From Bradyrhizobium sediminis (GTDB lineage: Bacteria; Pseudomonadota; Alphaproteobacteria; Rhizobiales; Xanthobacteraceae): DNA of 64,000 nt. The notes under the pieces were generated by a model that did no database searches, was not told the origin of the DNA, and saw only the letters and a list, made by a program, of their open reading frames with translations. The translations under genes were made by a program, and so were the position numbers. Of this stretch, positions 1 through 64,000 are shown piece by piece. Location: the NCBI RefSeq assembly GCF_018736105.1, contig NZ_CP076135.1:5144001-5208000 (forward strand), read 5' to 3'. Each line of letters starts with the position of its first letter. The first letter of the stretch is position 1.

Positions 1-58
1 GCGCGGTGCCCTGCCGCGGATCCTGCAGGAACCGGGCGCGCAGCGCGGCGCCGGCTAG
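1..58 (+). CDS. possible 3' end of an unidentified gene
   Basis: Reading frame 2 stays open from the left edge and stops at a TAG at 56-58, giving about 18 residues rich in Arg, Gly and Pro. It could be the carboxy end of a gene that begins outside the window. Nothing in so short a tail identifies a family, and a chance open frame is just as possible in DNA of this GC content. Confidence 0.25.
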   Translation, partial: RGALPRILQEPGAQRGAG

Positions 59-140
59 GAGAGAGGACCATCCCGAACCACTACCTCGCACGTCATTGAA
101 TTCGGCCGCGCCGGCATGATAATGCGCGAACCGCAAGAGC

Positions 141-221
141 GTCTTTGCGAGGAGCGAAAGCGACGAAGCAAACCATACTTGCTTTGTCGCTTCTGGGTTG
201 CTTCGCTTCGCCCGCAATGAC
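141..221. repeat. dispersed palindromic repeat, 'TTGCGAGGAGCGAAAGC' type
   Basis: The stretch begins gtctttgcgaggagcgaaag and ends with the imperfect reverse complement (gcttcgcttcgcccgcaatgac), so it can fold into a long hairpin. Sequences of this kind are scattered between genes in Bradyrhizobium-like genomes (family knowledge). It ends only 13 bases before the chosen start of the thioesterase gene. It also creates a spurious in-frame ATG at 145 that would add 30 residues to that protein. Confidence 0.7.
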
Positions 222-234
222 GGAAAGTACTGGA

Positions 235-1056
235 ATGCTGACGAAAACCCCGCACCTTTTCGACGAGGCCACGCGCGTGACCGCCGGCGACAGCCGCTGG
301 CAGGGACAGACCAGCGAGGATTACTGGGCCTTTGTCGGCCCGTTCGGCGGCGCCACCGCCGCGACCATCCTGCGGGCGCTGCTGGATCATCCGGAGCGGG
401 CTGGCACGCCGCTCGCCATGACCGTGAATTATTGCGCGCCGATCGCAGCTGGCGGGTTCGACCTCGACGTTCGCCTGATCAAGGCCAACCGCTCGTCGCA
501 GCACTGGTGCGTCGAGCTGACGCAAGGCGGCGGCGAGGTGGCGACGCTGGCCACCGCGGTGTTCGCCGAACGCCGTCCGTCATGGACGCACCAGCCCGCG
601 CCGTTTCCGCAAGGCTTGCCGTTCGAACAGATCCGGCCCTATCCCAAGATCGAGGCCACCTGGGCCAATCAGTATGATTTTCGCTTCATGGAGGGCAACC
701 CGGATTTCAGCGGGACGGCGCCGCCGGCCGAGCCCGCGAGCGCCTATTCCAAACTATGGATCGGCGACCGCGTGCCCCGGAAGATCGACATGCTGTCGCT
801 GACAGCGATGTCGGACGCGTTCTTCGGACGGGTCTTTCATGCGCGGCGCCAGATGGTGCCGTTCGGCACTGTGTCGCTGACGACCTATTTTCACGCCGAC
901 GCGGACGATCTTTCGGCTGAGGATACTACCCGCGTGCTCGCGGTCGCCGACGCCAAGATCTTCCACAAGAGCTATGGTGACCAGAACGGCGAATTGTGGT
1001 CGCCGAACGGGCGCCTGCTGGCGACCACGACCCAGATCGCGTATTTCAAGGCCTAG
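235..1056 (+). CDS. acyl-CoA thioesterase family protein (TesB-like double hot-dog)
   Basis: 273 residues. The amino end (YWAFVGPFGGATAATILRAL at about residues 22-42, then VNYCAPI) matches the first hot-dog half of TesB-like thioesterases, which hydrolyse acyl-CoA to free acid and CoA in the cytoplasm. The second half carries a similar segment around FGRVFHARRQ. The ATG at 235 is chosen because the upstream in-frame ATG at 145 lies inside a dispersed repeat. The stop is followed after one base by the arginase start, so the two genes are probably cotranscribed. The acyl substrate cannot be told from sequence. Confidence 0.8.
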   Translation: MLTKTPHLFDEATRVTAGDSRWQGQTSEDYWAFVGPFGGATAATILRALLDHPERAGTPLAMTVNYCAPIAAGGFDLDVRLIKANRSSQHWCVELTQGGGEVATLATAVFAERRPSWTHQPAPFPQGLPFEQIRPYPKIEATWANQYDFRFMEGNPDFSGTAPPAEPASAYSKLWIGDRVPRKIDMLSLTAMSDAFFGRVFHARRQMVPFGTVSLTTYFHADADDLSAEDTTRVLAVADAKIFHKSYGDQNGELWSPNGRLLATTTQIAYFKA

Positions 1057-1057
1057 A

Positions 1058-2026
1058 ATGTCCGAACCCAACAAGCCGCGCATCGCCCTGCTCGGCGTTC
1101 CCATCGAGATCGGCGCGTCGCAGCGCGGCACCCTAATGGGACCGGATGCGCTGCGGACGGCGGGCATTGGCCGCATGCTCGATCAGCTCGGATTTGCCGT
1201 CGAAGATCACGGCGACCTCGAGATGACAGCGGCCGCAGCGTCCGACGACCCAGCGCCGGCCAACGCCAGGTTTTATGACAACATCAAAACCTGGATTTGC
1301 GCGCTCAGCGAGCGCGCCTTCCTGCTCGCCCGTTCCGGCGCGGTTCCAATCTTCATGGGCGGCGATCACAGCCTGTCGATGGGATCGGTGAACGGCGTCG
1401 CGCGTTACTGGCAGGAACTGAACCGGCCGCTGTTCGTGCTGTGGCTCGACGCCCATGCCGACTACAACACGCCCGACACGACCGAGACCGGCAACATGCA
1501 TGGTATGTCGGCGGCGTTCCTGTGCGGCGAGCCCGGCCTCGATCGCCTGCTCGGCGACCAGCCGCGGGTCTCGATCAGTCCCGACCGGCTCGATCTGTTC
1601 GGAATCCGCTCGATCGATCCGCTGGAGAAGAAACTCGTCGGCGAGCGTCCGATCGCGGTCGCCGACATGCGCGCGATCGACGAGTTCGGCGTCGGCGTCC
1701 TGATCCGGCGGGTGATCGAAAAGGTGAAGGCGCATAACGGCGTCCTGCATGTCTCCTTCGATGTCGACTTCCTGGATCCGGCGGTGGCGCCGGGCGTCGG
1801 CACCACCGTGCCGGGCGGCGCCACCTATCGCGAAGCGCATCTCGTGATGGAGCTGTTGCACGATTGCGGATTGGTCCGCTCGATCGACATCGTCGAACTC
1901 AATCCGTTTCTCGACGAGCGCGGCCGCACCGCACGCGTCGCGGTCGAACTGGTCGGCAGCCTGTTCGGCATGCAGATCACCGACCGCCGGACGCCGAGCA
2001 ACGCGGTGCTGCCGGATGATAGCTGA
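1058..2026 (+). CDS. rocF: arginase
   Basis: 322 residues, normal family length. It hydrolyses L-arginine to ornithine and urea with a dimanganese centre. The metal-site motifs are all present: GGDHS (H104), DAHAD (131-135), and SFDVDFLDP (D235, D237). A ureohydrolase of another specificity (agmatinase-like) is possible, but the MGPDALR and SFDVDFLDP patterns fit arginase best. It begins one base after the thioesterase stop. It is followed by a strong hairpin that also ends pckA on the other strand. Confidence 0.9.
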   Translation: MSEPNKPRIALLGVPIEIGASQRGTLMGPDALRTAGIGRMLDQLGFAVEDHGDLEMTAAAASDDPAPANARFYDNIKTWICALSERAFLLARSGAVPIFMGGDHSLSMGSVNGVARYWQELNRPLFVLWLDAHADYNTPDTTETGNMHGMSAAFLCGEPGLDRLLGDQPRVSISPDRLDLFGIRSIDPLEKKLVGERPIAVADMRAIDEFGVGVLIRRVIEKVKAHNGVLHVSFDVDFLDPAVAPGVGTTVPGGATYREAHLVMELLHDCGLVRSIDIVELNPFLDERGRTARVAVELVGSLFGMQITDRRTPSNAVLPDDS

Positions 2027-2044
2027 GGGACTGGAACCGAACAA

Positions 2045-2072
2045 AAAAGGGCGGCCTCGCGGCCGCCCTTTT
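2045..2072. terminator. bidirectional rho-independent terminator between rocF and pckA
   Basis: An 8-base GC stem (gggcggcc/ggccgccc) with a tcgc loop is flanked by A-run on the left and T-run on the right. It can therefore terminate rocF rightwards and pckA leftwards. Confidence 0.85.
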
Positions 2073-2098
2073 GATTCACGAAATCGATCGTCCGAAAC

Positions 2099-3712
<1,614 letters not shown>

Positions 3713-4080
3713 TGGAAGAATCCTCCTGGAACCCGCGTATCTCCAGCGCGAATGCCGACAAACGCGCCGCTGTCGCGGTGACCTTCTATATAGCCTTCCG
3801 GCCATGTCCGGCGACCTAATACTTATGAACACCGGGCTTGCCAAGCCGATGCCGCGATATTTGGTTTATTCGAAGGCGACTCGTTGAGGCCGCTCATGGC
3901 GCGCCGCAACGCGAGCCAAACCGGCCGATATTCAAAGGTTTGGACGCACGGTAGCGCGACCATTCACCGCGATCGTCACCTTATTGCGACGCACAATCCA
4001 CATTTGTTAACGCGCGGCGCCTTCGCCGATCATGATGATGCGTTCTCTCTTCGCCTCGTTTGCGTTGAGGTGAGTTTTCG
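3713..4080. other. intergenic region upstream of pckA
   Basis: 368 bases with no convincing gene. On the minus strand the Shine-Dalgarno sequence of pckA lies next to its GTG start, and a TATATAG element near 3787-3793 is a candidate -10 box about 75 bases upstream. The right half is AT-richer (around 3985-4040) and holds no recognisable element. Confidence 0.5.
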
Positions 4081-4815
4081 TCAGGCCTTCGCCCGCGCCT
4101 CGCCTGCCAGCCTGACCAGCATCTTTCGCAACTCGGCCGGCCCGGTCACCCGCTCCGGAAAATCCAGCCGCAGGGTTTTCGAGCCGGCCTGCAGGTCGAG
4201 CCCGCCGGGATCACAGCCGGTGCAGAGCCAATCGAGGACCTCCGCGCCGAGCAACCGGGTCGCGTACAGCTTAGTCGCGTCGCGGTGATCTGCGTTCATG
4301 TGGTCGATGGCGTCCTGCTCGGCCTCCACCAGCGCGCCGGCGTCGGAGATATCGGTCAGAAACTGATCGGGCCGGAGGTCGACGATGCGCCCGAAACCCG
4401 CCACCAGATGCATGCCCGAAGGCAGGATCCGGAAGAAGGAGAAATCCTTAAAATCGACAAAGCCTTCGGCGGACGGATGGGCGTTGAGGTAGCGGCGGCG
4501 CAGGACCGCCCCTTCTTCGGACCCGGCCTCTTCGGCCCGGCCCAACAGCATGATCCGGGCCCCCTCCAGCGGGTCGCCCTCGGCCCGCTCGTCCAGCATC
4601 AGCGACACCCTGCTATCGCCGAGAATATTGCGGGTATGCACCGCCAGCCGGGAAATCAACAGGATCGGGGAGCCATCGGGGGCGCTGGCGACGTTGACCA
4701 GCGAGCAATAGGGGTCGCCGCTGCCGGCCATCAGGGTCGCCAGCGCCCCCTGCCGGCTGCGGCGCAATAGCGACCGGACCAGCCGGCCGGCATCGAAATC
4801 AGCGGTGGGCTGCAT
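4081..4815 (-). CDS. HugZ/HutZ-like FMN- or heme-binding protein (PNPOx fold plus DUF2470)
   Basis: 244 residues. Residues 10-150 form a split-barrel flavin-type domain (GALATL, PYCSLVNVA, SRLAVHTRNI), with MHLVAGFGRI at about 139-148. Residues 160-240 match the DUF2470 domain (IDHMNADHRDA). HugZ-type proteins help take iron out of heme or bind it in the cytoplasm. Whether this one degrades heme cannot be judged from sequence. It stands alone: pckA lies 370 bases downstream and chvI is divergent. No Irr or Fur-like box was recognised. Confidence 0.75.
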   Translation of the reverse strand: MQPTADFDAGRLVRSLLRRSRQGALATLMAGSGDPYCSLVNVASAPDGSPILLISRLAVHTRNILGDSRVSLMLDERAEGDPLEGARIMLLGRAEEAGSEEGAVLRRRYLNAHPSAEGFVDFKDFSFFRILPSGMHLVAGFGRIVDLRPDQFLTDISDAGALVEAEQDAIDHMNADHRDATKLYATRLLGAEVLDWLCTGCDPGGLDLQAGSKTLRLDFPERVTGPAELRKMLVRLAGEARAKA

Positions 4816-5032
4816 TGCTCAGTTCCCCATATCTCATTGCAAAAAGGGCCTTTTCCCGGCAGAAAGGGTATCTATATAGGTCTGGGACCCTTCGATAGCT
4901 CGGGCGTTTTACGGAATTCGGTCACACTTCAGCCCAGCTTGCATTGCTCGTTGACCGCGTTCGAAGCCCAAATATGCGGCGCATCACTGGATTGCTGCCG
5001 TTTCAGCCACACGTGTATCTGAAAGCAGGCTC

Positions 5033-5734
5033 ATGCCCACAATCGCCCTGGTCGACGACGACCGCAACATTCTCACATCCGTCTCGATCGCGCTCGAAGC
5101 CGAGGGCTATCGCATCATGACCTACACGGATGGCGCCTCCGCACTCGACGGCTTCCGCACCTCACCGCCCGACCTTGCGATCCTCGACATCAAGATGCCG
5201 CGCATGGACGGCATGGAGACGCTGCGGCGGCTGCGGCAGAAGTCCGACCTGCCGGTGATTTTCCTCACCTCCAAGGATGAGGAAATCGACGAATTGTTCG
5301 GCCTCAAAATGGGCGCCGACGATTTCATCCGCAAGCCGTTCTCGCAGCGCCTTCTGGTCGAGCGCGTCAAGGCTGTGCTGCGCCGCGCCGCGCCGAAGGA
5401 TCCGACCGCGGCGCCGAAGGAGACCGACGCCAAGGCGCTGGACCGCGGCCTGCTGCGGATGGACCCGGAGCGCCACACCTGCACCTGGAAGAACGAGCCG
5501 GTGACCTTGACGGTGACCGAGTTTCTGATCCTGCAGGCGCTGGCGACGCGCCCCGGCGTCGTCAAGAGCCGCAACGCCCTGATGGACGCCGCCTACGACG
5601 ATCAGGTCTATGTCGACGATCGCACCATCGACAGCCACATCAAGCGGCTGCGCAAGAAGTTCAAGGTGGTGGACGACGATTTCGAGATGATCGAAACCCT
5701 GTACGGCGTCGGCTACCGCTTCAAGGAAACCTGA
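5033..5734 (+). CDS. chvI: two-component response regulator ChvI (OmpR family)
   Basis: 233 residues. The receiver domain (1-120) has the acidic pocket DDD at 8-10, the phospho-acceptor D52 in [10 protein letters not shown], and K101 in IRKPFS. The winged-helix DNA-binding domain runs from about 135 to 232 and ends GYRF. With the kinase encoded 115 bases downstream it forms the ChvG/ChvI (BvrS/BvrR, ExoS/ChvI) acid- and envelope-stress pathway of alphaproteobacteria. The gene order chvI-chvG-hprK-EIIA-HPr is the conserved rhizobial arrangement. Confidence 0.93.
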
Positions 5735-5849
5735 TTTGAGGGCGTTCGACGGGCGTTTTGTTGACTGACGCCCCCGCGCATCTCGGGTAGGATGCGAAGG
5801 CGACGCACATCCCGATGACGGAACCCGAAACAACCGGCAGTTTTGGCCA

Positions 5850-7667
5850 TTGCTCGATCGAACGCAGCCTGATCCAAGCCTGAATGCCGAGGGCGCCTTG
5901 CCGTCACTCGCCTTGGGCGATGCTGCCGTCGACACCCCGCCGCAGCACAGCGGGCAACGGGTGCTCGGCTTTTTGCGCCGCGCCGGTCAGTTTTTCTTCG
6001 CGCTGTCCTTCTCCAGCCTCACCCGCCGAATCGTTTCCCTGAACATCGCCGGCCTCGTCGCGCTGGTGGCGAGCATTCTTTATCTCTCGCAGTTCCGCGC
6101 CGGCCTGATCGACGCGAAGGCGCAGAGCCTTCTGGTGCAGGCCGAGATCATCGCCGGTGCGATCGCGGCGTCCGCCACCGTCGAGACCAATACCATCACC
6201 ATCGATCCCGACCGGCTGCTCGACCTGAAGCCGGGCGAGACCTACGGCGTTCCGGACGAATATTCCGGGCTGGATTTTCCGATCAATCCGGAGCGCGTCG
6301 CGCCGGTGCTGCGACGGCTGATTTCGCCGACCAAGACCCGCGCCCGCATCTATGGCGGCGACGGTGGACTGATCCTCGACAGCCGCAGCCTCTACGGTCG
6401 CGGCGACGTGATGCGCTTCGAACTGCCGCCGCCGTCGTCCGACAAGCCGGGCATGGCCGAGCGCTCCATGATCGCGATCCGCACCTGGCTCAACCGCGGC
6501 GACCTGCCGCTCTATCGCGAGCTCGGGCCGGAGAATGGCAAGGGCTATCAGGAAGTCGTGCAGGCGCTCGACGGCCTGAAGAGCAGCATGGTGCGCATCA
6601 ACGACCGCGGCGAGGTGATCGTTTCGGTCGCGGTCCCGGTGCAGCGGTTTCGCGCGGTGCACGGCGCCCTGATGCTGTCGACGCAGGGCGACGACATCGA
6701 CCAGATGGTGACGGCCGAACGGCTCGCGATCCTGAAAATCGGCGGCGTCGCCGCCGCGGTGATGATCGTGCTGTCGCTGCTCTTGGCGAGCACCATCGCA
6801 GGGCCCGTGCGCCGGCTCGCCGACAGCGCCGAGCGCGTCCGCCGCCGCATCCGCACCCGCGTCGAGATTCCGGATTTCACCCGCCGCCGCGACGAGATCG
6901 GGCATCTCTCCGGCGCGCTGCGCGACATGACGGATGCGCTCTATAACCGGATCGAGGCGATCGAGATGTTCGCCGCCGACGTCGCCCACGAATTGAAGAA
7001 CCCGCTGACCTCGCTGCGCTCGGCGGTCGAAACGCTGCCTTTGGCGCGCAACGAGAACAGCCGCTCGCGGCTGCTGGCCGTCATCGAGCACGACGTCAAG
7101 CGGCTCGACCGCCTGATCTCGGACATCTCGGACGCCAGCCGGCTCGATGCCGAACTGCAGCGCCAGGACATGACCTCGGTCGATCTGCGCCGCCTGCTGA
7201 CCGCGCTGACCACGGTCTCCAACGAAACAAGGCGCGGCAACAACGTCGCCGTCGAGGTTCGCTTCGAGGGCCGCGGGCCCAACGACACCTTCTCGGTGCC
7301 GGGCCACGATTCCCGGCTCGGACAGGTGATTTCCAATCTGCTCTCCAACGCGCAGTCGTTTTCCGAAGCCGGCGGCAAAGTGCGCATCGTCTGCCGCCGC
7401 GTGAAGAATGAAATCGAAATCGTGGTCGACGACGACGGGCCGGGGATCGGCGAGGATGCGCTGGAGCGGATCTTCGAGCGCTTCTACACCGACCGGCCGC
7501 ATCAGGGCTTCGGGCAGAATTCCGGACTGGGCCTGTCGATCTCCAAGCAGATCATCGAGGCTCATGGCGGGCGCATCTGGGCCGAGAATCGCCCGGGTCC
7601 CACCGGACCCGATGGCGAGCCGACGGTAGCCGGCGCGCGCTTCGTGGTCAGGCTGCCCGCGCCATGA
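5850..7667 (+). CDS. chvG: sensor histidine kinase ChvG
   Basis: 605 residues. A first membrane helix lies near residues 60-80, a periplasmic sensor region follows, a second helix lies near 297-316, then HAMP. The H-box AHELKNPL has the phospho-acceptor at H380. The N-box (ISNLLSNAQSFS), DDDGPGIG and GLGLSISKQI complete the catalytic domain. It phosphorylates ChvI. The 60-residue cytoplasmic amino tail is variable in the family. Its TGA overlaps the ATG of hprK by four bases, so sensing and PTS control are translated from one message. Confidence 0.93.
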   Translation: MLDRTQPDPSLNAEGALPSLALGDAAVDTPPQHSGQRVLGFLRRAGQFFFALSFSSLTRRIVSLNIAGLVALVASILYLSQFRAGLIDAKAQSLLVQAEIIAGAIAASATVETNTITIDPDRLLDLKPGETYGVPDEYSGLDFPINPERVAPVLRRLISPTKTRARIYGGDGGLILDSRSLYGRGDVMRFELPPPSSDKPGMAERSMIAIRTWLNRGDLPLYRELGPENGKGYQEVVQALDGLKSSMVRINDRGEVIVSVAVPVQRFRAVHGALMLSTQGDDIDQMVTAERLAILKIGGVAAAVMIVLSLLLASTIAGPVRRLADSAERVRRRIRTRVEIPDFTRRRDEIGHLSGALRDMTDALYNRIEAIEMFAADVAHELKNPLTSLRSAVETLPLARNENSRSRLLAVIEHDVKRLDRLISDISDASRLDAELQRQDMTSVDLRRLLTALTTVSNETRRGNNVAVEVRFEGRGPNDTFSVPGHDSRLGQVISNLLSNAQSFSEAGGKVRIVCRRVKNEIEIVVDDDGPGIGEDALERIFERFYTDRPHQGFGQNSGLGLSISKQIIEAHGGRIWAENRPGPTGPDGEPTVAGARFVVRLPAP

Positions 7668-8191
7668 CGGCGGCGGCAACAGCGAGCGTGCACGCATCCG
7701 CCGTGCTGGTGGGCAAGCGCGCGGTGCTGATTCGCGGGGCCTCGGGCGCCGGCAAATCCCGTCTCGCGCTCGATCTGATCCTTGCCGGGCGCGCCGGACA
7801 GATCCCGCCGGCCGTGCTGGTCGGCGACGATCGCGTCCATCTCGAGGCGCGTGGCGGGGAACTGGTGGTCCACCCGGCGGCCGAACTGGCCGGCCTGATC
7901 GAGATTCGCGGGCTCGGGATCCGCAGTTGCGACTTCGCGCCCGAGGCCATCGTCGGCCTGGCGGTCGATCTTTCTGCGCCCGATGCGGATCGCCTGCCGC
8001 AGCCGGAAGCGCTGTGGACACGAATCCATGGTATTGAAATACCTAGAATTCCCGTGGGAATTGGTTACGCGGCGGCACCACTCGTCATCGCTGCACTGAC
8101 CATGACCGCGAATTCACCTTCACCCCGACCTTCGGCTGATTGCCCGAAGGGAATTGGTAACCATATCAGCCCCACTATCGCGACCGAATAG
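7664..8191 (+). CDS. hprK: minimal HPr kinase/phosphorylase (HprK C-terminal domain only)
   Basis: 175 residues against about 310 in Firmicutes. Only the catalytic domain is present, with the Walker A loop GASGAGKS at 25-32 and VLVGDDRVHLEARGG in the HprK catalytic region. It phosphorylates or dephosphorylates a serine of HPr. This short form is typical of alphaproteobacteria. It overlaps chvG by ATGA. The last 30 residues are low-complexity and probably variable. HPr, its substrate, lies 530 bases downstream. Confidence 0.88.
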   Translation: MTAAATASVHASAVLVGKRAVLIRGASGAGKSRLALDLILAGRAGQIPPAVLVGDDRVHLEARGGELVVHPAAELAGLIEIRGLGIRSCDFAPEAIVGLAVDLSAPDADRLPQPEALWTRIHGIEIPRIPVGIGYAAAPLVIAALTMTANSPSPRPSADCPKGIGNHISPTIATE

Positions 8192-8322
8192 ACCGGCCCC
8201 GGCTTCCCTCCCTACCGCTATTTCCGGGAGAATCGCAAAGATCCCCTCTTGCGCGGGGGCTCTGGATGGTCAAAGTGGCGCGTTCGTGCGGTGCACCAAA
8301 AAGCACCCGCGAGGAGTTTCCG

Positions 8323-8724
8323 ATGATTGGTCTAGTACTTGTGACCCATGGGCGCCTTGCCGACGAGTTCAAGGCGGCGCTCGAACACGTCATGGGTCCG
8401 CAAAAACAAATCGAAGCCGTCACGATCGGTGCCGAGGACGATTCCGATTTATGTCGAAGTGACATTATCGAAGCGGTCAACCGCGTCGACAGTGGCGACG
8501 GCGTTGCTATCCTCACCGACATGTTCGGCGGCACGCCCTCCAACCTCGCGATCTCCTGCATGAGCCGTCCCAAGGTGGAAGTGCTCGCAGGCATCAATCT
8601 CCCCATGCTGGTCAAGCTTGCCAAGGTTCGCGAGGAGCGTTCGCTCCCCGACGCCATCGCCATGGCCCAGGAAGCCGGCCGCAAATACGTGACCATCGCC
8701 AGCCGGGTTCTCGCCGGCAAATGA
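8323..8724 (+). CDS. PTS mannose-type EIIA component
   Basis: 133 residues. The phosphorylatable histidine is H9 in LVTHG, and TDMFGGTPSN is the conserved EIIA-Man segment. No EIIB, EIIC or EIID is nearby, so this looks like the regulatory PTS branch of alphaproteobacteria rather than a sugar transporter. The start at 8323 follows GAGGAG by 6 bases. An upstream in-frame ATG at 8266 has no such site. It overlaps HPr by four bases. Confidence 0.9.
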   Translation: MIGLVLVTHGRLADEFKAALEHVMGPQKQIEAVTIGAEDDSDLCRSDIIEAVNRVDSGDGVAILTDMFGGTPSNLAISCMSRPKVEVLAGINLPMLVKLAKVREERSLPDAIAMAQEAGRKYVTIASRVLAGK

Positions 8725-9050
8725 GCGAGGATGGCGCGGCACCTCCCAACGATGCCGGGCCGGGTGTCCCGCCGGGCGCGGTGTCACGGGAACTTCCCAT
8801 CATCAACAAGCGCGGTCTGCACGCGCGCGCTTCGGCGAAATTCGTCCAGACGGTCGAGCGCTTCAACGCCGAGGTCTGGGTGACCAAGGGCGGCGAGACC
8901 GTCGGCGGAACCTCGATCATGGGACTGATGATGCTGTCGGCGGGACCGGGCACATCCATCCTCGTCTCCGCCACCGGCCCCGAGGCGCAAGCCGCCCTCG
9001 ACGCGATCACCGAGCTGGTCGGCAGCAAGTTCAACGAAGAAGGCGTTTGA
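8721..9050 (+). CDS. phosphocarrier protein HPr
   Basis: 109 residues. It carries the active-site histidine H34 in KRGLHARAS and the regulatory serine S65 in GGTSIMGLMML, the target of HprK. An extra amino-terminal 20 residues precede the usual HPr fold. It receives phosphate from an enzyme I not encoded here and passes it to EIIA. Translation is coupled to EIIA by an ATGA overlap. Confidence 0.92.
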   Translation: MSEDGAAPPNDAGPGVPPGAVSRELPIINKRGLHARASAKFVQTVERFNAEVWVTKGGETVGGTSIMGLMMLSAGPGTSILVSATGPEAQAALDAITELVGSKFNEEGV

Positions 9051-9086
9051 GCGGACCTCAACTTCGAGACGTGCGAATCGGCAAGA

Positions 9087-10712
9087 CTACCTCGCCGGCG
9101 GCGCGATGAAGACCTTCCAGGTGATCGCCGGTCCCGGCCGTCCCTTGAAGAAGCGCTGCGTGGTAATGGTCAGTTGCTCGGCGTCCTTGCCGTTGGCCTT
9201 CATCCACGCTTCGCAGATCGGCAGACGGCCGTCGGTGGTATCGCAGACGCCGATGAAGCCGAGCCGTTTGGCCTCTTCGAGCGACGTCAGCCCCGACGAC
9301 CAGACTTCGCCGGGCGTGAACGGCGCCGGATGATCCGGGCTGTAGAACGCCAGCGGCTCGGCCATTTCCGTGGTGCCCGCGACCACCGCCCAGCGTGAAT
9401 GAAACCGCGTGCGCCAGGCTGCCGTCAGTTCGCGGGCGAGTTCGGAGCGCGCACCGTAGGTCGCCGCCCCGTTCGGATTGATCGCCATCTCCTTTGCCGC
9501 GATCCAGGGCGAAGCGGCGAGCACCGCGAGCGTGATCGCCAGCCAGATCGCGGCCAAATGAAACAGCGCCATCTTCTGCACGCGCAACGCAGGGATCGCG
9601 GCCAGCGCCAGCGGCGTCAGGAAGAACAGCGAAATTCCCCAATCGGTCTTCATATAGATCGTGAAGAACAAGCCGCCGAGCGGCGGCCCGATCGCGACGA
9701 TCGCCTGGATGATCCAGATATTGCGCGCCTGCGGCAGGTTCACGCTCCCGTTCGCACCGCGCGACCAGTTGCGCGTGATCCATGCCGACGGCCGTCGCGT
9801 CAGCGTCGCCCAGGACAACGGTCGCCAGGCGAGCGCCAGCCCCGCCAGCGCCACGGGAATAGCGAGCAGCGCAAGATTGTGGCCGATGTAACCGAATACG
9901 AGCTGGATGCTCTGCGCGCGGTTCGACAGCCCATAGACATCGCCGGCATAGGTCAGCGGCACGAAATCGACTTCGCGCAGCCACCACAGATGCGGCAGCA
10001 TCGCCGCCGCCAGGATGGCGATCGCGACCCACGGCGCCGGCGAGCGCAGGAACAACAAGCGGTCGGGATGCAGCAGTGCGGCGAGCCCGATGGCGCCGAT
10101 CATGGTCAGCACCCAGTATTTGGTCATCAGCGCCAGCGCGCCGGCGAGGCCCAGCCACAGACCCGATTTCACGCTGCGTTTTTCAAACGCATTCAGATAG
10201 GCCAGCACCACCAGCGGCAGGGTGACGAGCTGCAGCAGGTCCGCATTGTACTTGAAGCCCTTGAAATTGAAGATCGGATAGAGCGCGAGCATCACCACGA
10301 CGAAGAAGGCGCGGCGGCGATCGACCACGCGCAAGGCGATCAGCCAGGAGATCACGAGCCCGCAGCCGAGCGTCGTCATCGCCAGCGCATAGGTCGCCCA
10401 GTCGGCAACCGGGAACACCTTGAACCACAGACCGGCGATCCAGCCGGACAGCGGCGGATGCTTGCCGTAGCCGAATTGGAACTTCTGGCCCCAGGCGAAG
10501 GCTTCGGCGACGTCCATATGGACGTCCTGCGCCGCCTTGAGATTGATCAGGATGAGGGTCCAGAGCACCGCATGGGCGGCGGCAAAGCCGATCACCAGCC
10601 AGAGCCCGGCCCTGGGATCGCAGGCATTCGCCGCGAGCCAGGCCGCCAATCGCCTGAGGCTTGGCCTGCGGCGCGCGCGCGAAGCCGCGGGCAAAAATGA
10701 TGCAGTCGACAT
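9087..10712 (-). CDS. family-39 glycosyltransferase (ArnT/PMT-like membrane protein)
   Basis: 541 residues from the ATG at 10712, with about ten hydrophobic helices. An acidic DVHMD near residue 60 lies in the first periplasmic loop, and GKHPPLSGW follows. This layout matches GT39 enzymes that move sugars from polyprenyl-phosphate carriers to lipids or proteins at the periplasmic face. Donor and acceptor are unknown. It is convergent with HPr and divergent from lepA, 113 bases away. A start 10 codons upstream (10742) is possible but lacks a better ribosome site. Confidence 0.8.
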   Translation of the reverse strand: MSTASFLPAASRARRRPSLRRLAAWLAANACDPRAGLWLVIGFAAAHAVLWTLILINLKAAQDVHMDVAEAFAWGQKFQFGYGKHPPLSGWIAGLWFKVFPVADWATYALAMTTLGCGLVISWLIALRVVDRRRAFFVVVMLALYPIFNFKGFKYNADLLQLVTLPLVVLAYLNAFEKRSVKSGLWLGLAGALALMTKYWVLTMIGAIGLAALLHPDRLLFLRSPAPWVAIAILAAAMLPHLWWLREVDFVPLTYAGDVYGLSNRAQSIQLVFGYIGHNLALLAIPVALAGLALAWRPLSWATLTRRPSAWITRNWSRGANGSVNLPQARNIWIIQAIVAIGPPLGGLFFTIYMKTDWGISLFFLTPLALAAIPALRVQKMALFHLAAIWLAITLAVLAASPWIAAKEMAINPNGAATYGARSELARELTAAWRTRFHSRWAVVAGTTEMAEPLAFYSPDHPAPFTPGEVWSSGLTSLEEAKRLGFIGVCDTTDGRLPICEAWMKANGKDAEQLTITTQRFFKGRPGPAITWKVFIAPPAR

Positions 10713-10825
10713 GACCCAGTGCGTAGCGCGTTTTGGCCTCAAGTGGAATCAGCTTGGCGTGAAGAAGCCTGCAAAAACAGCGCAATATGGTTGCCGCTGG
10801 GGGGCGCGAATGCTATCCCGCGCCC

Positions 10826-12637
10826 ATGACAACCGTCCCCATTTCCAACATCCGCAACTTCGCCATCGTCGCCCATATCGACCATGGCAAATCGACGCTG
10901 GCCGACCGCCTGATCCAGATGACCGGGGGCCTGACCGATCGCGAAATGGCGGGCAAGGAACAAGTGCTCGATTCCATGGATATCGAGCGCGAGCGCGGCA
11001 TCACCATCAAGGCGCAGACCGTCCGGCTCAACTATCACGCCAAGGACGGCAAGGATTACATCTTCAATCTGATGGACACGCCGGGCCATGTCGACTTCGC
11101 CTACGAAGTCTCGCGCTCGCTGGCGGCCTGCGAAGGATCGCTGCTGGTGGTCGACGCCAGCCAGGGCGTCGAGGCGCAGACGCTCGCCAATGTCTATCAG
11201 GCGCTCGACAACAATCACGAGATCGTGCCGGTCCTCAACAAGGTCGACCTGCCCGCGGCGGAACCCGAGAAGGTCAAGCAGCAGATCGAGGACGTCATCG
11301 GCATCGACGCGTCGGAAGCCGTGATGATTTCGGCCAAGACGGGCCTGGGCGTTCCCGACGTGCTGGAGGCGATCGTCACCCGACTGCCGCCGCCGAAGGG
11401 CGACCGCGACGCCACCTTGAAGGCGCTGCTGGTCGACAGCTGGTACGACGTCTATCTCGGCGTCGTGGTGCTGGTGCGGATCGTCGACGGCGTGATGAAG
11501 AAGAACAGCCGCATCCGGATGATGGGCACCAACGCCGCCTACGACGTCGAGCGCGTCGGCTTCTTCACGCCGAAGATGACGCAGGTCGACGAACTCGGCC
11601 CCGGCGAGATCGGCTTCATCACCGCGGCGATCAAGGAAGTCGCCGACACCCGCGTCGGCGACACCATCACCGACGACAGGAAGCCGGTCACCGAGATGCT
11701 GCCCGGCTTCAAGCCGGCGATCCCGGTCGTGTTCTGCGGCCTGTTCCCGGTCGACGCCGACGACTTCGAAACGCTGCGCGCGGCGATGGGCAAGCTGCGC
11801 CTCAACGACGCCAGCTTCTCGTTCGAGATGGAAACTTCCGCCGCGCTCGGCTTCGGCTTCCGCTGCGGCTTCCTCGGGCTGCTGCATCTGGAGATCATCC
11901 AGGAGCGCCTGTCGCGCGAGTTCGATCTCAACCTGATCGCGACCGCGCCGAGCGTGATCTACAAGATGCACCTCACCGACGGCCAGGAGATCGAGATCCA
12001 CAACCCCGTCGACATGCCCGATGTGGTCAAGATCGCCGAGATCCAGGAACCGTGGATCGAGGCCACGATCCTGACCCCCGACGAATATCTCGGCAGCGTC
12101 TTGAAACTGTGCCAGGACCGCCGCGGCTCGCAGAAGGAGCTGACTTACGTCGGCTCGCGCGCGATGGTGAAATACGACCTGCCGCTCAACGAGGTGGTGT
12201 TCGATTTCTACGACCGGCTGAAGTCGGTCTCCAAGGGCTACGCCTCGTTCGACTACCACCTCACCGACTACAAGCCGGCCGATCTGGTCAAGATGCAGAT
12301 CCTGGTCAACAACGAGCCGGTGGACGCGCTGTCGATGCTGGTGCATCGCACCCGCGCCGAAGGCCGCGGCCGCGCCATGGTGGAGCGGATGAAGGAACTG
12401 ATCCCGCCGCACATGTTCCAGATCCCGATCCAGGCCGCGATCGGCGGCAAGGTGATCGCCCGCGAAACCGTCCGCGCGCTGCGCAAGGACGTCACCGCCA
12501 AGTGCTATGGCGGCGACATCACCCGCAAGCGCAAACTTCTGGAGAAGCAGAAGGAAGGCAAGAAGAAGATGCGGCAGTTCGGCAAGGTCGACATCCCGCA
12601 GGAAGCGTTCATTGCGGCGCTGAAGGTGGATAGCTGA
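10826..12637 (+). CDS. lepA: elongation factor 4 (LepA), translational GTPase
   Basis: 603 residues, full length. The GTPase domain starts with AHIDHGKS at 16-23, followed by DTPGHVDF and NKVDLP. LepA-specific carboxy domain signatures are present near the end ([25 protein letters not shown]). It remodels or back-translocates stalled ribosomes. Starting at 10826 removes 13 leading residues that are not family-like. Confidence 0.97.
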
Positions 12638-12674
12638 GCAAAATCGATCGCCGTCCTGATGGCACTCGCAGTCC

Positions 12675-13166
12675 CTACGGCACGCTCAGGACATAGAACT
12701 TCGAATCGACGGCCATGATCGGGAATGCCTTGGGCAGGCCGGCTTTCTCCAGCTCCTTGAATCCCTGCTTTTCGTAAAATCGATGCGCCGCCAGGAATTT
12801 GTCCGTGGTGCCGAGAAAGATCTCGGCGATACCCTGCGCGCGAGCATGCGCCAGCAAGGCATCCAGAAGCTTTCCCGCCACTCCGAACTCCCGGCCACGA
12901 AACGGAGCGGCAACAAACATCTTTCGCAACGCCGCCTGCCGCAGACCGATATCTTTCAATCCGACGGTTCCGACCACTTCGTCATTAGACCGAGCCACCC
13001 AGAAGCCGCCGGTCCCCGATTGGTAGAACTCGGGAATGTTCGTGAGGTCCGGCTGATCCGCTTCGGTGATGGGAACGCCAAATTCCCGTTGCTGGATCGG
13101 CAGGATGACATCCAGGACTCCACGCTGATCGGCGGCGGCAAACGTGGCGATATTGATTTTCGACAT
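12675..13166 (-). CDS. GNAT family N-acetyltransferase
   Basis: 163 residues. The GNAT core is visible: EVVGTVGL (strand 4), RKMFVAAPFRGREFG (acetyl-CoA binding, a degenerate version of the usual R/QxxGxG/A), and AAHRFYEKQGF near the carboxy end. The substrate is unknown. The ATG at 13166 is preferred over one eight codons upstream because the family-like sequence begins at MSKINIA. It is convergent with lepA. Confidence 0.8.
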   Translation of the reverse strand: MSKINIATFAAADQRGVLDVILPIQQREFGVPITEADQPDLTNIPEFYQSGTGGFWVARSNDEVVGTVGLKDIGLRQAALRKMFVAAPFRGREFGVAGKLLDALLAHARAQGIAEIFLGTTDKFLAAHRFYEKQGFKELEKAGLPKAFPIMAVDSKFYVLSVP

Positions 13167-13278
13167 CGATGTCCCGGCCGTTCCAGCCAACTGGCGCAGA
13201 TGCGCGGTGACAGATTTGGGCGCGGCTGACTAGCACGAGGTGCCATGAAGGACAATCAGGCATCGCCGTCTGCTCGCG

Positions 13279-13402
13279 CTACGCGACGGGAGCCGCGATG
13301 TCTTCCGCTACCAGCCGCTCCCGCGCGATCTTCGAGGCGCGTCAGGAACATGGTGTAGCCGGTAATATCGGCAATGAGCAGAAAGCCGTTTTGCGCCAAG
13401 GC
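13279..13402 (-). pseudogene. remnant of a DUF2652-type (cyclase-like) gene
   Basis: On the minus strand the codons from about 13402 read ALAQNGFLLIADITGYTMFL, close to the opening of DUF2652 proteins. After about 25 residues the similarity fails. Shifting one frame gives another plausible stretch (ARERLVAEDIAAPVA) ending in TAG at 13279-13281. The fragment has a frame break and no carboxy domain, so it is a decayed piece. The match is from memory of the family, not a search. Confidence 0.45.
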
Positions 13403-13595
13403 CCGTACTCCCAAGGGATCACGCAAGGGATCACGACGCGAAATACGGATATCCTAGCAGGAAGTTGCGGCGTTTTGAAACGCGCAGCCCCGAATCCGGA
13501 CTCCTCCCATGCTCCAGCCATCTTGATCGGCGGCGGCGGATGGACCACCATTGCGGCTTCGCCAGCCAAAAAACCCAAAAAGGGCGAGGAAACGC
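13403..13595. other. gene-free stretch before the acyl-CoA dehydrogenase-like gene
   Basis: Together with the remnant above, 13167-13595 has no intact gene. A short tandem (gggatcacgcaagggatcacg, near 13418-13438) is seen. The Shine-Dalgarno-like GGCGAGGA just before 13596 serves the next gene. Confidence 0.4.
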
Positions 13596-14741
13596 ATGAA
13601 CAAACTTCCCGGCTTCGGACTGATCGAGCGCGCGCGGGCGCTGGCGCCGCTGATCGCGCAGGAGGCCGACGAGATCGAGCGGACGCGGCGGCTGACCCAG
13701 CCGGTGGTTTCCGCCCTGATCGAGAACGGGCTCTATCGGGCGCTGCTGCCGCAAAGCCTCGGCGGCACCGAGGCGCCGCCCGAGATCTTCATGCAGATGC
13801 TGGAGGAGGTTGCAAAAGCCGATGCCTCCACGGCGTGGTGCCTCGGCCAATGCTCGGTCTGCGCCATGACTGCGGCCTGGCTTGACGCCGACGCGGCGCG
13901 CGAGATTTTCGCCCGGCCAACCGATATCCTTGCCTGGGGCGCCATCGCCAACGAGGTTCATGCCGTTCCCGGCGGCTACCGCGCCACCGGGCGCTGGAAT
14001 TTCGCCAGCGGCTCCCGTCAGGCGAGCTGGCTCGGCGCCCATGTCCAGGTCGTCGAAGCCGACGGCACGCGGCGGCGGGGCCCCGGCGGTGCGCTGGAAA
14101 TACGCACCATCCTGTTTCCGGCGAGCAGCGCCACGATGTACGACGTCTGGGACGTGATCGGCCTGAAGGGCACCGGCACCGACTCCTATTCGGTCGACAA
14201 CCTGTTCATTCCGGAAAAATTCGCAGCGCTACGCGACGAGCCCACGGCCTTGCGCGAACAGGGGCCGCTCTACCGGATCCCCACCAACCTGGTGTACGCG
14301 CAGGGATTTGCCGCGGTCTCGGTCGGCGTCGCCCGCGCCACGCTGGACGCCGCCATCGAGCTTGCGCGCAGCAAAACCCCGGCCGGCATCAAGGCGATGC
14401 GCGAGAACAATGCCGTGCAGGGACAGATCGGGCGCCTCGAAGGCAATTTGCGCGCGGCACGCGCCTATCTCTATGCCACGACCCGCGAAGTCTGGGGCGA
14501 TCTGACGCGCGACGGCGTTGTCACCGAACAGCACCGCATGGCGCTGCGGCTCGCCACGACCTGGACTATTCACCAGGCGGCCGCCGTGGTCGATGCCGCC
14601 TATCACATGGCCGGCGCCACTGCGGTGTTCAGCGCCAACAGGTTCGAGCGCCGTTTTCGCGACATGCACGCCATCGCCCAGCAGCTCCAGGCCCGCGACA
14701 GCCATTACGAGGATGTCGGCAAGGCGATCCTTTCCCGATGA
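13596..14741 (+). CDS. acyl-CoA dehydrogenase-like flavoprotein (possible flavin-dependent monooxygenase)
   Basis: 381 residues. The layout is that of acyl-CoA dehydrogenases of the HsaA/DszC-like branch: an all-helical amino part, a middle barrel (GGYRATGRWNFASGSRQASW), and a helical carboxy part ending with RFRDMHAIAQQLQARDSHYE. The usual catalytic glutamate of true dehydrogenases is not evident, which favours a monooxygenase that uses reduced flavin. No flavin reductase lies next to it. The start follows GGCGAGGA. It overlaps the next gene by ATGA. Confidence 0.75.
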   Translation: MNKLPGFGLIERARALAPLIAQEADEIERTRRLTQPVVSALIENGLYRALLPQSLGGTEAPPEIFMQMLEEVAKADASTAWCLGQCSVCAMTAAWLDADAAREIFARPTDILAWGAIANEVHAVPGGYRATGRWNFASGSRQASWLGAHVQVVEADGTRRRGPGGALEIRTILFPASSATMYDVWDVIGLKGTGTDSYSVDNLFIPEKFAALRDEPTALREQGPLYRIPTNLVYAQGFAAVSVGVARATLDAAIELARSKTPAGIKAMRENNAVQGQIGRLEGNLRAARAYLYATTREVWGDLTRDGVVTEQHRMALRLATTWTIHQAAAVVDAAYHMAGATAVFSANRFERRFRDMHAIAQQLQARDSHYEDVGKAILSR

Positions 14742-15220
14742 AGCGCCCAGCAAGGAAGATCGGCGGGGGAAAGAACCCCGCGAAGAAGTCCGGCGCGGGA
14801 TTTGCCGATCCCGCGGTGGCTGCGGTGTTCAGCGCCTATCCGGAACCGCTCCGGGCGAGATTGCTGGCGCTGCGCCGGCTGATCTTCGACACCGCCAGGA
14901 CCACCGGTGGCGTCGGCGCGCTTGAGGAAGCCCTGAAATGGGGGCAGCCGAGCTATCTCACGTCAGAGACCAAAAGCGGCAGCACGATCCGGATCGACCG
15001 GGTAAAATCCGCCGCCAACCGCTACGCGGTGTTCTTCCATTGCCAGACCGGCCTGGTCGAGACTTTTCGCGAGCTGTACCCGACCGAACTGAGCTATGGC
15101 GGCAACCGCAGCATCCTCTTGAATGCGGACGATGATATTCCCGAACAGGCGCTGCGCCACTGCGTGGCGCTGGCGCTGACCTATCATCGGCGCAAGCGCA
15201 AGGCGGGACGCTGGAAATAG
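14738..15220 (+). CDS. DUF1801 domain protein
   Basis: 160 residues. A basic amino tail (residues 1-20) precedes a DUF1801/YdhG-like domain: VFSAYPEPLRARLLALRRLI, EALKWGQPSYL, and AVFFHCQTGLVETF. The family is small, cytoplasmic and of unknown activity. It overlaps the flavoprotein gene by four bases, so the two form an operon. A dispersed repeat follows the stop. Confidence 0.8.
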   Translation: MKRPARKIGGGKNPAKKSGAGFADPAVAAVFSAYPEPLRARLLALRRLIFDTARTTGGVGALEEALKWGQPSYLTSETKSGSTIRIDRVKSAANRYAVFFHCQTGLVETFRELYPTELSYGGNRSILLNADDDIPEQALRHCVALALTYHRRKRKAGRWK

Positions 15221-15229
15221 CATTCCGCT

Positions 15230-15332
15230 GTCATTCCGGGATGGTGCGCTAGCACCAGACCGCAGGTGCGCAATTGCGCACCGGGGAATCTCGAGATTCC
15301 GGGTTCGATGCTTCGCATCGCCCCGGAATGAC
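15230..15332. repeat. dispersed palindromic repeat, 'GTCATTCCGG' type
   Basis: About 100 bases with inverted ends (gtcattccgg ... ccggaatgac) and inner palindromes such as tgcgcaattgcgca and gaatctcgagattc. It fills the gap between two convergent genes, where it may also act as a transcription end. Such elements are dispersed in Bradyrhizobium-like genomes. Confidence 0.75.
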
Positions 15333-15336
15333 TGCC

Positions 15337-17577
15337 TCACGCCACCAGCGCGGCTTCCTCGCCGGTATCCACCGGCGCGACGGGCGCCGCGCCGCGCTGT
15401 GCCTGCAGCAAGCTGACGATCTCGGCGTTCGGCCGCGCGCGGCTGAACAGAAAGCCCTGCCCCTCGTGGCAGCCTTCGGCGCGCAGGCAGCTCAATTCGG
15501 CTTCGGTCTCGACGCCCTCGGCGGTGATCGTGACCCCGAGGCCCTTGCCGAGGCTGATGATCGAACGCACGATCGCCTGGGCATCGCGATTGGAGCCGAG
15601 GCCGCGCACGAACGACTGATCGATCTTGATCTTGTCGAACGGAAAACTCCTGAGATAGCTCAGGCTGGAATAGCCGGTGCCGAAATCGTCCATCGAGATG
15701 CGGACGCCGAGCGCGCGCAGCGCGTGCAGCGTGGCCAGCACCTGGCTGCTCTTTTCCAGAAGCAGCGTTTCGGTGATTTCCAGCTCCAGCCGCTTGGCCG
15801 GCAGGCCGGATTGCTTCAGCGCATCCATCACCAGCGACAGCAGGTTGCCGACACGGAACTGCAGCGGCGACAGGTTGACCGCGACACGGACGTCGTCGGG
15901 CCAGAGCGCGGCGTCCGTACAGGCGCGGCGCAACATCAATCCGCCCAGCGCATTGATCAGGCCGGTCTCTTCGGCGACCGGAATGAATTCGGCCGGCGAT
16001 ATCATGCCGCGCTCGGGATCCGGCCAGCGCACCAGCGCCTCGAAGCCGGTGATGCGACCGGTCGCCAGATCGATCAGCGGCTGATAATGCGGCCGCAATA
16101 CGTCGTTCTGGATCGCGTCGCGCAGATCGATTTCGATCCTGCGGCGGCTTTGAGCACGGGCGTCCATGCCGGGTTCGAAGAAGCTGAAGGTGCCGCGCTG
16201 CTCGTTCTTGGCGCGCGACAGCGCCATGTCGGCGCTCTTGAGAAGCTTCTCGGAATCGTCACCGTCACCCGGCGCCATGGCGATGCCGACGCTGGCGCCG
16301 ATGACCACCGAATGGCCGTCCAGCAGAAAGGTCTCTCCGATCGCCGCAAGCAACCGCTTCGACAGCAGCACCGCATCCTCGGGGCGCGTCAATCCGCTCT
16401 GGATGATCGCAAACTCGTCGGAGTTGAGGCGGGCCAGCGCGTCTTCCTCGCGCAAGCTCGACCGCAGGCGCTTGGCGACGCCGCGCAGCAGCTTGTCACC
16501 AATGCCGTGGCCGAGCGTATCGTTGACCGCCTTGAAATTGTCGAGGCCGAGCACCAGCACCGCGACCTTTTCGGCGCTGCGCCGCGTATGCAGCAGGATG
16601 TCATCCATCTGCTGACGCAGCAGATTGCGGTTCGGCAGCCCGGTCAGGCTGTCGTGCTGGGCCATGAAGGCGAGCCGCGCCTCGGCACGCTTGCGCTCGG
16701 TGATATCCATCAGCGCCAGCAGTACCGCGGGCTGGTCGTTGTAGACCAGCTGGCGCGAATAGATCGCCAGATCGATCAGCGCGCCGTCGGCCCGGACGTG
16801 CTTCCAGGTCCGCGCGGTCTGCTCGTCGCTGGAGCGGTCCCCGCCCCAGGGCAATTCGGTTTCGAAGGCCTGCACGCTGCGGATGGTCAGCTTCTCGAAT
16901 TCGGCGCGGCTGTAGCCGTAATGCTCGATGGCGGCGGCGTTGACGCCGAGGATGCGCTCGTCGTCCAGTGCACAGACGATCATCGGAACCGGATTGCTGT
17001 CGAACAGCAGTCGGAACGAAGCCTCGCGCTGCTTCAGCTCGGTGATGTCGACGCGCAGGCCGACGATACCGCCGTCTTCGGTCAGCCGCTCCTCGATCAG
17101 GATGCAGCGGCCGTCGCTGAGGGTCTGCTCGTGCCGTTCGCCGGGCTGATAGAGTCTTGTCAGCCGCTCCTTGATCCATTCTTCTTCGCGGCCGATCGCT
17201 TCCGGATAGTCGCCGCGCTCGACGCCGATGCGGATCGTGTCCTGCAGCCGCGCGCCCGGCTTGAACAGGTCCGAGCTGCGATTGTAGATCTCGGCATATT
17301 TCTTGTTCCAGAGAATGTAGCGGCCTTCGGCGTCGAGGAACACGATGCCTTGCGGCAGGATGTCGATCGCCTCGCGCAGCCGCTCGTGGGATTTTCGCGC
17401 TTCGGCGATCGCGGCTTCCGCCTCGGCGCGCTTGCGCACGATCTCGCCGATCTCGGCGGCAACGCGCCGGCTCGAGGAAGAGAGTTTGGGACTGGGTTTT
17501 GCCGGCCGGCCGGGAAGGCGGGCAATCGCCGCGTGCTTCGATTTCTTCTTGGCTGGCTTTGGCCGATGACTTTTCAT
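15337..17577 (-). CDS. PAS-PAS-GGDEF-EAL protein, probable cyclic-di-GMP phosphodiesterase
   Basis: 746 residues. A basic tail and coiled segment (1-60) are followed by a PAS-7-like domain (70-180), a second PAS (185-295), GGDEF (about 305-465) and EAL (about 480-735). The cyclase motif reads LNSDEF where RLGGDEF is expected, so diguanylate cyclase activity is doubtful. The EAL domain keeps FEALVRW, NLSPLQF, ELEITE and DDFGTGYSSL, so it probably degrades c-di-GMP. No membrane helices are seen, so it is cytoplasmic. A perfect FNR/FixK-type box lies 232 bases upstream of its start. Confidence 0.88.
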   Translation of the reverse strand: MKSHRPKPAKKKSKHAAIARLPGRPAKPSPKLSSSSRRVAAEIGEIVRKRAEAEAAIAEARKSHERLREAIDILPQGIVFLDAEGRYILWNKKYAEIYNRSSDLFKPGARLQDTIRIGVERGDYPEAIGREEEWIKERLTRLYQPGERHEQTLSDGRCILIEERLTEDGGIVGLRVDITELKQREASFRLLFDSNPVPMIVCALDDERILGVNAAAIEHYGYSRAEFEKLTIRSVQAFETELPWGGDRSSDEQTARTWKHVRADGALIDLAIYSRQLVYNDQPAVLLALMDITERKRAEARLAFMAQHDSLTGLPNRNLLRQQMDDILLHTRRSAEKVAVLVLGLDNFKAVNDTLGHGIGDKLLRGVAKRLRSSLREEDALARLNSDEFAIIQSGLTRPEDAVLLSKRLLAAIGETFLLDGHSVVIGASVGIAMAPGDGDDSEKLLKSADMALSRAKNEQRGTFSFFEPGMDARAQSRRRIEIDLRDAIQNDVLRPHYQPLIDLATGRITGFEALVRWPDPERGMISPAEFIPVAEETGLINALGGLMLRRACTDAALWPDDVRVAVNLSPLQFRVGNLLSLVMDALKQSGLPAKRLELEITETLLLEKSSQVLATLHALRALGVRISMDDFGTGYSSLSYLRSFPFDKIKIDQSFVRGLGSNRDAQAIVRSIISLGKGLGVTITAEGVETEAELSCLRAEGCHEGQGFLFSRARPNAEIVSLLQAQRGAAPVAPVDTGEEAALVA

Positions 17578-17965
17578 TCGCTTACGTCCACTCGCATTCT
17601 GCGCCGCCTGTTCTCCGATAAGTGTCTGAAAAAAATGGTAACACTTACCTGCCGGGGCACCGTGCCGGCGAGGTTCGCGGTCGGTAGACTAAAGTTTCGG
17701 CTGCCCGTTTAAGTGGCGAGTTCCCGGACATCCGCGCAACGAAAGTTGTCCCACGGTGCAAGATCGGCGGTATCGGCGAATGCGCGCGGCAGAATCGCCG
17801 GCGGATAGTTGATCTAGATCAAGACTGCACAATGGACGCGCGAATTTCCGCGGCGTCGCACGAATTTTCGTCAATGCCCGACAGGGTTATCGGACAGTTA
17901 AGGAACGCGTCGCCAGTCTCTGTTTTGACGCGTGTTCTTGACGCGAACCGGCTTCCACCCCCGGA
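17578..17965. other. intergenic region with regulatory signals
   Basis: 388 bases without a convincing gene. It contains the FNR/FixK box at 17809-17822. An inverted repeat aagtgt-N15-acactt (17620-17646) also lies close to the start of the PAS-GGDEF-EAL gene. Neither strand shows a small gene with a good ribosome site. Confidence 0.5.
17809..17822. promoter_or_regulatory. perfect FNR/FixK-type binding site
   Basis: TTGATCTAGATCAA matches the FNR/FixK consensus TTGAT-N4-ATCAA in every position and is fully palindromic. In Bradyrhizobium FixK2 binds such sites under low oxygen. The nearest downstream genes are the PAS-GGDEF-EAL protein on the minus strand (232 bases) and, on the plus strand, nothing until mepA, unless an unannotated RNA is made. 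Confidence 0.65.
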
Positions 17966-18322
17966 TCAAGTCCGAGGGCATGCTTCGCTCGAACACGCTC
18001 TCTGGTTCGAAATCTCGATCCGCGTGTTGCGCGGGCCGCTGCGCTCCACCAATGCGAACAACGCCGCCGCATGCGACGGATGCAGCCGGACACAGCCATG
18101 CGACGCCGGGCCGCCGAGCCGCGCCAGCTCGGTGGTGCCGTGAATGGCGAAGCCATGATAGAAGAAGATCGAATGCGGCATCGGCGAGTTGTAATAACGC
18201 CGCGAGTACCAGCGCCGCGCCATCATCTGCGGATGGAATACGCCGCTCGGCGTGCCGTAGCCGTTGCGGCCGGTCGAAACCGGCCAGGAGTATCGCGTCA
18301 TGCCGTCGACGCTCACGGCCAT
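17966..18322 (-). CDS. L,D-transpeptidase (YkuD domain), amino-terminally truncated
   Basis: 118 residues covering only the catalytic domain: STGRNGYGTPSG, FAIHGTTELARLGGPASHGCVRL with the active-site SHGC cysteine. Such enzymes crosslink peptidoglycan or attach proteins to it in the periplasm and need a signal peptide, which is missing. Family-like sequence (VVVQIDKSSQRM) continues upstream of the ATG but meets an in-frame TAG at 18380-18382. Beyond it a different frame reads VFANALPAAG, like the end of a signal peptide. This suggests a frame-disrupted, probably inactive gene, or a sequencing error. Confidence 0.6.
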   Translation of the reverse strand: MAVSVDGMTRYSWPVSTGRNGYGTPSGVFHPQMMARRWYSRRYYNSPMPHSIFFYHGFAIHGTTELARLGGPASHGCVRLHPSHAAALFALVERSGPRNTRIEISNQRACSSEACPRT

Positions 18323-18520
18323 GCGCTGCGACGACTTGTCGATCTGGACGACAACACCGGCGCGCGCCGGCGTCAGCGGCTAATCTTAACCTGCCGCCGG
18401 CAGTGCATTCGCAAAAACCCGGCCCGAAAAATCAGGCCGTTGCGCCCGGCGCGGCTTATCGCCGGTCGTCGAATTGCGTGTTAGTATTCATTATCAATGG
18501 TCAGTGAGTCGCTTGTTGCC

Positions 18521-18653
18521 CATGCTTCGAGACGCTCGCGATGCTCGCTCCTCCCGAGTGAGCGCGAAGCGCTCATCCGGGCATGAGGTTGTTGTGTATC
18601 AACAAGTTAGACCTCATCCTGAGGAGGCCGCGAAGCGGCCGTCTCGAAGGATG
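18521..18653. repeat. pair of dispersed repeats in inverted orientation, 'CCTCATCCTGAGGAG' type
   Basis: The right copy (18612-18653) starts cctcatcctgaggagg and ends gtctcgaaggatg. The left copy (18521-18588) reads in the opposite sense from catgcttcgagacgctcgcg to gggcatgagg. They account for most of the 379-base gap between the transpeptidase and mepA. The same family recurs at 59048-59146. Confidence 0.7.
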
Positions 18654-18701
18654 GCTGCATTACCGATTTATGATTCCGGGTATTAGGCTTCGCGCGATAG
18701 A

Positions 18702-19661
18702 GTGATCCGATTGATGAGCCCCCGCCCGATTCTCACTTTGCTCGTTCTGCTGTCCGTCGCCGTCAGTTCCGGCATGGCACTGGCGCAAGACAAGGGCAGC
18801 GTCAATCCGAAGCCGCTGCCGCCGCTGGCCAACCCCAACGATCCCAAGCTCGGCGCCAAGGAACTGTTCGGCCGCAAGATACTGCCGACGGCGATGCCGA
18901 CGCGCGTGGTAGGGTTCTATGCCAAGGGCTGCATCGCGGGTTCGGATGCGCTGCCGATCAACGGCCCGACCTGGCAGGTGATGCGGCTGTCGCGCAACCG
19001 CAACTGGGGACATCCCGACCTGGTGAAGCTGGTGGAGCGGCTGGCGGCCAAGGCGCACAAGGACGCCGGCTGGCCGGGCATACTGGTCGGCGACATGTCG
19101 CAGCCGCGCGGCGGCCCGATGCTGACCGGGCACGCCAGCCATCAAGTCGGGCTGGATGCCGACATCTGGCTGACGCCGATGCCGAACCGGCAATTGTCGC
19201 GCAACGAGCGCGAGGAAATGTCCGCGGTCATGATGGTGCGCTCCGACCGGCTCGACATCGAGCCCAGCACCTGGACGCCGACCCATCTCAATGTGATCCG
19301 CGCCGCGGCCCAGGAGCCGACCGTGCAGCGCATCTTCGTCAACGCCGCGATCAAGAAGGCGCTGTGCCGCGAAGCCAAGGGCGACCGCAGCTGGCTGCAC
19401 AAGGTGCGGCCGATGTACGGCCACGACTATCACTTCCATGTCCGCATCAAGTGCCCGCCGGGCAGCGATGAATGCGAGAGCCAGCCGGAGCCGACGGCAA
19501 GCGAGGGCTGCAGCCCCGGCGATCTTGCCTACTGGTTCAAGGATGCCATCATCCACCCGAAGCCGCCGAAGGAGCCGCCGAAACCGCGGCCGCCGATGAC
19601 GCTGGCGCAACTGCCGCCCGCCTGCAAAGCGGTGTTGCACGCGCCGGACGCCAGGCAATAG
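18702..19661 (+). CDS. mepA: penicillin-insensitive murein DD-endopeptidase MepA
   Basis: 319 residues with a signal peptide (hydrophobic 8-28, cleavage near ALAQ). It cuts D-Ala-meso-DAP crosslinks in the periplasm. The zinc-site motifs are present: GHASHQVGLDAD (143-154, ligands H147 and D154 by analogy with E. coli MepA) and HDYHFHVRI. A proline/lysine-rich tail extends past the catalytic fold. Together with the defective L,D-transpeptidase upstream it makes a small cell-wall neighbourhood. Confidence 0.9.
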   Translation: MIRLMSPRPILTLLVLLSVAVSSGMALAQDKGSVNPKPLPPLANPNDPKLGAKELFGRKILPTAMPTRVVGFYAKGCIAGSDALPINGPTWQVMRLSRNRNWGHPDLVKLVERLAAKAHKDAGWPGILVGDMSQPRGGPMLTGHASHQVGLDADIWLTPMPNRQLSRNEREEMSAVMMVRSDRLDIEPSTWTPTHLNVIRAAAQEPTVQRIFVNAAIKKALCREAKGDRSWLHKVRPMYGHDYHFHVRIKCPPGSDECESQPEPTASEGCSPGDLAYWFKDAIIHPKPPKEPPKPRPPMTLAQLPPACKAVLHAPDARQ

Positions 19662-19839
19662 CCGGTCGCGCGGAGCCCTTTGCGCGGGCCCGGCAATGCT
19701 GTAAGCTTTCTTTCGGCGATGTCCGGACGGATCGTAAATCCTCCGGAGCAGCGGAACGGCGCTTCCGCCTGTCGCATTCCACCATCACCGCCTGACTTGC
19801 GCGCGCAAAACGCGCCGCCTTCACGCATGGAGCGCCACG

Positions 19840-20619
19840 ATGCGTCGTCTCGCCGGACTTCTTGCCGCCTTCGCCCTCTTGTGTGGAGCGGCCCCTGTGC
19901 TGGCGCAGGACGAGAGCCTGACGGTGTTCGCCGCAGCCTCGATGAAGAACGCGCTCGACGAGGTCGACGCCGCCTATACCGCCAGGAGCGGAATCAGGAT
20001 CGTCGCCAGCTACGCCGCGAGTTCGGCACTGGCCAAACAGATCGAGCAGGGCGCGCCGGCGGATGTTTTCGTATCCGCCGACACCGACTGGATGGACTAT
20101 GCGATCGCAAAAAAGACCATCAACGAACCGACGCGGGTCAATCTGCTCGGCAACAGCATCGTGCTGATCGCGCCGAAGGAATCCAAACTCGACAAGGTGG
20201 CGATCGGACCGGGCTTCGATCTTTCAAAACTCGCCGGCGACGGCCGGATCGCCACCGGCGATGTGAAGGCGGTACCATCAGGCAAATACGCCAGGGCGGC
20301 GCTGGAGAAACTCGGCGCCTGGCAGGCGGCGGAACCGAAATTCGCGATGGCCGAGAACGTGCGCGCCGCGCTGACGCTGGTGGCGCGCGGCGAAGCGCCG
20401 CTCGGCATCGTCTATGCGACCGACGCCAAAGTCGAACCCGGCGTCAAGATCGTCGGCGCCTTTCCGGCGGATTCCCACCCCGCCATCATCTATCCCGTGG
20501 CCGCGACGGCGACCGCCAGGCCGCAAGCCGCCGAATACCTCGCCTTTCTGCGCTCGCCGGCGGCCAAGGCCATCTTCGAGAAATACGGCTTCTCGTTCCT
20601 GATCCGACCGACTTCCTGA
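19840..20619 (+). CDS. modA: molybdate ABC transporter substrate-binding protein
   Basis: 259 residues with a signal peptide ending near VLAQ (residue 23). It binds molybdate or tungstate in the periplasm. Typical ModA segments are seen: [39 protein letters not shown], and [12 protein letters not shown]. Its TGA overlaps the modB start (TGATG). No ModE-like palindrome was found upstream. Confidence 0.93.
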
Positions 20620-21314
20620 TGTTCGACCTCTCGCCCACCGAATGGACGGCGATCCAGCTTTCGCTGCGGGTCGCCGCGGTCGCGACGCTGGTGGCGACGC
20701 CGCTCGGCATCGCGCTGGCGTGGCTGCTGGCGCGGCGCGACTTCTGGGGCAAGTCGCTGGTCGACGCGGCGATCCATCTGCCGCTGGTGCTGCCGCCGGT
20801 CGTGACCGGCTATCTGCTGCTGCTGACCTTCGGCCGGCGCGGCCTGGTCGGCGCGTGGCTCGCCGATCATCTCGGCATCGTGTTCGCGTTCCGCTGGACC
20901 GGGGCGGCATTGGCCTGCGGCATCATGGCGTTTCCGCTGCTGGTGCGGCCGATCCGGCTGTCGATCGAGGCGGTCGACCGCAAGCTCGAGCAGGCGGCGG
21001 GCACGCTGGGCGCCGCACCCTGGCGCGTGTTCCTGACCATCACGCTGCCGCTGGCGCTGCCGGGCGTGCTGGCCGGCATGGTGCTGGGCTTTGCCAAGGC
21101 GCTCGGCGAGTTCGGCGCGACCATCACCTTCGTGTCGAATATTCCCGGCGAGACCCAGACCATCTCGTCGGCGATCTATTCGCTGATCCAGACGCCGGAC
21201 GGCGACGCCGCGGCGCTGCGGCTGGTGGCGGTATCCATCGTCATCGCGCTGGCCGCGCTGGTCGCCTCCGAATGGTTCGCGCGGCGCGCCACAAAACGCC
21301 TGCACGGGAATTGA
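20619..21314 (+). CDS. modB: molybdate ABC transporter permease
   Basis: 231 residues, about five or six membrane helices. The EAA loop is [19 protein letters not shown], and [11 protein letters not shown] is the ModB/CysT-type signature. It forms the membrane channel for ModA-delivered molybdate. The start overlaps the modA stop by one base. Confidence 0.93.
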
Positions 21315-21316
21315 CC

Positions 21317-22000
21317 ATGCTGCGCGTCGACGTCGCAAAACAACTCGGCGAGTTCTCGATCGAAGCTTCGTTCGCCAGCGAAGGCCGGGTCACCGGATTG
21401 TTCGGCGCCTCCGGCGCCGGCAAGACCTCGCTGATCAACATCATCGCCGGATTGCTGCGGCCCGATCGCGGCGTCATCGCCGTCGACGGCGAGACGCTCG
21501 ACGACACCGCTCGCCATGTCCATGTCCCGGCGCATCGCCGCCGCATCGGCTACGTGTTCCAGGATGCGCGGCTGTTTCCGCATCTCGATATCAGGCAAAA
21601 TCTCGACTACGGCCGGCGGATGAACCGGCTGGCCGACGATGCCGCGCAGCGCACGCGCGTCACCGACCTGCTCGATATCGGCGGCCTGCTCGACCGCCGT
21701 CCAGGCCAGCTCTCCGGCGGCGAACGCCAGCGCGTCGCTCTGGGGCGGGCGCTATTGGCGCAGCCGAGATTGCTGCTGCTCGATGAGCCGCTCGGCTCGC
21801 TCGACGAAGAACGCAAGGTGGAGATCCTGCCCTATCTGGTGCGCCTGCGCGACGAGGCCAATGTGCCGATGGTCTATGTCAGCCACGACGCCGCCGAAAT
21901 GCGCCGGCTGGCGACGCAGGTCGTGATGCTCAGGCGCGGCCGGGTGGTCGCGTTCGGCGGACCAGAGGTGTTGCCATCGGCCGCCTCAAACCCCGGCTAG
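21317..22000 (+). CDS. modC: molybdate ABC transporter ATP-binding protein, short form
   Basis: 227 residues. Walker A is GASGAGKTS, the signature is LSGGERQR, and Walker B is [12 protein letters not shown] with the switch histidine in SHD. It powers molybdate import. Full-length ModC has about 350 residues with a carboxy-terminal TOBE/Mop domain that binds oxyanion. Here the protein stops right after the ATPase fold, so that regulatory part is absent. It begins two bases after modB. Confidence 0.9.
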
Positions 22001-22723
22001 CTAGTCCGGCAAGGTCTCGCCGGAGCCGCCGAGTTCGGCGGGCAGATCCTTGAACTTCGGCAGCCCGTCCTTCACGGAAACCATCTTGCTCCCGTAATTG
22101 GCGTGCAGCGTCGGCTGATGCGCAAAGCCCTGCAGCAGATTGGCATAGACGTCGATCAGCCGCAGGCGCGGATGCTCCGTCATGACATGTCCGCCGCAGA
22201 CCTTGCAGAACTTGCGGTAGGAATTCTCGGTCTTGTGGAAGGTACCGATATCGGCCTCGCCTTTGGTGATCCGCACGCTGCTCGAAGGCCACAGGCTGAA
22301 GGCGTTGATCGGCGCGGCAGACCAGGCCTGGCAGTCGCGGCAATGACAATAGCCCGCGAACGTCGGCTTGCCCGTCACCTCGATCTCGACCGCGCCGCAA
22401 AAGCAACCAGCCTTGTGGACGGCGGCAACCGGCTTCTCTTTCGCGCCGGGAGCCAGCAGATCGCTGTATTCGGGATGCTTGTCGATATAGGAGCGGATGA
22501 AATCGCATTCGACGGTGAGTTTCCGCCCCTGCGCCCGCACCGCGTCCAGGGTCGCGCGTCCGAGCTTCGAGCCAATTCCCCGCCCGCCCAGTTCCGGCGG
22601 CACCTCGGTATGAACCAGGGTGATGGCGCCGGGCGATTTGCGATAGGTGACAAAGGCGATGTGGCCCTCGACGTCGAGTTCGAAGCGCTGGCGACCCTCA
22701 TTGTCGTGGAAATTCCCGGCCAT
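22001..22723 (-). CDS. GNAT-like acetyltransferase fused to a GFA domain
   Basis: 240 residues. Residues 1-92 match the small YjdJ-type N-acetyltransferase fold (PPELGGRGIGSKLGRATLD binds acetyl-CoA). Residues 103-225 match the GFA/CENP-V zinc domain with C107/C109, CHCRDC (126-131) and a later CKVCGGH. GFA-family enzymes act on the S-hydroxymethylglutathione system or remain uncharacterised. The fused job is unknown. A clean AGGAGG precedes the ATG at 22723. The gene ends head-on against modC with no spacer. Confidence 0.82.
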   Translation of the reverse strand: MAGNFHDNEGRQRFELDVEGHIAFVTYRKSPGAITLVHTEVPPELGGRGIGSKLGRATLDAVRAQGRKLTVECDFIRSYIDKHPEYSDLLAPGAKEKPVAAVHKAGCFCGAVEIEVTGKPTFAGYCHCRDCQAWSAAPINAFSLWPSSSVRITKGEADIGTFHKTENSYRKFCKVCGGHVMTEHPRLRLIDVYANLLQGFAHQPTLHANYGSKMVSVKDGLPKFKDLPAELGGSGETLPD

Positions 22724-22876
22724 GCGTCCTCCTAGCCCCGGCATTTGAAGCCATTGATTATTATAGCAACGGAAGAGGTGCGGTTGCATCGAATTGCGAA
22801 AAATTGCAGGAATCACGTACCTGCTTTCGGGCAGGCTCGAGCCTCTCCGCTGGTCCTTCTGAAAGTCACCCAGGAA

Positions 22877-23482
22877 ATGCCGGTTCAGATCACCTACCGC
22901 ATGGCCCGCCCCGACGACAGCGGCGAGCTCGCGCGCTACATGTGCATCGCCGGCGGCGGCCTCTACGAATTCCTGTTCGACGAACTGATCCCGTTCGTGA
23001 CGGCAGTGGATATGTTGTCGGCCGGCATCGGCAGCGAACGCTATCCCGTCTCATACCGCAATTGCTGCATTGCATCCCTCGGCGACGACGGCGCGATCAT
23101 CGGCGCCGCCAATGTCTTTCCCGCCGACATGCTGAAGGATGACAATTATGTGTTGCTTGGCTCCGAGCGCCATGACCACGTCCGGCCGATGCTGGAACTG
23201 CAGGATTGGGGCAGCATGTTCCTGAACAGCCTGGCCGTCAGCGACGCACATCGCGGTTCAGGCATCGGGGCAAGATTGCTCGATTGGGCCGAAACCCGCA
23301 CGGCGGAAGCCGGTTACGACCGCCTGAGCCTGCACGTATGGGCCGATAATTCGCCCGCATTGAAATTCTACAAGCTGAGGGGCTTCGTCGAGGTCGCCGT
23401 CGCCGCGATTCCGCCGCATCCGAGGCTCCCGCACCATGGCGGCAGCATCCTGATGCATAAGGCGATGCCGTCGGCGGCATGA
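22877..23482 (+). CDS. GNAT family N-acetyltransferase
   Basis: 201 residues. Acetyl-CoA motif RGSGIGARLLDWA near 130-142, then LSLHVWADNSPALKFYKLRGF, both standard for GNAT enzymes. The substrate is unknown. The ATG at 22877 is chosen because the family-like opening (ITYRMARPDDSGELARYM) follows directly and AGGAA precedes it. Divergent from the GNAT-GFA fusion, 153 bases away. Confidence 0.8.
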   Translation: MPVQITYRMARPDDSGELARYMCIAGGGLYEFLFDELIPFVTAVDMLSAGIGSERYPVSYRNCCIASLGDDGAIIGAANVFPADMLKDDNYVLLGSERHDHVRPMLELQDWGSMFLNSLAVSDAHRGSGIGARLLDWAETRTAEAGYDRLSLHVWADNSPALKFYKLRGFVEVAVAAIPPHPRLPHHGGSILMHKAMPSAA

Positions 23483-23514
23483 CCGCCGCCTGTTCTTATC
23501 GATAGCTGCGGGGG

Positions 23515-24702
23515 CTATGCCGCGCGGCCCGACCTCAGCAGCAGCAGCACGCCGAAGGCCGAAACCGAGGCGAGCGCGCAGACCCAGAGCGCGCCGGTGC
23601 CGATATGCTCCACCATCAGGCCAACCGCGAGCGGCGCAAGCGCGCCGGTGGCGCGCGCCGGAAGCGAGAGCAGCCCGACCCGGCGGCCGAAACCTTGCGG
23701 CCCGAACAGCGCCAGCGGCAGGGTGCCGCGCGCGATCGTGAGGATGCCGTTGCCGGCGCCGTAGAATGCCGCAAAGACCGGCGCCAGCAGCGGCCCGCCG
23801 AGGGCAAGCGCGATGACGCCAACCGGGGTCGTCAGCGTCGCGAGTCGCGCCGAAACCAGCGGGTGATAGCGCGCGAGCCAGCCTGCCTCGACCAGGCGCG
23901 CGGCGACCTGTGCAGGCCCGACCAGCGTGCCTGCGAACAATGCCGCCGCCGGCGTCGCGCCGAATTGCACCAGCATGGTCGGCAGCACCGCCGAGAGCCC
24001 CGAACTGACGAAGCCGGTCGCCGCGAACACGTAGGCCAACGCGGTCATCGTGAAGGCCTCGCTGCGCTTGGTCACCCCCGGACCTTCTTCCGCAGCCGTG
24101 ACCGGCTGCAGGGGACCGACGCGCGGCAGAATGAAATTGAGCGGCAGCGCAAGCACGAGATGAATCAGCGCCCACACCTGACAGGTGGCGCGCCAGCCAA
24201 GCTCGACGTCGAGCCATGTCGTCAGCGGCCAGCCGACGGTGCTGGCAAAGCCCGCGATCAGCGTGATGCCCGTGATCGGCCGGCGCGCGGCGGTTCCGTA
24301 GATCCGGGTCAGGCTCGCAAACGCCGCCTCATAAAGCCCCATGCCCATGCCGACGCCAATGACGACCCAGGCCGCGATCAGTCCATAGGCGCCGCCGGCA
24401 AAGGACAGCAACAACAGTCCGGCCGCGAGGATGCCGTTCGAGATCGCGAGCAGGCCGCGCCCGCCGAAGGTATCGATGGCATGGCCGACCCGCGGCCCCA
24501 GCAAACCCGCGATCACCAGCGCGCCCGACAGCGCGCCGAACACGAAGGTCGGCACCAGACCAAGATCGCGCGCGATGGGTGCTGCGAGTATCGCCGGAAG
24601 ATAATAGCTCGACGCCCATGCGATGGTTTGCGTCGTGCCCAGCGCCAGGATGACGGGCAGCGAACCGGAGGGTCCGGCATGGCCGGTGCTGGCGTCCTTC
24701 AT
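23515..24702 (-). CDS. MFS transporter
   Basis: 395 residues, about twelve hydrophobic helices. It is a major-facilitator carrier of the inner membrane with a GRGLLAISNG loop after helix 2 and long hydrophobic segments in both halves. The cargo is unknown. The start at 24702 drops 18 polar residues that do not resemble the family. It lies 77 bases downstream of the antiporter gene on the same strand, and they may be cotranscribed. Confidence 0.8.
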   Translation of the reverse strand: MKDASTGHAGPSGSLPVILALGTTQTIAWASSYYLPAILAAPIARDLGLVPTFVFGALSGALVIAGLLGPRVGHAIDTFGGRGLLAISNGILAAGLLLLSFAGGAYGLIAAWVVIGVGMGMGLYEAAFASLTRIYGTAARRPITGITLIAGFASTVGWPLTTWLDVELGWRATCQVWALIHLVLALPLNFILPRVGPLQPVTAAEEGPGVTKRSEAFTMTALAYVFAATGFVSSGLSAVLPTMLVQFGATPAAALFAGTLVGPAQVAARLVEAGWLARYHPLVSARLATLTTPVGVIALALGGPLLAPVFAAFYGAGNGILTIARGTLPLALFGPQGFGRRVGLLSLPARATGALAPLAVGLMVEHIGTGALWVCALASVSAFGVLLLLRSGRAA

Positions 24703-24779
24703 GACCGGCCGCCGTTCGCATCCACTCGCCCGCTTTGGCCAGATTTCACCCGACACCCTTCAGCATGTGAGCCCACGCT

Positions 24780-26573
24780 TCAAATCCCCGCCACCGACGA
24801 CCACATTTCCGACAGCCTGCGCTTCAGGGACGCCATCCGCGTCAGCGGCGCCGTCTCCTCCTCGTCTTCGGGCAGCCGAAGACCGACAACGCTGACCCTG
24901 CCGCCCGAGATGCTGCGCGCCACCAGCACGATGGAGTCGAGTTCGAGCGTCGCACCTTCCTTCGGCGCGCGGTCGAGATGAACGTCGAAATAGTCGGCGA
25001 GCGTCAGCTTCGCCTGCTCTTCATCAATCGCCACGCCATAGATCCCGGCAAGCTCGCCAAGGGTGTGTTCGCCCGACACCATGAAGTCGCCGAGCAGATG
25101 CGGATCGGGCGCCGGGCTTGGCGCCATGTCGACGAAGAAACGGTCGAGCGCTTCGGCCTTTTCCGGCGGCGCCAGCAGATAGATGTAGTCGCCCGGCGCG
25201 ACCGGATCGGCTTCCGCGGGCGACAGGATGCGCTGGTCGCGGATCACCAGCGTCGGCTTCGACCAGGATGGAATGAGGCCGCGCCGGAAATACAGACTCT
25301 TGGAGCGGACGGAATAACCGACCAGTTGCTGCTCCAGCTGGCCGGGCAGATCGAGTTCGACCCGCCGCGGCCCGCGATCGGCGCGCGGCAGCGCCACATG
25401 CAGCCGACGCGCGGCTGGCGCCAGCGTCCAGCCCTGCAGCAGCAGCGAGATGATGACGACGACGAAGGCGACGTCGAAATAGAGGTAGGCCTTCGACAGC
25501 CCGACCAGCATCGGGATCGAGGCCAGGAAGATCGCAACCGCGCCGCGCAGGCCGGTCCAGGCGATGAAGAGCTTTTCCCGCCAGTTGAAGCGGAACGGCG
25601 CCAGACACAAAAACACCGCGATCGGCCGCGCCAGAAGCATCAGCGCGAACGCCACGATCACGGCCGGAACGATGCTGCTGACCAGCCGCTGCGGCGAGAC
25701 CAGCAGGCCGAGCAGCACGAACATCACGATCTGCGCCAGCCAGGTCGCGGCGTCGAGAAAGGTCACCACCGAATTATGCGCCCGGGTCGGCCGGTTGCCG
25801 ATGATGATGCCGGCGAGGTAAACCGCGAGAAACCCGGAAGCGTGCGCGATCTGGGCCGCGCCGAAGACCACCAGTGCTGCGGTGGCGACGAACGGCGCGT
25901 GCAGGCCCTGCGGCAGCGCGACGCGATTGAGCGCCAGCACCACCAGCCGGCCGCCGACCACGCCGACGATGGTGCCGAGCACGAGTTCGCGGGTGAATTC
26001 CAGCGCCACATGCAGGGCCGAGCTTTCGCCGATCGAAATCAGTTCGACCAGCATCAAGGTCAGAAACACCGCGAACGGATCGTTGGTGCCGGATTCGGCC
26101 TCCAGCGTCGCGCCGACGCGGGGCCGCAGGCGCAAGCCCTGCGCATGCACCAGCAGAAACACCGCGGCGGCATCGGTCGAGGCCACCACGGCGCCGACCA
26201 GCAGCGCCTCGGTCCAGTTCAGATCGAGCACGTATTTGGCGATCGGCGCGGTAATCAGCGCCGTCAGCAGCACGCCGATGGTCGCCAGCACCATCGACGG
26301 CGCCAGCACCGCGCGGATGCTCTGAAACCGGGTTCGCAGGCCGCCGTCGAACAGGATCAGGGCCAGCGCCACTGATCCAACCAGATAGGTGGAGCGCACG
26401 TCGTCGAACCGCACCTGGCCGGGGCCGGAATCGCCGGCCAGCATGCCGATGAACAGAAATACCAGCAGCAAGGGCGCGCCGAAGCGCAGCGCGAGCAGGC
26501 TCGACAGGATGCCGGCCATCACCAGAACCGCGCCAAGCAGGATGGCTATGCTGACCTGGTCGAGAGAAGCCAT
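24780..26573 (-). CDS. potassium/proton antiporter (CPA1 type, NhaP2/CvrA-like)
   Basis: 597 residues. About 12 membrane helices (1-400) with the antiporter core ASTDAAAVFLL and LEAESGTNDPFAVFL, a TrkA-C domain (about 430-510) and a final CorC/HlyC-like domain (about 520-590). It exchanges K+ or Na+ for H+ across the inner membrane. The GGAGG lies only three bases from the chosen ATG, which is tight, so the start is not certain. A 16-base palindrome sits in its leader. Confidence 0.88.
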   Translation of the reverse strand: MASLDQVSIAILLGAVLVMAGILSSLLALRFGAPLLLVFLFIGMLAGDSGPGQVRFDDVRSTYLVGSVALALILFDGGLRTRFQSIRAVLAPSMVLATIGVLLTALITAPIAKYVLDLNWTEALLVGAVVASTDAAAVFLLVHAQGLRLRPRVGATLEAESGTNDPFAVFLTLMLVELISIGESSALHVALEFTRELVLGTIVGVVGGRLVVLALNRVALPQGLHAPFVATAALVVFGAAQIAHASGFLAVYLAGIIIGNRPTRAHNSVVTFLDAATWLAQIVMFVLLGLLVSPQRLVSSIVPAVIVAFALMLLARPIAVFLCLAPFRFNWREKLFIAWTGLRGAVAIFLASIPMLVGLSKAYLYFDVAFVVVIISLLLQGWTLAPAARRLHVALPRADRGPRRVELDLPGQLEQQLVGYSVRSKSLYFRRGLIPSWSKPTLVIRDQRILSPAEADPVAPGDYIYLLAPPEKAEALDRFFVDMAPSPAPDPHLLGDFMVSGEHTLGELAGIYGVAIDEEQAKLTLADYFDVHLDRAPKEGATLELDSIVLVARSISGGRVSVVGLRLPEDEEETAPLTRMASLKRRLSEMWSSVAGI

Positions 26574-26589
26574 GAACCTCCGGAAATGC

Positions 26590-26605
26590 GTGCAAATACT
26601 TGCAC
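26590..26605. promoter_or_regulatory. perfect inverted repeat upstream of the antiporter gene
   Basis: GTGCAA-ATAC-TTGCAC has exact 6-base arms and lies 17-32 bases upstream of the antiporter start, in the 221-base divergent gap shared with the MscS gene. It could be an operator or a small leader hairpin. No regulator is assigned. Confidence 0.4.
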
Positions 26606-26794
26606 TTTCATCCTTATCGTCGCCACAGTTGGACGCCAACCCATTTCTGTCGGGAGCCGCGATGTGCCCGATTTTCCGGCCTTAATTGACTTCACCGGGG
26701 TGTCGTATCGATGGCGCCGGCGCCGCCATTATGGGAATCTGCCGGTTATTCGAATCAAGTTTGCTCCCGATCTGCCTGCGACGAGATTTTGACG

Positions 26795-28108
26795 ATGGAC
26801 CTGAACGAGATCACCGAATTCCTGCAATCCGCGGCGCGTTCGGTCGGCGCGGAGGTCACCTCGCCGTGGTTCTATCTGCAGCTGGGGCTGATCCTGACCG
26901 CCGCGGGGATCGCCTACGCCTCCGGCGCGGCCGTGCGCGCCAAGGTCGACGTCACCTCGGTTGCGATGGGCTGGCCGGCACCGTTCCGGCTGTTCATGCG
27001 CGTGCTGGTCGGCAGCGCGCCGACGGCGGTGTTCGCGGCACTGATGACGCTGGCGCGGGTGGTCATGCTGGCGTCGACCTGGCCGAGCCGCAGCTATCTG
27101 CTGGCGGTCGCCGCCAAGCTCGCGCTCGCCTGGCTGCTGATCCGGCTGATTACTTCGGTGATCCGCAACGCCTTCATCGTCCGGCTGGTATCGCTGTCGG
27201 CATGGGCGATCGCAGCGCTCAGCATCATCGGCCAGCTCGGGCCGGCGATCGACGCGCTGGACTCGGTTTCGATCGTGCTCGGCGACCTCAGGCTGACGCC
27301 GCTGGTGCTGATCAAGCTCGGCGCGCTGCTGATCCTGGCCTTGTGGCTGACCAACATCGCCAGCAATTTCGTCGAAAGCCGGATCAACCGCTCGGCCGAC
27401 CTGACCCCGTCGATCCAGGTGCTGCTGGTCAAGATGATCCGGATGGGGCTGATGGTGGTCGCGATCGCGATCGCGCTCAGCGCGGTCGGCATCAACCTCT
27501 CGGCGCTGGCGGTGTTCTCCGGCGCGGTCGGCGTCGGTATCGGTATCGGCCTGCAGAAGATCGTCGCCAACTTCATCTCGGGCATCATCCTTTTGGCGGA
27601 CAAATCGGTGAAGCCGGGCGATCTCGTCACCATCGGCGACAGCTCGGGCCGCATCAGCGCGATGAAGACACGTTATATCTCGGTCGCCGCCGGCGACGGC
27701 CGCGAATTCCTGATTCCGAACGAGGACCTGGTGACGCAGAAAGTCGTCAACTGGACCTATACCGACAAGAACACGCTGGTGAAGGTCAGTTTCGGCACCA
27801 ATTACGACGCCGATCCACGGCTGGTCTGCAAACTCGCGATCGATATCGCCGCGGCCGCACCGCGCGCCATCAAGAGCAAGCCGCCGAACTGCCTTCTGAC
27901 CGAATTCGCCGAGCACGGGATGAAGTTTTCCCTGACTTTCTGGATCGCCGACCCCGACGGCATGGATAGCGTGAAGAGCGAGGTGATGCTGGCGCTGTGG
28001 GACGCCTTCAAGCGCGAAGGCATCCGCGTGCCCTACCCGGTGCGCGAAATCCGCGTCCGCGGCGGGGCGCTGCCGGTCGAAACCATGGTCGAGGTTCCGA
28101 CCCGTTGA
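26795..28108 (+). CDS. MscS family mechanosensitive channel
   Basis: 437 residues. Several membrane helices come first (20-220). The pore-lining and beta domain segments then follow: AVFSGAVGVGIGIGLQKIVANFISGIILL, KPGDLVTIG, and PNEDLVTQKVVNWTY. It releases solutes on osmotic downshock. The ATG at 26795 is preferred to one 28 codons upstream because that extension is not membrane-like. Divergent from the K+/H+ antiporter, so ion and turgor functions sit together. Confidence 0.9.
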   Translation: MDLNEITEFLQSAARSVGAEVTSPWFYLQLGLILTAAGIAYASGAAVRAKVDVTSVAMGWPAPFRLFMRVLVGSAPTAVFAALMTLARVVMLASTWPSRSYLLAVAAKLALAWLLIRLITSVIRNAFIVRLVSLSAWAIAALSIIGQLGPAIDALDSVSIVLGDLRLTPLVLIKLGALLILALWLTNIASNFVESRINRSADLTPSIQVLLVKMIRMGLMVVAIAIALSAVGINLSALAVFSGAVGVGIGIGLQKIVANFISGIILLADKSVKPGDLVTIGDSSGRISAMKTRYISVAAGDGREFLIPNEDLVTQKVVNWTYTDKNTLVKVSFGTNYDADPRLVCKLAIDIAAAAPRAIKSKPPNCLLTEFAEHGMKFSLTFWIADPDGMDSVKSEVMLALWDAFKREGIRVPYPVREIRVRGGALPVETMVEVPTR

Positions 28109-28189
28109 GGCCCAACCCGCGCTTGCGACCGGTCGCTCCGATCACTAGATTGGGGCCTCAATTCACCTCCCGCCAAGACGATCCGCCCC

Positions 28190-29014
28190 ATGAGCTACAT
28201 CGAAGCGACAGATACCTCCTTGCGCAAGACCGGACAGATCAAGCTGCATGGGCCGAGCGGGTTCGCGGGCATGCGCAAGGCAGGCGCGCTGGTCGCCAAA
28301 TGCCTCGATGAGCTGACCGATATCGTCAAGCCGGGCATTCCGACCTCCGTCATCGACGAATTCGTCCGCGACTTCGCCTTCCGCCATGGCGCCTTTCCCG
28401 CCACTTTGATGTATCGCGGCTACCGCTATTCGACCTGCACCTCGATCAACCATGTGGTCTGCCACGGCATGCCCGGCGACCGGGTGCTGAAGGAAGGCGA
28501 CATCATCAACATCGACGTCACCTTCATCGTCGAGGGCTGGTACGGCGATTCCAGCCGGATGTATGCGATCGGCCCGATCGCCCGCAAGGCCGAGCGGCTG
28601 ATCGAGGTGACCTATGAGGCGATGATGCGCGGCATCGCCGCGGTGAAGCCGGGCGCCACCACCGGCGACATCGGCCATGCCATCCAGAGTTTCGTCGAGC
28701 CGCAGGGCATGAGCGTGGTGCGCGACTTCTGCGGCCACGGCCTCGGGCGCATGTTCCACGACGAGCCGAACATCATCCATGTCGGCCGGCCCGGCGAAGG
28801 CGTGCCGCTGAAGCCCGGCATGTTCTTCACCATCGAGCCGATGATCAATCTCGGCAAGCCGCATGTGAAGATCCTGTCCGACGGCTGGACAGCGGTCACC
28901 CGCGACCGCTCGCTGTCGGCGCAGTTCGAGCATTCGGTCGGCGTGACGGCCACCGGCGTCGAGATCTTCACGCTGTCGGAACGCCACGCCGAAAAGCCGC
29001 CGGCCGCGGCGTAG
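28190..29014 (+). CDS. map: methionine aminopeptidase, type I
   Basis: 274 residues. It removes initiator methionine in the cytoplasm. The dimetal site is recognisable: INIDVTFIVEGWYGDSSRMY (two Asp), CGHGLGRMFHDEP (His), FFTIEPM (Glu) and QFEHSVGV (Glu). The order map-radC is common in related genomes. Confidence 0.95.
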   Translation: MSYIEATDTSLRKTGQIKLHGPSGFAGMRKAGALVAKCLDELTDIVKPGIPTSVIDEFVRDFAFRHGAFPATLMYRGYRYSTCTSINHVVCHGMPGDRVLKEGDIINIDVTFIVEGWYGDSSRMYAIGPIARKAERLIEVTYEAMMRGIAAVKPGATTGDIGHAIQSFVEPQGMSVVRDFCGHGLGRMFHDEPNIIHVGRPGEGVPLKPGMFFTIEPMINLGKPHVKILSDGWTAVTRDRSLSAQFEHSVGVTATGVEIFTLSERHAEKPPAAA

Positions 29015-29088
29015 ATTTCCGGCGGGCCGGACCGGCCCCGTGACACTTCTTGGTTGCAAAACCTGGCCGGCACGGCATGTTTGCGCCG

Positions 29089-29808
29089 ATGGCCGCAAAA
29101 CCCAGCGACGAGCAAGATCAGCCCGGACCCGCCGAGACGCCGCATTACCACGGCCACCGGACGCGGCTGCGCGAGCGCTTTCAGCGCGCCGGGCCCGATG
29201 CGCTGAGCGACTATGAATTGCTCGAACTGGCGCTGTTCGCCGCCCTGCCCCGGCGCGACACCAAGCCGCTCGCCAAATTGCTGCTCAAGACATTCGGCTC
29301 ATTCGCCGAGGTCATCCACGCGCCGGAGACACGGTTGCGGGAAGTCGACGGCATCGGCGATGCCTCGATCCATCAGCTCAAGCTGATCGCGGCGGCGGCA
29401 CACCGCGTCGCCAAGGGCGAGTTGAAGCAGCGCACCGCGCTGTCGTCATGGAATGACGTGATCGACTATTGCCGCACCGCCATGGCGTTCGCCGACAAGG
29501 AGCAGTTCCGCATCCTGTTCCTCGACAAGCGCAACCAGCTGATCGCGGACGAGGTGCAGCAGACCGGCACCGTCGACCACACCCCGGTCTATCCGCGCGA
29601 GGTGATCAAGCGCGCGCTGGAACTGTCCGCCACCGCCATCATCCTGGTGCACAACCATCCCTCCGGCGATCCGACGCCGTCGCAGGCGGATATCACTATG
29701 ACGAAAGCGATCGTCGATATCGCCGCCCCGCTCGGGATTTCCGTGCACGACCACATCATCGTCGGCAAGAACGGGCATGCGAGTTTGAAGGGGATGCGGC
29801 TGATTTGA
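29089..29808 (+). CDS. radC: RadC family protein (JAB/UPF0758)
   Basis: 239 residues from the ATG at 29089. A helix-hairpin-helix-like region (30-105) is followed by a JAB metallo-domain with [29 protein letters not shown] and [14 protein letters not shown]. The name RadC is historical and a DNA-repair role is disputed. The last 161 bases (29648-29808) recur in diverged form at 32255-32415. Starts at 29050 and 29077 are also open. Confidence 0.88.
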
Positions 29809-29849
29809 ATAGCCCGGCTGATGCCCTGCGACACAGAGCAGAACGTCCT

Positions 29850-30467
29850 TCAGGCACCATCGGAACGAGCGGCAACCCTCGCATCGAGCTCCTGTGTCCG
29901 AATGAACGCGGGCCGACTTTCAATGCGATGGAGGTAGTCAGCAAAGGGAGCAAGATCGGCAGCGATAAGATCTCCCATCCGAGCGATCCTGAGGTCCGCA
30001 GCGAGATATATGTCGGCCACCGTGAACTGCTCGCCGAGAAGCCACGGCCCCTGTGTCAGGGCGGCGGACATGACGTCCTGCACCCTGTCAAAATCACCCC
30101 AACCATTGTAGTAAGGGTTGGGTGTCCAGCCTTGGAAGCGTTCGCCCATCGCGGGCTCAAGATTGGAGCCGACGAAGAAGAGCCATTTGATGCAGGCCGC
30201 ACGGCGCGGATCGCCGCGTTGCGGTATAAGGTTCGAAGTGGCCGGATTGTCGACAAGATGGAGAAGGATAGCGCCGGTTTCGGTCACGACGGTTTCACCG
30301 TCCGCCAGCGTAGGCACTTTCATCATCGGATTGAGCCGTCGATAATCGTCGGCCTTCTGTGCTCCTTGCCGTAAATTGATAATCTTCAGTTCGTATTCCG
30401 AGCCGATTTCTTCGAGAGCCCACAGTACAGGGAATGCGCGAGTCTGAGGGCTGTAATATAGGATCAT
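29850..30467 (-). CDS. glutathione S-transferase
   Basis: 205 residues. The thioredoxin-like half (1-80) has MMKVPTLADGETVVTETGAIL, the glutathione-binding cis-proline segment. The helical half follows with FTVADIYLAADL. It conjugates or reduces substrates with glutathione in the cytoplasm. GGAG is six bases before the ATG at 30467. Divergent from an AraC regulator 95 bases away, with an inverted repeat between. It is the first gene of the segment bounded by the two radC ends. Confidence 0.88.
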   Translation of the reverse strand: MILYYSPQTRAFPVLWALEEIGSEYELKIINLRQGAQKADDYRRLNPMMKVPTLADGETVVTETGAILLHLVDNPATSNLIPQRGDPRRAACIKWLFFVGSNLEPAMGERFQGWTPNPYYNGWGDFDRVQDVMSAALTQGPWLLGEQFTVADIYLAADLRIARMGDLIAADLAPFADYLHRIESRPAFIRTQELDARVAARSDGA

Positions 30468-30479
30468 GTGTTTCTCCAA

Positions 30480-30494
30480 TTCTGATTCTCAGAA
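30480..30494. promoter_or_regulatory. inverted repeat between the GST and AraC genes
   Basis: TTCTGA-TTC-TCAGAA is an exact 6-base inverted repeat 12 bases upstream of the GST start codon, in a 95-base divergent promoter gap. It may be an operator of the neighbouring AraC regulator, although AraC proteins more often bind direct repeats. Confidence 0.35.
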
Positions 30495-30562
30495 CATATC
30501 GAACCACAGGGGCTCCTTCTTGTAGAAACCCGCAGCGATCGGGATTGAGAAAGGTTGATGAA

Positions 30563-31342
30563 ATGTCAGAGGAGAGCGGCGTCACTCTTCCGATTAGAGG
30601 GCTGCTCAAGTCCGATGTCCGCACAGACGAGCGTATCCTGCGCTGGTTCGAGCCCTCAGAGGCTCTCGCCCCCTATGTTCAGCGGATATGGTCGGCTCAA
30701 TGGAACGTCCCCGCTGGAGAGATTCGGATACAACCCATTCTTCCCTATCCCTGCGCCAACCTGGTCGTCAGCGGGGGATGCGCCACAATCTTCGGAGTGG
30801 CCACCCAAGCGGCCGTCCAACGACTTGAAGGCTCGGGCTGTGCGTTCGGAGCGAAGCTGACGCCGGGGGCGATGCGTGCTCTCGGCATCGAACGACCATT
30901 CGTTCTTCGCGACAAGTCGATCCCGGCCGAAAGCCTCCTTTCAGTGAAGCCTTCCAACTGGGAGCTGGATGATCCGGAAATCGCCGTGAAGGAAATCGAG
31001 GCTTACCTCCGCCGCCAGAATCCGAAGCATGATGCGTTCTCGCTAAAGGCGGAAGAGATTGTTCAAGTGGCCGAAACCCACCGATCCATCCTTGCCGTTT
31101 CGGACCTTGCCGAGGCCGTTTCCCTCTCGGCGCGATCGATCCAGGATATTTGCCGCCGCACCCTCGGTATCTCCCCAAAGTGGCTCATTCGTTGTTTCCG
31201 GCTTCAGGATGCTTTGGCGCGGCTGGATACCGGCGCGAATATGAATCTGTCCGCGCTGGCGCAGGACCTCGGTTATTTCGATCAAGCCCACTTTACGAGG
31301 GACTTCAAAATAATCACTGGAGTAAGCCCGGGCCGATACTGA
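30563..31342 (+). CDS. AraC family transcriptional regulator
   Basis: 259 residues. A DUF6597-like sensor part (1-150: ALAPYVQRIWSAQW, PYPCANLVV, GAKLTPGAMRAL) is followed by an AraC DNA-binding domain (155-259: SARSIQDICRRTLGISPKWLI, LGYFDQAHFTRDFK, TGVSP). ATG at 30563. Probably regulates the divergent GST gene and itself (inference from position). Its base composition is less GC-biased than its neighbours outside the segment. Confidence 0.85.
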   Translation: MSEESGVTLPIRGLLKSDVRTDERILRWFEPSEALAPYVQRIWSAQWNVPAGEIRIQPILPYPCANLVVSGGCATIFGVATQAAVQRLEGSGCAFGAKLTPGAMRALGIERPFVLRDKSIPAESLLSVKPSNWELDDPEIAVKEIEAYLRRQNPKHDAFSLKAEEIVQVAETHRSILAVSDLAEAVSLSARSIQDICRRTLGISPKWLIRCFRLQDALARLDTGANMNLSALAQDLGYFDQAHFTRDFKIITGVSPGRY

Positions 31343-31376
31343 TGCGCTCTGCGTGTTTATACAAGTCGCGCCGAGC

Positions 31377-31408
31377 GGTAGAAGGTAGAAGGTAGAAGGT
31401 AGAAGGTA
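31377..31408. repeat. tandem repeat of GGTAGAA
   Basis: Four complete copies of the 7-mer GGTAGAA plus four further bases lie just upstream of the GTG start of the YdeI-like gene. It is a slippage-prone microsatellite in the 81-base gap after the AraC gene. Confidence 0.85.
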
Positions 31409-31423
31409 TCTCGGGAGAAACAG

Positions 31424-32029
31424 GTGAAAGATCGAAACGAACCGATTCTGGCCTTTTCGAGCAGCCGGGACATTGAAGCCCATATGACCGGGGAATCGAA
31501 AGGCTCCAAAGGCTTCTGGCTTAAGCTTTCCAAACTGGGAGCGCCCGTCGCCACGATCAGTAAGGACGAAGCGATCGAGGCCGCACTCTGCTGCGGGTGG
31601 ATCGACGGCCAACTCGACAAGTTCGATGACCATTACTTCCTCGTGCGGATGACACCCCGCCGTCCCGGCGGACTATGGTCCGCCAAAAACCGGGCGACCG
31701 CTGAGCGCTTGGCACAGGAGGGGCGCATGAAACCGGCTGGGCTCGCCGAGGTCGAGGCGGCGAAGAGCGATGGAAGATGGGTCGCCGCTTATGCCTCGCA
31801 GGGAAATGCTGAAACACCGAGCGATCTGGCGAAGGCTTTGGCACTGAACGCGGCCGCAAGTCGTTTCTTCGAAACGCTGGATCGCGCGAACCGCTATGCG
31901 ATCATCTACCGTGTGAACAACACCAAGCAACCAGCGACACGGGCTAAGCGCATCGAACAGTTCGTCGAGATGTTGGCTCGGGGAGAGACCATTCATCCTC
32001 TCAAGAAGACGATAAAAGCCTCCAGCTAG
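31424..32029 (+). CDS. YdeI/OmpD-associated family protein
   Basis: 201 residues. The conserved core is KGFWLKLSKLG, EAIEAALCCGWIDGQ, and RMTPRRPGGLWSAKN, followed by a helical tail ending in a TRAKRIEQFVEMLARGE repeat-like unit. The family includes proteins named for bacteriocin protection, but the activity is unknown. It starts with GTG at 31424 after GGGAGAAACAG. The GGTAGAA tandem repeat is in its leader. Confidence 0.8.
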   Translation: MKDRNEPILAFSSSRDIEAHMTGESKGSKGFWLKLSKLGAPVATISKDEAIEAALCCGWIDGQLDKFDDHYFLVRMTPRRPGGLWSAKNRATAERLAQEGRMKPAGLAEVEAAKSDGRWVAAYASQGNAETPSDLAKALALNAAASRFFETLDRANRYAIIYRVNNTKQPATRAKRIEQFVEMLARGETIHPLKKTIKASS

Positions 32030-32068
32030 AGATCTATCGACGCGCTGAGTTGGGGATCAGCAGGCCTC

Positions 32069-32239
32069 ATGATCAGCCGCCGCTGGTTGCTGCTCGCCGC
32101 GCTCCCCATATCCCCTGACGGATGTATCACACCATACAGCAGCTGCAGCACCGGCCCGGAGACGAGCGCGTTTCCCAATCCAATTTGCATGCCAGAACCA
32201 TCGAAAAAATCACAACCCTGCAATTTCATCATTTTATGA
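32069..32239 (+). other. possible small secreted-peptide reading frame (56 residues)
   Basis: ATG at 32069, stop TGA at 32237-32239. The start MISRRWLLLAALPIS looks like a signal peptide, but what follows is low-complexity ([16 protein letters not shown]) with no family. It lies in the 225-base stretch between the YdeI-like gene and the second radC end, is AT-richer at its 3' end, and has no strong ribosome site. It may be the broken start of a lipoprotein gene or chance. Confidence 0.25.
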
Positions 32240-32254
32240 AATATGCTGGACTGA

Positions 32255-32415
32255 TGCACAACCACCCCTCCGGCGATCCGACGCCGTCGCAGGCCGACAT
32301 CCAGATGACACGCGCGATCGTCGACATCGACACCCCGCTCGGCATTTCCGTGCACGACCACATCATCGTCGGCAAGAACGGGCATGCGAGCTTGAAGGGG
32401 ATGAAATTGATTTGA
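32255..32415 (+). pseudogene. second, diverged copy of the radC 3' end
   Basis: 161 bases matching radC 29648-29808 without gaps, about 88 percent identical by eye. It encodes [20 protein letters not shown] and ends with [10 protein letters not shown] and TGA. It lacks the helix-hairpin-helix part and most of the JAB domain, so it is not a functional gene. Many differences are at third positions, so the copy came from another functional radC allele rather than a fresh duplication. Confidence 0.85.
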
Positions 32416-32469
32416 TGGTGCCGATCCGTGGCGATCGCTTCAATGGCGGGAAGGACTTACGTCCCCGCA

Positions 32470-33087
32470 TCAGGTCTGTTCGACGGCACGCTCGAGCTTC
32501 CTGCTCACTATCCAGGAGACGCCGAGGAACGCGAAAAGCATCGCGAAGCCGAGGCCCGAAGAGGCATCGTTCATGACCTTCTCCGAGACCTGGCCGAAGG
32601 CATAGCCAACCGAGACGATCGCGCACGACCACAGGCCCGCCGCGGCGAAATTGAGCGCCAGGAAGGTCGACCAGGGCAGCTGCGATATCCCATAGGCAAT
32701 GCCCGCGACGCCGCGAATGCCGTGCGGGTAGCGATGGAACAGGATCATCCAGACGTAGTGACGGTCAGCCAGCCGGGCCGCGATCTGGACGGCGCGCTCT
32801 ACCCTGGGGAAGGACCCGAGCCAGCGGGTGCCGAAACGCCGCCCGATCCAGAACCGGATGACGTCGCCGGCGAAGCTGCCGAACCAGCAGACCATGATGA
32901 GAGTGCCGAGGCTCAGCGCGCCTGAATGCGCCGCATAGCCCGCGAACAGCGTGAGCAGCAGGCTGTGCGAAGTTGCCCACGCGAACATCAGGCTGTAGGC
33001 CGCATCGCCGTGTTGGCGGATGAGTTCGAGGAACGAGGCGAGATCGGTCGGAAACAGCAAGCGGACTCCAGTTCGACGGCTTGTCAT
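32470..33087 (-). CDS. DedA/SNARE-associated family membrane protein
   Basis: 205 residues with about five membrane segments. The DedA-type motif is FHRYPHGIRGVAGIAYG, preceded by GDVIRFWIGRRFG. DedA proteins are lipid or flippase-related inner membrane proteins. The ATG at 33087 is chosen, while a start near 33126 also lies in frame. It follows the radC fragment convergently. Confidence 0.75.
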   Translation of the reverse strand: MTSRRTGVRLLFPTDLASFLELIRQHGDAAYSLMFAWATSHSLLLTLFAGYAAHSGALSLGTLIMVCWFGSFAGDVIRFWIGRRFGTRWLGSFPRVERAVQIAARLADRHYVWMILFHRYPHGIRGVAGIAYGISQLPWSTFLALNFAAAGLWSCAIVSVGYAFGQVSEKVMNDASSGLGFAMLFAFLGVSWIVSRKLERAVEQT

Positions 33088-33218
33088 CACGCTTTCCGAT
33101 GACCGGATCGACACGGAGGCCATCATGCGGCCGGGGGCCCATGGAAGCAAACGGAAGTTTGCGATGACGAGTATCAAAACGGGACCATCTTGCGCGCTAC
33201 GCCCGCAGCGCATCCCGT

Positions 33219-34073
33219 TCAATCCGCCAGCCGTTCGATCACGAGGTCGAGCAGCGCGCGCAGCCGCGTCAGCCGCTTGAGATCGCGGTGATAGCCGACA
33301 TAGGTGTCGCGGCCCGGCGGCTCTTCGCCGAGATCGATCCGCTCCACGCCGGCGAGCGCGTCGCCAAGCGGCCGCGGCAGCACCGCGAGGCCTGTACCTG
33401 CGGCGCATAGCCTTGCCTGCACGTCGCGATTATTGCTGCGCGATACGACATGCGCGTTCGGCAGGATCCGTTTCAGCCAGACCGCGTCCGCCATGCCGCC
33501 GAATGCAGTGTCCATCGTGATCAGCGGCGTTCCCTTGCCGTCGCCCAGGCGCGGGCGAAAGGCGCTGCCGGACCTGACATAGACGCCGTAGTCGATGTGC
33601 ATCAGCCGCCGTGAAATCACCTCGGCCTCGTCGAACGGCCGGATCCGGAACACCATGTCGGCCTCGCGCCGCGGCAGGCTGTAGAGGCGTGCATCGGTCA
33701 GCAATTCCACGACCACGCGCGGCTGCGCCTTCGCGAACTCGGCCAGCACCGGCGTCAGGATGTGGGCGCCGAACCAGTCCGACGACGAGACGCGCAGCAT
33801 GCCCTCGAGTTGCCGTTCGTGCCCCGCCAGCTGGCGCTGAAACGCCAGCGCCTCTTCCTCCATCCGTTCGGCATGCGAAAGAACGATCGAGCCTTCGTCG
33901 GTGAGCACGAAACCGTCACCGGTGCGCTGGAACAGGGTGTGGCCGACCGAGCGCTCCAATGCGCGCAGGCGCCGGCCCATCGTCGGCTGACTCTGGCCAA
34001 GCTTCCGCGCCGCCGCGCCGAGCGTGCCCTCGCGTGCGACAGCGAGAAAGATCCGCAGGTCGCTCCATTCCAT
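33219..34073 (-). CDS. LysR family transcriptional regulator
   Basis: 284 residues. Amino-terminal winged helix (1-62: LAVAREGTLGAAARKLGQSQPTMGRRLRALE) and an effector-binding domain after residue 90. Divergent from an MDR oxidoreductase gene, whose transcription it probably controls. A 16-base palindrome lies 14 bases upstream of its start. ATG at 34073 is chosen because the upstream extension is not family-like. Confidence 0.88.
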   Translation of the reverse strand: MEWSDLRIFLAVAREGTLGAAARKLGQSQPTMGRRLRALERSVGHTLFQRTGDGFVLTDEGSIVLSHAERMEEEALAFQRQLAGHERQLEGMLRVSSSDWFGAHILTPVLAEFAKAQPRVVVELLTDARLYSLPRREADMVFRIRPFDEAEVISRRLMHIDYGVYVRSGSAFRPRLGDGKGTPLITMDTAFGGMADAVWLKRILPNAHVVSRSNNRDVQARLCAAGTGLAVLPRPLGDALAGVERIDLGEEPPGRDTYVGYHRDLKRLTRLRALLDLVIERLAD

Positions 34074-34086
34074 CAGAATCCGTATC

Positions 34087-34102
34087 CATTCATTTATGAA
34101 TG
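34087..34102. promoter_or_regulatory. perfect 16-base palindrome in the LysR/oxidoreductase divergent promoter
   Basis: CATTCAT-TT-ATGAATG, exact arms of seven bases, within a 104-base divergent gap. Its position beside lysR fits an autoregulatory site, and a T-N11-A core is contained in it. Confidence 0.5.
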
Positions 34103-34177
34103 ATGAAAGTTCAATTCTATCGATTTCCAAACAATTCTAGATGTCCCAGATACCGGAGGCAACAAAGAGGCCTCGCC

Positions 34178-35176
34178 ATGTCATCGGAAAACACCATGCA
34201 AGCCGCCGTTCTCGATAGCCACCATGCGCCGTTCCGGATCGCGCGCGTCGCCAGACCGCAGCCCGGCCCGGGCGAGGTTCTGGTCCGCATCGAGGCCGCC
34301 ACCGCGAGCCCGCTCGACGCCAAGATCCGGGCCGGCAAGGCCGCCCATGCGCGCCAGCCATTGCCCGCGATCCTCGGCCTCGATCTCGCCGGCGTCATCG
34401 AAGCGGTCGGTGCCGGCGTGACGGCGTTCCGGCCGGGCGACGAAGTCTTCGGGATGACCGGAGGCGTCGGCGGGCTGCAGGGCGCGCAGGCGGAATATGC
34501 GGCGGTCGACGCCAGCCTGCTGGCGCCAAAGCCCGCCAACCTCAGCATGCGCGAGGCGGCCAGCCTGCCGCTGAACTTCATCACCGCCTGGGAAGGATTG
34601 GTCGATCGCGCGGCGGTGCATTCCGGGCAGAAGGTGCTGGTCCATGGCGGCGCCGGCGGCGTCGGTCACATCGCCGTTCAGCTCGCCCGCGCCTTCGGCG
34701 CCGAGGTGTTTGCGACCGGCTCGGCGGCAAACCGCGCGTTGATCGAACGGCTCGGCGCCACGGCGATCGATTACCGGGCACATCCGGGCGAAGACCATGT
34801 CGCCCGGCACACCGGCGGACGCGGCTTCGACATCGTCTACGACACCGTCGGCGGCGCGACGCTCGACGCATCGTTCAATGCGGTCGCCCGCTTCGGCCAT
34901 GTCGTCAGCGCGCTCGGCTGGGGCTCCCACGCACTGGCGCCGCTGTCGTTTCGCGCCGCCAGCTATTCGGGCGTCTTCACGCTGCTGCCGTTGCTGACGC
35001 GCGAGGGTCGCGCGCATCACGGCGACATCCTGCGCGAAGCCACAAGACTGATCGAAGCCGGCAAGCTCGTGCCCCGCGTCGACCCGAGGCATTTTACCCT
35101 GGCAAATGTGGACGACGCCTACGATGCGGTCGAGAGCGACGCCGCCGGCAAGATCGTGATCGACATCCGGGAATAG
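34178..35176 (+). CDS. MDR-family NADPH quinone oxidoreductase-like protein
   Basis: 332 residues. The catalytic amino part (PGPGEVLVRIEAATASPLDAK) is followed by a Rossmann domain with VLVHGGAGGVGHIAVQLARAFG. No zinc-binding cysteines, so it is of the quinone oxidoreductase/zeta-crystallin type that reduces quinones or enones with NADPH. The start at 34178 follows GAGGCC. Probably controlled by the divergent LysR regulator. Confidence 0.88.
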   Translation: MSSENTMQAAVLDSHHAPFRIARVARPQPGPGEVLVRIEAATASPLDAKIRAGKAAHARQPLPAILGLDLAGVIEAVGAGVTAFRPGDEVFGMTGGVGGLQGAQAEYAAVDASLLAPKPANLSMREAASLPLNFITAWEGLVDRAAVHSGQKVLVHGGAGGVGHIAVQLARAFGAEVFATGSAANRALIERLGATAIDYRAHPGEDHVARHTGGRGFDIVYDTVGGATLDASFNAVARFGHVVSALGWGSHALAPLSFRAASYSGVFTLLPLLTREGRAHHGDILREATRLIEAGKLVPRVDPRHFTLANVDDAYDAVESDAAGKIVIDIRE

Positions 35177-35235
35177 GCGCAGTACCGCGAAACAGCGTCA
35201 ATCGCTTCGCCTTGCCGGGCGCAGCAAGTTCGGAA

Positions 35236-35271
35236 GATCGCAGCTCATCGCCGTCAGCGACGGCTGCGATC
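35236..35271. terminator. long hairpin between convergent genes
   Basis: GATCGCAGC pairs with GCTGCGATC around an inner stem gccgtc-agc-gacggc. No T-run follows on either strand, so it may act as a weak or rho-assisted end for the oxidoreductase and cupin genes. Confidence 0.4.
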
Positions 35272-35279
35272 CCGACTGA

Positions 35280-35774
35280 TCATTTGTTGCGCGGATCGTC
35301 CGCCGGATCGATGTAGAGGACATCGAAGGGACCCACTCCGTTGACCTGGACGACGGTTTCGATTTCGGTCCAGGCGTAGTGCGGCATCCCCGCGGGAAGG
35401 TGAACGAAGCTCGCCGGGGGCAGCGGCTTCGACGACGCGCGGTCCAGCTTCTCGCCAGACCCGATCGCGAAGCCTCCTGAAATGACGGTGACGAGTTCGT
35501 CCTTCGAATGCCGATGCGGCGGGATCGTGAAGCCCGCGGGAAATTTGAGGCGAAGCACGAACGGTCCCTCCTTGGCGGGGCTGCCGAGCAGGGCCGCCGC
35601 CCGCGCGCCAGACGGCAAGGATGGCGGAGCCGCACCCCAATTGACGGCATCGCCGGAAACAACCGTATGATGCGGTTCTGCGGCGGGCAGCGACGCGGTG
35701 CCGCCGACGATCGCGGCGGAGCCGAGCGCGAGGGCGATCAAACGGACGGCCGACGAATGTTGAGCAAGTTTCAT
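35280..35774 (-). CDS. secreted cupin-domain protein
   Basis: 164 residues with a signal peptide (hydrophobic 10-32). The cupin core is FPAGFTIPPHRHSKDELVTVISGGFAIG followed by LPAGMPHYAW, giving the usual His/Glu metal ligands. Function unknown: a periplasmic dioxygenase- or sensor-like cupin is possible. Located 44 bases after the methyltransferase gene on the same strand. Confidence 0.82.
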   Translation of the reverse strand: MKLAQHSSAVRLIALALGSAAIVGGTASLPAAEPHHTVVSGDAVNWGAAPPSLPSGARAAALLGSPAKEGPFVLRLKFPAGFTIPPHRHSKDELVTVISGGFAIGSGEKLDRASSKPLPPASFVHLPAGMPHYAWTEIETVVQVNGVGPFDVLYIDPADDPRNK

Positions 35775-35818
35775 GGCAAATTCTTTCCTGTTGCAAGCCT
35801 TGAAGAGCGCGCCCGGCG

Positions 35819-36646
35819 TCAGCGCCGTGTGATGACGACTTCCAGGTACTCGCTGGGGACGACCAGCGTACCGTCCGACGCGACGTTGAACTCGTCGATC
35901 AGCGCGTACAGATCGGTCTTGAGCCATTCGCGCGCCTGCGGATCGATTGCCGCGAACGCTTTGTGAACCGGGCCGTAATAGCTGCGGAAGACCTCGAGCA
36001 TGTGCTCGGGCGACTTGTAGCGGAACGTGAAATACTGGCTCTCCGCCGCAACGATCGCATTCGCGCCGAACAGGCTGTCGAGATGGGCCTTCTTGCCCCA
36101 CAGCGCCGGCGACTGCAGGCCCGGCGCCGGCGGAACGTATTTGCCGATCGTCTTGAACAGCTGACCGACAAAACTCTCCGGCGTCCAGTTGGCAAGGCCG
36201 ATCTTGCCGCCGGGGCAGCAAACCCGCATCAGTTCGCCCGCGGCCCGTTCCTGGTCCGGAGTGAACATGACGCCAAAGGTCGAAAGGACGACGTCGAAGC
36301 TGTCGTTCGAGAAGGGGAGATTTTCCGCGTCGGCTTCGCGGAACGTGACCTGCAGGCGGTCGGCCTCGGCACGCTCGCGGCCGCGCTCGAGCAGCGCGCC
36401 GACATAATCCGTCGACACGACGTCGGCGAAGCGGCGAGCCGCGGCAAGGGTCGCATTGCCGTTGCCGGCGGCGACGTCGAGGACGCGCTGTCCGCTACGC
36501 ACGTCGACGGCTTCGCAGAGCGTTTCGCCGACGATCTGCAGCGTCGTGCCGACGACCGAATAGTCGCCCGAGGACCATGCGCCCTGCTGGCGAGCCTTGA
36601 CGGCAGAGAGATCCGTGGCACCGGGAATGGCTGCTTGAATGTTCAT
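35819..36646 (-). CDS. class I SAM-dependent methyltransferase
   Basis: 275 residues. Motif I is VLDVAAGNGNATLAAA (about 55-70), followed by a DAENLPFSNDSFD type motif (107-119) and VMFTPDQERAAGELMRV. It belongs to the UbiE-like superfamily; the acceptor is unknown. GGAGAT precedes the ATG at 36646 by seven bases. Likely cotranscribed with the cupin. Confidence 0.85.
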   Translation of the reverse strand: MNIQAAIPGATDLSAVKARQQGAWSSGDYSVVGTTLQIVGETLCEAVDVRSGQRVLDVAAGNGNATLAAARRFADVVSTDYVGALLERGRERAEADRLQVTFREADAENLPFSNDSFDVVLSTFGVMFTPDQERAAGELMRVCCPGGKIGLANWTPESFVGQLFKTIGKYVPPAPGLQSPALWGKKAHLDSLFGANAIVAAESQYFTFRYKSPEHMLEVFRSYYGPVHKAFAAIDPQAREWLKTDLYALIDEFNVASDGTLVVPSEYLEVVITRR

Positions 36647-36865
36647 TTCTGTATCTCCTGATTGCTGGGGTTGATGGAGGCGCAAGAGTGCTTCTGTTCA
36701 GCGCGACCGTCGGTCAGTGCTGGGGTGAATGGTCGTGATCGTGTTGCGGCGAGCCGAACTCTGCGTAAGGGCTTTCACTGTCGTTCTCCGTTGTTGAACG
36801 GGATGGCGGCGCGGGCGTCCGCCGGCGACGCTCGAATGCTCGCGGAGCGCTGCAGCGGCGCGGCC

Positions 36866-37369
36866 TCAGCGGGGCCTTTCGTGGAAGGCGTAGTCCGCCG
36901 CATACGGCACGCTCAGGAATGCGCCTTCTGTCCCGCAAGGACCTTCGGCCGCGCCACCCCTGGTGTTGAGACGCTGGATCGTGGTGACGGTTGCGAGCCC
37001 GCCGGTCCCGCGCCGCGATGTGACGTCGAGTTTCAGCAGCGTAATATCGTTGGCTGTCGCGCCCGCCGCACGCCCGGCGATCCTTCCCACGATGGCGCTG
37101 CCGTCGTTGAGCTCCCAGTTCGGGCCGGCATAGTGCCGGCCGACGGACCTGCCGCTTTGGTCAAGCAGCGCGGCGACCGGTTCGCGAAATCGCCAGCCGA
37201 GCTTACCGGACGTATCGGCCTTGCATTCGTAGATCTGCGCGCCCTGCGCATGCAGCGTCATGACCAGGACTTCGCCCGGCGCTGCGATCGTCTCGGGCAC
37301 CTCGGGACTGGCCGCGGACGCGGGCGCGAGTGCGGCCAACAGAACGGTCGAAACCAGGAATTTGCGCAT
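36866..37369 (-). CDS. secreted DUF3455 protein
   Basis: 167 residues with a signal peptide ending near ASAA (residue 20). DUF3455 features: VPETIAAPGEVLVMTLHAQGAQIYEC, LGWRFREPVAAL, GRHYAGPNWEL and KLDVTSRRGTGG. Function unknown; members are exported, often near redox genes. The 219 bases between it and the methyltransferase hold no gene I can support. Confidence 0.82.
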   Translation of the reverse strand: MRKFLVSTVLLAALAPASAASPEVPETIAAPGEVLVMTLHAQGAQIYECKADTSGKLGWRFREPVAALLDQSGRSVGRHYAGPNWELNDGSAIVGRIAGRAAGATANDITLLKLDVTSRRGTGGLATVTTIQRLNTRGGAAEGPCGTEGAFLSVPYAADYAFHERPR

Positions 37370-37507
37370 TGCAGTCTCCGTCTGATGTTGTGTTCATGCG
37401 AACCGCGGCACGGCCTGTCGAACCGCTCACCGGCGTTTCCCCGGGCGACCGCTGCGTGCCGCTCGGCACACAACGGAAGTCGTCGGGCCCAGCCCCTGGC
37501 TGATCGC

Positions 37508-37843
37508 TCAGAAGACGCCGCAGAGGTTGCCGTAACACGGCACCTTGCGCGGGCGCCTCTTGCCCTCCGTCACGGTCACGCCGCCGCTCGCGCTGCCCTC
37601 GCGATGATCGCGGGTCTCGGTCGCGGTGCCGGCCCGGTGATCGCGAACGACGGGCTTGGTGCGATGATCGCGAATGTCCGGCTTGGGGATGTAGCCCGCG
37701 GCGGCGGCCTTTTCGGCGGCAGCTGGCGTGAGCGATCCGAGCAGCGCGGCACCGGCGACGCCGAGCGCCATCAGCGCGCCGAACGTGGTGGCGATCGTGA
37801 AGCGGCGGGCGGTGGCGACATTCAATTGAATGACGGAGTTCAT
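37508..37843 (-). CDS. small exported protein with RDHR repeats
   Basis: 111 residues. Hydrophobic segment 18-42 (FGALMALGVAGAALLG) looks like a signal or membrane anchor. The mature part repeats RDHR three times (around residues 56-85: DIRDHR, VVRDHR, ETRDHR) with short spacers and ends with a CYGNLC pair. Not recognised. The upstream GTG at 37924 gives a longer form that lacks a signal-like start, so the ATG at 37843 is chosen. Confidence 0.55.
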   Translation of the reverse strand: MNSVIQLNVATARRFTIATTFGALMALGVAGAALLGSLTPAAAEKAAAAGYIPKPDIRDHRTKPVVRDHRAGTATETRDHREGSASGGVTVTEGKRRPRKVPCYGNLCGVF

Positions 37844-37951
37844 GGCTTTGCTTTCTTTCCTGGGCGTCGGGGTTGCGTGGACTTGGTGGGAGTGTTCTGC
37901 CGCTGAACGTTCCTTTGCGTTCACCGACGGGGAGACAGTGCGAGCGCGGTG

Positions 37952-38497
37952 CTAGCGCTGTCCGTTGGACCTGAAGTTCGGACCGTTTCCGCCGTTTGAC
38001 TTCATGATCGGGCCGCTGGTGCCGCCGGAATGAGGAACCGGCTGTCCGGCGCCGCCCGAACGGAGGATCGGTCCGTTCGTTCCGGCATCCGATCGCTGGA
38101 AGATGCCGCCGCCGATCGGCGGGCGCGTGTCGTTCACTCTCGGTGGCGCTTTCGGCTCGTCCCTGGTGCCGCCGGTCGGAGGCATGCCTGGATTGCCACC
38201 CTTCGGATGGATCGGGTCGGGCGGCGTCTCAACGTTGCTGCTTCCCTCCGCAGGAACACACGACACCACTTGAGCGTCGCATCGACGGTAGCAAGCATCC
38301 TTGCGGGCCGGAGTATCGAATACCCTGCCGCAGCGGGCGATGCAGGCAGCATGCTTTTTCCAGCACCCCTTTGCGCTGCCCATCGCCGCTTCGGAGGGCG
38401 CCGATGCTGCAACAAGCAGCATCGACGCCAAGCCCGCTACCGCGAGCGCTGAAACGGCGGCGCCGCGCGGCGACGTGATCCAGATGCGCTCACTCAT
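37952..38497 (-). CDS. secreted protein with six symmetric cysteines and a Gly/Pro/Asn-rich tail
   Basis: 181 residues. A signal peptide covers residues 1-38. The mature head has six cysteines at 45, 52, 56, 69, 73 and 80, spaced 6-3-12-3-6, i.e. a twin CX3C pattern with mirror symmetry. From residue 85 onward it is rich in Gly, Pro, Asn and Ser with SGPI-like repeats. Not recognised as a family. The cysteine layout would suit two helices joined by disulfides in the periplasm (inference). Confidence 0.6.
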   Translation of the reverse strand: MSERIWITSPRGAAVSALAVAGLASMLLVAASAPSEAAMGSAKGCWKKHAACIARCGRVFDTPARKDACYRRCDAQVVSCVPAEGSSNVETPPDPIHPKGGNPGMPPTGGTRDEPKAPPRVNDTRPPIGGGIFQRSDAGTNGPILRSGGAGQPVPHSGGTSGPIMKSNGGNGPNFRSNGQR

Positions 38498-38634
38498 GAA
38501 TTTCTCCTGCTGTAGCCTCTGCCGGGCGGGTCATTTCCTTGATGACCGCGGTCCGGATCGGCTAGTCTTGCGTTGCGTCGGAATGCACCGGCGCTTCCAT
38601 GTCCGATGGGTAAGATCGGGAGCCTGTTCCCTCA

Positions 38635-39654
38635 ATGATCGGAACGCCGCCTTCGTTTGCAGCTACACCGGAAAGCGGCGGCGGCTATGACGTGCTGGCC
38701 GAAATGCTGCGTTCGGTGCGGCTGAGTGGATCGGTTTTCCTCAATGCCCGTTTTTCGACGCCGTTCGCCGTCGTCAGCCCAAGGCGATACGACGCCGGCA
38801 CGCCGATGGCGCATCTGCGCCATGTCAGCGTGTTTCATCTGATCGCGGCCGGCGGTTGCACCATCGAGATCGTGACCGGCGAGCAAAGGACCGTGGCGGC
38901 CGGCGACATCCTGCTGTTGCCGTTCGCGGACTCGCACAAGTTCTGGAACGGCGAATTGCCGGAGATGGCCTTCGGCCCGGACCTCATGCGCCCTGGCCCC
39001 GTCAAGGGGTTGTGGACCGTCAATCACGGCGGCGGCGGGGAAGCAACGCGCATGGTGTGCGGATTCCTCGAATCCTCGGAGTTCCTGTTCACGCCGGTGT
39101 TTCGTTCGCTGCCGCCATTGTGGGTCGATCGCACCGGTGACGACAAAGTCAGCGCACTCCTGACGTCCACGGTGAGGGAAATATTAGGGCTCGCGGACGC
39201 CGCCGCGCCCGGGACCGAACTGATGCTCGGCCGGCTGATGGAGTTGTTGTTCGTCGAGGTATTGCGCCGCTACGCCGCTCGCCTGCCGGCGAGTGCGACC
39301 GGCTGGTTCGCGGCATTGAACGATCCGATCGTCGGCCGCGCGCTGCAATGCGTGCACGGCGAACCCGCCCGCCGCTGGACGGTGGACGAATTGGCCCGCG
39401 AGGCCGGCGCCTCTCGCACCGTGCTCGCCGAGCGATTCAACGCGGTAATGGGTCAGGCGCCGATCGAATATGTCACCGGCTGGCGGATGCAGCTGGCTGC
39501 CGAACGAATTCGGAGCGGAAGCGACAGCCTCGCCGCTATCGCGACGGATGTCGGCTACGAATCCGAAGCTGCGTTCAACCGCGCCTTCAAGCGAGTCACC
39601 GGCGTCACGCCGGGCCGCTGGCGCGATGGTGTAACGGCGGGCCCGTCACGATAG
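38635..39654 (+). CDS. AraC family transcriptional regulator with cupin sensor
   Basis: 339 residues. A cupin_6-like sensor (15-190: MAHLRHVSVFHLIAAGG, VAAGDILLLPFADSHKFW) and an AraC DNA-binding domain (245-335: WTVDELAREAGASRTVLAERF, VGYESEAAFNRAFKRVTGVTPG). It is divergent from the small secreted proteins and may control them. Its 3' end overlaps the convergent sigma-factor gene by nine bases. Confidence 0.88.
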   Translation: MIGTPPSFAATPESGGGYDVLAEMLRSVRLSGSVFLNARFSTPFAVVSPRRYDAGTPMAHLRHVSVFHLIAAGGCTIEIVTGEQRTVAAGDILLLPFADSHKFWNGELPEMAFGPDLMRPGPVKGLWTVNHGGGGEATRMVCGFLESSEFLFTPVFRSLPPLWVDRTGDDKVSALLTSTVREILGLADAAAPGTELMLGRLMELLFVEVLRRYAARLPASATGWFAALNDPIVGRALQCVHGEPARRWTVDELAREAGASRTVLAERFNAVMGQAPIEYVTGWRMQLAAERIRSGSDSLAAIATDVGYESEAAFNRAFKRVTGVTPGRWRDGVTAGPSR

Positions 39655-40932
39655 CCGTGGGATTCGACAGGCCGCCTCCGCGGCGCGCCGCTTCAGCAAT
39701 TCCTGCTCACGCCTGTTGCCCGCGAGCTGCGCCGCCGCTTCGAGCGCGACGCGCGCTTCCTCGTATCGGCCGAGCTTGTGCAAGAGGTCGCCGCGAACGC
39801 TGCCCAGCAGGTGGTAATTCCTGAGCACCGGCTCATGCGCGAGGCCATCGACGATCGCGAGCCCCGCCCCGGGGCCCTCGGCCATGCCGACGGCCACCGC
39901 GCGGTTGAGTTCGACGATCGGCGAGCGCGCGAGCGCCGACAGCTCCGCATACAGCACCGAAATACGCCGCCAGTCGGTGGCATCGGCGGTCGCCGCTTCG
40001 GCGTGGCAGGCGATGATTGCGGCCTGCAAGACGTAGAAGCCGCCGCCGCCGAGTTCGCGCGCCCGCGCCAGCGCCTGCAATCCGCGCCGGATCTGCAGCC
40101 GGTCCCACAGCGAGCGGTTCTGCTCGAGCAGCAGGATCGGCTCACCCTTGGCGTCGGTGCGCGCCGCCATCCGCGAGGCGTTCAGTTCCATCAGCGCCAG
40201 CATGCCGTGCGCCTCAGGCTCCTGCGGCGCGATCGAGGTGAGCACGCGGGCCATCCGCAACGCCTCCTGGCAGAGCTGGGGACGCAGCCAATCGTTGCCG
40301 CGCGCGGCGGTATAGCCTTCGTTGAAGATGAGATAGACCACCTCCAGCACCGAGGCGAGCCGCTCTGACAGTTCCTCGCCGCGCGGGGTCTCGTAGGCCA
40401 AGCCCGATTCCGACAGCGTCCGCTTGGCGCGCACGATGCGCTGGGCGATGGTCGGCTCCGGCAGCAGGAAAGCGCGCGCGATCTCGCCGGTGGTCAGGCC
40501 GCAGATCATCCGCAGCGCCAGCGCGGCGCGGGCCTCGCGCGACAGGCGCGGATGACAGGCGGTGAAGATCAGCCGCAGCATTTCGTCACCGATGTCGTCG
40601 TCGAGTGCGGCGTCGAAATCGGGCATCGCCTGCTGCTCCTGCTCGAAGTCGAGCGCGACCATGCCGTGCTTGCGCGCCAGCATCCGGCCGCGGCGCAGAT
40701 GATCCAGCGCCCGGCGTTTCGCAGTGGCCATCAGCCAGGCGCCGGGGCTTTCCGGAACGCCCGTAGCGGGCCAATGTTCGAGCGCCGCCAGCAGCGCTTC
40801 CTGCGTCAGGTCTTCGGCCAGCGGCACGTCGCGCAGCATCCGCGCCAGGCTGGTGATCAGCCGCGGCTGCTCGATCCGCCAGACCGCGAGGATCGTGCGA
40901 TGCGTCGTGTCGTCGATGCCGGCGGCCGTCAT
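39646..40932 (-). CDS. ECF RNA polymerase sigma factor, ECF42 type
   Basis: 428 residues. Sigma region 2 (20-95: AEDLTQEALLAALEHWP, GAWLMATAKRRALDHLRR) and region 4 (130-190: ALALRMICGLTTGEIARAF) are followed by a large DUF6596/TPR-like carboxy extension (205-420) with NEGYTAARG and LNRAVAVGMAEGPGAGLA. This is the ECF42 architecture, which has no anti-sigma factor and pairs with a DGPF protein, here the next gene upstream. The extension is thought to control activity. Confidence 0.9.
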   Translation of the reverse strand: MTAAGIDDTTHRTILAVWRIEQPRLITSLARMLRDVPLAEDLTQEALLAALEHWPATGVPESPGAWLMATAKRRALDHLRRGRMLARKHGMVALDFEQEQQAMPDFDAALDDDIGDEMLRLIFTACHPRLSREARAALALRMICGLTTGEIARAFLLPEPTIAQRIVRAKRTLSESGLAYETPRGEELSERLASVLEVVYLIFNEGYTAARGNDWLRPQLCQEALRMARVLTSIAPQEPEAHGMLALMELNASRMAARTDAKGEPILLLEQNRSLWDRLQIRRGLQALARARELGGGGFYVLQAAIIACHAEAATADATDWRRISVLYAELSALARSPIVELNRAVAVGMAEGPGAGLAIVDGLAHEPVLRNYHLLGSVRGDLLHKLGRYEEARVALEAAAQLAGNRREQELLKRRAAEAACRIPRLS

Positions 40933-40963
40933 GGCCGCCGGCTGGATTTGTCGGCCCGTCGCA

Positions 40964-41359
40964 TCACGCGTGGGCGGCTACGTCGACCTGGGCCTGACAC
41001 CCTGTCTCGTCCGGTCCGGCCATCGCGCGGACCTCGCAGGTCCCTTCCCAGCCCGGCATGTGCTGCTTGTGCAGCTGCATGAACTCCACCGCCGAGGCCA
41101 GCGCCTCCTCCTTGTTGCGGAATTCGAAGATGGCGTAGCCGCCGATCACTTCCTTGGCCTCGACGAAAGGTCCGTCGACCACGCTGAGCTCGCCGTCCCT
41201 GATCCGCACCTGCGCGCCTGACGCGAGCGGCATCAGCCCGCCCATGTCGATCATGCGGCCGGCCTTGATCTCGCGATCGGCAAGCTTGCCCATCGCCTCC
41301 ATCAGTTCCGGCGTCGGCATTCCAGTGTGGGCGGAGGTAACGATAGACATGAAGCGCAT
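40964..41359 (-). CDS. YCII-related DGPF family protein
   Basis: 131 residues, matching the DGPF partner of ECF42 sigma factors: a GGLMPLASGAQVRIRDG segment, VVDGPFVEAKEVIGGYAIFEFRN (contains the DGPF motif) and ALASAVEFMQLH. It precedes the sigma gene by 31 bases on the same strand, as in other genomes. Function unknown. Start at 41359. Confidence 0.85.
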   Translation of the reverse strand: MRFMSIVTSAHTGMPTPELMEAMGKLADREIKAGRMIDMGGLMPLASGAQVRIRDGELSVVDGPFVEAKEVIGGYAIFEFRNKEEALASAVEFMQLHKQHMPGWEGTCEVRAMAGPDETGCQAQVDVAAHA

Positions 41360-41415
41360 GCAAAAACTCCCTCTGAGGCGAGCCGCGGGCCCCAAGCCCG
41401 CAAAACTGTCTCGCT

Positions 41416-41595
41416 ATGGAGTGGACGATCCAGCCCGGGCCAGATCGACATGGCTTGCGGAAAAATTTGACGGTAACAGGGCCCGGCCTGGCCGGTGCCG
41501 CGGTATTCCGTTCCGACGACCGGATGCTCGATCTGTGCTTCTTCAGCCAGACGCGCGACACCTGGCGCGAATCGAAGAAGACCCACGGCAAGTAG
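41416..41595 (+). other. possible 59-residue reading frame or gene remnant
   Basis: ATG at 41416, TAG at 41593-41595. The second half (LTVTGPGLAGAAVF, DDRMLDLCFFSQTRDTW) has protein-like composition and ends KKTHGK, but I recognise no family and see no ribosome site. It may be the carboxy end of a lost gene in the 353-base gap (41360-41712) between the DGPF and chemoreceptor genes. The rest of that gap shows nothing. Confidence 0.25.
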
Positions 41596-41712
41596 GGCGG
41601 CCGCGACGCGCCAGCTATCGCTCTCAATTTGAGCCTTGCCAACGAGAGTCTTGCAGCAAAGGCCGATCGATCCGTTCCGCCACGGAATGTCCCGTCACTT
41701 CCATCGCCTTTT

Positions 41713-43062
41713 CTACGCTGCCCTCACCGTCCCGAGGAACTTGTCCACTTCCGCGCGAAGCTGTTCGGATTGTTGGGAAAGTTCCGATGCAGCCGACAGG
41801 ACCTGGGAGGCAGCAGCACCGGTTTCTCCCGACGACTGGGTGATTCTGGAGATGTTGACGGAAACCTCGCCGGTGCTCCTTGCGGCAAGTTGAACGCTGC
41901 GGGAAATCTCGTTGGTCGCAGACCCCTGCTGCTCGACGGCAGCAGCAATCGCAGTCGAAATGTCGTTCATGGTCTTGATGACGCCCGTAATCGTTCCGAT
42001 GGCTTCCACCGATTCCGTCGTCGCACTCTGTATGTCCCCCACCTGTCCCGCGATTTCCGCGGTTGCCTTTGCGGTTTGCTCGGCGAGCGACTTCACTTCC
42101 GCGGCCACCACGGCAAAGCCGCGCCCGGCTTCACCGGCGCGCGCCGCTTCGATCGTTGCATTGAGCGCCAGCAGGTTTGTCTGTCCTGCAATGTTGTTGA
42201 TCAGGTCGATCACCGTGCCAATTCTCTGAGCGCCTTCCGAGAGGCGACGCATTTTCCCGGCGGTCTGATCCGCATCGCGCGCTGCTTCGCCCGAGGTGCG
42301 CGCGGATTCATTGACCTGCCGGGATATCTCCCGAATTGACCCGGTCAATTGCTCTGTTGCAGCGGCAACCGACTGAACGTTGGACGAGGCATCTTTTGAC
42401 GCCGCGTCTACCGCCACGGACTGCGTGGCGGCCTCATTCGCCGAAGAGGTCAAGGTCTGCGCCGCCGTCTGCAATTCGGTGGCCGCCGATGCCACGATGT
42501 TGACGACGCCGCCGATCGTCTTTTCGAAGTCGGAGGCCAGACGCTCCAGGATCGAACGCCGGTCGCGGCGGCCCGCCTCGATGTAGACAGCAATCGCAAA
42601 ATCCATGTCCAGCATGGCTGCCTTGATAACAGCCGTCTGCAGGTTCGCTTTCTTCCTGGCCCCGCTGCGATCGAACCTCTGGACGGGCATGCGGTCCGCG
42701 ATCGCGTTGACCAGCCCAGACACCAGCGCGTTGTAGCCGCCGATATACCAGCGCGGCTCGAGGCCGAGCCTGTTGTGGACTTCGCCTATCTTGGTGACCG
42801 AGGATTCATACTCTTCGTCAAAGCGGCCATCCATGATGATCGCCCAATGCTGCATCTGCATTTTCTTGGCGTGCATCATATGGTCGCGGTTCCTGAAGAA
42901 TTTGGCGGTCTCGGCGAACTTGCCGATGTGATCGTAAAACGCATCCAGGATCAGAGGCATCTCGGAAAGGATGAAGGGCTTTGCCTCGCGCAGGATTGCG
43001 ACGGTGCCCTGATCGATCATGTTGAACCGGAGCCGTTCCTGGATCGTGCTTTCATCGCTCAT
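41713..43062 (-). CDS. globin-coupled methyl-accepting chemotaxis protein
   Basis: 449 residues. Residues 1-160 are a protoglobin sensor domain: the proximal heme histidine is H96 in [19 protein letters not shown]. The methyl-accepting signalling domain (170-445) includes the hairpin tip [23 protein letters not shown]. No membrane helices, so it is a soluble aerotaxis- or gas-sensing receptor of HemAT type. A CtrA-like box lies upstream. No cheA or cheW is nearby. Confidence 0.92.
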
Positions 43063-43132
43063 GTTCTGGCTCCCCCAAAAGGCCGAGAAAAACGGCTGTC
43101 ATAAATTGTGCGCAGAACTAGTTTCACGCGCG

Positions 43133-43147
43133 TTAACAAAGAATTAA
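43133..43147. promoter_or_regulatory. CtrA-type binding box
   Basis: TTAA-CAAAGAA-TTAA fits TTAA-N7-TTAA, the CtrA consensus, and is followed by CC as in many real sites. It lies 71-85 bases upstream of the chemoreceptor start. CtrA controls motility and chemotaxis genes in alphaproteobacteria (established); its action here is inference. Confidence 0.5.
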
Positions 43148-43380
43148 CCGAGGAATTCGGCATTTGATGAAAATCTGGGCGCCGTTCCGGGCAACTACGG
43201 GCCGGAAGCAGAAAAAATTTTAGTGCTCCCGGCAGATATCGGGCCGCAGTTGGCAATTTTTGCGATAGGGGGCTTCCGAGGCAGATCAGCCGCGAGAAAT
43301 CAGGCTATGTCGGGGACCACGGTTGCCAGATTTATTTTCTGCTGTCCGGTGACGAAGCTTTAACTTATGTTGAAGTCGGT

Positions 43381-43399
43381 GTTGCGAATCAATCGCAAC
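43381..43399. promoter_or_regulatory. inverted repeat upstream of the PAS-PAS-XRE regulator
   Basis: GTTGCGA-ATCAA-TCGCAAC has exact 7-base arms, centred 62 bases before the regulator start. XRE-type regulators often bind such sites in their own promoters, so it is a candidate autoregulatory operator. Confidence 0.5.
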
Positions 43400-43451
43400 T
43401 AAACCGAGAACCTTTGGGAACGCTCAGCCGGAGGCTGAATCCGGATACGCA

Positions 43452-44474
43452 ATGCTCATATTGTTCGACGGCAACCTAGGCGCGCGGGAAACTCTTCGTT
43501 TCATCGAAGAAAAGCTTGGAGCGGGCACCTGGAGCTGGGACCTGGCGAGCGGCGATATGCAGTGGTCTCACGGCTTCTTTTCGCTGCTCGGCATCGAACC
43601 GGATTCGATCAAGCCTTCATCCTCGGTTCTTTCGCAAATGGTCCATCCGGATGACCGCCCTCCCTCCGAGGCCGTCAGCCGGACCCTCAACGAAGGCCTG
43701 CCGGCCGAGTGGGAGTTCCGTATCATTCGCCCGAACGGGCGCATTCGCTGGATAGCGACACGTTCCGAATTGCTGCTCGATTCCGATGGCCATCCCGTTC
43801 GGTCGATCGGCGTCTCTTTCGACGTGACCAAGCGGCACGAATTGCTTCAGTCGCTGGATATCGCAAGCGGCCGCTATGATGCACTGATCCGGGCCGCCCA
43901 GGGGATCGTATGGTTCGGAGACAAGAGCGGCAACATTACGAAGGTATTGAGACCCGATGACACGATTGCGGAACGGCCCATGGGCCGCCAATCCGAGCAT
44001 TGGACGGACTTTGTTCATCCGGATGAGAACACCTTGGTCGAGGGGCTGTGGCGTCAGGCGGCCCTCTCGCGAAATCCGTACCGATTCGAGCATCGGATTC
44101 GTCAGCGCGACAACTCATATCGATGGGCGCGCACGACTATCGTTCAGGTATTCAGCCGCCGCGGGGAGCCGCTGGAATTGATCGGCCTGTCTACCGACAT
44201 TGAAATCGAGAAGCGGTATTCCCCGAACTCGGCGAGACCGAAGCAATTGACCGGCGCTCAAATACGAGCCGCACGAGGGATGCTTGCATTATCCGTGAAG
44301 GACCTCGCCGAGAAAACTGCCATTTCTCCAACGACGATTCGTCGCTACGAGCAAGGCGATGGACCAATAAATTCAGCCGAGGCGGCTTTGGAGGTCATCG
44401 AACGCACTTTGGCCCAGGCAGGCATAGAGTTCATATTCCCCGAACTTGGAAAGCCAGGCATTCGACCGCGCTAA
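43452..44474 (+). CDS. PAS-PAS-XRE regulator
   Basis: 340 residues. PAS/PAC domain 1 (22-130), PAS/PAC domain 2 (140-252) of the PAS-3 fold, then an XRE helix-turn-helix (266-305: LTGAQIRAARGMLALSVKDL, SPTTIRRYEQG) and a tail with EVIERTLAQAGIEF as in short XRE proteins of alphaproteobacteria. PAS-3 tandem units normally belong to kinases or cyclases; here they end in a DNA-binding module. No cofactor is predictable. Its stop directly abuts that of the AprI-like gene. Confidence 0.8.
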   Translation: MLILFDGNLGARETLRFIEEKLGAGTWSWDLASGDMQWSHGFFSLLGIEPDSIKPSSSVLSQMVHPDDRPPSEAVSRTLNEGLPAEWEFRIIRPNGRIRWIATRSELLLDSDGHPVRSIGVSFDVTKRHELLQSLDIASGRYDALIRAAQGIVWFGDKSGNITKVLRPDDTIAERPMGRQSEHWTDFVHPDENTLVEGLWRQAALSRNPYRFEHRIRQRDNSYRWARTTIVQVFSRRGEPLELIGLSTDIEIEKRYSPNSARPKQLTGAQIRAARGMLALSVKDLAEKTAISPTTIRRYEQGDGPINSAEAALEVIERTLAQAGIEFIFPELGKPGIRPR

Positions 44475-45185
44475 TTACTGCCGCAGCATGATAAGGGGGT
44501 CGGCGCTGTCGGGCACCCGCCGCCATTGCGCATTGTCGTCGGCCTCGAACTGCCAGGTGTCGCCCTTGGCCGACATCAATATCATCTGGCCGCGATCGAG
44601 CCGCCATTGCGTGGGCGCGAAGGCCGCGATCGCGGGATCGCATTTCGGCTTGAGAAATACCTGGAAATTGTCAGGGCTCGCCTCGGTGTTGGTCAGCGTC
44701 AGGCCGCAGATCGCCACACCGTTGCCGCGGACCATCGACCAGTCGCCGATCATCTGGTCCATCGATTTGGCCAGCGAGCGCGCGGCGGCGAGATTTTGCA
44801 GGATGTAGATGCCCTCACCCTGCCGCAGCCCCTCGAAAATCCCGCTCTCGACTTCGGTGAAATCGATCACCGGCTGTCCGGCGGCGTCCTGCAGCCGCAC
44901 GATATCCAGTCCCCTGACGTTCCAGGCGGTGATGTCCCTGGTGAAGGGCAGCGCCGCCGCGCAGCCGGACTCCAGCTCGAGCTTCAAGCCTTGCGGCGTG
45001 GCATCGCCCTTCAGCGTGACAACGCAGGTCTTGCTGCGTTCGGTGGTCGAGAGCTCCCACTGGCCGACCATTTCCTTTTTCAGGGCGGCGGAATCCTGCG
45101 ACCACGCGGGCGACGCCAAAGAAACCGGCAACACAAGCAACGCCACAAGCGCCGGCAACCCGATGCCAGGGCGACCTGCGGACAT
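44475..45185 (-). CDS. AprI/Inh family metalloprotease-inhibitor-like secreted protein
   Basis: 236 residues with a signal peptide (10-30, SPAWSQ). Two AprI/Inh-like halves can be seen: MVGQWELSTTERSKTCVVTL and MIGDWSMVRGNGVAICGLTL, each with a cysteine in the same place and a late C (SGC, KPKC). Inh proteins block secreted serralysin-type metalloproteases in the periplasm. It is the last gene of a five-gene operon and starts at the A of the preceding TGA. Confidence 0.78.
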   Translation of the reverse strand: MSAGRPGIGLPALVALLVLPVSLASPAWSQDSAALKKEMVGQWELSTTERSKTCVVTLKGDATPQGLKLELESGCAAALPFTRDITAWNVRGLDIVRLQDAAGQPVIDFTEVESGIFEGLRQGEGIYILQNLAAARSLAKSMDQMIGDWSMVRGNGVAICGLTLTNTEASPDNFQVFLKPKCDPAIAAFAPTQWRLDRGQMILMSAKGDTWQFEADDNAQWRRVPDSADPLIMLRQ

Positions 45186-46171
45186 CAGCGGCCCTTCACC
45201 GGCGTTTCCGCGACCGGCGTCAGCGGCGGCTTGCCGGCGAACCATGCCTTCAGATTATCGACAACCAGTTGATCCATCGCGTTTCGCGTTACCACCGAAG
45301 CCGAGCCGATATGTGGCAACAACACGACATTTTGCATGGCGCGAAGTTCGTCCGGCACCGCCGGTTCCTTGGCGAACACATCCAGCCCCGCGGCCAGGAT
45401 GGTCCCCGACTTCAACGCCGCTATCAAAGCCTGCTCGTCGACGACGGAGCCCCGCGCCACGTTGATGACGACGCCGCGCGGCCCCAGCGCCTTCAGCACG
45501 TCGGCATTGATCAGGTTGGCGGTCGCAGCCCCCCCGGGTACGATCACGACAAGCGTATCCACCGCCTTCGCCATCTCGATCAGGTCGGGATAGTGCTTGT
45601 ACGACACGCCCTCGGCCGGCTTGCGCGAATGATAGACGACGGGAACGCGCGAGGCGTCGAGACGGCGTCCGATCGCCTGGCCGATCCGGCCCATGCCGAC
45701 GATACCGACCTTGCGGTCGCGCAGCGAGCCCACGCTCAAGGGATAGTTCTGGGTGGTCCAGAGGCCGGAGCGAAGATAACGGTCGGCCTTGACGAACTCA
45801 CGTAGCGTCGCGATCAGAAGTCCCATCGCGACGTCGGCGACCTCCTCGGTCAGCACATCAGGCGTGTTGGTGACGACGATGTTGTGTTCGCGGGCGTAAG
45901 CCGAATCGACGTGATCGTAGCCGACGCCGAAGGAAGCTACGATCTCGAGCTTGGGAAACAGCGCCAGCGCGCTTCGGTCGGCGTGCACGGTGTGGTAGGT
46001 CACGGCGATGCCGCGGATTTTCTCCGCCGTGCCCGCCAGCCGCTCGAGGTCGTGCTTGGTCTCGGCCGAATGGAGGACAAACTGATCGGAAAAGCCGTTC
46101 TGGATGATGGGCCTGCCCGGCCCATAGACCAGCAGATCGATCTTCTCCGACGAAATATTACCCGCAGCCAT
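45185..46171 (-). CDS. D-2-hydroxyacid dehydrogenase (glyoxylate/hydroxypyruvate reductase-like)
   Basis: 328 residues. NAD(P) site GIVGMGRIGQAIGRR, then VVYHSRKP, where the Arg/Lys after the second strand suggests NADPH. Catalytic segments are VINVARGSVVDE (Arg) and LLPHIGSAS (His). It reduces 2-oxo acids such as glyoxylate or hydroxypyruvate in the cytoplasm. ATG at 46171 overlaps the permease stop by one base. A TTG one codon upstream is less likely. Confidence 0.9.
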   Translation of the reverse strand: MAAGNISSEKIDLLVYGPGRPIIQNGFSDQFVLHSAETKHDLERLAGTAEKIRGIAVTYHTVHADRSALALFPKLEIVASFGVGYDHVDSAYAREHNIVVTNTPDVLTEEVADVAMGLLIATLREFVKADRYLRSGLWTTQNYPLSVGSLRDRKVGIVGMGRIGQAIGRRLDASRVPVVYHSRKPAEGVSYKHYPDLIEMAKAVDTLVVIVPGGAATANLINADVLKALGPRGVVINVARGSVVDEQALIAALKSGTILAAGLDVFAKEPAVPDELRAMQNVVLLPHIGSASVVTRNAMDQLVVDNLKAWFAGKPPLTPVAETPVKGR

Positions 46172-47007
46172 CAATTTTCCTTTCCAAGCGCACTCTCGTG
46201 CCAGCGCCGCAGCACCAGATGCGAGGTTAGCGCCAGCAGCCCATAAATGACAATTCCGGCGGCAGAGAGCAACAGAAGTGCGGCAAACATCCGGGGAATG
46301 TTGAGACGATAGCCGGATTCAGCTATCCGGTAGGCGAGGCCGGAGCCGGCGCCGGCGGAGCCCGCCGCGATTTCGGCGACCACCGCGCCGATCAGCGACA
46401 GCCCGCCCGCGATCCGCAATCCGCCGAGGATGAACGGCAATGCAGCCGGCAATTTGAGATAGCGCAGCGTCTGCAACCGCGACGCGCCGTAGAGTTGAAA
46501 CAGGCCGGCCAGATTGCGATCCACCGAGTTCAGCCCGAGCGTGGTGTTGGACAGCACCGGAAAGAATCCGACGATCCAGGCGCAGGCGACCACCGCGGTC
46601 TGCTGCGGCAGATAGATCAAAAGCAGCGGCGCGATCGCGATCACCGGCGTCACCTGCAGGATCACCGCATAGGGAAACAGCGAATATTCCAGCCACTTCG
46701 ACTGATTGAACAGCAGCGCCAGCGCGATGCCGCCGACGGCTGCGGCAATGAAGCCTTCGAGCGTGGTCAGAAGCGTGGTCAGAAGCGATTGCGACAGCAC
46801 CGCCCAGTCCTTGACCAGGGTCTCGAACACCGCCGTCGGCGCCGGCAGCACATAGGGTGGAATACCGTTGAGCCACACCACGAACTCCCAGATCGCGATG
46901 CCGGCCGCCAGCACAACCGCGGGAAGCAGGATGCGCGCGAGATAGAGGACGCGGCGCTCCTCCGTGCCCTGCCCCGCGGCCAGCAATGGTGTTTGCGGGG
47001 TGCTCAT
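46171..47007 (-). CDS. ABC transporter permease (nitrate/sulfonate/pyrimidine type)
   Basis: 278 residues, about six membrane helices. The EAA loop (LQLYGASRLQTLRYLKLPAAL-like: GLFQLYGASRLQTLRYLKL) and AEIAAGSAGAGSGLAYRIAE fit the SsuC/TauC/ThiX group. ATG at 47007 shares a base with the ATPase stop. Substrate unknown. Confidence 0.88.
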   Translation of the reverse strand: MSTPQTPLLAAGQGTEERRVLYLARILLPAVVLAAGIAIWEFVVWLNGIPPYVLPAPTAVFETLVKDWAVLSQSLLTTLLTTLEGFIAAAVGGIALALLFNQSKWLEYSLFPYAVILQVTPVIAIAPLLLIYLPQQTAVVACAWIVGFFPVLSNTTLGLNSVDRNLAGLFQLYGASRLQTLRYLKLPAALPFILGGLRIAGGLSLIGAVVAEIAAGSAGAGSGLAYRIAESGYRLNIPRMFAALLLLSAAGIVIYGLLALTSHLVLRRWHESALGKEN

Positions 47008-47819
47008 CAGCCGGACTGCCCCGAATAGGAGGGCGCCAGCGCGTTGGAAACCTTGCGGCAATAGCCGGCATAACCGGCCGAGGTGCGAAAATCCTCATCC
47101 CGCGGCTCCGGCGCGTCGATGCGAAACTCCGCGCCGATCCGTCCGGGGCGCGCCGTCATCACGATCACCCGCTGCGACAGGTAGACCGACTCGAACACCG
47201 AATGGGTGACGAAGATGACGGTCTTGCGCAGATTGCGCCACAGCGCCAGCAGGTCGTTGTTGAGCCGGAACCGGGTGATCTCGTCGAGCGCGGCGAACGG
47301 CTCATCCATCAGCAGGATATCCGGATCGGTGACCAAAGCGCGCGCCAACGAAACCCGCATCTTCATGCCGCCGGACAATTCGCGCGGGTAGGCACCGGCG
47401 AACTCGGTCAATCCTACCTGGGCCAGCGCCGCGCCGATTCGCGTATTCGCTTCCGCCGATCGGGCGCGGGACAATTTCAGCGGCAGCCGCACATTATCCC
47501 ACACCGTGGCCCACGGCATCAGCGTCGGCTCCTGGAACACGAAGCCGATGGAATGCCCGGCGCCGGTCCCGCTTGCGGATGGCGCGACGCCGACAGTGCC
47601 GGAGGTCGGCACGCCGAGGCCCGCGATCAGCCGCAGCGCCGTCGATTTTCCGCAGCCGGACGGGCCGAGCAGTGAAACGAACTCGCCCTTGCGCACATCG
47701 AGGTCGAGCGGCCCGAGCGCGGCGACGCCGCTGTCATAGACCTTGGTGACGCGGCGCAAACTCACCGCGAGGCCGGCGCGCAGGGTTTCGAATCCAGGCA
47801 AGGCGGCGGGCTCGGCCAT
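47007..47819 (-). CDS. ABC transporter ATP-binding protein (SsuB/TauB-like)
   Basis: 270 residues. Walker A GPSGCGKST, Q-loop FQEPTLMPWATV, signature LSGGMKMR, Walker B ILLMDEPFAALD, switch THS. The LSGGM signature is typical of the nitrate/taurine/sulfonate import group. It begins six bases after the substrate-binding protein and overlaps the permease by one base. Confidence 0.92.
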   Translation of the reverse strand: MAEPAALPGFETLRAGLAVSLRRVTKVYDSGVAALGPLDLDVRKGEFVSLLGPSGCGKSTALRLIAGLGVPTSGTVGVAPSASGTGAGHSIGFVFQEPTLMPWATVWDNVRLPLKLSRARSAEANTRIGAALAQVGLTEFAGAYPRELSGGMKMRVSLARALVTDPDILLMDEPFAALDEITRFRLNNDLLALWRNLRKTVIFVTHSVFESVYLSQRVIVMTARPGRIGAEFRIDAPEPRDEDFRTSAGYAGYCRKVSNALAPSYSGQSG

Positions 47820-47825
47820 CGCGCG

Positions 47826-48848
47826 CTAGTTCTTCGGCCGCAGATTGAGGCCGACGCCCTTGTTGGTGAAGCGCAGCGTATAGGCCTTGCGGAAGTCGAT
47901 GTCGCGGCGCACCACGCCGGCCCGCACCATCTTGTCGAAGAAGCTGCCGATGCGCGCGTCGCTCATGGCGCCGATGCCGTCCTTCAGCGCGTCGCCGGAA
48001 TCGACGATGCCGTGTTCCTTCATCCTGGCGACGGAATAGGCCAGCAGCTCGTCGGTCATTTCCGGATTGAGCTTCCTGATCATCGCGTTGCCGGGCGCGT
48101 TGTCGCCGTACAGATAATTGTACCAGCCGACAATGGAGGCGTCGACGAAGCGCTGCACCATATCCGGTTTCCTGTCGACGAGATCGGCCCGCGTCTCGAT
48201 CAGGGTCGAGTAGGTGTTGAAGCCATAATCCGCCAGCAGGATCACGCCCGGCTTGAACTTGGCGGCCTTTTCCACCGCGAAGGGCTCGGAGGTGACGTAG
48301 CCCTGCATCGCGCTCAGCCGGTTGGCGATGAACGGCTGCGAGTTGAAGGTGTAGGGCCTGACCTTGTCCTCGCTGAACCCGTATTCGGTCTTCAGCCACT
48401 GGAAATAGCTCGAGATCCCCTCCTTGGAGACGAACAGCGTCAGCGGCTTGAGGTCTTCGAGTTTCGTCACCTTCGAATCGGGATGGGTGAGGAATACCTG
48501 CGGGTCCTTCTGGAAGATGGCGGCGACGGTCACGACAGGCACATTGTTGGCGACCGCGTCGAACGACATCAGCGTGTTGGCGGCCATGAAGAAATCGAGC
48601 TTGCCCGAGATCAGCAGCATGCGGTTGTTGTCGTTGGGGCCACCCGGCACGATGGTGACGTCGAGGCCGTATTTCCTGTAGGTGCCGTCGGCGAGCGCCT
48701 GGAAGAACCCGCCGTGCTCGGCCTCGGCCACCCAGTTGGTTCCGAACGAGACCTTGTCCAGGCTGGTCTGGGCAGACGCCGGCGCGATCGCCGCAAACAG
48801 GGCCGTGAGAGCTGCGGTTAACGCTCGCGGCAAAAAGGCCGGCTTCAT
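47826..48848 (-). CDS. ABC transporter substrate-binding protein (NMT1/THI5-like)
   Basis: 340 residues with a signal peptide (1-27). NMT1-type features: VSFGTNWVAEAEHGGFFQAL, YGLDVTIVPGGPNDNNRML, and FVDASIVGWYNYLYGD. Members bind thiamine precursors, sulfonates, nitrate or other small ligands. No TPP riboswitch or thi gene is present, so the thiamine link is not supported. The 124-base gap to the divergent creatininase gene holds the promoters. Confidence 0.88.
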   Translation of the reverse strand: MKPAFLPRALTAALTALFAAIAPASAQTSLDKVSFGTNWVAEAEHGGFFQALADGTYRKYGLDVTIVPGGPNDNNRMLLISGKLDFFMAANTLMSFDAVANNVPVVTVAAIFQKDPQVFLTHPDSKVTKLEDLKPLTLFVSKEGISSYFQWLKTEYGFSEDKVRPYTFNSQPFIANRLSAMQGYVTSEPFAVEKAAKFKPGVILLADYGFNTYSTLIETRADLVDRKPDMVQRFVDASIVGWYNYLYGDNAPGNAMIRKLNPEMTDELLAYSVARMKEHGIVDSGDALKDGIGAMSDARIGSFFDKMVRAGVVRRDIDFRKAYTLRFTNKGVGLNLRPKN

Positions 48849-48972
48849 GGTTGGACTCCGTCGATCGTTCTGGCCCATGATGGGATGGATGGACGCGATC
48901 GCGTCCCGGGAATGGATACCAAACTCCCTTGCAAACTACCCTGCAAATCGGTTCGAAGAAACGCCTGGCTCG

Positions 48973-49788
48973 ATGACTTCCCTGCTTCCTCCCCGCGACT
49001 GGGCCGAGATCCGCTGGCCCGAGATTGCCCCGGCCGAGGCGGCGCGGTGGATCGCGGTGCTGCCGCTGGCGGCGACCGAGCAGCATGGCCCGCATCTGCC
49101 CGTCGAGACCGACGTCATGATCGGCGAGGCCTATCTGGCGCGGGTGCGCGAACTGCTGCCGGACACTATTCCGGCGACGTTCTTGCCCGTTCAGCCGGTC
49201 GGGATTTCCACCGAGCATATCCACTATCCGGGCACGCTGACGCTGCCGACCGAGGTTGCGCTCAGGAGTTGGATGGCGCTCGGCGAGAGCGTGGCGCGCG
49301 CGGGCTTGCGAAAGCTGGTGATGGTCACGAGCCATGGCGGCAACAGCGCCGCGATGAGCCTGGTCGCGCAGGATCTGCGCGCGCATCACGGGCTTCTCGC
49401 TGTCACCACCAGCTGGTCGCGCTTCGGCACGCCGGAGGGATTGTTCCCGGCGGAAGAGTTGCGCCACGGCATCCATGGCGGCGCGGTCGAGACCTCGATC
49501 ATGCTGGCGCGCTATCCGCAGCATGTGCGCAAAGACGCGATTGCCGATTTCCGGCCCAACAGCATCGCGATGGAACGACAATACCGCTGGCTTTCGGCAC
49601 ACCGGCCGGTGCCGTTCGCGTGGCAGGCGCAGGACCTGCACGAGAGCGGCGCCGCCGGCGATGCGACCTTGGCTACCGCGGCGAAGGGCGAACGCCTGCT
49701 CGATCACGGCGCGCGCGCCTTCTGCGAGCTGCTCGGCGACGTCGACAAATTCGATCCGGCAACGCTCGGGACCGGCCCGAAGCCCTGA
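48973..49788 (+). CDS. creatininase family hydrolase
   Basis: 271 residues. Metal motifs ATEQHGPHLPVETD (residues 35-48: E37, H39, D48) and TSHGGNSAA, with a glutamate near GGAVETS. The family opens amides and lactams: creatinine, the formamide in riboflavin/F420 biosynthesis, or MftE peptide cleavage. Divergent from the NMT1-type importer, so the hydrolysed compound may be what is imported (inference). The ATG at 48973 is chosen since the upstream extension overlaps the importer gene. Confidence 0.85.
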   Translation: MTSLLPPRDWAEIRWPEIAPAEAARWIAVLPLAATEQHGPHLPVETDVMIGEAYLARVRELLPDTIPATFLPVQPVGISTEHIHYPGTLTLPTEVALRSWMALGESVARAGLRKLVMVTSHGGNSAAMSLVAQDLRAHHGLLAVTTSWSRFGTPEGLFPAEELRHGIHGGAVETSIMLARYPQHVRKDAIADFRPNSIAMERQYRWLSAHRPVPFAWQAQDLHESGAAGDATLATAAKGERLLDHGARAFCELLGDVDKFDPATLGTGPKP

Positions 49789-49817
49789 TCTTTGGACTAA
49801 CCTGTTGTAATCACGAT

Positions 49818-49860
49818 CGATTAAACATTGCCTGGAGTTAATCGAGCCGGTTCGAACCGG
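49818..49860. promoter_or_regulatory. inverted repeat and palindrome upstream of a small secreted protein gene
   Basis: CGATTAA-N13-TTAATCG (49818-49844) is followed by the perfect 14-base palindrome CCGGTTCGAACCGG (49847-49860). They lie between the creatininase stop and the small gene at 49932 and may end the first transcript or regulate the second. Confidence 0.4.
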
Positions 49861-49931
49861 ATTCGGGGAGCCTCCGTCCAACTGGCCATGCGGACCAAAA
49901 CGGTGCCGCGTTCAACCGGATGGAGTTTCTC

Positions 49932-50195
49932 ATGTCGATCAAGACCAAAATCGCCGCCCTCGCCCTCGCCACCCTTGCCGTTACCGGCACCGTTGCGTCC
50001 ACCACCTCTCAGGCCCAGGCCAAGCCGCTCGGCTGGGGCATCGGAGCCGGCCTGCTCGGCGCCGCGGTCGTCGGCAGCGCCATCGCCGCTTCCAGCAACG
50101 GCTACTATTACGACGGCTATCGCCGCTGCGGCTGGGTGCGCCAGTTCGACGTCTACGGCAACTACATGGGCCGCGTTCGCACCTGCAATTTCTGA
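49932..50195 (+). CDS. small secreted glycine/tyrosine-rich protein
   Basis: 87 residues. Signal peptide 1-30 (TSQAQA), then GLLGAAVVGSAIAASS, a hydrophobic glycine-zipper-like stretch, and a carboxy end YDGYRRCGWVRQFDVYGN with two cysteines. Such small exported proteins are common in Bradyrhizobium but of unknown function. GGAG stands six bases before the ATG at 49932. Confidence 0.7.
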   Translation: MSIKTKIAALALATLAVTGTVASTTSQAQAKPLGWGIGAGLLGAAVVGSAIAASSNGYYYDGYRRCGWVRQFDVYGNYMGRVRTCNF

Positions 50196-50306
50196 TGATC
50201 GGCTTGAGGGTATCAGCGCGTTTTCCCGAATCGCTTCGCCCGAAAACGCTCTGACTGTGGATTTCGCGTCCGGCACGGGCGCCTCATCCACCCCGTGCCG
50301 CACTCC

Positions 50307-50344
50307 GACCCGCCCGGTTGTCCCCCCGGGCGGGTCAACTTTTT
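50307..50344 (+). terminator. rho-independent terminator after the small secreted protein gene
   Basis: An 11-base GC-rich stem (gacccgcccgg/ccgggcgggtc) with an 8-base loop is followed by aactttttg. It ends the message 110 bases after the stop at 50195. The rest of the 50196-50601 gap holds the porin promoter and leader, in which I see no further element. Confidence 0.85.
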
Positions 50345-50601
50345 GCAGCTGGAATTCCTTGAAACTGGAACGGTTTCATTGTGTTGCACGCTGGTCACGA
50401 TGCGATGTGATATTTGCTGCCGGATTCTCGCCGCTTCTTGCAATTGCGAATTACTTGCAATAAAGCTCTCGGGAGTGGATGGCGGCTGGGACGATCTGGT
50501 TTTTTGACCGCAAAGGGCGGCAAATCCGGACGGCTGCAACGAAACTGGATTTGCTGGGGGCAGCGCGGCGTATGACATTGGTGACGAAGAGTTCCGCAGA
50601 A

Positions 50602-52623
50602 ATGCGCGCCGGCAACCAGGCGATGATCCGCATCGCCCGGTCCCCGAAAGGCGCATTCGCCGGCATCACGCTGAGCCTGCTTGCGTTCGATGGCGCGGCC
50701 TTCGCCGCCGAAGCCAACATGCCGCGCAAGGCGCCGCCCGTTCCGTCGGCGTTCGACTGGACCGGGCTCTATATCGGCGCGCATGCCGGCTACGGCCGCG
50801 CCCCGGCCAGCGCCGTCCTCACCGATCCCTTGCTCAACGCCACCGCAACCAACAGCGCCAGCGCCGGCATGATCGGCGGCGTTCAGGCCGGCTACAATGT
50901 GCGGCTGCCGTCCGGGCTCTTGTTCGGCGTCGAAGCCGATCTCACCTCTCCGAATTATCTGATCTCGGATTCGATCGTCGCCGTGCTGGCGACGCCGCAG
51001 TCCGAAATCGTCGAGCATCTGGACTATGTCGGAACAGTGCGCGGCCGCCTCGGTTACGCTTCCGGCCACTGGCTGCTCTATGCCACCGGCGGCCTGGCCT
51101 ATGCCGGCGAGCGCTTCAGCAACACGCCTGCCAACGGCACCGAGGAAAAGCACCTGAACATCCGGCTCGGCTGGGCTGCCGGCGCCGGCGTCGAATATGC
51201 CTTCGCGCCGCACTGGAGCCTGAAGCTCGAATATCTCTACAACCGGTTCGAGGATGCCAACATCCGGTTTCCGTCAGGCACGCAATATTCCTCGACCCTG
51301 GATTTCCAGTCGATCCGCGTCGGCCTCAATCGCAAGGTCGACTGGCCGGGATCGCCCAATTTCTCGCCGAAGACGTCGCTGAGCGATCCGGAATCCGCTT
51401 CCTGGGAAATCCACGGTCAGACGACTTATCTGCCGCAAGGCTATCCGCGTTTTCGCGCGCCCTATACCGGAACCAACAGTTTTACGCCGGCGCCGCAGGT
51501 GCAGGCGACCTGGGGCAACGGCCTGTATTTGAACGCCCGGCTGTGGGAGGGCGGCGAGGTCTACTACAACCCCGAACTGCTGCAGGGCTTCGGCTTGAAC
51601 AACACCGTCGGCGCCGCGGGCTTTCCCAATGGCGAAGCGCAAAAATCGAATTTCCCCTACCCGCATTACAACACCTCGCGGCTGTTCCTGCGCCAGACGT
51701 TTGGCTTTGGCGGCGAGCAGGAGGAACTGGCGAGCGCACCCGGCCAGCTCTCCGGCAAGGTCGACGTTTCGCGGCTGACGCTGCAGGCCGGCAAGTTCGC
51801 GGTCCTGGATGTCTTCGACGGCAACTCCTACGCCAAGGATACCCGCAAGGACTTCATGAACTGGTCGATGTGGGCGCCCGGCGCGTTCGATTATTCGGCC
51901 GACAAGCTCGGGCTGACCTACGGTGCCACCGCGGAGTTGAATCAGAAGCAATGGGCGCTGCGCGCAGGTTATTTCCTGATGCAGTCGGTATCCAACGCCA
52001 ACAGCTTCGACACCAAAGTGTTCGAGCGCGGAACCTATGCGATCGAACTGGAGACGCGCTATTCGCTGTTCTCGCAGCCGGGGAAACTGCGCACCATCGC
52101 CTGGTTCAACAGCGCCAATTCCGGCAGCTACCGCGAGACCCTGAACAATCCGGCGTTCGATCTCGACATCGCGCAGACCCGCAGGGGCCGCATCAAATAC
52201 GGCTACGTCGTCAGCATGGAACAGGCATTGAACGACCAGGTCGGATTGTTCGGGCGCTGGAGCTGGAACAACGGCAAGACCGAGATCATGGCGTTCACCG
52301 ATATCGATGCCTCGCTATCGCTCGGCCTGTCGATCAAGGGCGCCAAATGGGGCCGGCCCGACGACGTGATCGGGATCGGCGGCGCCATCAACGCGCTCTC
52401 GCAAGACCATCGCGACTTCGTCGCCGCCGGCGGGCTCGGCGTGCTGATCGGCGACGGCGCGCTGAACTACCGGCGCGAGCGCATCCTCGAAACCTACTAC
52501 GCCTATGCGCTCAACAAGCAGCTCACGCTGACCGCCGACTACCAGCTCATCACCAACCCGGCCTACAACGCCGACCGCGGGCCGGTCCACATCTTCTCGG
52601 GCCGCTTCCACGGCGAGTTCTGA
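50602..52623 (+). CDS. outer-membrane protein with two beta-barrel domains (Omp25/OmpA-like plus OprB-like carbohydrate porin)
   Basis: 673 residues from the ATG at 50602; starts at 50572 and 50623 are also possible. A signal peptide ends near AFAAE. The first barrel follows (about 40-245: FDWTGLYIGAHAGYG at its start, WSLKLEYLY near its end). A linker leads into an OprB-type porin (about 265-673) with AWEIHGQ-like ASWEIHGQTTYLPQGYPRF, LNARLWEGGEVYYNPEL, and a carboxy end SGRFHGEF, the terminal aromatic of outer-membrane proteins. OprB porins pass sugars. Two barrels in one chain are unusual. Confidence 0.82.
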   Translation: MRAGNQAMIRIARSPKGAFAGITLSLLAFDGAAFAAEANMPRKAPPVPSAFDWTGLYIGAHAGYGRAPASAVLTDPLLNATATNSASAGMIGGVQAGYNVRLPSGLLFGVEADLTSPNYLISDSIVAVLATPQSEIVEHLDYVGTVRGRLGYASGHWLLYATGGLAYAGERFSNTPANGTEEKHLNIRLGWAAGAGVEYAFAPHWSLKLEYLYNRFEDANIRFPSGTQYSSTLDFQSIRVGLNRKVDWPGSPNFSPKTSLSDPESASWEIHGQTTYLPQGYPRFRAPYTGTNSFTPAPQVQATWGNGLYLNARLWEGGEVYYNPELLQGFGLNNTVGAAGFPNGEAQKSNFPYPHYNTSRLFLRQTFGFGGEQEELASAPGQLSGKVDVSRLTLQAGKFAVLDVFDGNSYAKDTRKDFMNWSMWAPGAFDYSADKLGLTYGATAELNQKQWALRAGYFLMQSVSNANSFDTKVFERGTYAIELETRYSLFSQPGKLRTIAWFNSANSGSYRETLNNPAFDLDIAQTRRGRIKYGYVVSMEQALNDQVGLFGRWSWNNGKTEIMAFTDIDASLSLGLSIKGAKWGRPDDVIGIGGAINALSQDHRDFVAAGGLGVLIGDGALNYRRERILETYYAYALNKQLTLTADYQLITNPAYNADRGPVHIFSGRFHGEF

Positions 52624-52628
52624 TATCT

Positions 52629-52653
52629 GTCGCCCGACGAACGCTCGGGCGAC
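52629..52653. terminator. hairpin between convergent porin and flavoprotein genes
   Basis: Perfect 9-base stem GTCGCCCGA/TCGGGCGAC with a 7-base loop, six bases after the porin stop. No T-run, so a structure-only terminator is inferred. Confidence 0.5.
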
Positions 52654-52672
52654 GCAAGAATGGAGATCCGCC

Positions 52673-54304
52673 TCACCCCGCCGGCGCGAAGGTCTCCGCC
52701 CGCGCCAGTGCCCAGGCGTCGCGGAAGCGCGGATCGCTGGTGCCGTCGATCAACTCGCCCGGGCGAAGCGACGGATAAAGTTGCGCGAATGTCTGCACCT
52801 CGGTGGTCGAGCTTCGCTGCGAGAAATGGATCGGCCGCAATTCGCGCGGATGGTCAAGACCGGCGGCGGCAAGCAGCTCCGCCAGCGCATGCAGCGTCGC
52901 ATGGTGATAATTGTACACCCGCTCGATCTTGTGCGGCACCACCAGCGCGCGGTTGCGCGTGGGATCCTGGGTGGTAACGCCGGTCGGACAGCGGTCGGTA
53001 TGACAGCTCAGCGACTGGATACAGCCCAGCGAGAACATGAAACCGCGCGCCGAATTGCACCAGTCGGCGCCGATCGCCATGGCGCGCGCCATGTCGAAGG
53101 CGGTCGCGATCTTGCCGGAGGCGCCGAGCCTGATGCGGTCGCGCGCGTTGATGCCGATCAACGCGTTATGGACGAAGTTGACGCCCTCGCGCATCGGCGT
53201 ACCCAGATGATCCATGAACTCCAGCGGTGCCGCGCCGGTGCCGCCTTCATTGCCGTCGACCACGATGAAATCGGGATAGATTCCAGACTGCAGCATCGCC
53301 TTGCAGATCGCGAGGAACTCCCAGGGATGGCCGATGCACAGCTTGAACCCGGCCGGCTTGCCGCCGGACAGCCGGCGCATCTCGGCGATGAACGCCATCA
53401 TCTCCAGTGGAGTCGAGAACGCCCGGTGCGACGCCGGCGAGATGCAATCCTCGTCCATCGCCACGCCCCGGATCTTGGAAATCTCCTCGGAAACCTTGGC
53501 CGCCGGCAGCACGCCGCCATGCCCGGGCTTGGCGCCCTGGCTGATCTTGAGTTCGACCATCTTGATCTGGTCATCGGAGGCAACGCTGGCGAATAATTCG
53601 GGATTGAAGCTGCCGTCGCGGTTACGGCAACCGAAATAGCCCGAGCCGATTTCCCAGATGATGTCGCCGCCGTTTTCGCGGTGATAGGGACTGACACCGC
53701 CCTCGCCGGTGTCGTGGGCGAAGCCGCCCTTCTTCGCCCCCGCATTCAGCGCGCGCACTGCGTTCGGGCTGAGCGCGCCGAAGCTCATCGCGGAAATGTT
53801 GAAGACGGAAGCCGAATAGGGCTTGGCGCAATCCGGGCCGCCGATGGTGACGCGGAATTTCTCGCTGGCATGGGTCTTGGGCGACATCGAATGGTGCATC
53901 CATTCGTAGCCCTCGCGATAGACATCCTCCTGGGTACCGAACGGCCGCTTGTCGAGCTCCATCTTGGCGCGCTGATAGATCACCGCGCGGGTGTCGCGGC
54001 TGAACGGCATGCCGTCCTTCTCGCTCTCGAAGAAATACTGCCGCATCTCCGGCCTGATCTCTTCCAGCAGGAAGCGGATATGCGCCGAGATCGGATAGTT
54101 GCGCAAAACCGCGTGGCTCTTCTGCGTGAGATCGCGAAGGCCGAGCAATGTGAGGGCGCCGAAAATCAGGATCGGCACCAGGATCAATTCCCACACCTTG
54201 GTGTTGTCATCCACGATCCCGATCGCGAGCAGCAAGGCCGTGACGACGGCGCAGATCGTCAGGACGATGAAGCGCGGAGAGAACGGAAGCATCAGCGTTT
54301 CCAT
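52673..54304 (-). CDS. membrane-anchored glutamate-synthase-like FMN protein
   Basis: 543 residues. Two hydrophobic helices at 8-57 are followed by a glutamate synthase central/FMN domain (90-510): ISAMSFGALSPNAVRALN, GGDIIWEIGSGYFG, KISQGAKPGHGG, and the iron-sulfur cysteine set CIQSLSCHTDRCPTG. The glutaminase and large multi-domain parts of GltB are absent. Such single-domain proteins have no established reaction; a glutamate synthase of archaeal type or a membrane redox role is possible. Confidence 0.85.
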   Translation of the reverse strand: METLMLPFSPRFIVLTICAVVTALLLAIGIVDDNTKVWELILVPILIFGALTLLGLRDLTQKSHAVLRNYPISAHIRFLLEEIRPEMRQYFFESEKDGMPFSRDTRAVIYQRAKMELDKRPFGTQEDVYREGYEWMHHSMSPKTHASEKFRVTIGGPDCAKPYSASVFNISAMSFGALSPNAVRALNAGAKKGGFAHDTGEGGVSPYHRENGGDIIWEIGSGYFGCRNRDGSFNPELFASVASDDQIKMVELKISQGAKPGHGGVLPAAKVSEEISKIRGVAMDEDCISPASHRAFSTPLEMMAFIAEMRRLSGGKPAGFKLCIGHPWEFLAICKAMLQSGIYPDFIVVDGNEGGTGAAPLEFMDHLGTPMREGVNFVHNALIGINARDRIRLGASGKIATAFDMARAMAIGADWCNSARGFMFSLGCIQSLSCHTDRCPTGVTTQDPTRNRALVVPHKIERVYNYHHATLHALAELLAAAGLDHPRELRPIHFSQRSSTTEVQTFAQLYPSLRPGELIDGTSDPRFRDAWALARAETFAPAG

Positions 54305-54525
54305 GGGATCCCTCGGGCAGATTGTGCCGATATCATTCTTGCCGGCCTTGAGCCTAATCCAACTCTCGAAATAATCCTGTACACGATATCCGGCATTAGA
54401 GGTTACGGATATGATGGCGGACCGTTTCGCGGAAGGCTATCGAATCATCCGGCGGAGAAGCAATGCGATGCCGGCCGCCGCGCGCCCTTTCGCACTGCAG
54501 CGTAACCTCCGCCGCCTCGAGCGGG

Positions 54526-55440
54526 TCAGTGGCGGTGCGGGCGCATCTCGTGGGGAATCCCGCCCTGCTCCAGGCCGTTCTTCGCCAGCCACGCATCGGT
54601 GCTGTGGATGGCGCGCTCGAGATGATCTGCGGTGCGCGAGAAATCGTAGGGCGATCCTACCAGCGGACATAATGGCGGCACCACGACATATTCAATGTCG
54701 GGACCGAGGCCTTCGAGCTCGCTCACCAATTGCCGCGCGATCAGCAGCGTCAGCGCATGCAGCGCATTGGCGACCGCGCCTGACGGGGGCTTCGTGGTGG
54801 CGCAGGCATATCCGGTCGGCAGGATGATCAGGCGCCGCGCGCCCTTGGCGACCGCGACCCTGACCGGGGTGTTCGAGGAGATCGCGCCGTCGGCGAGGTA
54901 AATATCGTTGTGGCGAACCGGCGCGAAGGCGCCGGGAATCGCGGTGGAAGCCATGATCGCCTCGGCGGCCGGGCCTTCCGACAGCCCCACGCTGTCGCCC
55001 GAGACGATGTCGGTGGTGACGATATGAAGCGGAAGCCTGGCGTCCTGCAGGTTGCGATAGGGCAGATGATCGTCGATCAATTTCAAAATCCCGCCCTGCG
55101 GGATCAGGAAATCCCGGCGCCAGAGAAATCCCAGCAGCGTCCGCCACGTCACCGGGAACACGTCGCGCCGCCGCAGCCCGCGCCAGATGCTCTCGAGCTG
55201 CAGCACGCCCTTCAATGACGGGTCACCAGCGTAGTAGGCGCCGTTGAGGGCGCCGACGCTGGAGCCGACCACCATGTCGGCGCAAATTCCGTGCGCGGCG
55301 GGCGAATGCATCATGCCGACCTGAATGGCGCCGAAGCTGCCGCCGCCCGCGAATACGAAGGCGGTCTTGGTGGGGCCGGTATGGTCGGACACGGACAAGG
55401 TTCTGTTCGCTCCCGCTACCCGCGCATTGGCCGGAGCCAC
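54526..55440 (-). CDS. patatin-like phospholipase
   Basis: 304 residues. The oxyanion loop is FAGGGSFGA (about 29-37), the nucleophile lies in VVGSSVGAL (GxSxG), and the aspartate in YLADGAIS. It is a serine lipase or lysophospholipase of the patatin family, cytosolic by sequence. It starts with GTG at 55440 because no ATG is available before the motif. Not linked to a secretion gene. Confidence 0.85.
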   Translation of the reverse strand: MAPANARVAGANRTLSVSDHTGPTKTAFVFAGGGSFGAIQVGMMHSPAAHGICADMVVGSSVGALNGAYYAGDPSLKGVLQLESIWRGLRRRDVFPVTWRTLLGFLWRRDFLIPQGGILKLIDDHLPYRNLQDARLPLHIVTTDIVSGDSVGLSEGPAAEAIMASTAIPGAFAPVRHNDIYLADGAISSNTPVRVAVAKGARRLIILPTGYACATTKPPSGAVANALHALTLLIARQLVSELEGLGPDIEYVVVPPLCPLVGSPYDFSRTADHLERAIHSTDAWLAKNGLEQGGIPHEMRPHRH

Positions 55441-55609
55441 GCGGCGCTTCGGGAGAATTTATAGCAGGGGCAAGCGGGCCGCACGTCAACATTGGTTGTT
55501 GGAAAGCGGGATCGCGAATGAGCTCTTACCTCTCCCATCGGGAGAGGTCGGATTTCTTGCCTATGTTCCCGGCGACCGCCGATGCTGCGACATCGCAACG
55601 GCTACGGCA

Positions 55610-56383
55610 TCAGCGCTCGACGAACGCCTTCTCAATGACGAAATGGCCGGGCTCGCCGTGGCTGCCTTCGAGAAAGCCGCGGGTCTCGAACATCGTCCGC
55701 AATTCTTCCAGCATCGCCGGGCTGCCGCACATCATGATGCGGTCGGTCTCGATGTCGAGCGGCGGCTGGCCGATGTCGTTGAACAGCTGCTCCGAGGTGA
55801 TCAGGTCGGTGATGCGGCCGCGGTTGCGGAACGGCTCGCGCGTCACGGTCGGATAATACTGCAGCTTCCCGGTCAAGAGCGGTCCGAACAATTCGTCGTC
55901 GCGCAGCTTCGCCACCAGCTCTTCGCCATAAGCGAGTTCGGAGACCTGCCGGCAGCCGTGCACCAGCACGATGCTCTCGAACCGGTCGTAGACGTCGGGA
56001 TCCTTGATCAGGCTCGCGAACGGCGCCAGACCCGTTCCGGTCGACAGCAGCAGCAGCCGCTGGCCCGGGATCAGGTTGTCGGCGACCAGCGTGCCGGTCG
56101 CCTTACGTCCGACCAGGATGGTGTCGCCTTCCCTGATCTTCTGGAGCTTGGAAGTCAGCGGTCCGTCGGCGACCTTGATCGAGAAGAACTCCAGCGATTC
56201 CTCGTGATTGGCGCTCGCCATGCTGTAGGCGCGCAGCAGCGGACGGCCATCGACCTCGAGGCCGATCATGGCGAACTGCCCGTTCTGGAATCGGAAGCCG
56301 GAATTGCGGGTGGCGGTAAAGCTGAAAAGCGTATCGGTCCAGTGCCGGACGGAAAGAACTTTCTCTCGATGGAATGCGCTCAT
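55610..56383 (-). CDS. fpr: ferredoxin-NADP reductase
   Basis: 257 residues, usual length for Fpr. FAD site RAYSMAS (50-57), NADP site STGTGLAPFASLI (about 113-125), and carboxy end HFVIEKAFVER typical of the class. It moves electrons between NADPH and ferredoxin or flavodoxin in the cytoplasm. ATG at 56383. Confidence 0.92.
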   Translation of the reverse strand: MSAFHREKVLSVRHWTDTLFSFTATRNSGFRFQNGQFAMIGLEVDGRPLLRAYSMASANHEESLEFFSIKVADGPLTSKLQKIREGDTILVGRKATGTLVADNLIPGQRLLLLSTGTGLAPFASLIKDPDVYDRFESIVLVHGCRQVSELAYGEELVAKLRDDELFGPLLTGKLQYYPTVTREPFRNRGRITDLITSEQLFNDIGQPPLDIETDRIMMCGSPAMLEELRTMFETRGFLEGSHGEPGHFVIEKAFVER

Positions 56384-56686
56384 GTGTTTTCGTTTTTCCT
56401 GTCGGCCTGACGTGGAACGAACGGTTGTTCGGCCTCGAGAGAGGCAAAAAACCCCTGCAATGTCTGATGATTTGGCGCTTCACCTACGCCAAAACGAGAG
56501 ATAGTCAACCAGCCTTGAAGCGCAATTGCGCGCTCGGAATGGCAGTCGATTCATCTCGAAGACCGGTTCAGAAAATCTTCATCGCCTGAGCGGCGCATAC
56601 GCAATTAACTTGCTGAAATACGTGCCGTTGCGGCAGGAAATTGCCCCCGCGACCTCCGAAATTTCGTTAAAGATAAAGCATCAAGA
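56384..56686. other. divergent promoter region of fpr and the ATP-grasp gene
   Basis: 303 bases with no gene. A 12-base palindrome gcgcaattgcgc at 56520-56531 and a short hairpin gcctc-gaga-gaggc near 56433 are visible. Neither is assigned. Confidence 0.45.
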
Positions 56687-57721
56687 ATGGAATGCCAGAT
56701 CGCCGGATATTGCATGCGCGACTTGAAAGATTTTCGAGCGGGAAAACCGGGCTTCTATCCGGACCAGGCGGTCTATGCCGCCTATGCCTGCGCCGAATTC
56801 GGCCTCGCATTCGCGGATCGCGACGGCGGAACGGGGCTGGTGTTCAGCGTCAGTTCGACGGCCGGCTGCGTTCATTTCGGCGCCGGGCGCTGCTCATGCT
56901 ATCCGCAGAACAACGCCACCGCATCGACGCTGGCGTCGGACAAATACTTCACCAGCCGGATTCTCGAACAGGCCGGCGTCGCGACGTTGGGCGGCGAATA
57001 TTTCTTCCTTTGGGACCGCCACCGCGCCCATCGCCCCGCGGGGCATGAGCGCGAGGATGCGCTGGCGCATTTCCGGAAACTGGGTGGATCGGCTTTCGTC
57101 AAACCCCTGACCGGTTCGCGCGGCGATTTCGCGCAGGCGGTGCATGACGAGGCCTCGCTGGTGCGATATCTCGGCGAGGTCGCGCCCTACTACGACGCGA
57201 TCCTGATGCAGCCCATCGTCGCGGGAACTGAATACAGGGTGTTCCTGCTCGACGACGAGGTGCTGTTTACGGCGCGCAAATATCCGCCCTCGCTGCTGGG
57301 CGACGGCGTCCGCCGCATCCGCGATCTCCTGACCGCGCACAATGACGGCTTGCGATCTCGCGGCCTTTCGCCGGTTGCCGTGAGCAACGATCGCGGCACG
57401 GCGCTCGATGCCGTGCTAGCGAAGGGCGAGCGCTGGGACATTCCCGGACGCATGAACCTGAGCGCCGGCGGCACGATGCGGCTCGAACCGCTGCCTTCCG
57501 AACCCGCGCTGGCGCTGGCGAAGCAGGCCGTGAGCGCGCTCGGACTGCGCGTCGCCGCCGTCGACCTGTTCACCGATATCGGCGGCGACCCCGGCGCGGT
57601 ACGCGTGATCGAGGTCAACTCCAACCCGTCGATCCGGCTCCTGGAGCAATCGCAGCGCGGCGACCTGATCCTGAAAATCTGGCACCATACCTTTGCCGCG
57701 ACGGGACTGCTCGGTGTTTGA
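56687..57721 (+). CDS. ATP-grasp ligase of the cyanophycin-synthetase type
   Basis: 344 residues. ATP-grasp features: SDKYFTSRILEQAGV, AFVKPLTGSRGD (lysine and glycine-rich loop), MQPIVAGTEYRVFLLDDEV, GDGVRRIRDLLTAHN, GRMNLSAGGT, and metal site RVIEVNSNPSIR. The GDGVxxIxxL and NLSxGGT signatures are those of the CphA middle domain, which ligates an amino acid to a peptide carboxylate. No Mur-ligase half is attached; that function is encoded by the next gene. Substrates unknown. An ATG at 56714 is an alternative start. Confidence 0.82.
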   Translation: MECQIAGYCMRDLKDFRAGKPGFYPDQAVYAAYACAEFGLAFADRDGGTGLVFSVSSTAGCVHFGAGRCSCYPQNNATASTLASDKYFTSRILEQAGVATLGGEYFFLWDRHRAHRPAGHEREDALAHFRKLGGSAFVKPLTGSRGDFAQAVHDEASLVRYLGEVAPYYDAILMQPIVAGTEYRVFLLDDEVLFTARKYPPSLLGDGVRRIRDLLTAHNDGLRSRGLSPVAVSNDRGTALDAVLAKGERWDIPGRMNLSAGGTMRLEPLPSEPALALAKQAVSALGLRVAAVDLFTDIGGDPGAVRVIEVNSNPSIRLLEQSQRGDLILKIWHHTFAATGLLGV

Positions 57722-59030
57722 CCTCCCGAAATATGGCGACGGCGTCTGCCTGGCCCGGATGGCCGAGCTGCTCGAGGCGCTGGCGATCGATCGCGAGCGC
57801 CTCGCACGCGTCTCCGTCGCCGTCACCGGGTCCAACGGCAAGGGGTCCACCGCGGCGCTCTGCGCCGGCATCGGCCGCGCCTATGGCCTGCGCACGGGCA
57901 TGTTCACCTCGCCGCATCTCTATCGTTTCAACGAGCGGGTTCAGCTCGATGGCGCTCCGATCGGCGATGACGATCTGGCGCGGCTGAAACGGCGGATCGA
58001 GGCCGCGATCGCCGAGGTCTCACAGCGGCGTGGCGAGCAGTTCGGCGCTTTCGAAGCGCTGTTTGCGCTGGCCTGCCTGCATTTTCAGGAGTGCGAATGC
58101 GAGTTTGCCGCCTTCGAGGCCGGCATCGGCGGGCGCTACGATCCGGTACGTCTGATCGGCGCGCCCGTCGCCTGCGTCACCTCGGTCGATTACGAGCACG
58201 TCGAACTGCTCGGCCATTCCCTTGAATTGATCGCCTCCGACAAGAGCGACGCCTGCGCCGCCGGCGGCACTGTCATCTATGGCGAGAATTGCCGGACGCT
58301 GCGGCCGCACCTGATCGAATACAACCGCAATCGCGACATTGCCTCGCTGTTCGTTCGCGAGCAGATCGGCATCGACAGCGAAGTCGCATCGGCGTCGGGG
58401 CTGCGGTTCGATTATCAGTTCGGATATTACGATTTTCGTCACGTCGAAATCGGCTTGCCCGGCGCGTTTCAGATCAATAACGCAGCCATTGCGATCACCC
58501 TGTTCCTGCTCTGGCTGCAACGCACGCACCCCCGCAAGGCTCTCGACCGGATTGAAGCCGCCGTGCGAGCCGGTCTGAGCGATACGCGTTGGCCCGGTCG
58601 CCTCGAAACGATCAGGCAAGATCCGCTCACGGTGATCGACGTCGGCCATACGCCCGACGGCGTCCGGCAAGCGCTCGCCGGCCTCAAGGCGATCCATGGC
58701 GCGGACGGCTGGGTTCTGGTGACCGGCGTTTCCCGCGACAAGAAGGCCGAGGAGATCGCGGGCGCGCTGGCGCCGTCCTTCGACACCATCATCTGTACGC
58801 GCGCGCACCACAAGGGCGCCGACGCCGAGCTCATCGCCCGGGCGGTGCGGGCGGCCAATCCGCAGGCCGCCGTTCACAAAGCTGCCACCATCGAGGACGC
58901 GGTCGGTATCAGCGAAGTACTCGCCGCCGCCCAAAATCGAAAGATCTACGTCGCCGGCGGACTGTTCCTAGCGATCGAATACGCGGTCGTCGCGCGAGGT
59001 GGCCGTGCGGAGGAACTGACGTTCTTTTGA
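57714..59030 (+). CDS. FolC-like Mur ligase family protein
   Basis: 438 residues. P-loop TGSNGKGST (38-46), TSPHLYRFNERVQLDG and FALACLHF are FolC-like, then AFEAGIGGRYDPVRL, a middle domain with INNAAIAI, and a carboxy domain starting VIDVGHTPDGVRQALAGL. FolC adds glutamate to folate, MurE-type enzymes to peptides; here the partner is an ATP-grasp gene whose stop overlaps the start by 8 bases. GTG at 57714 is taken; a TTG at 57693 is also open. Likely forms one pathway with its neighbour, not the housekeeping folate enzyme. Confidence 0.8.
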   Translation: MFDLPKYGDGVCLARMAELLEALAIDRERLARVSVAVTGSNGKGSTAALCAGIGRAYGLRTGMFTSPHLYRFNERVQLDGAPIGDDDLARLKRRIEAAIAEVSQRRGEQFGAFEALFALACLHFQECECEFAAFEAGIGGRYDPVRLIGAPVACVTSVDYEHVELLGHSLELIASDKSDACAAGGTVIYGENCRTLRPHLIEYNRNRDIASLFVREQIGIDSEVASASGLRFDYQFGYYDFRHVEIGLPGAFQINNAAIAITLFLLWLQRTHPRKALDRIEAAVRAGLSDTRWPGRLETIRQDPLTVIDVGHTPDGVRQALAGLKAIHGADGWVLVTGVSRDKKAEEIAGALAPSFDTIICTRAHHKGADAELIARAVRAANPQAAVHKAATIEDAVGISEVLAAAQNRKIYVAGGLFLAIEYAVVARGGRAEELTFF

Positions 59031-59047
59031 CGAGGCTCAAGTGCAAC

Positions 59048-59146
59048 CCCTCATCCTGAGGAGCGCGCCCTTGCGCGCGTCTCGAAGGATGCAGGCCCGG
59101 GCCACATGGTTCGAGACGCGCAAAGATGCGCTCCTCACCATGAGGG
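59048..59146. repeat. pair of dispersed repeats in inverted orientation, 'CCTCATCCTGAGGAG' type
   Basis: The left copy (59048-59091) runs from ccctcatcctgaggagcgcg to tctcgaaggatg. The right copy (59105-59146) is its reverse with a few changes (catggttcgagacgcgc ... ccatgaggg). Same family as 18521-18653. Confidence 0.75.
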
Positions 59147-59288
59147 TCGCAACCACCGCCGCGTTTGCCAGAATGTTCCCGTTGTGGAATGAACGCCCGC
59201 CGATTAGCGTCACGCGCAATGCTTATGGGTAGTCGGGCGCTTTCAGCGCGCCGACTACATCGAGAACCGAGGGTTAGGGAGAAACACC

Positions 59289-60290
<1,002 letters not shown>

Positions 60291-60308
60291 GCCCGGACTC
60301 TATCAGTT

Positions 60309-60445
60309 GTCGTCCCGGCGAACGCCGGGACCCATACTCCGCGGCGGGTGTGATGTGGAAAGCCGGCTGACATTCTGCGCAAACGAGAGGACACGGCGTG
60401 TGGGTCCCGGATCGGCGCTCGCCATGCTCGCTTGTCCGGGGCGAC
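60309..60445. repeat. dispersed palindromic repeat, 'GTCGTCCCGGCGAACGCCGGGAC' type
   Basis: Ends are inverted (gtcgtcccggcgaacgccgg at the left, cttgtccggggcgac at the right) with a cgtgtgggtcccgg part between. It fills the gap between the convergent MDR and RND genes and may act as a transcription end. Confidence 0.6.
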
Positions 60446-60479
60446 GGAGATCTTGAATGCCCGGGCATGACGAGCAAGC

Positions 60480-63400
60480 CTAATGCGTCACGCCCGGCGT
60501 CGGCGCAACCGGCTGCGGCGCGGGGGATTCGCTCGTCCGTCCCGCCAGCCAGTTCTCGAACCGCTGCACCACGACGAAGAAGGTCGGGACGAACAGCACG
60601 GCGAGGCAGGTCGAGGCGATCATGCCCGAGAACACGGTGATGCCGATCGACTTCCGGGCGCTGGCGCCGGCGCCGGTCGCCAGCACCAGCGGCACCACGC
60701 CGAGGATGAAGGCGAACGAGGTCATCAGGATCGGGCGGAACCGGGCCCGCGCCGCCTCGATCGCGGATTCCATCAGCGGCTTGCGGCCGCGTACGTGCAG
60801 CTCCAGCGCCACCTCCACGATCAGGATGGCGTTTTTCGCCGACAGCGCGATCAGCAGGATAATCCCGATCTGGGTGTAGAGGTTGTTCTCGATCCGCAAC
60901 GCCGTCAGCACCGACATCGGGCCGAGTAGCGACAACGGCACGGCGAGGATCACCGAGATCGGCGCGTACCAGCTTTCATATTGCCCGGCCAGCACCAGGT
61001 ACACGAGCAGCAAGGCAAGGCCGAACGCGAAGTAGATCTGGCCGCCGACGACTTTCTCCTGGTACGACATCGCCGTCCATTCATAGCCGGTCCCCGCCGG
61101 CAGGGTCCTGGCGGCGATCTCCTCCATCAGCGCCATCGACTGGCCGGAGCTGTAGCCGGTGGCCGGCAGGCCGATCACGGTCGCGGACGGATAGAGATTG
61201 TACAGGCTGATCAGCGAAGGGCCGACCGCCGGCGTGATCTTCGCCACCGTGCCGAGCGGAATCATGTCGCCCTGGCTGTTGCGCACCATCAGCTTTTCGA
61301 TATCCCGCGGCGTCAGGCGGAATTGCGCATCCGCCTGGGCGTAGACCTGGAAGGTGCGCCCGAACTTGTTGAACTGGTTGACGTAGGTCGAGCCCATATA
61401 AGAGGACAGGGTCGAGAAGATCTGGTCGGTGGTGACATGCAGGGTCTGGGTCTTGATGCGGTCCACCTCGACGTCGAACTGCGGCACCATCGAGCGGAAT
61501 GACGAACTGACGCGCTGCAGCGCGCTTTGGGTCTGCGCGTTGGAGACGATCGCGCCGGCGATCGCCTGCAGTTTGCCGAAATCGGCATTGCCGTCTCGCA
61601 ACTGGATCTGCATGGCGAAGCCCGCGGCGTTGCCGATGCCCTGGATCGGCGGCGGCGGGATCACCAGAATCCGGGCCTCCTGGATCACGGACAGCTTCTC
61701 GTTCAGGCCGACGAACAACGACCGCAGATCCTCGCCCGGGCCGCGCGCGCTCCACTCCTTCAGGACCAGGTAGGCGACGCCGGCACTGGACAGGCTCGAG
61801 GAATTGTCGAGCGCCGATATGCCGGCGATGCCGATCACCTGTTCGACGCCCGGCGACTTGCCGGCCAGTTCGCTGACCTGATGGAGCACGCGCTGGGTAC
61901 GGTCGAGGGCGGCGCCATCGGGCAACTGCACCGCGACGAGCAGATAGCCCTGATCCTCGATCGGAATGAAACCGGTCGGCACCCGCGACAGGCCGTAACC
62001 GGCGATGCCGATCAGGATCAGCGCCGATATCACCGACAGATTGCTGTGCGCGACCAGGCGGCCGATCAGCCCGGCATACCCCCGCTCGAGGCGGTCATAG
62101 ACGGCGTTGAAGCCGCGATAGAAGAAGTTGCGCTGTTCAGGCGGCACCGGCCGTCGCAGCCACAGCGCGCATTGCGTCGGCTTCAGCGTTGCGGCGTTGA
62201 CGGCGCTGAGCAGCGCGGTCGCGGCTATCACCAGCGCGAATTGCGCGTACATCCGTCCCGTCAGCCCCGGCAGGAACGCCGCCGGCAGGAACACCGAGAT
62301 CAGCACCAGCGTGATGCCGACGATCGGCGCGAACAGCGCATCCATCGCCTTGATCGCCGCGTCATGGCCCGACATGCCCTGCTCGATATTGTGCGCGGCG
62401 CCCTCGACCACGACGATGGCGTCGTCCACCACGATGCCGATCGCGAGCACGATCGCAAACAGGGTCGAGATGTTGACGGTGAAGCCGAGCGCCGCCATCG
62501 CAGCAAAGGCGCCGATAATCGTCACCGGCACGGTGGTGGCAGGGACCAGCATCGCCCGCCAGTCCTGCAGAAAGATCAGGATCACGATCAGAACCAGAAA
62601 GCCGGCCTCGATCAGGGTCTTGTAGACTTCCTTGATCGATTCCGAGACGAATTTGGTGGTGTCGAACGGCGTGTCGTACTTGATGTCCTGCGGAAATCCC
62701 TTCGCCAGCGCCGCCATCTTGGCCTCGACCGCCTTCTCGACCTCGAGCGCGTTGGCGCCCGGCGACTGGAATACGGCGATGCCGGTGGAAGGCCTGTTGT
62801 TGAGCGAGAATATCTGGCTGTAGGTCTGCGCGCCCAGTTCGACCCAGCCGACGTCGCGCACCCGGGTGACGTCGCCGCTGCTGCCGGTCTTGACGATGAT
62901 GTTCTCGAACTGGCTCTTGTCGTCGAGCCGTCCGTTGACGTTGAGCGTGTACTGGAACGCCTGCCCGGCCGGCGTCGGCGGCGCGCCGACCTGGCCCGCG
63001 GTGACCTGCTGGCTCTGCTGCTGGATCGAGGAAATGACGTCCTGCGGCATCAGCCCGCGGACCTGCAGCTTGTTCGGGTCGAGCCAGACCCGCATCGAAT
63101 ACTGGCCGGCGCCGAACACCGTGACATTGCCCACCCCCGGCAGCCGCGACAGTTCGTCCCGGATATTGATGGTGGCGTAGTTGGAGAGGAAAAGGCTGTC
63201 ATAGGTCGCGTTCGGCGAAGTCAGCGTCACGAACAGCAGGATCGCCGTCGACCTCTTCTGCACGGTGACGCCCTGGTTCTGGACCGACTGCGGCAGCTGC
63301 GACAGCGCGCTCGACACCCGGTTCTGCACCAGCACCTGCGCGAAATTGAGATCGGTGCCGATCTTGAACGTCACCGTCAGCGAATAGGTGCCGTCGGCGC

Positions 63401-63650
63401 CGCTGTAGGACTGCATGTAAAGCATGTCCTCGACGCCGTTGACCTGCTGCTCGATCGGCAGCGCCACGGTGTCGATCACGGTCTTGGCGCTGGCGCCGGG
63501 ATAGCGGGTGGTGACCTGCACCGTCGGCGGCACCACGTCGGGATATTGCGCGACCGCGAGGCTGAACAGCGCCACGCCGCCGATCAAGATCATCAGGATC
63601 GCGATGACGTTGGAAAGAACCGGCCGCTCGATGAAGAATTTCGAAATCAT
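60480..63650 (-). CDS. RND multidrug efflux permease (HAE1 family)
   Basis: 1056 residues, full length. Twelve membrane helices with two large periplasmic loops; helix 4 carries the proton relay GIVVDDAIVVVE with paired aspartates. The first helix is ERPVLSNVIAILMILIGG. It pumps drugs from the periplasm or inner-membrane leaflet through an outer-membrane channel, driven by protons. It lies 10 bases after its adaptor gene. No outer-membrane factor follows. Confidence 0.95.
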   Translation of the reverse strand: MISKFFIERPVLSNVIAILMILIGGVALFSLAVAQYPDVVPPTVQVTTRYPGASAKTVIDTVALPIEQQVNGVEDMLYMQSYSGADGTYSLTVTFKIGTDLNFAQVLVQNRVSSALSQLPQSVQNQGVTVQKRSTAILLFVTLTSPNATYDSLFLSNYATINIRDELSRLPGVGNVTVFGAGQYSMRVWLDPNKLQVRGLMPQDVISSIQQQSQQVTAGQVGAPPTPAGQAFQYTLNVNGRLDDKSQFENIIVKTGSSGDVTRVRDVGWVELGAQTYSQIFSLNNRPSTGIAVFQSPGANALEVEKAVEAKMAALAKGFPQDIKYDTPFDTTKFVSESIKEVYKTLIEAGFLVLIVILIFLQDWRAMLVPATTVPVTIIGAFAAMAALGFTVNISTLFAIVLAIGIVVDDAIVVVEGAAHNIEQGMSGHDAAIKAMDALFAPIVGITLVLISVFLPAAFLPGLTGRMYAQFALVIAATALLSAVNAATLKPTQCALWLRRPVPPEQRNFFYRGFNAVYDRLERGYAGLIGRLVAHSNLSVISALILIGIAGYGLSRVPTGFIPIEDQGYLLVAVQLPDGAALDRTQRVLHQVSELAGKSPGVEQVIGIAGISALDNSSSLSSAGVAYLVLKEWSARGPGEDLRSLFVGLNEKLSVIQEARILVIPPPPIQGIGNAAGFAMQIQLRDGNADFGKLQAIAGAIVSNAQTQSALQRVSSSFRSMVPQFDVEVDRIKTQTLHVTTDQIFSTLSSYMGSTYVNQFNKFGRTFQVYAQADAQFRLTPRDIEKLMVRNSQGDMIPLGTVAKITPAVGPSLISLYNLYPSATVIGLPATGYSSGQSMALMEEIAARTLPAGTGYEWTAMSYQEKVVGGQIYFAFGLALLLVYLVLAGQYESWYAPISVILAVPLSLLGPMSVLTALRIENNLYTQIGIILLIALSAKNAILIVEVALELHVRGRKPLMESAIEAARARFRPILMTSFAFILGVVPLVLATGAGASARKSIGITVFSGMIASTCLAVLFVPTFFVVVQRFENWLAGRTSESPAPQPVAPTPGVTH

Positions 63651-63660
63651 GGGCCCGGTC

Positions 63661-64000
63661 CTATTTGGCCGACGCCGGCGACGATTCGATCTTCCGCAGC
63701 TGCGGATCGACCTTCTGGCCGGGGATCGCCCGCAGCAGCCCGGCGATGACGACGCGATCGTCCGACTTCAGGCCGCTTTCGATCACGCGCAGACCGCCTT
63801 CCAGCGGCCCGGTCTGCACCTTGCGCTGCTCGACGACATTGTCCTTGTTCACCACCAGTACGTAGCGTCCGGCCTGGTCGCTGCCGAGCGCCGCGTCGGG
63901 CACCAGCAATGCGTTCTGCTGCTGATCGAGGGGCACGCGGATCCGGACGAAAGAGCCGGGCAGCAAGGCCCGGTCGGAATTCGGCAGCACGCCGCGCACC
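63661..64000 (-). CDS. RND efflux periplasmic adaptor subunit (carboxy-terminal part)
   Basis: At least 112 residues to the right edge; the start lies beyond the window. LLPGSFVRIRVPL, LLVPDAALGSDQAGRYVLVV and VQTGPLEGGLRVIESGLKSDDRVVIAGL are the beta-barrel and membrane-proximal domains of AcrA-type membrane fusion proteins. It connects the RND permease to the outer-membrane channel. The permease gene follows within 10 bases. Confidence 0.9.
   Translation of the reverse strand, partial: VRGVLPNSDRALLPGSFVRIRVPLDQQQNALLVPDAALGSDQAGRYVLVVNKDNVVEQRKVQTGPLEGGLRVIESGLKSDDRVVIAGLLRAIPGQKVDPQLRKIESSPASAK

Follow-up and report, generated by a model that had tools for sequence, protein, structure and literature searches.

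A FolC-derived Mur ligase paired with a stand-alone ATP-grasp ligase in Bradyrhizobium: a possible two-subunit amide-ligase machine convergent with cyanophycin synthetase

Two overlapping genes in a 64,000-nucleotide stretch of the Bradyrhizobium sediminis genome (the window) encode a stand-alone ATP-grasp ligase and a FolC-like Mur ligase. We lean towards reading the pair as a dedicated two-enzyme amide-ligase system acting on one product. The fuller proposal, that this is an undescribed two-subunit machine, convergent with cyanophycin synthetase, in which a FolC side-branch and a stand-alone ATP-grasp ligase make a peptide or cofactor conjugate from central metabolites, is tentative and is held with somewhat less than even confidence.

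Enzymes of both families activate a carboxylate as an acyl phosphate. In the proposed scheme, the FolC-derived Mur ligase would use ATP to activate the carboxylate of a small acceptor and would join an amino acid to it; before or after this step, the ATP-grasp ligase, a member of the CphA/GshF clan, would activate a terminal carboxylate and attach a further amino acid, which in the Bradyrhizobium type may be acidic. The scheme would follow the logic of cyanophycin synthetase, with the pair put together independently, one half from a branch of FolC and the other from a distinct ATP-grasp branch. We infer the shared product, the order of the steps and the amino acids added, and most likely both ligases make one small conjugate. 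The FolC-like branch has many members, and those compared carry substitutions at positions that do not vary in canonical FolC. Should the product turn out to be a new metabolite, many genes annotated as folC may be misnamed, and a small two-protein pathway would be present in 11 of 11 high-quality genomes from one genus. Open-licence full texts, a literature that leaves subscription papers mostly uncovered, contained no account of the pair, which agrees with the original suggestion of an undescribed product.

A conserved, overlapping gene pair

The source genome is a single contig of 5.45 Mb, and the named close matches of the ATP-grasp protein are from Bradyrhizobium, including B. sediminis at 93% (family Nitrobacteraceae). 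The features of the locus are as follows.

55610..56383, minus strand: fpr, encoding a protein like ferredoxin-NADP reductase (152 bits; equivalog cut-off 390)
56384..56713, no strand: divergent intergenic region of 330 bp between fpr and the gene pair, presumed promoter
56714..57721, plus strand: stand-alone ATP-grasp ligase, predicted amide ligase, 335 aa (open reading frame, profile scores, relatives' starts, AlphaFold model, kept catalytic residues)
57714..59030, plus strand: FolC-derived Mur ligase, 438 aa, GTG start, distinct from canonical folC (open reading frame, profile scores, relatives' starts, AlphaFold model, tree)

The start noted originally for the ATP-grasp gene, 56687, gives a protein of 344 aa with nine extra residues; the start was set at 56714 because the closest homologues (P0001–P0005) have 335 aa and the longest ATP-grasp frame in most syntenic relatives begins at the equivalent of this position (332–335 aa). 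The mechanical frame of the Mur ligase begins at TTG 57693, and the frames of most relatives are 437–439 aa long and begin with MFDLPK, a start that in the window is GTG 57714 and gives 438 aa; the genes therefore overlap by 8 bp (57714–57721). The end of the Mur ligase at 59030 was correct as first noted. The reported architecture of two separate ligase genes with overlapping ends is thus borne out, both genes lying on the plus strand and their linkage recurring in distant Alphaproteobacteria, and the motifs quoted for the ATP-grasp protein are present.

Median dN/dS is 0.195 for the ATP-grasp gene and 0.231 for the FolC-like gene (37 sequences), compared with 0.101–0.115 for three neighbour genes (31–34 sequences); both ligase genes are constrained, yet evolve about twice as fast as these neighbours. 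Because full-length homologues occur in many genomes and median dN/dS is about 0.2, the unit is real beyond chance.

In a genus sample of 36 genomes including the source genome, the FolC-like gene was found in 12, all 12 of which also carry the ATP-grasp family; the two are adjacent in 11 (the locus of G033 is cut by a contig end), and in the twelfth, G006, the ATP-grasp gene lies elsewhere. The other 24 genomes have no FolC-like gene, and their ATP-grasp matches, if any, are at most about 36% identical. Among named genome contigs, from Bradyrhizobium or from MAGs under other names, the pair is adjacent and on one strand at 36 of 36 ATP-grasp loci, which were found with Bradyrhizobium-type patterns and at least seven of which are contigs of genomes counted elsewhere. 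In a second genus of the family, 16 of 18 genomes, among them all 11 of high quality, have the FolC-like gene, and the ATP-grasp gene is adjacent in 15 of the 15 loci returned.

More widely, four of 289 genomes in the class sample carry the FolC-like gene (G000, G099, G182 and G286), all with the ATP-grasp family; the pair in the last three shares 35–40% identity and lies in other neighbourhoods. The same four genomes have both genes in the phylum sample (398 genomes), where the remaining ATP-grasp matches are mostly in frames of CphA or N-acetylglutaminylglutamine (NAGGN) synthetase length, and they recur in the order sample (297 genomes) together with ten weaker ATP-grasp matches (156–198 bits); nine of these ten loci were inspected, and no Mur ligase of the FolC-like branch lies beside them. 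The genus, class and phylum counts include the source genome, and in the large scans only part of each genome's first-look candidates was scored. A search for relatives of G099 returned one genome of 115, G099 itself, and that for G182 returned two of two, both already counted. Four of 41 ATP-grasp matches agree in contig size and source tag with FolC-like matches listed (3126, 5531, 4573 and 2734), which suggests that these too are linked to FolC-like genes.

The predicted linkage thus stands in one direction: every FolC-like carrier checked has the ATP-grasp family. The reverse fails in three of the seven class-sample genomes with an ATP-grasp family member (175–629 bits), namely G063, G165 and G126, in the last of which the locus is at a contig end; since these relatives lack a FolC-like partner, the ATP-grasp ligase can act alone.

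In G006, the locus holds the FolC-like gene by itself, and an ATP-grasp relative (42% identity, L044) is found beside genes for PEP carboxylase and an acyl-CoA ligase. Between fpr and the open FolC-like frame of this genome (L043:11304-11774), comparison by eye recovered no more of the ATP-grasp gene than a short stretch similar to its beginning, so the adjacent copy appears to have been deleted. This single case is weakly compatible with dependence of the FolC-like protein on an ATP-grasp partner. A second, truncated FolC-like copy (residues 232–445, 73% identity) occurs in G031 at about L039:5885-6526, roughly 3 kb from the intact pair.

The FolC-derived Mur ligase

The Mur protein scores 239 bits against the FolC model (TIGR01499; cut-off 163), so that it passes the FolC subfamily score, and 40 bits against CphA (TIGR02068; cut-off 850, which is set for the full-length protein and which a single half could hardly reach). 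Its AlphaFold model (pLDDT 94.8) has an FPGS fold: the nearest solved structure is FPGS 2vor (TM 0.84), and the top 17 PDB matches are all FPGS or FolC. The P-loop and the positions of the catalytic Lys, His and Glu are likewise those of FolC/FPGS. It is not the only folC of its genome, an explanation raised originally and discarded here, because a canonical folC is located at C1:85177-86406 (356 bits). The same search of the genome returned the window gene (239 bits) and a further weak match (34 bits) that is read as MurE. The window protein is 31% identical to the canonical FolC.

In a maximum-likelihood tree, a branch with support 98/97 separates canonical FolCs, together with P0132's divergent N-terminal half, from the FolC-like rows and MurE; MurE and the P0132 half are both long branches, and the window protein falls outside the canonical clade. 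The tree, which omits the duplicate rows L083, L084 and L086, does not establish the FolC-like rows as a single clade, and their grouping is not rejected (p-AU 0.375). With a subfamily profile, FolC-like members of the 289 class genomes score 672–764 bits and canonical FolCs at most 189. In a separate domain-score comparison the score gaps are partly circular, since its profiles were built from family members, and domains that matched no more than 200 profile positions were left out (60 and 99 domain rows beforehand). On scores and phylogeny, the Mur half is placed as a FolC side-branch. In P0132 (753 aa), a divergent Mur ligase and a FolC-like protein of the window branch are fused in tandem, a hint that the neighbour in that lineage may be another Mur ligase.

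Three non-Bradyrhizobium FolC-like queries gave 2822 protein matches at E ≤ 1e-60 (7996 candidates scored). Among the 120 matches listed, names extend the branch to Azospirillum, Myxococcales, Cyanobacteria (Symploca and Cyanothece) and Acidobacteria (Blastocatellia), and the named proteins are called folate synthases or hypothetical proteins. Searches for plasmid- or virus-borne copies returned only one dihydrofolate synthase at 32% (H1), and such copies were rejected.

Residues were compared, in E. coli numbering, between 26 FolC-like rows and 12 canonical FolCs (E. coli, the source genome's own, that of L113 and nine canonical matches from the class-sample search); this canonical set leans towards likeness to the FolC-like branch because the nine came from matches to the FolC-like profile. 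E146, H173, K188, D302, H305 and K336 are unchanged in all 26 FolC-like rows, F124 and D154 are also unchanged, and the SPHL loop is retained. At the positions of T122, N157 and S403, where the canonical proteins have T, N and S in 12 of 12, the FolC-like rows have G, R and G, respectively, in 26 of 26, and I28, invariant in the canonical set, is never I. The D29 position is G in every FolC-like row, N306 is replaced throughout (T 14, S 12), A155 is replaced in 24 rows (S 11, P 8, V 4, T 1; A is kept in 2), and H409 is E in 26 of 26, as it is in 2 of 12 canonical proteins. By clade and by invariant residues, then, the window protein does not belong among the canonical FolCs. We take F124, A155, I28, L30 and D154 of E. 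coli FolC to be its pterin contacts, of which the Phe and Asp are kept in FolC-like rows, the Ile is not and the Ala seldom is; S403 is presumably the equivalent of MurD Ser415. The corresponding descriptions, in the parts of the sources consulted, are of a FolC pterin stacked between Phe, Ala, Ile and Leu and bonded to a conserved Asp (PMC4790348), and of D-Glu bound by MurD Ser415 (PMC3527612). Because the catalytic residues are unchanged while candidate pocket residues are replaced, we expect the FolC-like protein to be an active ligase whose acceptor, and perhaps also whose amino acid, has changed.

The main competing explanation, which we regard as unlikely though worth serious weight, is that the FolC paralogue and the ATP-grasp ligase modify folates, making an unusual tail on the pterin cofactor, such as one of mixed gamma- and alpha-glutamyl linkages, much as other cofactors receive alpha-glutamates from MptN and CofF. 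Descent of the Mur half from FolC, and retention of F124, D154 and the SPHL loop, fit such an activity, as do the alpha-linked distal glutamates reported for E. coli folates in the portion of PMC1971073 consulted; the change of I28, T122 and N157 in every FolC-like row, and of A155 in most, speaks against it.

The ATP-grasp ligase and comparison with cyanophycin synthetase

The window ATP-grasp protein scores 75 bits against CphA, measured against the same full-length cut-off, and 46 bits against N-acetylglutaminylglutamine synthetase, neither being near the cut-off. RimK, MptN and LysX resemble it in being stand-alone ATP-grasp ligases of similar size, but its scores (42, 31 and 20 bits) fall far below their cut-offs (143, 350 and 276), and it is not assigned to the RimK alpha-L-glutamate ligase family. 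The AlphaFold model (pLDDT 92.7) is nearest to GshF (3ln6) and CphA1 (7wae) at TM about 0.6, and these two are the nearest solved relatives. NAGGN synthetase and GshF share its clan and the GDG, N..S..GG and E.N motifs, whereas their ATP-grasp domains are parts of larger proteins (frames of about 585–757 aa) and the window protein has 335 aa.

In the ATP-grasp tree, a branch with SH-aLRT 97 sets 24 stand-alone rows apart from the rows of CphA length, those of NAGGN length and a second group of stand-alone proteins, so that the window protein is outside the CphA clade and in a different clade from the NAGGN-length rows; support is SH-aLRT only, and GshF is not among the rows. The tree omits L083–L088, L148, L161–L164, L166–L168 and L170, the last of which has an internal stop. 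The second stand-alone group (L172–L180), found in the order, is about 30% identical and lies in other neighbourhoods without a Mur ligase of the FolC-like branch; its nine rows form a clade (SH-aLRT 94). A search of the source genome with the ATP-grasp query found only the window protein itself.

Positions of TeCphA1, with roles taken from the consulted part of PMC9427784, were mapped by profile alignment onto an ATP-grasp alignment of 45 rows (A10). The equivalents of K261, R309, N394, D431 and N452 are unchanged in all 45 rows and that of E450 in 44; aspartate-binding R323 is K or R in 45, and S396 is S in 40. The equivalent of P-loop H267 is R in 39 rows, and that of E215, the inter-protomer primer residue, is E in none. 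R458, which the same source locates close to the aspartate alpha-carboxylate, is R in all 10 Bradyrhizobium-type rows and in 5 of the 35 others. The window protein keeps N394, S396 and R458, has K for R323, and carries T for E215 and R for H267. In the window's type, such a site fits an amino acid with a side-chain carboxylate; an acidic substrate is unproven because the N..S..GG site also occurs in GshF, which adds glycine, and because R458 is not retained in most of the ATP-grasp family.

CphA1 resembles the pair in combining one ATP-grasp unit with one Mur-type ligase, which in the pair would likewise cooperate; the pair differs in comprising two proteins, in leaving no room for the CphA N domain, in its FolC-like Mur ligase and in its separate ATP-grasp clade. 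The idea of a split cyanophycin synthetase as origin, advanced in the original prediction, does not survive this comparison: both trees are against descent from CphA, the Mur protein being a FolC-like side-branch and the ATP-grasp protein lying outside the CphA rows, and a published phylogeny, in the part of PMC11915815 consulted, places the Mur half of CphA near MurE/MurF. From the FolC and CphA scores, both trees and this phylogeny, we conclude that the pair is like CphA in layout and not in descent. A true split cyanophycin or cyanophycin-like synthetase, whose ATP-grasp half would extend a polyaspartate-like backbone while the Mur half decorated side chains to give a storage polymer, is very improbable. 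Neither half clusters with CphA: the model that the Mur protein passes is that of FolC, not that of CphA, and the ATP-grasp protein is outside the CphA rows. The E215 and H267 positions also differ, an N domain would have no space, and the source genome yielded no cyanophycinase. In favour of this reading, the ATP-grasp half is nearest CphA and GshF in sequence and fold, and most aspartate-site residues are kept in the window protein. The reported lack of a cyanophycinase gene extends to the whole source genome, where none was found with a model that matched in 5 of 14 control genomes. The pseudomurein pathway is comparable in that Mur ligases and an ATP-grasp protein occur in conserved clusters for one peptide, and differs in serving an archaeal cell wall and in having a CPS-large-subunit-like ATP-grasp protein and an MraY-like protein where two genes are found here (PMC11915815, consulted in part).

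Gene neighbourhoods of the pair

In the window's family, the pair lies among fpr, a gene with a GltB domain and often a patatin-like gene, with a curcumin-reductase-like gene and an RND pump further on. The reductase gene follows the pair immediately in some loci, but in L049, L051 and L058 the gap is about 2.6 kb or more; the gene is placed outside the unit because its distance varies. As originally described, the presumed promoter region lies opposite fpr, which is divergent with 330 bp between. A consensus scan of this region for sigma-70-type promoters gave no match, nor did Rfam, and a known RNA beside the pair is ruled out by the lack of any gathering-score match in seven relatives and in the window, where the two sub-threshold matches, both inside coding sequence, are to a c-di-GMP riboswitch model in fpr (23.6 bits of 59) and to a snoRNA (23 of 50).

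An all-against-all comparison of open frames (window/L171, L112 and L113/L115) found only the two ligases in common, plus folC by paralogy; some frames antisense to the ligases also matched. The co-occurring hydrolase or transporter suggested earlier was therefore not found, and fpr, the GltB-domain gene, the patatin, the curcumin-reductase-like gene and the RND pump were rejected as partners for want of a match in L112, L113 and L115. As a syntenic neighbour in the window's family only, fpr is probably not part of the system.

Such synteny admits the possibility that the ligases are two independent enzymes kept together by history in a stable chromosomal region. Because synteny with fpr and the GltB-domain gene is conserved there, adjacency in the window's family is partly inherited, and ATP-grasp family members do occur alone elsewhere; history as the sole cause is nonetheless improbable, given that the reading frames overlap, that both genes are absent together from 24 of 36 genus genomes, and that the same pair recurs in three neighbourhoods with no other gene in common (the window's family, G099 and G182/G286).

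Outside the window's family, ABC-transporter permease-like genes and a chemoreceptor-like gene flank the pair of G099, and aroB is close by. The G182 locus runs accD, canonical folC, ATP-grasp gene, FolC-like gene and then trxA on the opposite strand, so that the pair directly adjoins canonical folC. In G063 (L117:9027-10876), an unpaired ATP-grasp gene of the window family is next to thyA, with a GNAT-like frame between and folA nearby. Together with FolC descent, these two folate-linked neighbourhoods are grounds for counting a folate tail as a possible product; neither the window's family nor G099 showed a folate gene next to the pair, G063 is without a FolC-like partner, and the two neighbourhoods may be coincidence. 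The GltB-domain gene of the window (52673-54304), syntenic with the pair in the window's family, encodes a stand-alone GltB-type glutamate synthase domain protein.
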